This document shows, in pieces, positions 1 through 31,174 of a stretch of 31,174 nt of DNA. The notes below the pieces were generated by a model that saw nothing but the letters and a program-made list of their open reading frames with translations, was not told the origin of the DNA and made no database searches. Numbering within the stretch: the stretch's first letter is position 1; the number at the start of each line of letters is the position of its first letter. The stretch is from a virus: positions 1 through 31,174 of the IMG/VR virus record IMGVR_UViG_3300009079_000075; one strand, 5' to 3'. A program made the translations under genes and the position numbers.

Positions 1-141
1 AGAAATAATTCACCTGATGTTATTGACCGGAACGAGCTGGTAGTTGATATATACATCAAGCCCACTCGCGCTGCAGAATTCATCTTGGTGAACTTCTACG
101 CTACTAGAACTGGTCAAGACTTCAGCGAATTAGTGTCGTAA
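1..141 (+). CDS. Tail sheath protein, C-terminal fragment (gp18-type)
   Basis: This is the open 5' edge of the window; only the last 46 residues and a TAA stop are present. The fragment contains VVDIYIKPTRAAEFILVNF followed by ATRTG. That is the typical C-terminal strand and 'KPTRAAEFI' signature of contractile phage tail sheath proteins, whose C-terminal arm links neighbouring subunits around the tube. The tail tube gene follows 26 bases downstream, as gene 19 follows gene 18 in T4. The identification rests on this short motif and on the gene order, and the rest of the gene lies outside the window. Confidence 0.85.
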   Translation, partial: RNNSPDVIDRNELVVDIYIKPTRAAEFILVNFYATRTGQDFSELVS

Positions 142-142
142 G

Positions 143-150
143 ACTAAATA
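143..150 (+). promoter_or_regulatory. Putative T4-type late promoter (ACTAAATA) for tail tube gene
   Basis: The octamer ACTAAATA differs from the T4 late consensus TATAAATA at the first and third bases only. It lies directly after the sheath stop codon. With T4 geometry (start about 6 nt past the octamer), RNA would begin near 156, a leader of about 12 nt. Inferred from motif and position only. Confidence 0.5.
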
Positions 151-153
151 ATT

Positions 154-159
154 AGGAGG
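154..159 (+). promoter_or_regulatory. Strong Shine-Dalgarno site (AGGAGG) of tail tube gene
   Basis: AGGAGG ends 8 nt before the ATG at 168. It is the only canonical, well-spaced ribosome binding site seen in front of a gene in this window. It fixes the start of the tube gene and fits the need for very high expression of a protein used in more than a hundred copies per virion. Confidence 0.85.
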
Positions 160-167
160 ACAAATTT

Positions 168-716
168 ATGCCAGACGTAAGACAAACAATATCAGATTTC
201 TACAGAGTCGCGCAGGAGAGAGATTTCAGTCGTGATTTCCAGTTCAGAGTACTTAATATTCAAAGCGCAGACGGATCATTTTCTATAACAGAAGATGATC
301 TAGTGTACGCCAAGGGAGGTAGTATTCCTGGTAGGACAATAAATGTATCTGAGATACCTTACATGGGTCTCAACTTCAGGGTTCCTGGAGGAGCGACTTA
401 CGCAGGTGAGTACAGCTTATCATTCTACAGTGACCGAGTTGATAGCTTGAGGACATTACTATTAAACTGGACCCGTGATACATTCGATGATGCTACTAGT
501 ACAGGTAATTATTTCATAGCGAAAGAGACGTCAATTGTCGACCTAGTACAGCTAGACACACAATTGAATCGTGTTAGTCAGTTTACACTCGTCGGAGCTT
601 TTCCAATCAGTGTTGGTGATGTTGGATATGATCCTTCAGGAAATGGTGCCCCGGTTGAATTTGAAGTCAATCTTGGTTATCAGTATGTTCGAAGCGAGAA
701 GTTTCAAACACTTTAA
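168..716 (+). CDS. 19: Tail tube protein (gp19-type)
   Basis: A 182-residue protein matching the T4 gp19 tail tube family in length (T4 gp19 is 163 residues) and pattern. The N-terminus has the DFYRVAQERDFSRDFQFRV segment. The middle has a PGRTINVSEIPYMGLNFRVPGGATY stretch, broken here as PGRTINVSEIPYMGLN then FRVPGGATY, and the end has FTLVGAFPISVGDVGYD before a final beta strand. These are hallmarks of the tube fold, in which hexameric rings stack into the channel for DNA and the tape measure. It follows the sheath gene, has the strongest ribosome binding site in the window, and is closed by an intrinsic terminator. That arrangement suggests a high-output unit for the most abundant tail proteins. 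Confidence 0.92.
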   Translation: MPDVRQTISDFYRVAQERDFSRDFQFRVLNIQSADGSFSITEDDLVYAKGGSIPGRTINVSEIPYMGLNFRVPGGATYAGEYSLSFYSDRVDSLRTLLLNWTRDTFDDATSTGNYFIAKETSIVDLVQLDTQLNRVSQFTLVGAFPISVGDVGYDPSGNGAPVEFEVNLGYQYVRSEKFQTL

Positions 717-742
717 TATTTCACCCAAACAATTAACAGAAG

Positions 743-767
743 AGCCGTATATATGTACGGCTTTTTT
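743..767 (+). terminator. Intrinsic terminator after tail tube gene
   Basis: AGCCGTA (743-749) and TACGGCT (756-762) form a perfect 7-bp GC-containing stem with a 6-nt loop, followed directly by a run of T (762-767). This is a textbook rho-independent terminator for rightward transcription. It separates the tube transcript from the baseplate block, so gene 794 needs its own promoter. Confidence 0.9.
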
Positions 768-777
768 GTGTTTACAT

Positions 778-785
778 ATTAAATA
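778..785 (+). promoter_or_regulatory. Possible late promoter (ATTAAATA) for baseplate block
   Basis: ATTAAATA is a weaker match to TATAAATA. It lies 11 nt downstream of the terminator and 8 nt before the ATG at 794. The terminator makes a promoter here necessary for any transcript starting from this gene. With T4 geometry, RNA would start near 791, a leader of about 3 nt. No Shine-Dalgarno is visible. Confidence 0.4.
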
Positions 786-793
786 CTTGTACA

Positions 794-1915
794 ATGTTAG
801 ATGATATACGTAGAGTCGGTGAGAAAATTGATGGTCTGTTAGGTACAGATATATTTCCATTTAATTACCCATTCGGATTCAATGAAAACTTCTTACAACA
901 CATGGCGAAATGGGAATTCGCAATACCTAATAAATTTTTATGGCTTGTTAATATAGAGAGTGCTGCTAATTTATCAACCAACCGTAACTTTAGTGTTGGT
1001 GACCCTATACCAGATTATATCAACAGTGCTAGCATGAGAGTATATGAACCAGGAGACAATGGACAACACGCTGGTGGACCTGAAGGAGCACCATCATACT
1101 CAAAGGGCTGGGATATTGATCAATCTAAAAAGGAGATAACAGCATCAACATACATGCGCACCGGTGGTCAGCATGGATGTATTTTAGCACAAGGTGCAAT
1201 ACTACCTGGCGAGCAATATGAAGTTAGAGATGTGGCTATAAACAATAACATGGGTTTCCTCCCAGGTAAGGTTGGCGGTAATCGTAGTGGTATGGCTCCA
1301 TTGGTATTACAGTGGAGAGAGACTAACAGAAGTTTTGTTGATACTGTCATAAGACCTTGGGTGATACTAACATCACATATAGGTCTAGCTGCAAGACCTC
1401 CTACAGATGGTAGATGTGTGAAGGCCAATATAAGCATTGTACAACTAGCAAAGACATATCAATACACACCATTAGTTGAGCGCAAAATCTGGCGATTTTA
1501 TAATTGTGTACCTGTTAGCATAAACACGAATGAGCTGACGTATCAAGACGGTAATAACTTTGATATATACACAACACAGTGGCACTACACACACTATACA
1601 ATTGAATCAATTCCTGATAGAGACATGGGAGCTGAGTTGGGTAAGGAGGGATTCAAGCGGTTTGTGTCTGACATGGCTACAAAATTATTGGCCAAATCTA
1701 GAAGCTTCAGAAAATTACAAAATACAATAAGTAAGGTTGAGCGGTTTGTTGACAAAGCTAATAATATAAAGAAAAAAGTCAATAAAGTGTTGGGTGCATT
1801 GGGTAGTTTTGGTAAGAGCTCTAGAGTTTCTGGGAGACAGAACGTCTTACTACCATCTAGAGGTCGTTCCGCTAATGCATCTTTCAGATCTGACCGTGAT
1901 CCACCAGGTGAATAA
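794..1915 (+). CDS. 54: Baseplate tail-tube initiator (gp54-like)
   Basis: A 373-residue protein. Around residues 229-270 the segment RFYNCVPVSINTNELTYQDGN, split here as RFYNCVPVSIN and TNELTYQDGN, followed by a WHYTHYTI strand, resembles the C-terminal tube-fold signature of T4 gp54 (GCIPISVSAPELSYDGDN then FDVTFAYRVM). gp54 sits on the baseplate hub and starts polymerisation of the tail tube, and it has the same fold as gp19. The T4 protein is 320 residues; this one adds a basic, Arg/Ser-rich tail (about 335-373) after a Lys-rich helical stretch. The stop codon overlaps the next start in TAATG, indicating translational coupling. The recognition comes from remembered family sequence, not a database search. 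Confidence 0.7.
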   Translation: MLDDIRRVGEKIDGLLGTDIFPFNYPFGFNENFLQHMAKWEFAIPNKFLWLVNIESAANLSTNRNFSVGDPIPDYINSASMRVYEPGDNGQHAGGPEGAPSYSKGWDIDQSKKEITASTYMRTGGQHGCILAQGAILPGEQYEVRDVAINNNMGFLPGKVGGNRSGMAPLVLQWRETNRSFVDTVIRPWVILTSHIGLAARPPTDGRCVKANISIVQLAKTYQYTPLVERKIWRFYNCVPVSINTNELTYQDGNNFDIYTTQWHYTHYTIESIPDRDMGAELGKEGFKRFVSDMATKLLAKSRSFRKLQNTISKVERFVDKANNIKKKVNKVLGALGSFGKSSRVSGRQNVLLPSRGRSANASFRSDRDPPGE

Positions 1916-2817
1916 TGTCTACACGTTTTACATTTCAAATATATCTACCCACACAAGAGAAGTATCATAGATTCCAAACTTTTGACAGCTGCTCGCATGT
2001 AGCATTAGCAAAATATATACAGAATAATGACGATTCCATGGTAGTTGATACATTTAAGTATATAATTAAAACGAGCTGCATAGATGACATCGATGTTGAA
2101 TCGATTTCAATCATTGATATTTTTTGTATATTGTTGAATTTGCGTATCATGAGCATTTCACAACTGTATGAATATGATGGTGTGACACAGACTGACAAAG
2201 AGCGTATCAAGCAGACCCAGAAGTTGGATTTATATGATGTGTTGGATCTGGTAACTAATTTTGAAACAGAATATATAACTCGAATCGACACCAACTTGGG
2301 ATATTCTGTGAGTTTGAAGACACCACGACACTTAATGATAGAATCAGTGGAGGATCTAGTGATAGACATGCTAGACACAATAGAGATAGAGGGTAAACAA
2401 CACAACCTGAGTAAGTTATCATGTTCACAAAAGGAATCAATTCTAGATTCGCTTCCCGGGGATCTGCTACCGGAAATAATTAGCTATATAAAGTTGATGG
2501 ATGCGAAATATCGCATAAAAGTTTTTAAGAATACAGCAGATACTGAATTAAACTCAATTGAATTGAAGCTGTTTGATAATAGTATGTATAATTTTCTCAA
2601 GGCTATGTTCAATTGTAATTTACAAGAACAATATTACATACGATATCTCATGGTAAAGCAGTTGAGATTTACATTGAGTGATGTTGAGAACCTATCACCA
2701 ATAGATACACAAAATTATATAAATCTATTCAGAGAAGAACTAGAGGAGCAAAGAAAAGCACAAGAAAAACAATCCGGAGAACCTAAAACATCAATGGCGT
2801 TACCCTCTCCCGGATAG
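1915..2817 (+). CDS. Baseplate hub assembly protein, gp26/gp51-type (first copy)
   Basis: A 300-residue protein beginning with FTFQIYLPTQEKYHRF and followed by an alpha-helical core with FCILLNLRIMSIS (about residues 70-82). The layout (N-terminal LPT strand, Lys/Tyr contact, Cys, then an 'LLxLR' helix) matches the T4 gp26/gp51 baseplate family, small proteins that assist hub assembly and are not all kept in the virion. It overlaps the previous stop by one base (TAATG), with a weak AGGTG upstream. A second protein of the same layout follows, then the tape measure gene. This resembles the T4 cluster 26-51-27-28-29. The C-terminal 30 residues are polar and probably disordered. Which of gp26 or gp51 it corresponds to cannot be told. 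Confidence 0.6.
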   Translation: MSTRFTFQIYLPTQEKYHRFQTFDSCSHVALAKYIQNNDDSMVVDTFKYIIKTSCIDDIDVESISIIDIFCILLNLRIMSISQLYEYDGVTQTDKERIKQTQKLDLYDVLDLVTNFETEYITRIDTNLGYSVSLKTPRHLMIESVEDLVIDMLDTIEIEGKQHNLSKLSCSQKESILDSLPGDLLPEIISYIKLMDAKYRIKVFKNTADTELNSIELKLFDNSMYNFLKAMFNCNLQEQYYIRYLMVKQLRFTLSDVENLSPIDTQNYINLFREELEEQRKAQEKQSGEPKTSMALPSPG

Positions 2818-2853
2818 ATGGAGTAGATGTAGTTGAAAAACTATATGTTTGGT

Positions 2854-2861
2854 GATAAATA
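2854..2861 (+). promoter_or_regulatory. T4-type late promoter (GATAAATA)
   Basis: GATAAATA matches seven of eight bases of the T4 late consensus. It lies in the 49-base gap before the second gp26/gp51-type gene. With T4 spacing, RNA would start at 2867, which is the A of an in-frame ATG. Confidence 0.6.
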
Positions 2862-2866
2862 TGTAC

Positions 2867-3691
2867 ATGACCGACGAGGAACAAGTTGAATTACAACAGA
2901 ATGTTGAAGCAAAAGCTGGATTCAAAGAAATACTATCAAGTATAGATGATCTAAACCGCAAGAATTTAGTATCTGTATATATACCCACATTCAATGAGAG
3001 TGTCATGTTCAAGCCATTAACTGTAAAGCAACAAAAAATGATATTATCGAGCGGAGTTGATATGGAGGTTGAAAATCTGTCATTCAACAACACATTGAAT
3101 GATATAATACTTGAAAATTGCTTGTCTGGTAAGGATAGTATAAAGACTATTGATAAACCACTCATAGTATTACAATTACGTCAACAAACAATAGGTGATA
3201 AGCTGGTGGTTGAGGAGGATGACAAGAAATACACAATAGATCTTAAAGATCACATCGATACAGTCAAGTCAACCATTCCTGATGAAGTAGAGCAAAAATT
3301 TAGTGTGAATGTTGGTCCAGTTACAATTACTGGTGAAGTACCATGTCTAAAGGCTGATACAAAATACAACAAACAGTTCACGAAGAGTGTAAAAAAGAAT
3401 AAAACTGGACAGCAACTAAACTTAACAGATGTAGTTGGTGATATATTTGTTCATGAGATGGTGAAATATGTGAAGCAGATAAAGATACATGATCAGATTG
3501 TTGATTTAGATGAAAGCTTAAGTGTTTTACAAACCATAGAGGTGTTTGAAAATTTACCAATGTCAATAACATCAACATTAGCTGACAAAATTAAAGAACT
3601 GCGTGAAATCGAGCAAAAGTCACTATCTAATGACTCACTACCGGAAGATGTGCAAATAGGTATTGATGCAGGTTTGTTCACATCCGGATAA
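2867..3691 (+). CDS. Baseplate hub assembly protein, gp26/gp51-type (second copy)
   Basis: From ATG 2867 (MTDEEQVELQQ) the protein has 274 residues. An in-frame ATG at 2861 and a TTG at 2849 give longer forms. The late octamer at 2854-2861 overlaps those starts and predicts RNA beginning at 2867, so the shortest form is preferred. SVYIPTFNESVMFKPLTVKQQ is given here in pieces: SVYIPTFNES then VMFKPLTVKQQ. It fits the 'LPT...KPLT' N-terminal signature of the T4 gp26/gp51 baseplate family, with a following Cys and an LQLR helix laid out as in the preceding gene. The two neighbours therefore look like diverged paralogues. Just upstream of the tape measure, such proteins probably act as hub assembly or tape-measure chaperones, by analogy with T4. 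Confidence 0.6.
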   Translation: MTDEEQVELQQNVEAKAGFKEILSSIDDLNRKNLVSVYIPTFNESVMFKPLTVKQQKMILSSGVDMEVENLSFNNTLNDIILENCLSGKDSIKTIDKPLIVLQLRQQTIGDKLVVEEDDKKYTIDLKDHIDTVKSTIPDEVEQKFSVNVGPVTITGEVPCLKADTKYNKQFTKSVKKNKTGQQLNLTDVVGDIFVHEMVKYVKQIKIHDQIVDLDESLSVLQTIEVFENLPMSITSTLADKIKELREIEQKSLSNDSLPEDVQIGIDAGLFTSG

Positions 3692-3702
3692 AGTAAACAG
3701 TG

Positions 3703-3722
3703 GGTCATAAATATTTATGACC
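3703..3722 (+). promoter_or_regulatory. Late promoter (CATAAATA, 3706-3713) inside a perfect 20-bp palindrome
   Basis: GGTCATAAATATTTATGACC is a perfect inverted repeat centred between 3712 and 3713. It holds a late octamer on each strand (CATAAATA reading right at 3706-3713, and its mirror reading left). It lies immediately before the tape measure ATG at 3724. The rightward copy predicts RNA starting near 3719, a leader of about 5 nt. Confidence 0.6.
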
Positions 3723-3723
3723 A

Positions 3724-6700
3724 ATGGAAGAAAACATAGGAAAGTTAATTGATTCATTAACTGAGCTAGTAAGAGAGCTCAGAGATAAATCCACAGGATC
3801 TGCTGTAGAAGATCAAAGAAAGGATGACGGCTTCTTTGATCCTAATAAAGAAAAGAATAAAGAGCAGCAGGACTTAGCCGATAAAATAACCAAAGGCATA
3901 AAGGATAATGATGATGAGTCTGAAAGAAGTAGAAACAACAAGAAACAGCCTAGAAAGATCTTAGATAAGGTCACATCTGTTAAGATTGTTGATATCGATA
4001 AGAAGGTGTTGAGTAAGTTATCAAGCATCATACCAAGTAGTAATATGAAGAGTAAGATAGATGATGATAAAAAGAAGGCCAACCCGAAAGGCTTCAAGGA
4101 TATTTTAAAAACATTAGGTTTAGGTGCATTAGCTTTAGTTATAGCTCCTATCGTCACGTTGGTGACCTCCTTTCAAACAATTGCGAAGCAAGCATGGTTC
4201 TTATCTCTAAAGAAACTTGTAACAGAGAGTAAGTTTTGGGGCGCGATCAAGAGCTTCGCAGGTACAATCAAAAGCTTTTTTGGTGGTTTGGGTGCTAAGT
4301 TTCCTGTGCTTGGGAGTATCTTCGGAAAAGTTGGAGGTGTGCTCGGCAAGGTGCTCGGCACAATAAAAAGTGTAGGTGGTACAATCTTTAATCTGATACA
4401 AAAGACAAAAATTTACACTGTAGCTGAAAAGATTGGTAAATTTATTGGCAATATATTCGCTCCAATTATAATATTATGGGGCGCTGTCAAGACAGTGATG
4501 GGTGCTATCGAAGGTTACAATGAGGATGGAATTGCAGGTGCAATCAAAGGTGGGATCAACGCTCTGTTCGACTTCATGGTAGGAGATCTTGCTAAGTTGA
4601 TAGCGGCAATACCAGCGTGGATTTTAGAAAAAATTGGTTTGAAAAATATGGCCGGTGCCTTAACCAAAGGAGTTGATGGTATAATACAGAGTCTTAAAGA
4701 TTTGGTTGGTGGTTTGGTAGATACTGTTGTTGGTGTTTTTACTTTTGATAAAGAAAGAATTCTCAAGGGAATCGGCGGGCTTATGGATGGTCAGGTTGAT
4801 CTAGTGGGGTGGGTTTTGGGTATGGCTATTGACCCGGCTATAAATTTCTTGAAAGATGTATTCAAATGGGGAGATCCAGGTGTACCATTCAGTTTCAAAG
4901 AGGATGTTGTGGATCCAGCCTGGAAAGCGGTTAAGGATTGGTTTAACAAGATATTATCATTCGGCGACACAGCAGATGGTGGGTGGTCGTTACTCAAGTT
5001 CGTCAATAATGTAGAACAAAAAATAAAAGACTTTTTCATTGGAATGTTCACTTGGGCATTCACTGCTGGGGCAACAAAGCAAGGTGAATGGAGCTTGACT
5101 ACGTTCATAGGTACAGTATTTGAGGATGTGAAGGCGTGGTTAGTGAGTATGTTCAGTTGGGTTAATCTAGATCCGGTGTGGTCGTTAAAGGATGCAGTTA
5201 CAAAAACATGGAACAATGTAAAAACATGGTTCACAAGTCTAATATCATGGTCAGAGACCGACATGTCTGCAGGAGTTGAGGATGGATTCATCATTAGCTC
5301 TGTCAAAGGTGTGGTTTTGACTATAAAGATGTGGTTTGACAAACTATTAACATTCGATAGTGCAGAATCAACAATAACAAGCCTGATAAACATTAAAACA
5401 TGGTTACCGAATCTTGTCACAACCGGATTGGGTAAAATATCTGAATGGTTCTTGAGATTATTTGGCTTTGATGAACAAGCGGATACCGTTAAGGAGTGGA
5501 ATGATAAATTTTCGATTGGCTCTCTTGTAGTGGGTGCTGTAAGTGCGGCTTGGGAATGGGTTTCGAGTAAATTTCATGATGCTAGTAAATTATATGCAGA
5601 AAAGTGGGATGAAGTCGCGAAGGGGTTCAAGGATGTAGGAGAGTTTATATGGAGTGGTGTGTCAGGTGCTTGGAATTGGTTGAAAGAATTATGGGATAAC
5701 CCGAAAAAGATAATTGAAGATGGATGGAATCGAGCAGCATCTGGTGTCAGTTCGATCGGTGATTGGATTTGGAATAACATCAAAGACACGTGGAGTTGGT
5801 TTAAAGGTTTATGGTCCAGTGCCAGTGAAACACTCGAGCGTGGTTGGAATCAAGCAACCGCGGGTGTAACCGACGTGGGCAGTTGGATTTCAAGCAATAT
5901 CACGAGCGCATGGAGTTGGTTTGAAGGTTTGTGGATTGATACTAAAAAATCCTTCGAAGATGGTTGGAATAATTTGACGGGCAGTGTGAGTGACGTGGGT
6001 AGTTGGATTTGGAGTAAAATAAAAGATGTGTGGAGTTGGTTTGAGGGTTTGTGGTCCAGTGCTAGTGAGTCACTCAAGCGTGGCTGGAATGGTTTAACAC
6101 AAGGTGTTACTAATGTGGGTAGTTGGATCTGGAGTAACATTAAAGGTGTGTGGAGTTGGTTTGATGGTGTGTGGTCCGATGCGAAGAAGACTCTCAAGGA
6201 TGGCTGGAATCAAGCAACTACAGGAGTCACTGATGTGGGTAGTTGGATTTGGAGTAAAATGAAGGTTGTGTGGAGTTGGCTTGAAGATATATGGACTGAT
6301 CCTGTAAAATCACTTAAGGATGGTTGGAGTGGTTTAACACAAGGTGTTACTAATGTGGGTAGTTGGATTTGGAGTAGAGTGAAGACTGCAATGGATTACT
6401 TAATCACACTATTACCTGTGGACATGAGTGCTTCGATTAGAACAGGGTGGGCATCTATATTCGGAACGGAAGGTATTGGATCATTTCTTAGTAACAGGAT
6501 CGCTGCCATTGGTGATTGGTTTACAGAAACGTTCGGAAACTTGAAAAAGAGTTTAGTTACAGCAACTCCAGCGTGGGTAAAGAATCCTGGTGAATTTATA
6601 ATGAGTAAGTTACAACCCGTATTTGACTTCTTTCATGAGTTGTTTGATTTTGAAAAACATATCTTTAAGATAAAGCAGTACGCGAATTCTAAACTACCTG

Positions 6701-7695
6701 ATATGTTAAAAATGGATTTAGGTCCAGATAAGGCTCAAATGGTCAAATCTGCAGTTATGAAATCAGAGAAATCTTCTGGAGCTGAGACTTTTGGGAAGGA
6801 CACCATGCGATATATATCTGCCAACATGAAATGGCATGAGCTCACTGGTGATGAATACCGACAGACTAGATCAGTAGATATGGCTAAAGCGGCTGTTCAG
6901 AAAAAATTCGGAAATGACCTCACATCAATCGATGTAAACGAACTGAAGAAGGTCGCTAGTGCGTTGACAAATGATAATTCAACCTCTTCACGATTATTAT
7001 TAAAAGAGGTGGAAAAAGTTTTTGAGAATAAATTTGAGTTTGACAAAAAACAAAATATGAAGCTAGCTGCAGATTCTAAAATACTCAAAGAATCTATAGC
7101 CGCATATGAGCGTGGAGAGAAACCACCCATGTTAGTGGATGTCCAAAAGGTGATTGATACCAAACCGATTGACCAACCACCTTCTAGAACTATAGAGCAA
7201 AATAAAATTTTGCTTGACTCCATCTCGCGGATGAACACAAATTCAACCACACCAGTGGTTTCTAGTGTTAATATAAGCCCATGGGAAGGCAAATTGGATT
7301 TGGGACCCACCATACAACGTGGTATTGAGCCGCAACCGGTTGAGAGTAATAATAGGTGGAATCAATTACAAGCATCAAGTGCTAAGATTGAGCTCAACAA
7401 AGGCATTCAGGATCGAGTGTTGGACAATCAGAGACAGCAATCACCAGCAGTACAAAAAACAGACAAGACTGGCGCCGAACTTAATAAGAAGATGGATATG
7501 ATGGTCAAAGCCATGACTGAGAGCATCGAAACACAGAAGCAAACACTCGAGGTACTACAACAAGGTAAGAATGAGCCTGCTGGAAGTACCGTCGTGAATA
7601 GTGGTGGTAATTCAACTACTGTAAACAATATAACAACACAGTCTGATATAATGACGTTTCGCAACCAAGTACTGTCTAGATTACACAACAAATGA
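3724..7695 (+). CDS. Tape measure protein (gp29-equivalent)
   Basis: A 1323-residue protein, the only candidate for the tail-length ruler. The first 120 residues are highly charged. A hydrophobic segment covers about 123-155 (LGLGALALVIAPIVTLVTS) and a longer Ala/Gly/Ile-rich one about 243-315, as expected for a tape measure that threads the tube and enters the host membrane. Residues about 388-596 hold loosely repeated units ending in 'K.WF..L..F/W'. Residues 626-893 hold seven Trp-rich 40-residue repeats. The C-terminus is polar with a helical segment near 1257-1285. It sits between the gp26/gp51-type genes and the gp48-like gene, the place of gene 29 in T4, but is more than twice the length of gp29 (590). 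At roughly 1.5 angstrom per residue, an alpha-helical ruler would span near 200 nm. Confidence 0.88.
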   Translation: MEENIGKLIDSLTELVRELRDKSTGSAVEDQRKDDGFFDPNKEKNKEQQDLADKITKGIKDNDDESERSRNNKKQPRKILDKVTSVKIVDIDKKVLSKLSSIIPSSNMKSKIDDDKKKANPKGFKDILKTLGLGALALVIAPIVTLVTSFQTIAKQAWFLSLKKLVTESKFWGAIKSFAGTIKSFFGGLGAKFPVLGSIFGKVGGVLGKVLGTIKSVGGTIFNLIQKTKIYTVAEKIGKFIGNIFAPIIILWGAVKTVMGAIEGYNEDGIAGAIKGGINALFDFMVGDLAKLIAAIPAWILEKIGLKNMAGALTKGVDGIIQSLKDLVGGLVDTVVGVFTFDKERILKGIGGLMDGQVDLVGWVLGMAIDPAINFLKDVFKWGDPGVPFSFKEDVVDPAWKAVKDWFNKILSFGDTADGGWSLLKFVNNVEQKIKDFFIGMFTWAFTAGATKQGEWSLTTFIGTVFEDVKAWLVSMFSWVNLDPVWSLKDAVTKTWNNVKTWFTSLISWSETDMSAGVEDGFIISSVKGVVLTIKMWFDKLLTFDSAESTITSLINIKTWLPNLVTTGLGKISEWFLRLFGFDEQADTVKEWNDKFSIGSLVVGAVSAAWEWVSSKFHDASKLYAEKWDEVAKGFKDVGEFIWSGVSGAWNWLKELWDNPKKIIEDGWNRAASGVSSIGDWIWNNIKDTWSWFKGLWSSASETLERGWNQATAGVTDVGSWISSNITSAWSWFEGLWIDTKKSFEDGWNNLTGSVSDVGSWIWSKIKDVWSWFEGLWSSASESLKRGWNGLTQGVTNVGSWIWSNIKGVWSWFDGVWSDAKKTLKDGWNQATTGVTDVGSWIWSKMKVVWSWLEDIWTDPVKSLKDGWSGLTQGVTNVGSWIWSRVKTAMDYLITLLPVDMSASIRTGWASIFGTEGIGSFLSNRIAAIGDWFTETFGNLKKSLVTATPAWVKNPGEFIMSKLQPVFDFFHELFDFEKHIFKIKQYANSKLPDMLKMDLGPDKAQMVKSAVMKSEKSSGAETFGKDTMRYISANMKWHELTGDEYRQTRSVDMAKAAVQKKFGNDLTSIDVNELKKVASALTNDNSTSSRLLLKEVEKVFENKFEFDKKQNMKLAADSKILKESIAAYERGEKPPMLVDVQKVIDTKPIDQPPSRTIEQNKILLDSISRMNTNSTTPVVSSVNISPWEGKLDLGPTIQRGIEPQPVESNNRWNQLQASSAKIELNKGIQDRVLDNQRQQSPAVQKTDKTGAELNKKMDMMVKAMTESIETQKQTLEVLQQGKNEPAGSTVVNSGGNSTTVNNITTQSDIMTFRNQVLSRLHNK
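5599..6390 (+). repeat. Seven tandem 120-bp repeats in the tape measure gene
   Basis: Units repeat at exactly 120 nt (40 residues): the Trp of the GWN-type motif falls at residues 628, 668, 708, 748, 788, 828 and 868. The consensus reads DGWN.A..GV.DVGSWIW followed by S.IK.VWSWFEGLWSSA. The first unit is the most diverged and the seventh breaks off near residue 893. Bases 6091-6128 and 6331-6368 are identical over 38 nt, two units apart, which indicates fairly recent duplication or exchange between units. Confidence 0.92.
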
Positions 7696-7707
7696 TAAGT
7701 AATATCG

Positions 7708-9057
7708 ATGGCTGAACCACAAAAATACGTTGAAACCTTTTACGGTCCACAAGAATCGTATGGAGATATTGTACCGGACGCTGCTAGTTTCTACTGGAAG
7801 TTAACTCCACCTGTAAAATTAGGTTTTGGAGAATCAACCGAAGCGGGTATTGCCGGTAAGAGGATCGGAGGTTTCGGTCCAGCTCCTAGATTGTTACCAA
7901 TAACGCAGAGAGCCACAAGTGAAGGTGATAAACTGACTGAATCACAACAGACACCATCTGTACACGTTAATATAAGGGACTTACATCACTGGACAGAATC
8001 ACCAATATCATCTCGGCGAGAGGTACCGGTTCTAAACTTAAAAGAGATGCGCATATTAACCAATCCAATGCTGAATCAGATGGCTAATAGTGTGTTTTCA
8101 ATGATCGAAAATGGGTCTGCCGCGTGGGATACATTCGCAGGAATAATAGACTCAGCATCTGGAGACAATTTTGATTTTGGTCAAGCGTTAGAGCGAATGG
8201 AAAGTGACAAGGATAAGTCAACTGCCAAAAAGAGTGAGGATTCTAAAAGCACTGTATCATCCGGTGATGCAGTGAACTCTAGTGGTAGTGTTACCGGTGC
8301 ATTGCAGGGTAATCTCCCAGAGTCTCAAGTTACAAGGTATTCAGACCCAATGAATCCATACAGTTTATTGTACACGACAAAACCAACCGGGTTTAAATAC
8401 AGTCTACCGTACATGGAAGACTCATATGTTAGCAATTCAGGAATGTTTGGAGATGATGCATCTTCAGCTGGATCGATAGTTTCCGGATTACAAAATTACA
8501 CACAAGGAATGGCAAAAGTATTACAGACTGTTAACATGAGAAAACTAGCAGCTCCTGGTAAGTTGATAGAGCAACCGAAAGCCTTCACTTTCACTGGTAG
8601 AGAGAAGTCATATACAGTCACATTCCCACTATTTAACACTAAATCATATGTAGAAATCATACGAAATTGGCAGTTTATATATTTAATGTCATATCAGAAT
8701 ACACCTAATAGAGTTAATAGAGATTTGATAGACCCTCCATGTATATATGAATCGTATATACCAGGCATGTGGTATAGTAAGTATTCAGCATTAACAAGTA
8801 TGACTGTAGATTTCATTGGAGCGAGGAGAGAGATGTATGTACCTATAGACTTTTTAGATCATGCAGACAATCAACACGAACAACAAGCTTCAGGCAATTG
8901 GATTGAAAAGAAGCGTAAAGTGTTAACTGTTATACCAGATGCCTATCAAGTAACACTCACATTAACTGAGCTATTTAGTGAGACACAAAATATGAAACAT
9001 CAAATGCTACGTGAATCAATGAATGATAAAATTAGAACCGGTGTGATAACGAGATAG
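7708..9057 (+). CDS. 48: Baseplate tube cap protein (gp48-like)
   Basis: A 449-residue protein. The C-terminal third has a tube-like beta domain: KAFTFTGREKSYTVTFPLF, then NWQFIYLMSYQN, then YSALTSMTVDFIGARREM, ending in VIPDAYQVTLTLTELFSE. The closing 'AYQVTLTLTEL' strand, a protein related in fold to the tail tube, and a position right after the tape measure all fit T4 gp48, which caps the hub and joins gp54 to begin the tube. A polar Ser/Lys-rich stretch (about 166-200) looks disordered. T4 gp48 is 364 residues. It starts 12 bases after the tape measure stop with no clear ribosome site. A different tube-fold baseplate protein is the main alternative. Confidence 0.6.
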   Translation: MAEPQKYVETFYGPQESYGDIVPDAASFYWKLTPPVKLGFGESTEAGIAGKRIGGFGPAPRLLPITQRATSEGDKLTESQQTPSVHVNIRDLHHWTESPISSRREVPVLNLKEMRILTNPMLNQMANSVFSMIENGSAAWDTFAGIIDSASGDNFDFGQALERMESDKDKSTAKKSEDSKSTVSSGDAVNSSGSVTGALQGNLPESQVTRYSDPMNPYSLLYTTKPTGFKYSLPYMEDSYVSNSGMFGDDASSAGSIVSGLQNYTQGMAKVLQTVNMRKLAAPGKLIEQPKAFTFTGREKSYTVTFPLFNTKSYVEIIRNWQFIYLMSYQNTPNRVNRDLIDPPCIYESYIPGMWYSKYSALTSMTVDFIGARREMYVPIDFLDHADNQHEQQASGNWIEKKRKVLTVIPDAYQVTLTLTELFSETQNMKHQMLRESMNDKIRTGVITR

Positions 9058-9059
9058 TC

Positions 9060-9440
9060 ATGGAAGAAGCAATAAAATACGACAAGTATGAGGTAGAATC
9101 GTTACTACAACTCTCCAAAAATCAAGAATTTAAACTTGAGAGGATTTTTGATGTATATAAGCAATCTGGTGGTAAATTTTTTTATTATAATATATTTAAT
9201 AGCGTGCGCTTTCCATCACCACTTCATCAGGATGCATACACATTATACTACACAAAGATAGAAGATTTATGGACCGTGATATCATTTAGGCACTATGGTA
9301 GAATAGATCTGTGGTGGATTGTTGCTAGTATAAACGGTATTGACAATACATTCATACCACTACCTCCTGGAACAAAATTAATGATACCGACGCCAGTTGC
9401 TATCCGGTCGATTATTGACTCTGTGAGGGATAAATTATAG
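9060..9440 (+). CDS. 53: Baseplate wedge protein (gp53-like, LysM-type fold)
   Basis: A 126-residue protein. Residues about 60-112 read YTKIEDLWTVISFRHYGR, then LWWIVASINGIDNTF, then IPLPPGTKLMIPTP. This is the pattern of LysM-like phage baseplate proteins: a 'ligand' strand, 'LWW(I)', an Asn/Ile turn, and a 'PG..L.IP' end. In T4, gp53 holds neighbouring wedges together around the hub and has such a fold; it is longer (196 residues). The gene starts 2 bases after the gp48-like gene and ends 1 base before the next. The LysM-like signature is clear; equivalence to gp53 is by size, fold and context. Confidence 0.6.
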   Translation: MEEAIKYDKYEVESLLQLSKNQEFKLERIFDVYKQSGGKFFYYNIFNSVRFPSPLHQDAYTLYYTKIEDLWTVISFRHYGRIDLWWIVASINGIDNTFIPLPPGTKLMIPTPVAIRSIIDSVRDKL

Positions 9441-9441
9441 T

Positions 9442-11082
9442 ATGTCTGATGTAATCAAATTTTTTGAGTCTGTTGTGAAAAAAATAGACTTGGATCAAGG
9501 TAATGTCGGTTCAGTTGAGCAATTTGATGATCGTAGATTCCGATTTGGAGCTTATTTAATAAATCAAGATGCCCGGGCCGTGAAACTACGTAAAGGTAAT
9601 ATAACTGAACTAGAGATAGTCGATGACTTGACTGACTGGTTCCATCACGGACACATAACGTTCACAAATCCAGATGATATATTAGAGCGAACTCAATCAC
9701 AGCTGATGAATGAAGGTGACGATCTAAACCAACGTGCAGGTATAGTACCATATAGATTCAGAGGTGATTGTAGAGACATGCTATACATATTCATGGAACC
9801 TCACATCACACCAGAGGATCAACCTACTGCTAATTTAAATAATATGGTACATACGTTTAAATTCTTATTCACGGTATATGCAGTTGAGGATATACTCGAT
9901 GAGAGAGGCAAGAGATACAAGAAGCAGAAGATGTACTTTCATGATTATAGATTACAGATGCTCCGAGAAAAGAATACATATTATAGCACTGCAAAAAATT
10001 ACAATATACTAGGAGATCGCAACGAAACTAGAACAACAATATCACAGAAGAGTAACGCGAACCGAGAGAAGTATACAGGTGAGATAATTCAGGATATATT
10101 GAACTCTTCATTGCTTGAAACAGACACGAAAGGGTTATTCTCGAGGAACTGGGAGTTTGGTTCTAGTAAACTCTTCTATACAAGCCCGAGTGAAAATAAG
10201 GCCATTGATGATTTAAATTATGTACTAGATGTACATGCAAGTTCACATGAGACACAATATCAGCCTTGTGTGCTCAAGGTACAGCGATATTCGGAGAGAT
10301 TTGAATTGTTACCTCTATCGCAGTATTTTGAAAATGCAGTACACGATAGAGGTCCTGGTGTATATCAATCCGAACATTTTCTATTGTCTTTTGAAAATGA
10401 GGCTCGTAATGATTCAATCCCACCGGAACGTAAGACTTTTGGTAAATCCGCGCAGGATATCAATATAAACTATCACTACCCTGATATTTCAGTGATTGAT
10501 GACTTTATATTCTCTGAAATAAATGGTGTTGATTGTCAGGAAATATTAAACAGTGTGATAACACATAGGTATAATGAGAGTGATAAATCTTTTGGAATAA
10601 GTCTCGTGAGTGGTAACATATCTACAATACAGGATGATTTTCAATCACTATATATTAGCAAAACGTTTGGTGGTGAAAATGGTAGTGGTTTCACGAGTTG
10701 GTTAACAGACATTTCTAGAGAAAGTAACTACAATATTTCAATTGCATCATCCAACAGATCCGACACATCAAGTATATTCTCAACTGGCCGGAACAAAAAG
10801 CTGTTAGCCGCATTTTTGTTAGGTAATACAATTGAATTTCAATCTAGAGGGCTTACGAGTAGAAGATCCGGTGTCTGGATCGCAATGGATCGTGAGAATA
10901 ACTACATTGATAATGAGTATGATGAAAAAGTGTTAGGTCAATATTTTTGTACAAGAGTAGTGCATCGTATAGATGCAGATGGGTCATATAATAACAGTGT
11001 GATTGCCGTGAAACCTTATACATACAGGAATCAAAGATTCTCGACTAACGATATACTATTTAAAGATACAGAAAAGTTGTAA
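9442..11082 (+). CDS. Baseplate hub-like protein (possible gp27 equivalent)
   Basis: A 546-residue beta-rich protein without a signal peptide or membrane segment. The first 120 residues (DARAVKLRKGNITELEIVDD, with DWFHHGHITFTN) look like the first domain of phage hub proteins of the gp27/gpD type. The C-terminal part (about 454-530: LLGNTIEFQSRGLTSRRSG, then GQYFCTRVVHRI) looks like a barrel that closes such hubs. Its position after the tape measure, gp48- and gp53-like genes also suits the hub. T4 gp27 is 391 residues. The match is structural impression plus context, so the alternative is an unassigned baseplate protein. No lysozyme domain is present, so a cell-puncturing gp5 must be encoded elsewhere. 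Confidence 0.45.
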   Translation: MSDVIKFFESVVKKIDLDQGNVGSVEQFDDRRFRFGAYLINQDARAVKLRKGNITELEIVDDLTDWFHHGHITFTNPDDILERTQSQLMNEGDDLNQRAGIVPYRFRGDCRDMLYIFMEPHITPEDQPTANLNNMVHTFKFLFTVYAVEDILDERGKRYKKQKMYFHDYRLQMLREKNTYYSTAKNYNILGDRNETRTTISQKSNANREKYTGEIIQDILNSSLLETDTKGLFSRNWEFGSSKLFYTSPSENKAIDDLNYVLDVHASSHETQYQPCVLKVQRYSERFELLPLSQYFENAVHDRGPGVYQSEHFLLSFENEARNDSIPPERKTFGKSAQDININYHYPDISVIDDFIFSEINGVDCQEILNSVITHRYNESDKSFGISLVSGNISTIQDDFQSLYISKTFGGENGSGFTSWLTDISRESNYNISIASSNRSDTSSIFSTGRNKKLLAAFLLGNTIEFQSRGLTSRRSGVWIAMDRENNYIDNEYDEKVLGQYFCTRVVHRIDADGSYNNSVIAVKPYTYRNQRFSTNDILFKDTEKL

Positions 11083-11084
11083 GT

Positions 11085-12335
11085 ATGACAATATTAAGAA
11101 CAGATCCTTTTTTGATAGATATAAATTTAGTATCTACAATCGATTTACAAGCAAACATATCGGATTATGTATCACTGCTAGAAAATTTCGCTGATGAATG
11201 TGTGTTGAACAATACATTCTGGCATACCGACAGTCATAGTGATCCAATAACGAGCAAGATAGACTTTTTTACAAAGCTAAATAATAATCAAATAAAATCA
11301 AAAGACAATCCACACGGAGCGAAGAAGCGAAATATAGACACAAAAATGTTACATCGTAAGAATTATGAGGACCAAGTTCCGGATGACGTGATTTTGAAGG
11401 TGGATAGTAACAAGCATGCTTCAATGATCGATCCTACAACAATAACAGGTACAAAAACCACTATAACCCGTGAGTGGGTTCTAGATGGTGATGACTACGG
11501 TATACAATCAAACGGTAAATGGGAACATACAGTGAATACACAAGCTGTAGAGTATAGTGTAGAAGAAATTTTACCAATACAAGCAACACCTCCGGAGTTG
11601 CAAGAGGAATTCGGCATGAAAGATATGACCTCGTGGTTTGTCTTGTGGTGGTTGGAGAAGTTTTACACCACACACAACGTAGTCCGGCAGCAACTGGTAG
11701 AGATGTTAGGCGAACAGAATGAGTTTTTTGTAAAGTTTAGTGACAGTGTTGGTCAGCTAAAAAATATCACTGATACACGCGACACATCAACACTACCTGT
11801 ATGGGATACTAACGTAGAGGCATTCGGGTTAGAATATTCAACACCATCAACTGTGGCTGGTGTTAGTAAATATTGTCTACTACCAGAGAGTGTCGCATTA
11901 TGTGAACAATTATCAAAAAATACAAATCAAATCTTCCGGTCTAATATTGCAAATATGATGGAAGATGCAAGTAGAGATGAGATTATATCTGGTGTTATGC
12001 CTAGCTTTTCTAATCAAAGTCATGGTAATAATCTTGTGACAGACAATATGCATATAACACGCATGTTTAATTTTGTTGAAACAGTCAGAAATGTCATACA
12101 AGATCACCTAAAAGGGTTGTATGGAGTTTTAGAGTTATTAAGCAATAGAGAAAATTACATGATAGTCAATAAACCCAAACAAATATTATTGAAGGTTGAA
12201 AATTTCACAACAGCGGTTGATGTATTTAAAAATAAGATCAAATCGTTTGACAAAACAAGTGAATCGCCTGTATCTAGATACGGTAAGTCTATGATTTATG
12301 GTACGAATAATAGGAATCAGTCACTCTCAGTGTAG
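11085..12335 (+). CDS. Unrecognised tail/baseplate-operon protein
   Basis: A 416-residue protein not recognised as a known family. It has an N-terminal part rich in Asn/Asp and a short aromatic helix around residues 179-200 (MTSWFVLWWLEKFYTTHN). The C-terminal half is mainly helical (about 260-390) and has no signal peptide. It begins 2 bases after the hub-like gene and ends the tail/baseplate transcript: the next gene is convergent and its stop lies one base away. Its membership of a structural operon suggests a virion or assembly role. A function cannot be assigned from the sequence. Confidence 0.8.
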   Translation: MTILRTDPFLIDINLVSTIDLQANISDYVSLLENFADECVLNNTFWHTDSHSDPITSKIDFFTKLNNNQIKSKDNPHGAKKRNIDTKMLHRKNYEDQVPDDVILKVDSNKHASMIDPTTITGTKTTITREWVLDGDDYGIQSNGKWEHTVNTQAVEYSVEEILPIQATPPELQEEFGMKDMTSWFVLWWLEKFYTTHNVVRQQLVEMLGEQNEFFVKFSDSVGQLKNITDTRDTSTLPVWDTNVEAFGLEYSTPSTVAGVSKYCLLPESVALCEQLSKNTNQIFRSNIANMMEDASRDEIISGVMPSFSNQSHGNNLVTDNMHITRMFNFVETVRNVIQDHLKGLYGVLELLSNRENYMIVNKPKQILLKVENFTTAVDVFKNKIKSFDKTSESPVSRYGKSMIYGTNNRNQSLSV

Positions 12336-12336
12336 A

Positions 12337-12798
12337 TTAATCCTCTTCTGATTCATTCTTGATTTCAATTATATCACCGGAGTTCATCAATTTATCTAGT
12401 ATTTCTTGTCTAGTCAATGTATTGCTACTACCCTTTTGTTCTAACATGGCTTGCTTGGACTCAATATCCATCACCTTGACCTTAATTTGTGTTTCCGCCT
12501 TTTGTTGTTGTAGTAAAACCTTATTTAATGCCTCTATCGCACTAGTACTAGCTTTGTATAGTTCTGCGAGTGAGTGTACATCCTCCGGCTCCGGAGCACT
12601 CACGATGAATTGCTTTATATTGTCAATAGTATCCATACTATCTTCAATCAATCTCCCTGTATTATTTAAAATAAATTGCTCCAAGTCCTCTTTTTTAAGG
12701 TTAAAGGGTGCCTTTTCCGGATTTCGAGTGAGTTCTGTTGTATGTTTTAATTGATCTAACAGGGAATCGATACTATCTTCATTATCGTTTGTCTCCAT
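12337..12798 (-). CDS. 16: Small terminase subunit (gp16-like)
   Basis: A 153-residue acidic, helical protein. The core (about 55-115) is a coiled-coil hairpin, with SMDTIDNIKQFI, then AELYKASTSAIEALNKVLLQQQ, given here as AELYKASTSAIEALN and KVLLQQQ. It is followed by a C-terminal LTRQEILDKLM element. This matches the layout of T4-type gp16 (164 residues): central antiparallel helices that form a ring, and a 'SxxEiidxl' type end that regulates the large terminase gp17. It recognises DNA and stimulates packaging. It is alone on the minus strand, behind its own late octamer, convergent with the tail operon. A different helical assembly protein is possible. Confidence 0.6.
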   Translation of the reverse strand: METNDNEDSIDSLLDQLKHTTELTRNPEKAPFNLKKEDLEQFILNNTGRLIEDSMDTIDNIKQFIVSAPEPEDVHSLAELYKASTSAIEALNKVLLQQQKAETQIKVKVMDIESKQAMLEQKGSSNTLTRQEILDKLMNSGDIIEIKNESEED

Positions 12799-12804
12799 AT
12801 TTAA

Positions 12805-12812
12805 TATTTAGT
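12805..12812 (-). promoter_or_regulatory. Late promoter (ACTAAATA) for gp16-like gene
   Basis: On the minus strand ACTAAATA, the same octamer as before the tail tube gene, lies 6 nt upstream of the ATG at 12798. T4 geometry places the RNA start at 12799, a one-base leader. No Shine-Dalgarno is possible in such a leader. Confidence 0.55.
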
Positions 12813-12821
12813 AAATTGTTG

Positions 12822-12850
12822 TTGAAAAACAATTCAATATATACTATAAT
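12822..12850 (+). promoter_or_regulatory. Sigma70-type promoter for the dut/gp44 operon
   Basis: TTGAAA (12822-12827) and TATAAT (12845-12850) are separated by 17 bp: a perfect -10, a -35 with one mismatch and ideal spacing. It is the only such promoter noticed between genes here. It drives the replication genes, so it is probably used early by unmodified host polymerase. The expected start, seven bases past the -10, is 12857, the A of the first ATG. It lies 9 bp from the leftward late promoter at 12805-12812. Confidence 0.75.
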
Positions 12851-12856
12851 GATATT

Positions 12857-13006
12857 ATGATAACAGTAGAAGTACAGGGACACGGTAAGTTTGTAATCGC
12901 AAGCAACAAATTGAATGAATTACTGGATTGGCTATCCAATCATTCCATGCCAGTGGAGGTGAATGTAAGAAAATTGCACGATGATGACACTCTGTTAAAC
13001 GGATGA
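12857..13006 (+). CDS. Unknown 49-residue protein, first gene of dut/gp44 operon
   Basis: The protein reads MITVEVQGHGKFVIASNKLN, then ELLDWLSNHSMPVEVNVRKL, then HDDDTLLNG. It is a small soluble alpha/beta-type polypeptide with no recognised domain. Support for it being real is positional: its ATG sits at the expected start point of the sigma70-type promoter, and its stop overlaps the dUTPase start in ATGA (13003-13006), a standard coupling arrangement. The role is unknown. Confidence 0.75.
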   Translation: MITVEVQGHGKFVIASNKLNELLDWLSNHSMPVEVNVRKLHDDDTLLNG

Positions 13007-13473
13007 ACATAAAATTATTAAAAACACACACGTTAGCAGTATTACCAACTGCCAACAACAAAGAACATGGTACAGGTGATTCTGGTTTTGATTTAGTTGC
13101 AGTTGAGAGTGTTCAGATACCCGCTAGATCTTCTGATGTCGTCCCGGTTGGAATAACGCTAGCGGATATAACTCCTGGTTATTGGATTAGAATTGAACCT
13201 AGAAGCGGTCTAGGATTTAAACACAGTATACAGCCGCATTTAGGTGTCATTGACAATGGATATAGAGGTGATTTAGCGGTCAAATTATATAATTTTAGTG
13301 ATGTAATGTTTGATGTGAATCCGGGTGATAAAATCGCACAGCTAGTTGTATATCCACTATTACAACCTAAATTTGAATTTGTAGAAGAAATAACTACAAC
13401 CGCCCGTGGAGATAAGGGTTTTGGTAGTAGTGACATGAAAACTAAATTAAAATCTGGTTCCGACCAAGTCTGA
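13003..13473 (+). CDS. dut: dUTPase (deoxyuridine triphosphatase)
   Basis: A 156-residue trimeric-type dUTPase with all five conserved motifs in order: I GDSGFDLVA (25-33), II PRSGLG (66-71), III GVIDNGYRGD (81-90) with the catalytic-type Asp84 and Tyr87, IV GDKIAQLVV (108-116), V RGDKGFGSS (135-143). It hydrolyses dUTP to dUMP and pyrophosphate, keeping uracil out of phage DNA and supplying dUMP for dTTP synthesis. This suits an AT-rich genome. Motif III has GY where many enzymes have a single residue before YRG in GVID-x-DYRG; otherwise the motifs look active. The gene overlaps the upstream small gene by four bases and precedes the clamp loader gene by one. Confidence 0.95.
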   Translation: MNIKLLKTHTLAVLPTANNKEHGTGDSGFDLVAVESVQIPARSSDVVPVGITLADITPGYWIRIEPRSGLGFKHSIQPHLGVIDNGYRGDLAVKLYNFSDVMFDVNPGDKIAQLVVYPLLQPKFEFVEEITTTARGDKGFGSSDMKTKLKSGSDQV

Positions 13474-13474
13474 T

Positions 13475-14395
13475 ATGTTTGAGAGTTTATGGATTGAAAA
13501 ATATCGCCCTAGTAAATTAGATCAGCTAGTCTTGTCTGATAATAACAGACAGATATTAAAGAAATATCAAAAGACTGGAGAGATTCCTAACTTATTGTTC
13601 ATCGGCCCAGCCGGTATTGGAAAAACTAGTTTGGCTCGCGTTATTTGTAATGATGTTTTGGGATGTCAATATTTATATATAAACGCAAGTGATGAAAACG
13701 GCATTGATACAATACGGTCGAAGGTTACTAATTTCTCTCGAACAAAGAGTTTCGATGGAAAGATCAAGTGTATTATTTTAGATGAGACAGATGGTCTCAG
13801 CCTAGACGCACAGAGAGCTTTGCGTAACACCATGGAGGAGCATTCATCAATAACAAGATTTATACTAACAGCGAACTATAACCATAGGATAATACCACCA
13901 CTGCAGAGTAGATGTCAATCATTAGACTTAACACCAGATATGAAGGGATGTTTAGAGCGAATTGATCATATAGCTAAATGTGAGTCGATAGAGGTTACAG
14001 ATCAACAAAAGCTGCATGAGTTTGTTAAAAAATGTTATCCAGATTTACGTAAATGTATAAATGAGATACAAAAAAATACTATTGATAACAAACTGTGCCT
14101 CGACAACTTAGTCAAAGTCAAGGATGTGTTCGTTGAGAGCTTGTATGAAATAATAAACAAGGGACTTGCAATGAAAGCTAGGAAAAAAATCATCGAGAAT
14201 GAGCATGTTTTTAGTGGTGATTATACAGAGCTACTGAGATCCCTATTTAATTATATTGATAGTTCATCAATGAACAATAATGACAAGGCTACGTGGTTAT
14301 TAGTAGTATCAGAACACATATATCGCGCTAGCTTTGTTATGGATCCTGAAATTAACTTTTACTCGTGTATTATAGAGCTATCAACAAAAAAATGA
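13475..14395 (+). CDS. 44: Sliding clamp loader ATPase subunit (gp44-type, RFC-like)
   Basis: A 306-residue AAA+ clamp loader (T4 gp44 is 319). It starts with the 'WIEKYRP' motif. It carries Walker A GPAGIGKTS (44-52), Walker B CIILDETD (99-106), sensor-1 TAN (132-134) and the SRC arginine-finger motif QSRCQ (144-148). It loads the ring-shaped clamp onto primer ends for the replicative polymerase. 'NASDENGID' and 'DAQRALRNTMEE' are closer to cellular RFC small subunits than T4 gp44 is, whereas the C-terminal PDLRKCINEI segment resembles gp44. The partner gp62 and the clamp gp45 are not in this window. It is cotranscribed with dUTPase. Its last 15 bases overlap the 3' end of a minus-strand gene. 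Confidence 0.92.
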   Translation: MFESLWIEKYRPSKLDQLVLSDNNRQILKKYQKTGEIPNLLFIGPAGIGKTSLARVICNDVLGCQYLYINASDENGIDTIRSKVTNFSRTKSFDGKIKCIILDETDGLSLDAQRALRNTMEEHSSITRFILTANYNHRIIPPLQSRCQSLDLTPDMKGCLERIDHIAKCESIEVTDQQKLHEFVKKCYPDLRKCINEIQKNTIDNKLCLDNLVKVKDVFVESLYEIINKGLAMKARKKIIENEHVFSGDYTELLRSLFNYIDSSSMNNNDKATWLLVVSEHIYRASFVMDPEINFYSCIIELSTKK

Positions 14396-14533
14396 TTTTA
14401 TCCTTGTGGATAAGGATTTGATCCAACCACAAAAAAGACATTTACTTGCACAACATTCCTTTGGTTGGTTTGCAGGCTTTTTTCTAGGACGACCTCTAGG
14501 TCTTTTAGGTTTTTGTGTACTATTTTGTTTCAT
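14381..14533 (-). CDS. Small AT-hook and Cys-cluster protein
   Basis: A 50-residue basic protein. Residues 8-20 are Lys/Arg/Pro rich, and RPRGRPRKK (11-19) contains a canonical AT-hook core (RGRP), which binds the minor groove of AT-rich DNA. A Cys cluster follows (C27, C28, C32, C35: ECCASKCLFCGW) with a final Cys at 50, which might bind a metal. Its start overlaps the stop of the upstream minus-strand gene in TAATG (14531-14535), a strong sign of coupled translation. Its 3' end overlaps the gp44 gene tail to tail by 15 bases. Role unknown; DNA binding is inferred from the motif. A random ORF giving both the hook and the coupling is unlikely. Confidence 0.75.
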   Translation of the reverse strand: MKQNSTQKPKRPRGRPRKKPANQPKECCASKCLFCGWIKSLSTRIKSFFC

Positions 14534-15099
14534 TAGGAAATATATCTAGATGTATATGACTCAGCACCGGTTGCTCCTTGTTGTTTTATATCCTTATCTG
14601 TCATTGCTTTATTATTCTTATCATCCGTGCCGGTCTGTCTAGTAGGAGATGTAAATTGGTCACCTTCTTCTTCAACCTTTTTGAGTTCTGTTGGTTTTAC
14701 GTCAATATTCTCTTCACGCTTGAGACTATCTGGAATATCTGGTAATGTGTCATTAGGTCCGTCCAATTCTATTAAATTTTGAGGCAATGTAACAAACACA
14801 CCATTAAACCTACCAGGAGCTGTTTCCTGTGTAATATCAATATGAAAATCATCAGTACCTAATGCTTGATCAACGCTGGAATTAACTGCAGGTCGTAGTG
14901 TCTTTACTGAACTAACACGCAGAATGAGATCTGATTCATCCAATTCCCTCAGCTTGTCTATTAATTGCTGAGGAGCTTTGGTAGACCACTCGTCCTGGTT
15001 CCAGCCCTGTTTTAACTTAATAATATCACCGGTCAAAAACCCGCCACCTTGATATCTTGAAAAATTACTTTCAAAAATTGTGTTAAATTTACTAGTCAT
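14533..15099 (-). CDS. Unknown phage protein, late-promoter driven
   Basis: A 188-residue protein of unrecognised function. The N-terminal part FNTIFESNFSRYQGGGFLTG then DIIKLKQGW looks ordered and resembles a segment I associate with hypothetical proteins of marine T4-like phages. Residues about 40-115 alternate helices and strands. The last 70 residues (from about 120) are charged and Thr/Gln/Lys rich and probably disordered. It is read leftward from its own late octamer at 15106-15113 and is coupled to the AT-hook gene, so the pair forms a two-gene late unit, possibly for a minor virion or DNA-condensing function. That last point is inference from expression class only. Confidence 0.8.
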   Translation of the reverse strand: MTSKFNTIFESNFSRYQGGGFLTGDIIKLKQGWNQDEWSTKAPQQLIDKLRELDESDLILRVSSVKTLRPAVNSSVDQALGTDDFHIDITQETAPGRFNGVFVTLPQNLIELDGPNDTLPDIPDSLKREENIDVKPTELKKVEEEGDQFTSPTRQTGTDDKNNKAMTDKDIKQQGATGAESYTSRYIS

Positions 15100-15105
15100 T
15101 TTAAT

Positions 15106-15113
15106 TATTTATC
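15106..15113 (-). promoter_or_regulatory. Late promoter (GATAAATA) for the leftward pair
   Basis: On the minus strand GATAAATA lies 6 nt before the ATG at 15099. T4 geometry puts the RNA start at 15100, a one-base leader. It is divergent from the rightward late promoter at 15153-15160, the two octamers being 39 bp apart. Confidence 0.6.
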
Positions 15114-15152
15114 AACCCCCCGAGCTTTTCCAGGCGTATTTTAAACTACTGT

Positions 15153-15160
15153 AATAAATA
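15153..15160 (+). promoter_or_regulatory. Late promoter (AATAAATA) for gp25-gp6 wedge operon
   Basis: AATAAATA lies 7 nt before the ATG at 15168. The predicted RNA start is 15166, a leader of about 2 nt. There is no ribosome binding site in the sequence between. Confidence 0.6.
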
Positions 15161-15167
15161 ATCATAC

Positions 15168-15656
15168 ATGGCTATTGTTATAAACAATTTAACTCGAACA
15201 AAAACGTACACGCAAAAGGATATAACGTATAAGGATATCTGGTTCGACTTGCAAGAAGATGCATTACCGACAACAAATACAGCTTTTGGTGATATAACCA
15301 GATCTGATATTAGAGTGTCGAGTGATGAGGGCGCTATTTTGAATAGTATCAAAAATATATTCACCACCGTACCTGGGCAGAAAGTTTTAAATCCATCGTT
15401 CGGTGTCAATCTAGTACAATGGTTGTTTGAGCCGTGTTCAGATTTTAATGCTAGAGAGATAGGTGAAGCTGTAGTTAATGGAATTGAGAGGTTCGAACCG
15501 AGGGTAGTCGTTAATGGTGTTACAGTACTACAAGACCCTGATAGAAATGAATATCAAATTAAACTTGCATTGCTAATGCCGCAGTTAAATATTAACAAAG
15601 AGTATAGAGGAGTTTTAAGTTCTCCTGGATTCGATTTTATAACAGAAAATGAGTGA
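15168..15656 (+). CDS. 25: Baseplate wedge protein (gp25-type)
   Basis: A 162-residue protein of the gpW/gp25 family. EGAILNSIKNIF (54-65), then TTVPGQKVLNPSFG and QWLFEP (84-89) are the family signature, the latter corresponding to the conserved core around the 'EP' motif. A following ENFEPR-like segment is seen here as IERFEPRV. gp25 is the small, universally conserved core of the wedge that binds gp6 and nucleates sheath assembly. T4 gp25 is 132 residues; the extra length is an N-terminal strand segment and a C-terminal extension. The next gene (gp6) begins within the last 8 bases of this one, a fixed pairing in contractile tails. Confidence 0.92.
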   Translation: MAIVINNLTRTKTYTQKDITYKDIWFDLQEDALPTTNTAFGDITRSDIRVSSDEGAILNSIKNIFTTVPGQKVLNPSFGVNLVQWLFEPCSDFNAREIGEAVVNGIERFEPRVVVNGVTVLQDPDRNEYQIKLALLMPQLNINKEYRGVLSSPGFDFITENE

Positions 15657-17457
15657 GAAATTTACAGATTATAGTTTGCCGGACACAGCCTACACTGTGT
15701 TTGATGCAGATAGCTTAAAGTCGTTAATAGTAAAAAGGTTAACAGAACAAGGTACATTTACTGATCAGATATATGAAGGTAGTAATTTATCATCATTTAT
15801 TGATGTAATTGCATATAGTTATCATGTATTGATGTTTTATTTGAACAGAACTTCATCGGAAAGTGTATTCACTGAATCTACAATATATGAAAATGTTAAT
15901 AGAATTGTTAAAATCTTGAACTACAATCCACTTGGATATCAAACAAGTATGTTATCATTTGATATGATAGCAACAGAGGATCTAGTACCTGGTACATACA
16001 CAATACCAAGATACACATATATCTCGAGTAATGGTGTTACATATACAACCAATACCGACATCTCGTTCACCAAGATTTCGACTAGCAGTGAGCAAATAAA
16101 TGTTGTTGGAGAAAATTACCTGCTATATCAAGGTGAGTGGGTAGAAGCACCAAAGATTACCGCAATTGGAAATAATTTTGAAACATTTTTATTGAGTTCA
16201 GACGAGCAAGAGACAAACATTGATCACTTTAACATACATGTATACATAAAACATCAAAATGATGGTAATTATTACCAATATAATGAGACTGAGTCTCTAT
16301 ATTTGAATGACGGTAAAACAAGAGTGTTTGAGAAGCGATTGAATCACGATTTGAGTTATGAGCTCAAATTTGGTAACAATATTAACGGCAGAAAGCTGAA
16401 CCCAGGTGATCAAGTATGTATATACTATTTAAAGTCCTCTGGTGAATCCGGGAGAGTTGGTCCTGGTTATTTGGATCAAAATAAATTAGTGTTGTTTGGT
16501 ACAACATCATTCACAAGTATCAGGAGTGACATTAAGCCTAAAAACATAAATTACATCTCATACGATAACCTAGAAACTGTACAACTAACTAATACAAACT
16601 CAAGTACATATCCACAAGAAAGAGAGAATATTGAAGAGATAAAGCGTAAAGCACCAATACATCACGTCAATCGGGATAGGTTGGTTACAATAAATGACTA
16701 CAAATCATTTATGGATAAAAACTTTAATAGGATACTATCAAGCACTAATGTAGTGGATAATAATAAGTTTCTAGATGGTCATATCAGGTATTTGACAGAG
16801 AAGATAGGCATAACAAACCCATTAACAGAAAGTAGAATATTATATAATCATCTCAATGCAGCGAGTTCGAATACATCAAATAATGTTTATATATATGCTG
16901 TACCGAAGATTGTTAACATGCCATCAACACAACCAATGACAAGCTTCATCAACCCCGCACAACGGAGATTGATACTGGATGGTATGGAGGAAATATCAAT
17001 GGTCTCACACCAACCTATAATAATGGATCCGGTGTATGTGGCCATATCACCTGGTTTGCGAACAGCTAGTGAGGAGGAGTCAGTTAATTACATCGAGAAC
17101 ACACAAATACATGTTAAGCGGTCAAATGAAACCATAAGAGATGATTCGGCGATTAAGCAAGATGTTATTGAAGCTATAAAATTATTTTTCTCTTCAGAAA
17201 GCATTAATATTGGTGGAAAGATCGATCTTCCGACATTGAGTCAACAGATTCTAGAAATAACTGGCGTTGATGAGATTTACACGTACAGAACCGATACACA
17301 ACAGCAAATATTAGGCCTAAGCTTTACATTATGGAACCCTGTGTACGAGGATATAGATATCGAGACGACAGGGCAAGCAGTGTCATTACCATATTACAAG
17401 CATGCATATTTATATGACAATACCAACTTAGATCAAAGGATTCTAATAAAAGAATAA
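15649..17457 (+). CDS. 6: Baseplate wedge protein (gp6-type, BaseplateJ-like)
   Basis: A 602-residue protein (T4 gp6 is 660). The N-terminal helical region has SFIDVIAYSYHVLMFYLNRT and VNRIVKILNYNPLGYQTSML, the typical opening of gp6/gpJ wedge proteins: a bundle followed by the 'GY' motif. A jelly-roll-like middle and a C-terminal domain with PTLSQQILEITGVDEIYTYR then complete the chain. gp6 dimers form the inner ring of the baseplate and transmit the sheath-contraction signal. The start overlaps gp25 by 8 bases and the next gene follows after 3 bases. Confidence 0.88.
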   Translation: MSEKFTDYSLPDTAYTVFDADSLKSLIVKRLTEQGTFTDQIYEGSNLSSFIDVIAYSYHVLMFYLNRTSSESVFTESTIYENVNRIVKILNYNPLGYQTSMLSFDMIATEDLVPGTYTIPRYTYISSNGVTYTTNTDISFTKISTSSEQINVVGENYLLYQGEWVEAPKITAIGNNFETFLLSSDEQETNIDHFNIHVYIKHQNDGNYYQYNETESLYLNDGKTRVFEKRLNHDLSYELKFGNNINGRKLNPGDQVCIYYLKSSGESGRVGPGYLDQNKLVLFGTTSFTSIRSDIKPKNINYISYDNLETVQLTNTNSSTYPQERENIEEIKRKAPIHHVNRDRLVTINDYKSFMDKNFNRILSSTNVVDNNKFLDGHIRYLTEKIGITNPLTESRILYNHLNAASSNTSNNVYIYAVPKIVNMPSTQPMTSFINPAQRRLILDGMEEISMVSHQPIIMDPVYVAISPGLRTASEEESVNYIENTQIHVKRSNETIRDDSAIKQDVIEAIKLFFSSESINIGGKIDLPTLSQQILEITGVDEIYTYRTDTQQQILGLSFTLWNPVYEDIDIETTGQAVSLPYYKHAYLYDNTNLDQRILIKE

Positions 17458-17460
17458 TCC

Positions 17461-20400
17461 ATGGCAACATATAATCAACTTGTGGGGTCAAGTTTAACTG
17501 ACCTTGTAGTACCTTTCACGACGGATAACGGATTGGGTGAGATCGACACCGGCACCAAACAGTTATCCGGATACACGTTAGAGTTGACAAAGTTTACATT
17601 CACAGCTATATTGTCATCACTCGACAATACATATGTAGGTGCAAGTTTTGATAAGTTGATATGGGATATGGGTGACGGTACAATCATGACTGGTGTTGAA
17701 GTTACTAAACAATATAAATACCCAGGCATATACAATATAACAACCATAATCACAGATCAGAATGGTGTTACGCATAAAAATCGAGTCTCACAAGAGATAA
17801 AGGTTTACAACTATGTACCAGATGCACTCATTTGGTACACAGATGCTATAACTGATGAGTTTGGTGGTCGTCCGGAACAAGCGCGAGCCGGTCGACCAAG
17901 TGAAGATTTGACTATATACCGAACAAATAGCTGGCAGAGTTGGGATATGGTTGAGAGTGATGATGGATATTATATAAATTTATACTCTTCCGGAAGCAAG
18001 AGTGCACCGCTCACAACCGAACAATATTGGTCGGATCCGGATATACACTTAACACCCACGTGGCGATTCGTCGCAAATAAAGAAAGTACAGAACCCCTGA
18101 CCAGAATAAAGACGAGTAATGAGTATATATACGTCAAGAAAATAGGGTCAGAATTAATTAGAGTTCCTGGAGAGGATACTGGTGCACTATTTGTTGGCAC
18201 ATCAGGCTCAGCTACTGTCAATTATATAGATGACAATCCAAATCGATTAACAAGTCAGCGAGCGAATACACCAGATGAAAACACAGGTGGTGTGGCTTTA
18301 GCGAACGAGAATACAGGAGAGACTGGTGTTGAGGATAGGGATATAATTTTATATGCATCATTCGACACCAGCAAATTTCCTGTCATTGAATCTGACAAGA
18401 ATATACAGAATTTTGAGTTATTAAAATCAAAATACATGCAGATGTATGAGACACAAAAAGTAGGTTTACCGATTAAAGTAAAATATAACTATCCAGAGCA
18501 CTTATCAATAACTAGCAATGGTATAAATGACTTTCCTATAAGTCCATCCAAGTTTTTAGATTCACCAATGTCATTATGTGTGCGTACAGCCGATGAATAT
18601 AATACAAATATTGTATCTAAGGATATCCCAGAACTCAGATCTAGATGGACCGCTCCAACCCAATCATTCTCCGGAGGAGATACTAGTACAGATACTCTAA
18701 CATCACAGGGATATGTAACATTATTTCTAAGCGGTTCAGATAGTACATTTGAGCGAGTTAAAACACCATTTGCTAGTGAAGAAGATTTTAAGGTGTGGGA
18801 TGTGGGTACTATCTACCCCAACGATGAGATAAACAAATACGTCAGGTTGATAATCGCCGAGCGCGACGGGACAACAAAACCACCAATAACCAACCGCACA
18901 GTTAAGTTACTATTTAGTGAGATAATAGAAGAACAACAAACAGAGTTAGAGTTAACTGATATATCAGATCATACATATGGTAGTGGTCGGCCTCGAGACT
19001 GGATAACCAAATCCGGAGAGAGATATTATGGCTATATCGCCCCCAAATCAACATATAAGAGTGACCAATCAATCGATTTACAGTTGAATGACAGTGATGT
19101 TGATATCTCTGGTGTCAATGGTGCGTGGCTAACATATGCTAATATGAGTGTCAGTGATTCTAAATTAATTGAGGACAACAAGTACAGATTCTTCGCTCAC
19201 ACACTAATTGACCCACCACTGACCTTCAATACAGAAGTTGTTTACTACTATATAACTAATCCAACAAATGATTGGTTCTGGCAAATAAAGCCAGTATATT
19301 ACAGAGAGTATAGTTACGGTGATGATGGTGCAACACAAACATACACACCTCCGGTTTCAACTCAAACACCAGGAAATAGTGGTATGTATGGTATTGCTGT
19401 CGATCCAGATGGTAATGTAATAGCTGTTGATGGTGATACGGACAAAATAATAAGATATTGGAGAAACGGTACATCACGAGCTGAGCTCCCCATCCGAGAT
19501 TTGATGCCAGAGAGCACACGTGTAAATCACTATCCGGACAACGAAGAGCAATACGGTTACACACCCAGCAGTGTAAGTATTGATGGTAACAAAGATTACT
19601 GGGTCACATTGTATGATACTGTATCCACTGTAAAGCTTGATGGTGAAACAGATCAAATAATAGCAGTCGCTGTACCGGACGTTCAGAATACATTAGTCCA
19701 CCCTTACAAGCAGATAGATGCGAACAGCCGTCCTGGTGAATATGGTGAGAGTCTGTTGATTCCTGCGACTGTAGAAACGTGTGTAAATAATGATATTGTT
19801 GTAACTTACACAAACCCTTTATGTAGTTTTATAGCTAAATACAACACTAATGGTGAGATGTTATATAAGTACGAGCTACCTAATATCGATAGATATTTCG
19901 CCGGCGATGTTGTAGTAGATGTGAGTGATCATATTTGGGCGATCACAGAGTCCACTGGATTGAATGATGATGGTTCACCAAATTTAGCTCCGCTAAGAAG
20001 TATGATATATTCATTCGACGAACAACTGACAGTGCGTCACGTTATTAGCTCAGTACAAGGTACATCATTTTATGATACTTTAAAACCACCACCAAGACCA
20101 AAAGAGGAGGTTGTGTATACAGTCAACATGAAGCAGGAATATAATTATATAAAGCAAGAATATTATGAGACTGCGTTTTTAATTGATGGATTTGGTGAAG
20201 AGACTAATCCTGTGCTAACGCTATTTGAAGGTAATGTTTATCATTTCCAGAATCAATATTTTAACAACGGTAAGCATCCTTTACGCTTTCAGCGTTTAGG
20301 TGGTACTGATGAAAATCTACCAAATGACACCCCTGGTGCCGACTTTGCTATCGATGGTGGAGTTATATTAGAATCTGTATCCGGATATGATACAGAGATG

Positions 20401-22818
20401 GTTTCAATAGAAATCACACCCGATATGCCCAGTAGAATATTATTAGTAGATGAGCGTTATATAGAAACGATAAAAATGTTGATAGTGATAGTACCTAAGC
20501 CTGTCGAGAACGCACGTGATCTTAGTACATTTGATGTTATTGATAATGCAAGTTTTATAGTACCGGATAATAATAATCACATTTGGTTTTCATGGGGTAA
20601 TAGATATTGCTCTAGATTCAATCAACTAACAAATGAGATAGACACCACATATGCCGTTGGATCAGCATACGATGATCCTAGATTTGAGCCGTTATCAGCT
20701 GATATGGTTGAGCGTAGAGATAATGCTAACAGGAGGTCAGCTATCGAAGGATTATCCATGGATACTGCGAACAACTTACTGATTGTACATAATCACGATC
20801 AAGTACTGTACGCTATCAATTCAGATACACCAACAATAAGTGCGAGTATAAATATAAAAACATATCAAGAACCATATGAAACGTTCACATGGGTTGAATC
20901 GATATGTAGTGATAAGCTCGCGACTCAGGATGATTTCTTGTTGTATCCAGACACACATTTGACCAAAGAGCAAATACAAGTATTTCTCTCAAACTCGCAC
21001 TTCACCGGTGCACCCGACCAACTACAAGCAGCCTTCAACAATTACAATACTGACGACACAAAATGGCGAACATGCCATGGCGCTAATCCAGTGAGTTCTA
21101 CAGGCTTTCAGCAGGAAATTTGTGCGTATGGTGACTGGACTGGATATAGGTGGATAAATAAGTATGATCCGCGACCGGTATTGAGTGACGCAACAACAGG
21201 ATTTGTAAGTATAACTGGATGTAGTGATGAATTTAGGTTAATTTCTGAGAAGAATGTCCATGAGGTATTTAAGATAAACGAAGATATAGATTTCGCTGAA
21301 ATAATAAGATCTTACATGAAACACCCCGCGCTCCGGAATAATAGTAGAGTATATAATGATTTGATGAATGCAGTTTTCGGTTCTACTGATTCGGGTGTCT
21401 TTTCGATAGGTAAAAGAATATATGAGAGGATCACAAATTATGTTTCAAATCACTCAGATATTGATACATGTACTATATCTGCGTTGCATGGATTGGCAGG
21501 TATGGTCAATTATGAGCTCAGAAATTTAGGCATGCCAATGCCCGCAGAACTGCAGCGACTGACTGATCTGTTATCGATAAACTTGAACAGACTGAAAGGT
21601 ATCAAATTTAGTGATCAGACAGACTATGATAAACACGGTAATTGGAATCAAAGTGCCGCTGGTGGTAATCTAGGAAGGGAGCTAATGTTTATATTTGATT
21701 GGGCTGAAGATGTTGGTTACATGAGCGGCGATTATGTACATTATTTGGGTGAGTATTATGAGGCAACGCGATCAGGAAAATCTATAAGACCAAATATCAA
21801 TAGCGATACCTGGAGGCACTGGCCTCATGGGGAGATCAAGACGACACACATGGCTGATGTTGATCGACTATATAGAGGTAAGACATCTGAGTGGCGACAA
21901 GATTATTATGCAAACCTACCTGTGAAGATACAGTTATTACAAAATCTAAAGGTTGATCTCACACAGGATTTCGTAATCCATGAAGAACATACTGGTACCT
22001 TTCGTAAGGTAAAACCTACCGCAATAAGTGTTGAAGATCCACGAGTTTTTACCGTAAAATTAGTAGACGAATCTAGACTTGAAATCAGTAATGATAATAC
22101 TGAGAGACTATCTGAAGAGTTTATATCTACACAAGATATTACACCTATATACACGATAGATAATGACATCATAACCATAATGAATCAGCCGGTCACAAAT
22201 AACAGCACAATAGTGCTGTTTAGGGATCGCACTTATAAGTTTGATGTTGAAAGCTTCGGTCATCCAATAATAATAACTGAACAACCTGGTGTTACAGCAA
22301 CCCCGGTATTGGATTATGTATCCGGACAAGGAACTGAATATGGTAGGATAGTGATAAAGACAGATGATCACCCTATATTTGGTAAGGTGGTTCCAGATAA
22401 ACTCTACTACCAGAGCATACACGATCCGAATATATCCGGTACAATAGTTGTACAAGACGTTCTAGATTTACCGGGGTATGATGAGAATATAAAAGGATTG
22501 ACAGTTTATAATTTAAACTTGTCTGTCAGTGCCCATTCACAGATAGATAAACTAGGATGGGGATTGACGTACCCTGTTGGTGATAACGTCTGGCAATATT
22601 ACTCTATATATGAGTATATACCTAACGGAAATTTGAATTATGAATATAGAAATAATGTTATAGATTGGGATTCACCAAACACTACCATAACATTTGATGA
22701 GTTTGAGGATATGGGTGTTGCTGGTTGGTCTGGTGTTGATGGTTTTGTGGATGTATTGTTTGAAAAGAAAATTCGAGGAGGTTTAGACTTCTTTAACGGA
22801 TTGGATTCGATTAAATAG
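17461..22818 (+). CDS. Giant modular baseplate protein (gp7-position wedge protein)
   Basis: A 1785-residue protein directly after gp6, the place of gp7 in T4 (1032 residues). Modules seen: a PKD domain at about 45-118 (WDMGDGT at 68-74, YKYPGIYNITTIITD near 85-99); an NHL/beta-propeller-like region from about 641 (GMYGIAVDPDGNVIAVDGD) with related blades near 704 and 1094; a cupredoxin-like fold at about 905-1015 (LFEGNVYHF, GKHPLRF); a CBM5/12-like carbohydrate-binding segment at about 1413-1456 (GDYVHYLGEYYEATRSG, then TWRHW); and a second cupredoxin-like fold at about 1565-1668 (GHPIIIT, LYYQS, GTIVVQD). Such modules bind surface glycans or other proteins. It probably forms the outer wedge arm and may carry receptor-binding parts. 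No signal peptide. Equivalence to gp7 is positional. Confidence 0.6.
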   Translation: MATYNQLVGSSLTDLVVPFTTDNGLGEIDTGTKQLSGYTLELTKFTFTAILSSLDNTYVGASFDKLIWDMGDGTIMTGVEVTKQYKYPGIYNITTIITDQNGVTHKNRVSQEIKVYNYVPDALIWYTDAITDEFGGRPEQARAGRPSEDLTIYRTNSWQSWDMVESDDGYYINLYSSGSKSAPLTTEQYWSDPDIHLTPTWRFVANKESTEPLTRIKTSNEYIYVKKIGSELIRVPGEDTGALFVGTSGSATVNYIDDNPNRLTSQRANTPDENTGGVALANENTGETGVEDRDIILYASFDTSKFPVIESDKNIQNFELLKSKYMQMYETQKVGLPIKVKYNYPEHLSITSNGINDFPISPSKFLDSPMSLCVRTADEYNTNIVSKDIPELRSRWTAPTQSFSGGDTSTDTLTSQGYVTLFLSGSDSTFERVKTPFASEEDFKVWDVGTIYPNDEINKYVRLIIAERDGTTKPPITNRTVKLLFSEIIEEQQTELELTDISDHTYGSGRPRDWITKSGERYYGYIAPKSTYKSDQSIDLQLNDSDVDISGVNGAWLTYANMSVSDSKLIEDNKYRFFAHTLIDPPLTFNTEVVYYYITNPTNDWFWQIKPVYYREYSYGDDGATQTYTPPVSTQTPGNSGMYGIAVDPDGNVIAVDGDTDKIIRYWRNGTSRAELPIRDLMPESTRVNHYPDNEEQYGYTPSSVSIDGNKDYWVTLYDTVSTVKLDGETDQIIAVAVPDVQNTLVHPYKQIDANSRPGEYGESLLIPATVETCVNNDIVVTYTNPLCSFIAKYNTNGEMLYKYELPNIDRYFAGDVVVDVSDHIWAITESTGLNDDGSPNLAPLRSMIYSFDEQLTVRHVISSVQGTSFYDTLKPPPRPKEEVVYTVNMKQEYNYIKQEYYETAFLIDGFGEETNPVLTLFEGNVYHFQNQYFNNGKHPLRFQRLGGTDENLPNDTPGADFAIDGGVILESVSGYDTEMVSIEITPDMPSRILLVDERYIETIKMLIVIVPKPVENARDLSTFDVIDNASFIVPDNNNHIWFSWGNRYCSRFNQLTNEIDTTYAVGSAYDDPRFEPLSADMVERRDNANRRSAIEGLSMDTANNLLIVHNHDQVLYAINSDTPTISASINIKTYQEPYETFTWVESICSDKLATQDDFLLYPDTHLTKEQIQVFLSNSHFTGAPDQLQAAFNNYNTDDTKWRTCHGANPVSSTGFQQEICAYGDWTGYRWINKYDPRPVLSDATTGFVSITGCSDEFRLISEKNVHEVFKINEDIDFAEIIRSYMKHPALRNNSRVYNDLMNAVFGSTDSGVFSIGKRIYERITNYVSNHSDIDTCTISALHGLAGMVNYELRNLGMPMPAELQRLTDLLSINLNRLKGIKFSDQTDYDKHGNWNQSAAGGNLGRELMFIFDWAEDVGYMSGDYVHYLGEYYEATRSGKSIRPNINSDTWRHWPHGEIKTTHMADVDRLYRGKTSEWRQDYYANLPVKIQLLQNLKVDLTQDFVIHEEHTGTFRKVKPTAISVEDPRVFTVKLVDESRLEISNDNTERLSEEFISTQDITPIYTIDNDIITIMNQPVTNNSTIVLFRDRTYKFDVESFGHPIIITEQPGVTATPVLDYVSGQGTEYGRIVIKTDDHPIFGKVVPDKLYYQSIHDPNISGTIVVQDVLDLPGYDENIKGLTVYNLNLSVSAHSQIDKLGWGLTYPVGDNVWQYYSIYEYIPNGNLNYEYRNNVIDWDSPNTTITFDEFEDMGVAGWSGVDGFVDVLFEKKIRGGLDFFNGLDSIK
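22810..22817 (+). promoter_or_regulatory. Possible weak late promoter (ATTAAATA)
   Basis: ATTAAATA, the same variant as before gene 794, spans the last codons of the 1785-residue gene. It would start RNA at 22823, the A of the next ATG. It overlaps coding sequence in an AT-rich genome, so chance occurrence is quite possible. Confidence 0.25.
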
Positions 22819-22822
22819 TGTT

Positions 22823-25800
22823 ATGAGTATCGGAGTTGAGACTAGAATATATAAACCCTACAACAGTATTGTAGGATCAGAAACTAGATCCGGAGACGAT
22901 AATGTCAAGCCGTTCATATTTACAGAGTGGCTAACACGGATAGGTGAAACAAGTGATAATCAATCTGAATTTATACAGGATTATAATAGATACATCAGAC
23001 AATGGAACAGTAAAGTGGAAGAAAGATCTTCAACAGAGGGTACAAAGGATACATATAAACAATTCTTAAGAAACATCGTTCTAAATTTCACCACTAGTGA
23101 AGAGAAGAGATTTTTAACCACAATAGACTATAACAATCCTAGACATCTGGAACCAGCTTTAGCATTCTTTGCGAGGAAGCTGAATGATATAACACAATAC
23201 TACGCCAATCAACGAGAATCTATAAAATATACAGCTGACAGGCTAGTTTCCAGTGGGTCTAAAAGATCTATAGAAAAATATATTCAAACAGCAATCAATG
23301 ATATAATTGAGAGAAGGCGAGCGTTTGAAACATACGTGGATGTTGATAAATCAGAAAAGATACAATCCCGCGTAACAATTAGCGAATTATACGAATCACA
23401 GCCAGAGAATATAATCGGAGAATATGTTTTAACAGATGAGATATTTAGTGATTTTTCACAGGCGGTAGTTGAGCTGTTAAGAGAGTGTACACCTACATTA
23501 GAATTAGGTGAAGGTCTGTCCTTAAATGTCTCAGGGGATGTAGAGCCTACAGAAGAAAATATCAATTTACTCGATTATAGTAATTTTATAAACTATGAAA
23601 AGAGCTTTGCAAATTTAAAGCTAGTTTCAGAGGTGGATTATATAAAGAAAATAACCGGTGCTGCTCAATATACAATTCAGGACAATGAGCTAGTAAAACT
23701 ATTCGAACCTACACAGCCATGGCGTGATATATATTCCAGACATATACCTGATATAAGGTCATCATCTAAGCAAACTAAATTATTATCTAAGTACCAAATA
23801 GGTACACTATATATACCACAAAATTTAGGTACACTGACATATTATAGTTATGATCCGAAAGTAAATGTTATTGGTGAGTTAGATGATACAATAACAACAG
23901 ATATAACTAAGTATGGTGATGATAATTTAACTAGTGTTGTGAGTTACATTGAAGATGTAACCTGGCTCAAGGCTGATACATCCAATGAAGGTTTATTTGG
24001 TAAAGTTGTTGGTGCATCACATATGCCAAAATTTTATAGTTATAGATCTGCTAATGAAAATACAAAGTACGCGAATGCTGGAATAAGCAGAAGTTATGAC
24101 GCGTTGTCATTCTTCACTGGCGAGGAGAATAAAGACTGGGCGAATGAGGATATTTTTACACTAAAAAACAAAAATATATATCCATTAGAAAATCGACAAG
24201 AAACATTACTAGTCAACAAGGGTACAGTTGTGAGTTGGTCGACAGATATGTTCGGTAATGAATATGCGCTAATTAAGGACATAAAGCAACAAAAAAATTA
24301 TAATGAATTACCGGCAACTGAATTCTATGAATTTGTTGCATCAGATACATGTCAGATTATAGATGGAGGTTCAGACTTAATTGAAGTGCCACCATTATGG
24401 TCTGAGGGAGTTGAGTATAATTTTTATGAAGGTGGTCGTGTCGGTGGTTATGACCCAAAGATCGAGCAATCATTAACACCAAGGGCATTCAGTGATCTCA
24501 GACGTACTGTTATGATACAAAAACAAGTCGTTGTTAATGGTAGTGTGGTGACGATTTTAGAACCTGAGTTAGAAGAGCATAATACACACTTGTTTGGTGC
24601 TGTATCTGGCACTAGTGTCACGAGAATTAATGAGACAACATTCCATGGATTTGAGTATAATGGTTCTGAGCCGGTATATGATGATCAGGTATATTGCGGA
24701 TTGTTTACAGATACCGTTTGTGATGAACAGGTAACATTTTATAATAATTGTGAGATAAAAGACAATTACGCCTTTGCAATGTATAGTGATATACTTTCCG
24801 GTGAGGATCAGTTGTATATATCGACACCAACAGCCCAAGAGAATGATGGATTTGAAGTGTATTATAATTCTGATTACCAAAGCGCGATTGGATTTACAAA
24901 TGAACCAACACTATCATCAACAACAGTATATTCAACTGCAGACGTTGATGGTTCAAACTTCGCGGCTGTATTATGTACTCCTGGTGAAGCAGAATACGAA
25001 TATCAAGTGAATGATACAGATTTATTTGAGGATATAAGCAGTGTTTCGCGCACAAAATTTTCAAGTGATTCAACCGACAATCCCTACAGAACAACATATG
25101 ATAAGAATACAAATTTAGGTGGAGAAATGATCTTCCGATCTGGAGATGGTGCTAATATTGCTAATATTGCAGACGTGCTAGGTGATATATTGCGTGTAGA
25201 GAATGATAGTAACTATATCTTGTATGATAGAGAGACAATTAGAGAACAGATACTATCTAAAAGCATTATTGATATGGATATTATAAATGATGTTGTATAC
25301 ATACAAACCGAAACATACATTTTCGCAGAAAAGATAAGTTACGACTATGAAACTCGCGCTTTGGAGAAAAGTAATTACCCATCATTAATATTAAAGACAA
25401 CAAATACCGACCCGGATCGGGAACGAGGATTCAAGCACATGTACAACCCGACATCAAATACATTGATCACCGGACAGACATCTATTTTCACCCACGAAGA
25501 GAAGGTATATGTTGAACCTATATTACATGTATTGGATGTAAAAACTATGGAAACATACACGTCTAAATCATTACCCAGTGATGAACTCATTTTGACAGGT
25601 GAACTTTCAGCATGCCAAATAAGTTATGTAGATCGACCGATAACAACATATAACAAGATAACGGATGTATATACAGTTACTTTCACTGCCGGTCTTTCTA
25701 GTGATAATGAATACAGTTCAGCAGGTATATGTGTATATGACTACATGTATGACGATACTGGATTGACTATGATTTCCGCAGAGATACATCATACTGATTT

Positions 25801-26551
25801 GACACAAACAGTTGCAAGTGAATTAGATAGCTGGGAAATGAAAACTGAGGAAAGAACAATACTTTTAGGTCCAGATGTAACATCACCAACTACACATGAT
25901 AAAACACATACACTATCAATGTCTGCTATTGATAGTACAGCATATAGAGGGTTCGGGTTGAGCTTAAATATAGACACCAGAACGATACCGATCTCTAGCG
26001 ATGGTGATAATAAAATAAATCGAATTATGTTTGATCCAGGAGATGGCAGCCCAATTAAACACATACATAGGCGTATCATGACTGGTGGCGAGCCAATTAC
26101 ATTCAATATAGTCGATATTCCAGATCAAAGTGATTTTGGAGATCCTAGAATAGAGCAAATAGAACATAGATATACATTTGAGGATGGTACATCAACACTA
26201 ACAACTGCTACACTCACAGCTGTATACACTAACACACGTAAACTTATTGTCGATATAAATATTGAACGCGAACCATATACACTGACAACTGCATTTGATG
26301 CTATAAAATTGATCGACACCAGGACATATTCAGATGAGCTGGGCTCCAGTAGACAGATGTTAGTTTTAGAAACACAAAATCCGAGACACATATCCTTTAT
26401 AAAGATATCAAAATCTAAATACACCAACAGCTCAATTGTAGGTTATGTTGATAATAGCTTGTACTCTGGTCCATATCATCAAATGTTGGATGGTACATTG
26501 ATGACTGATACAAATCACAACCCTGGGTCAGTCAACATAACACCTATTTAA
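22823..26551 (+). CDS. Giant baseplate/tail structural protein (wedge operon)
   Basis: A 1242-residue protein, 4 bases downstream of the gp7-position gene. The first ~190 residues are helical and charged (NPRHLEPALAFFARKLNDIT, then YYANQRESIKYTADRL), a wedge-anchoring type of domain. The rest is beta rich. A propeller-like part covers about 800-1000. A PKD-like segment lies near 1066-1145 (MFDPGDGSPI starting about 1069, then HRYTFEDGT), echoing the PKD at the start of the preceding protein. Order after gp25-gp6-gp7 suggests a wedge or peripheral baseplate component (T4 has gp8 here, 334 residues), but no sequence motif proves that. A gp7 equivalent with the preceding protein as an added appendage is an alternative. 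It is the last gene before the portal promoter. Confidence 0.5.
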   Translation: MSIGVETRIYKPYNSIVGSETRSGDDNVKPFIFTEWLTRIGETSDNQSEFIQDYNRYIRQWNSKVEERSSTEGTKDTYKQFLRNIVLNFTTSEEKRFLTTIDYNNPRHLEPALAFFARKLNDITQYYANQRESIKYTADRLVSSGSKRSIEKYIQTAINDIIERRRAFETYVDVDKSEKIQSRVTISELYESQPENIIGEYVLTDEIFSDFSQAVVELLRECTPTLELGEGLSLNVSGDVEPTEENINLLDYSNFINYEKSFANLKLVSEVDYIKKITGAAQYTIQDNELVKLFEPTQPWRDIYSRHIPDIRSSSKQTKLLSKYQIGTLYIPQNLGTLTYYSYDPKVNVIGELDDTITTDITKYGDDNLTSVVSYIEDVTWLKADTSNEGLFGKVVGASHMPKFYSYRSANENTKYANAGISRSYDALSFFTGEENKDWANEDIFTLKNKNIYPLENRQETLLVNKGTVVSWSTDMFGNEYALIKDIKQQKNYNELPATEFYEFVASDTCQIIDGGSDLIEVPPLWSEGVEYNFYEGGRVGGYDPKIEQSLTPRAFSDLRRTVMIQKQVVVNGSVVTILEPELEEHNTHLFGAVSGTSVTRINETTFHGFEYNGSEPVYDDQVYCGLFTDTVCDEQVTFYNNCEIKDNYAFAMYSDILSGEDQLYISTPTAQENDGFEVYYNSDYQSAIGFTNEPTLSSTTVYSTADVDGSNFAAVLCTPGEAEYEYQVNDTDLFEDISSVSRTKFSSDSTDNPYRTTYDKNTNLGGEMIFRSGDGANIANIADVLGDILRVENDSNYILYDRETIREQILSKSIIDMDIINDVVYIQTETYIFAEKISYDYETRALEKSNYPSLILKTTNTDPDRERGFKHMYNPTSNTLITGQTSIFTHEEKVYVEPILHVLDVKTMETYTSKSLPSDELILTGELSACQISYVDRPITTYNKITDVYTVTFTAGLSSDNEYSSAGICVYDYMYDDTGLTMISAEIHHTDLTQTVASELDSWEMKTEERTILLGPDVTSPTTHDKTHTLSMSAIDSTAYRGFGLSLNIDTRTIPISSDGDNKINRIMFDPGDGSPIKHIHRRIMTGGEPITFNIVDIPDQSDFGDPRIEQIEHRYTFEDGTSTLTTATLTAVYTNTRKLIVDINIEREPYTLTTAFDAIKLIDTRTYSDELGSSRQMLVLETQNPRHISFIKISKSKYTNSSIVGYVDNSLYSGPYHQMLDGTLMTDTNHNPGSVNITPI

Positions 26552-26573
26552 CATTGAATTGTGCATCCGTTGT

Positions 26574-26581
26574 CATAAATA
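26574..26581 (+). promoter_or_regulatory. Late promoter (CATAAATA) for portal gene
   Basis: CATAAATA, identical to the octamer before the tape measure gene, lies 8 nt upstream of the ATG at 26590. The predicted RNA start is 26587, a leader of about 3 nt. No ribosome binding site is seen. Confidence 0.6.
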
Positions 26582-26589
26582 TATAATAT

Positions 26590-28344
26590 ATGGCTAATCA
26601 TCAACAAAGCACCGGGAAATCCTCAACATTTGGAAGGAATTTTATGCAATATATTGCATCTAAACTACCATACAGTCAGAGCTATGTGATGGATAACGTA
26701 ACAGACTTAAATCCTAAATTCAAACACTTTTACAACACCGGTACGAAGCGTGATGTTACGCTAGCAAAGCATAGTATTTCACAACAGGTAGTGAGTTGGG
26801 ATCAAGGTGTTGGAGCTATTGCAATAGATAAGAATTATCATCAGTTCATGTATGCAAATGTGGATGAGGATAAGGAGAAGAGATTGGCCGATTATAGAAT
26901 CATGGCAGCCTATTCAGAGGTTGGTGATGCTCTGGATGAGATATGTGATGATATAATAACAGTTGACGAACAATCCAGTCGAGTTGTTAGTGTGTCTTTA
27001 GAAAGTTGTGACCTAACAGAAGCGGCTAAGAATGAATTGACTAAAGAGTTTGACAAAATAATCAAATACTTCGATTTTGAGAACCAAGGTTGGGAGTATT
27101 TTAGAAGTTTGTTAATTGATTCAGAAGTGTATTTTGAGCATATAATTCATGAAGAGCATCCTGATAAAGGTATATTGGGTATACTGACAGTACCTACTGA
27201 GCTGATTGACCCTATATATGACAACGTACAAAATACATTGATTAAAGGATTTCTATTCAGACAACCAATACTGAACGCAAAAACACAGCAGGTTGAAAAA
27301 TATGAATATATTCCGTTTGAGAAAAATCAAATAACGTACGTACATAGTGGTATTTGGAACGAAGATAAATCAATGAGACTACCGTTCATTGAGCGCGCTA
27401 GGAGAGCTTACCGGCAATTGACTATGATTGAGGACAGTATAGTTGTGTATAGGTTAGTACGTGCACCAGAGAAACTGATATTTAATGTAGATGTTGGTAA
27501 TATGCCTCCACCTAAAGCTGAAGCGTATTTAAAAAAATTGATGCATAATTACTGGAACCGCAAAACATTTGATAACAATCAAGGAGGTCAGGTGAACGCT
27601 TTCAATCCACAAAGCATGTTGGATAGCTTCTGGTTCGCTAAGCGTGCTGGAAATAATGGAACCGAAGTGACGCAATTGCAAGGAGGTCAAAATTTAGGTG
27701 AACTGACAGATTTGATGTATTTCGTTAAAAAATTATATAAAGCGCTCAAAGTACCAAGCAATCGCTTAGAAGCAGAAGCAAGTTATAGTGATGGTACTGA
27801 AATTCTGAGAGAGGAATTAAAGTTTGCAAAATTCATAATAAGACAACATCAAAGATTTGCTGAGTCACTAAAAAATACATATATAACACACTTGAAGATG
27901 AGAGAGCTGTGGGAAGAATATGGTTTAAAGGAAGACAATATACAAGTAAGATTCAATCCCCCTAGTAGCTTTCATGCATTGAGAGAGCAACAGATATTTG
28001 AAGTTAAGAGTGGTAATTTCAGTAATATGAGCTCTAATGATATGATTTCAAATACATACTGCCAGAAAAAGTATCTAGGATGGACGGATACGGATGTAAT
28101 AAAGAATCGAGCAATGTTGAAGAAGGATAAAGAGTTATTATGGGAATTGACACAGATTGAAGGTCAAGGTCCTAATTGGAGAGAAGGAGCCCAACCCGCT
28201 GGAGAAGAGGGAATGGGTGGTGGATTGGGTGGTACTGACCCCGGACTACCTGCAGGAGATGTAGGAGCTCCACCAGATTTCGGAGCACCACCGGATGTTG
28301 CACCTGAACCACCAACGGAAGAACCTCCACCTCCTCCCGCTTAA
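26590..28344 (+). CDS. 20: Portal vertex protein (gp20-type)
   Basis: A 584-residue protein (T4 gp20 is 524). It has the gp20 landmarks: RLADYRIMAAYSEVGDALDE then ICDDII near the N-terminus; YFRSLLIDSEVYFEHIIHEE, given as YFRSLLIDSEVYFEHII, in the wing; PFIERARRAYRQLTMIEDSI then VVYRLVRAPEKL; and a stem/crown region with KKLYKALKVPSNRLEAEASY followed by REELKFAKFI. Twelve copies form the DNA channel at one head vertex; the portal starts head assembly, docks the terminase and later the neck. The C-terminal 47 residues (538-584) are a Gly/Pro/Glu-rich disordered tail (GGGLGG, PPPPPA). It is unusual in being flanked by baseplate and fibre genes rather than gp21-gp23 head genes. Confidence 0.94.
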   Translation: MANHQQSTGKSSTFGRNFMQYIASKLPYSQSYVMDNVTDLNPKFKHFYNTGTKRDVTLAKHSISQQVVSWDQGVGAIAIDKNYHQFMYANVDEDKEKRLADYRIMAAYSEVGDALDEICDDIITVDEQSSRVVSVSLESCDLTEAAKNELTKEFDKIIKYFDFENQGWEYFRSLLIDSEVYFEHIIHEEHPDKGILGILTVPTELIDPIYDNVQNTLIKGFLFRQPILNAKTQQVEKYEYIPFEKNQITYVHSGIWNEDKSMRLPFIERARRAYRQLTMIEDSIVVYRLVRAPEKLIFNVDVGNMPPPKAEAYLKKLMHNYWNRKTFDNNQGGQVNAFNPQSMLDSFWFAKRAGNNGTEVTQLQGGQNLGELTDLMYFVKKLYKALKVPSNRLEAEASYSDGTEILREELKFAKFIIRQHQRFAESLKNTYITHLKMRELWEEYGLKEDNIQVRFNPPSSFHALREQQIFEVKSGNFSNMSSNDMISNTYCQKKYLGWTDTDVIKNRAMLKKDKELLWELTQIEGQGPNWREGAQPAGEEGMGGGLGGTDPGLPAGDVGAPPDFGAPPDVAPEPPTEEPPPPPA

Positions 28345-28367
28345 CTCTATATTTATGGTGGTTGTTG

Positions 28368-28375
28368 AATAAATA
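28368..28375 (+). promoter_or_regulatory. Late promoter (AATAAATA) for tail fibre gene
   Basis: AATAAATA, identical to the octamer before gp25, lies 8 nt before the ATG at 28384. The predicted RNA start is 28381, a leader of about 3 nt. A mirrored CATAAATA (28350-28357, minus strand) lies just upstream but has no gene to serve. Confidence 0.6.
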
Positions 28376-28383
28376 ATTAAGAT

Positions 28384-31174
28384 ATGTCAACACCAACAAG
28401 CTATTATGATTGGAATGCCCGTGAACATGGAGCATTCTTAAATTCAGGTGTATATGAACCCGTTTCATATGATTATTACGGGGGTGATGAGTTACATCTT
28501 GCCAACGTAGTTTTAAAGGACTCAGCATATGTAACATACGACAATACACATGTTAGATTATTAAACAGATCGGATATCAACATGTTCGATACCACTAGTT
28601 TAAGGATTTATGATAGTGGTATATTAACTGTTAGTACCAGCGCTGCTCCACAAAGTCGTGCATTTATTGTGGATCACCTAGGCAGGGTTGGTGTGGGTAT
28701 GTCACAATCTACTCCAGTGTCATCACAAGTGGAGACACCGATGTATGATTTACAGGTACGTGGTAGTGTTGGTGTGGAGGATTACATATATCATAGTGAT
28801 GATAACGACACATACATGTTGTTTGGATCTGATAGTATCACACATTTCGAAAACACTGATGGTACACCAGATTCAAACAAAACAACAGACTATGATGAGA
28901 TTAACTTCCGGGTAGGTGGTATCGATACGATTCAACTAATAACATCTCCTGTCAGTGGTAGTGTTGTGTTCAATAAAACGCAAAAAATTGTTGACACCAC
29001 AATCAAAACATCAACTAACACACAAGCAATAGTTGTTAGTGGTGATGGTAGTGAGATTATATTCAATGGTGATAATAACAGTGACACAGATTTAAGAGTC
29101 AAGAGTCTACGTAGCGACCGGCTCTTGTATGTGGATAGCTCTAATGACGTTGTAGAGATACACGGACCGTCTGGTGATGATACTACAATTTTTGAGGTAA
29201 AGGGTAATGATAATGAGTCTAATGCATCCGCGAGTATACTCAAAGTAAGTCCGACCGAAGTAACAATAAACGAAACATCAGATAATGTAAATTTCCGGGT
29301 TGTAGCTGATAATTTTGACACAACTCAATCGACTACAGATCAAGGCATGCCTTCACATGAATTACATGACCCAGAATATTCATTTTATGTCGATACAAAC
29401 AACGGACGTGTAGGTTTGGGAACCAGCACTCCAGACACAACGTTACATGTTGCTGGGAGCGCGCATATCGAAGGTGATTTGTGGGTGAAGGGACAGATGA
29501 ATCGCTTGGATACATTTGTACATGTAACAAGTGCTGTCGAGATTGTGAACAATGGAACTGGACCTGCATTGCATGTGACACAGACTGGTACCAATCCTGT
29601 ATTGACTGTGTTGGATGACGATGTTACAGCATTTCATATTGAAGATGGAGGTAACGTTGGTATCAACACAGCCAACCCGGATAGGTTGCTCGACATAAGT
29701 TTCAGTGAGAATAACTCAACTGCTACTGATTATAGAGATATTGAAGGTATCAGGGTTATCAATTTAGACACAAACGTTGGTGCTAAAACTGGTGTTAATT
29801 TATCCACACTTGGTAGTAGTGTAGCCATGATTGGTGAGCGTATCACCACTGACAGCATGCGATTGTTATTCGTTGGTGAAATTAATGACGGTAACCCACA
29901 ACCAATCATGAGCATGCATAACCTTACCGGTGACGTGGCGATTGGTAAGACAGATGCAACCGAGTTCTCGGGTCTCACATTCACAGGACACATGCTGGAT
30001 GTGTTGGGTGTGATACAGACACGCAACGGTACTATCAACATGGGTGGTGCAACGTACAGAAAAGCATCCATCTCCACACCTGTTGGAGACGCAGACACAC
30101 CATATCTACAATTTGGAGTGACTGACGTAGCAAACTCGAGCAGCATCGGAACAACTGGCGGGTGGAGAATGACCAATTCTGGATTGCATAGTAGTAACCG
30201 TGATAATTACATAACATTTTACGCTGATGAGCATGCGAACCACAGTATAGGTAGTCGCAACATTGATGGTGACGAGAGTGATGATATCAGAATAAACACA
30301 TACGGTTCACTTTTAATCAATCTGGACAGCAACGACAACAACAGCGATGGTGGTGATTTTGTGGTTGGTAGACATGGCAGGAATAGCACGATAACTACCA
30401 ACAACACCATGTTCAACATCAATGGTGAATCCGGACAAGTCACAATCAGAGGCATGGCCACAAATGATTTCACAGCCATACGAACCACATTGGGTGGTAG
30501 CAACTCCGGTTTGTATTACACAGACTGGCAAGCCGCCGGTGGATTCACGGTGAAACGTGTGAAAAGCTCCGGTGGTGATTTGAGCATCGGTATCGATTCA
30601 ACAGATGGTGCAGCTTGGACCAGTACAGGTGGTGACATACATTTCAAAACAAGTAAAAATGGTACATATGGGGAGCGGGTCACGATCAAGAGTGATGGTC
30701 GCGTAGGTATTGGTACAACTAGTCCTGACGATGAGTTGCACATCGAAGGTGTTAATGCCCCTTATATTAAAGTAGAGGCTAGCGATGATTCAGACTCAGG
30801 AATAACTTTAGCAAAACAAAACACTAACAAATGGTTTGTACTGAATGACGCAGATCAATCTGATAATTTTGCAATTAGAGGGGATGGAGGATTTGCGGAC
30901 GAGTTTTTAACGATAAAGCAAGACGGTAATGTAGGTATTGGTACTACGAATCCTGGCCACAAACTTGAAGTGAAGACTCCGGGGGGTGTATATGGTTGTC
31001 ATATACTTGACGATCAAGGCGGTTCTCTAGGAGGTCTGTTCGCTTCAGAACAAGGTGCCGCTGCAGATGGTCTGGAGCTTTATCTCAAGAAACCAGCAGG
31101 CACTACAAAGGTCAGGATTAGTGCTGTTGATGATAATCCTACATATTTTAATGCAGGCAATGTGGGTATTGGTA
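28384..31174 (+). CDS. Tail fibre / receptor-binding protein, 3' end missing
   Basis: An open reading frame of 930 codons without a stop runs off the window. It starts MSTPTSYYDWNAREHGAFLN. It contains recurring 'G(N/R)VGIGTTxP..xLxV' units near residues 100, 340, 423, 516, 772, 848 and 925, the last three 76-77 residues apart. This motif is characteristic of trimeric beta-structured phage tail fibres and spike shafts, many of which end in a self-cleaving S74-type chaperone; that end, if present, lies outside. The segment between is beta rich with Asn/Asp/Gly/Ser/Thr bias. Bases about 29880-30700 are visibly richer in G and C than the flanks, suggesting a mosaic origin. It follows the portal gene from its own late promoter. 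The protein probably recognises the host surface. Confidence 0.85.
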   Translation, partial: MSTPTSYYDWNAREHGAFLNSGVYEPVSYDYYGGDELHLANVVLKDSAYVTYDNTHVRLLNRSDINMFDTTSLRIYDSGILTVSTSAAPQSRAFIVDHLGRVGVGMSQSTPVSSQVETPMYDLQVRGSVGVEDYIYHSDDNDTYMLFGSDSITHFENTDGTPDSNKTTDYDEINFRVGGIDTIQLITSPVSGSVVFNKTQKIVDTTIKTSTNTQAIVVSGDGSEIIFNGDNNSDTDLRVKSLRSDRLLYVDSSNDVVEIHGPSGDDTTIFEVKGNDNESNASASILKVSPTEVTINETSDNVNFRVVADNFDTTQSTTDQGMPSHELHDPEYSFYVDTNNGRVGLGTSTPDTTLHVAGSAHIEGDLWVKGQMNRLDTFVHVTSAVEIVNNGTGPALHVTQTGTNPVLTVLDDDVTAFHIEDGGNVGINTANPDRLLDISFSENNSTATDYRDIEGIRVINLDTNVGAKTGVNLSTLGSSVAMIGERITTDSMRLLFVGEINDGNPQPIMSMHNLTGDVAIGKTDATEFSGLTFTGHMLDVLGVIQTRNGTINMGGATYRKASISTPVGDADTPYLQFGVTDVANSSSIGTTGGWRMTNSGLHSSNRDNYITFYADEHANHSIGSRNIDGDESDDIRINTYGSLLINLDSNDNNSDGGDFVVGRHGRNSTITTNNTMFNINGESGQVTIRGMATNDFTAIRTTLGGSNSGLYYTDWQAAGGFTVKRVKSSGGDLSIGIDSTDGAAWTSTGGDIHFKTSKNGTYGERVTIKSDGRVGIGTTSPDDELHIEGVNAPYIKVEASDDSDSGITLAKQNTNKWFVLNDADQSDNFAIRGDGGFADEFLTIKQDGNVGIGTTNPGHKLEVKTPGGVYGCHILDDQGGSLGGLFASEQGAAADGLELYLKKPAGTTKVRISAVDDNPTYFNAGNVGIG

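Follow-up and report, generated by a model that had tools for sequence, protein, structure and literature searches.

AT-hook proteins of the HMGA type have multiple hooks and end in an acidic tail, and a single AT-hook binds weakly by itself. Proteins of the H-NS/Lsr2 type bind DNA by an AT-hook-like minor-groove mode. AT-hook proteins are also encoded by PM2-like prophages and Ralstonia filamentous phages, and a role in replication has been proposed for them (PMC1950889). The early T4 protein MotB, for which KOW and OB-fold domains are predicted, binds DNA nonspecifically and changes H-NS-DNA contacts (PMC7827196). The C-terminal amphipathic helix of MinD binds membranes weakly and in a valency-dependent manner (PMC6803595).

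The DNA analyzed here (the window) is IMG/VR record IMGVR_UViG_3300009079_000075, positions 1-31,174, from an uncultured T4-like phage. Its 31,174 bases have 37.8% G+C and carry tail and baseplate genes of T4-like type. A species-genome search for the host gave no informative match, and HTVC008M was the sole isolate phage that matched the gp44 DNA, with a different gene order. The features of the locus are as follows.

13475..14395, plus strand: gp44 clamp-loader large subunit (phrog_168, E 6.8e-78), convergent with the small hook gene.
14381..14533, minus strand: small hook gene, 50 aa, with a flexible AT-hook tail (residues 1-26) and a predicted Cys-rich helix (residues 27-49).
14384..14455, minus strand: cysteine cluster and putative cationic amphipathic helix, codons 27-50, CCASKCLFCGWIKSLSTRIKSFFC (AlphaFold2 helix; hydrophobic moment).
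14480..14509, minus strand: AT-hook with basic flanks, PKRPRGRPRK, codons 9-18, conserved across all counterparts.
14531..14535, minus strand: TAATG stop/start overlap, a probable site of translational coupling.
14533..15099, minus strand: P0002, the upstream gene (188 aa), whose family is conserved beside gp44 across a broad uncultured clade.
15102..15113, minus strand: late-type promoter element GATAAATAATTA, just upstream of the P0002 start.
15127..15132, minus strand: TGGAAA element, lying upstream of NATAAATA at a distance of exactly 13 nt.
15168..15656, plus strand: baseplate wedge gene of gp25-like type, oriented away from P0002 (divergent), with its own promoter-like element AATAAATAATCA.

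The 50-aa open reading frame is a genuine gene, easily overlooked. Translation of 14533..14381 on the minus strand gives MKQNSTQKPKRPRGRPRKKPANQPKECCASKCLFCGWIKSLSTRIKSFFC followed by a stop, and the hook core is R13-G14-R15-P16, within PRGRPRK. A sequence-only reading had described a 50-residue frame with an AT-hook and C27-C28-C32-C35, starting in a TAATG overlap behind a late-promoter gene and lying opposite the end of gp44; it gave no strand. Each of these points was borne out, and the strand is minus. The ATG of the hook gene and the stop codon of P0002 have one base in common, the 3' ends of the hook gene and of gp44 overlap by 15 nt, and the final residue, C50, is a fifth cysteine beyond the four of the cluster, absent from that description. 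No Shine-Dalgarno-like sequence was seen before the hook gene ATG, which is consistent with coupling to P0002.

As for the promoter, the element NATAAATAATTA was found directly upstream of P0002 in every close relative, and a similar element stands before gp25. The consensus of T4-type late promoters is TATAAATA; judged by its sequence, the element before P0002 matches it, and late timing of the hook gene may be expected from this promoter. A TGGAAA-like element (TGGAAA, TGGGAAA or TAGGAAA) keeps a fixed spacing of 13 nt to NATAAATAATTA in 12 of 12 clade sequences, with a variable spacer, and the remaining late-type promoters in the window showed no such element. At window positions 3706-3719, directly before the tape-measure gene at 3724, the palindrome CATAAATATTTATG represents two late-type elements that overlap on opposite strands.

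Searches with the hook protein itself were ineffective because it is too short and basic. Single-sequence and alignment searches returned mostly unrelated AT-hook tails of phage proteins of ~200-640 residues, or nothing; tblastn against isolate phages gave no match, the low-complexity filter probably masking the hook, and neither a significant PHROGs match nor a PDB match was obtained. Against the Pfam AT_hook model PF02178, whose curated cut-off is 17.4 bits, the window copy scored 12.7 bits, below the cut-off, and the L037 copy described below scored 17.1 by hmmscan of the protein and 19.1 by genome search. A Pfam Tat match (E 0.0057), under the cut-off, was judged compositional.

Counterparts were instead reached via the neighbors gp44 and P0002 on other IMG/VR contigs. 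A gene in the same slot was found in six related contigs, representing four distinct sequences: L028, L029 (identical to L030), L032 (identical to L033) and L037. In all of them the RGRP(R/K) hook is N-terminal and is joined by a variable basic linker to CC and more cysteines, and the C-terminus is basic/hydrophobic. The P0002-hook gene junctions are tight in all four (from a 1-nt overlap to a 3-nt gap), which supports coupling. The clearest pair is L032 and L037, 60% identical. The copy in the window stands farther off (aligned identity 40-44%, with the match to L037 restricted to residues 1-20 at E 0.004), so that the case for its homology is made by slot, coupling and architecture jointly.

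Purifying selection on the hook gene is clear in L032/L037, the best-diverged pair, with pS 0.67 against pN 0.27 (Fisher p 1e-5) and a dN/dS of about 0.2, dS being near saturation. Within the hook stretch, seven of eight codon changes are synonymous and the exception is one R/K exchange; the shared cysteines are retained in 6 of 6 cases, three of them with synonymous changes. Outside the hook stretch and the shared cysteines, 17 of 39 residues are identical. The pair L028/L029, with 2 synonymous and 4 nonsynonymous changes, is uninformative, and the last cysteine is missing in L029. The sequence-only reading had made its claim depend on conservation of the frame in relatives and on purifying selection at the hook and Cys codons. 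The changes in L032/L037 are almost only synonymous at these codons. The check was passed in part: the frame, the hook and the Cys sites are kept where the gene occurs, but not every relative has the gene.

This patchy occurrence, like the putative C-terminal cationic amphipathic helix, went unmentioned in that reading. The hook gene is absent from the slot in the nearest relatives of the window phage (by gp44 and P0002). The slot is empty, with gp44 and P0002 converging directly, in L001, L021, L031, L035, L036 and nearly all distant relatives, and it holds an unrelated Lys-rich gene of 57-66 aa in L034 and L002-L006. The absences refer to the slot beside gp44; since all contigs are fragments of genomes, a copy elsewhere in slot-negative genomes is possible. 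On the gp44+P0002 tree, the hook label takes 3 changes, and the constraint to one clade (a single origin) gave p-AU 0.08, which neither rejects nor demonstrates a single origin. Because several sister phages are without it in the slot, the hook gene is dispensable and its role accessory. Small basic genes come and go beside gp44, and for the most part their tight junction with the gene upstream is preserved.

Two other kinds of small gene were observed next to gp44. The Lys-rich slot genes at L034:3122-3295 and L002:3113-3313, between the P0002 homologue and gp44, encode a STPD(V/I)NEAW motif. Distant phages with a different upstream gene have another small protein, with a C-terminal CCGR or CCGRR:

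L085:3912-4166, L089:3915-4169 and L092:3908-4183: proteins of 84-91 aa, convergent to gp44.

An AlphaFold2 model of the hook protein, built on five sequences (pTM 0.29), leaves residues 1-26 without secondary structure and places residues 27-49 in a single helix (pLDDT ~83). The final ~14 residues resemble a cationic amphipathic helix: on the Fauchere-Pliska scale the hydrophobic moment of the best C-terminal 14-residue segment is 0.63-0.69, with a net charge of +2 to +3, in 5 of 5 copies. Against shuffles, the moment of this segment gave p 0.006-0.041 in four copies and 0.051 in the window copy. The amphipathicity of the whole 22-25-residue helix was not significant in most copies. On the Eisenberg scale, too, the C-terminal amphipathicity fell short of significance in the majority of copies. 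The whole protein has a net charge of +13 to +18.

The sequences establish the gene, its architecture and conservation, the selection on it, its late-type promoter and its dispensability. From these features we infer DNA binding, a partner for the helix and a tethering role, and the explanation that we favor, tentatively, is a late bipartite DNA adaptor in which a minor-groove hook is joined to a helix that associates with the membrane, with itself or with a partner, thereby tethering or clustering phage DNA. The hook gene would be transcribed together with P0002 from the late-type promoter and translated through reinitiation at TAATG. The disordered, strongly basic N-terminal tail would insert its one AT-hook into the minor groove of AT-rich DNA, for example that of the phage itself, at 38% G+C. 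The predicted C-terminal helix, in which one side presents cysteines and hydrophobic residues and the opposite side Lys/Arg, would supply multivalency, either at the inner face of the membrane or through contacts with other copies or a partner. Each end is expected to be weak alone, so that multivalency would matter, as it does for the MinD helix; jointly the weak ends might tether or cluster phage DNA during head filling. A more specific version, in which a phage-made DNA-to-membrane or redox-locked tether, produced late, holds replicated AT-rich phage DNA at the membrane where heads fill, or locks it in the particle by disulfides, is possible but rather doubtful. Against the adaptor speak the modest amphipathicity, the missing transmembrane segment, the weak binding expected of a lone AT-hook, a helix model built on five sequences (pTM 0.29) and the absence of the gene from the slot in several sister phages. 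DNA compaction, marking of phage DNA and nucleoid effects, the roles suggested from the window alone, are possible.

Compaction is the substance of the rival that survives best, a virion-internal, protamine-like condenser that would be packaged with the DNA, neutralize its charge and be cross-linked as its cysteines oxidize outside the reducing cell. The five hook proteins have 28-32% Lys/Arg and 5-7 cysteines in 50-74 residues; the late-type promoter beside baseplate genes and the alternative occupation of the slot by another very basic small gene (L034, L002-L006) fit such a role as well. However, no capsid-targeting evidence was obtained, the cysteines fall within the predicted helix alongside hydrophobic residues, and some sister phages have neither small gene in the slot, so a condenser seems unlikely. 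The general view, moreover, is that tailed phages usually fill their heads with no help from DNA-condensing proteins and that they require no special link between DNA and membrane. Through the hook protein, conserved in uncultured T4-like phages and preceded by a late-type promoter, both ideas could be tested on a small and cheap scale.

Less probable again is a modulator of the host nucleoid, which would compete for the AT-rich minor-groove sites of xenogeneic silencers as T4 MotB and anti-H-NS proteins do. The binding mode of an AT-hook resembles that of H-NS/Lsr2-type proteins, MotB offers a precedent for a nonspecific DNA binder that alters H-NS-DNA contacts (PMC7827196), and the upstream partner P0002 weakly resembles MotB-type SH3/KOW domains. 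The P0002 family lies between gp44 and gp25 across a broad uncultured T4-like clade; it was not found among isolate phages, and a PDB sequence search with P0002 gave no match. Its model is poor (mean pLDDT 52), and several of the weak fold matches are SH3-like or KOW barrels (best E about 0.02, not significant); the viral matches include T4 MotB.1 and a regulator of MotB size. Kinship between P0002 and MotB is a lead only. In addition, late expression would be odd for host takeover, and the hook protein is without an H-NS-like oligomerization domain, no Pfam or PHROGs match to the oligomerization and DNA-binding domains of H-NS/MvaT/Lsr2-type proteins having been obtained.

Instead of DNA, RNA or acidic lipids might be what the basic tail binds, a further point against the adaptor. 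As a membrane-active or lysis-related small protein, the hook protein would act on anionic lipid or RNA through this tail and its hook-like peptide, and the late-type promoter, the putative cationic amphipathic C-terminal helix and the small size would all suit it. Nevertheless, conservation is highest in the precise RGRP(R/K) core, beyond the needs of charge-based lipid or RNA binding, and no transmembrane segment was found in the hook proteins (maximum Kyte-Doolittle 19-residue mean 0.5-1.8). We regard this explanation as a little weaker even than the nucleoid modulator.

A zinc-binding mini-finger fused to the AT-hook, implied when the cysteines were read from the window alone, was not supported. 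Each copy has at least four cysteines, with CC and one later C invariant, but the spacing is different in each subfamily (CCx3Cx2C, CCx3CxCx5C, CCx4CCx4CxC, CCx5CCx4CxCx4C) and a single helix is predicted through the cluster, which makes a classical Cys4 zinc finger unlikely; no zinc family was matched, and we consider this reading improbable. That the frame is a chance, non-genic one is hardly credible: it is short, missing from the nearest relatives and poorly served by the L028/L029 comparison, but its position, coupling and architecture are conserved in four further distinct sequences, L032/L037 show a strong synonymous excess, and open segments with a basic-RGRP-basic stretch and at least four cysteines numbered 0 in 60 Markov simulations against 1 in the window.

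The bipartite adaptor that we favor can be set beside the known systems as follows. With T4 MotB and anti-H-NS phage proteins, the hook protein shares its small size, its accessory place in a T4-like phage and, presumably, DNA binding; it is modeled as a tail and one helix and not as KOW and OB-fold domains, and the weak resemblance to MotB is on the side of P0002. With the targeting helices of MinD and FtsA it has in common a short helix, apparently cationic and amphipathic, at the very end of the chain, but it is without an ATPase or actin-like domain, its cysteines lie on the hydrophobic side, and its membrane binding is hypothetical. The AT-hook proteins known from PM2-like prophages and from Ralstonia filamentous phages, likened here by description, are also phage-encoded, whereas the present protein belongs to a T4-like phage, follows a late-type promoter and carries a predicted cysteine helix. 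Like the AT-hook proteins in general (PF02178; HMGA type), it has an RGRP core with basic flanks in a disordered basic tail; unlike HMGA, it has a single hook and no acidic tail, its basic C-terminus being joined to a Cys-rich cationic helix. The literature searched did not contain this combination of hook and Cys-helix, and the hook protein, with a putative function as set out above, is a previously undescribed small form of AT-hook protein.
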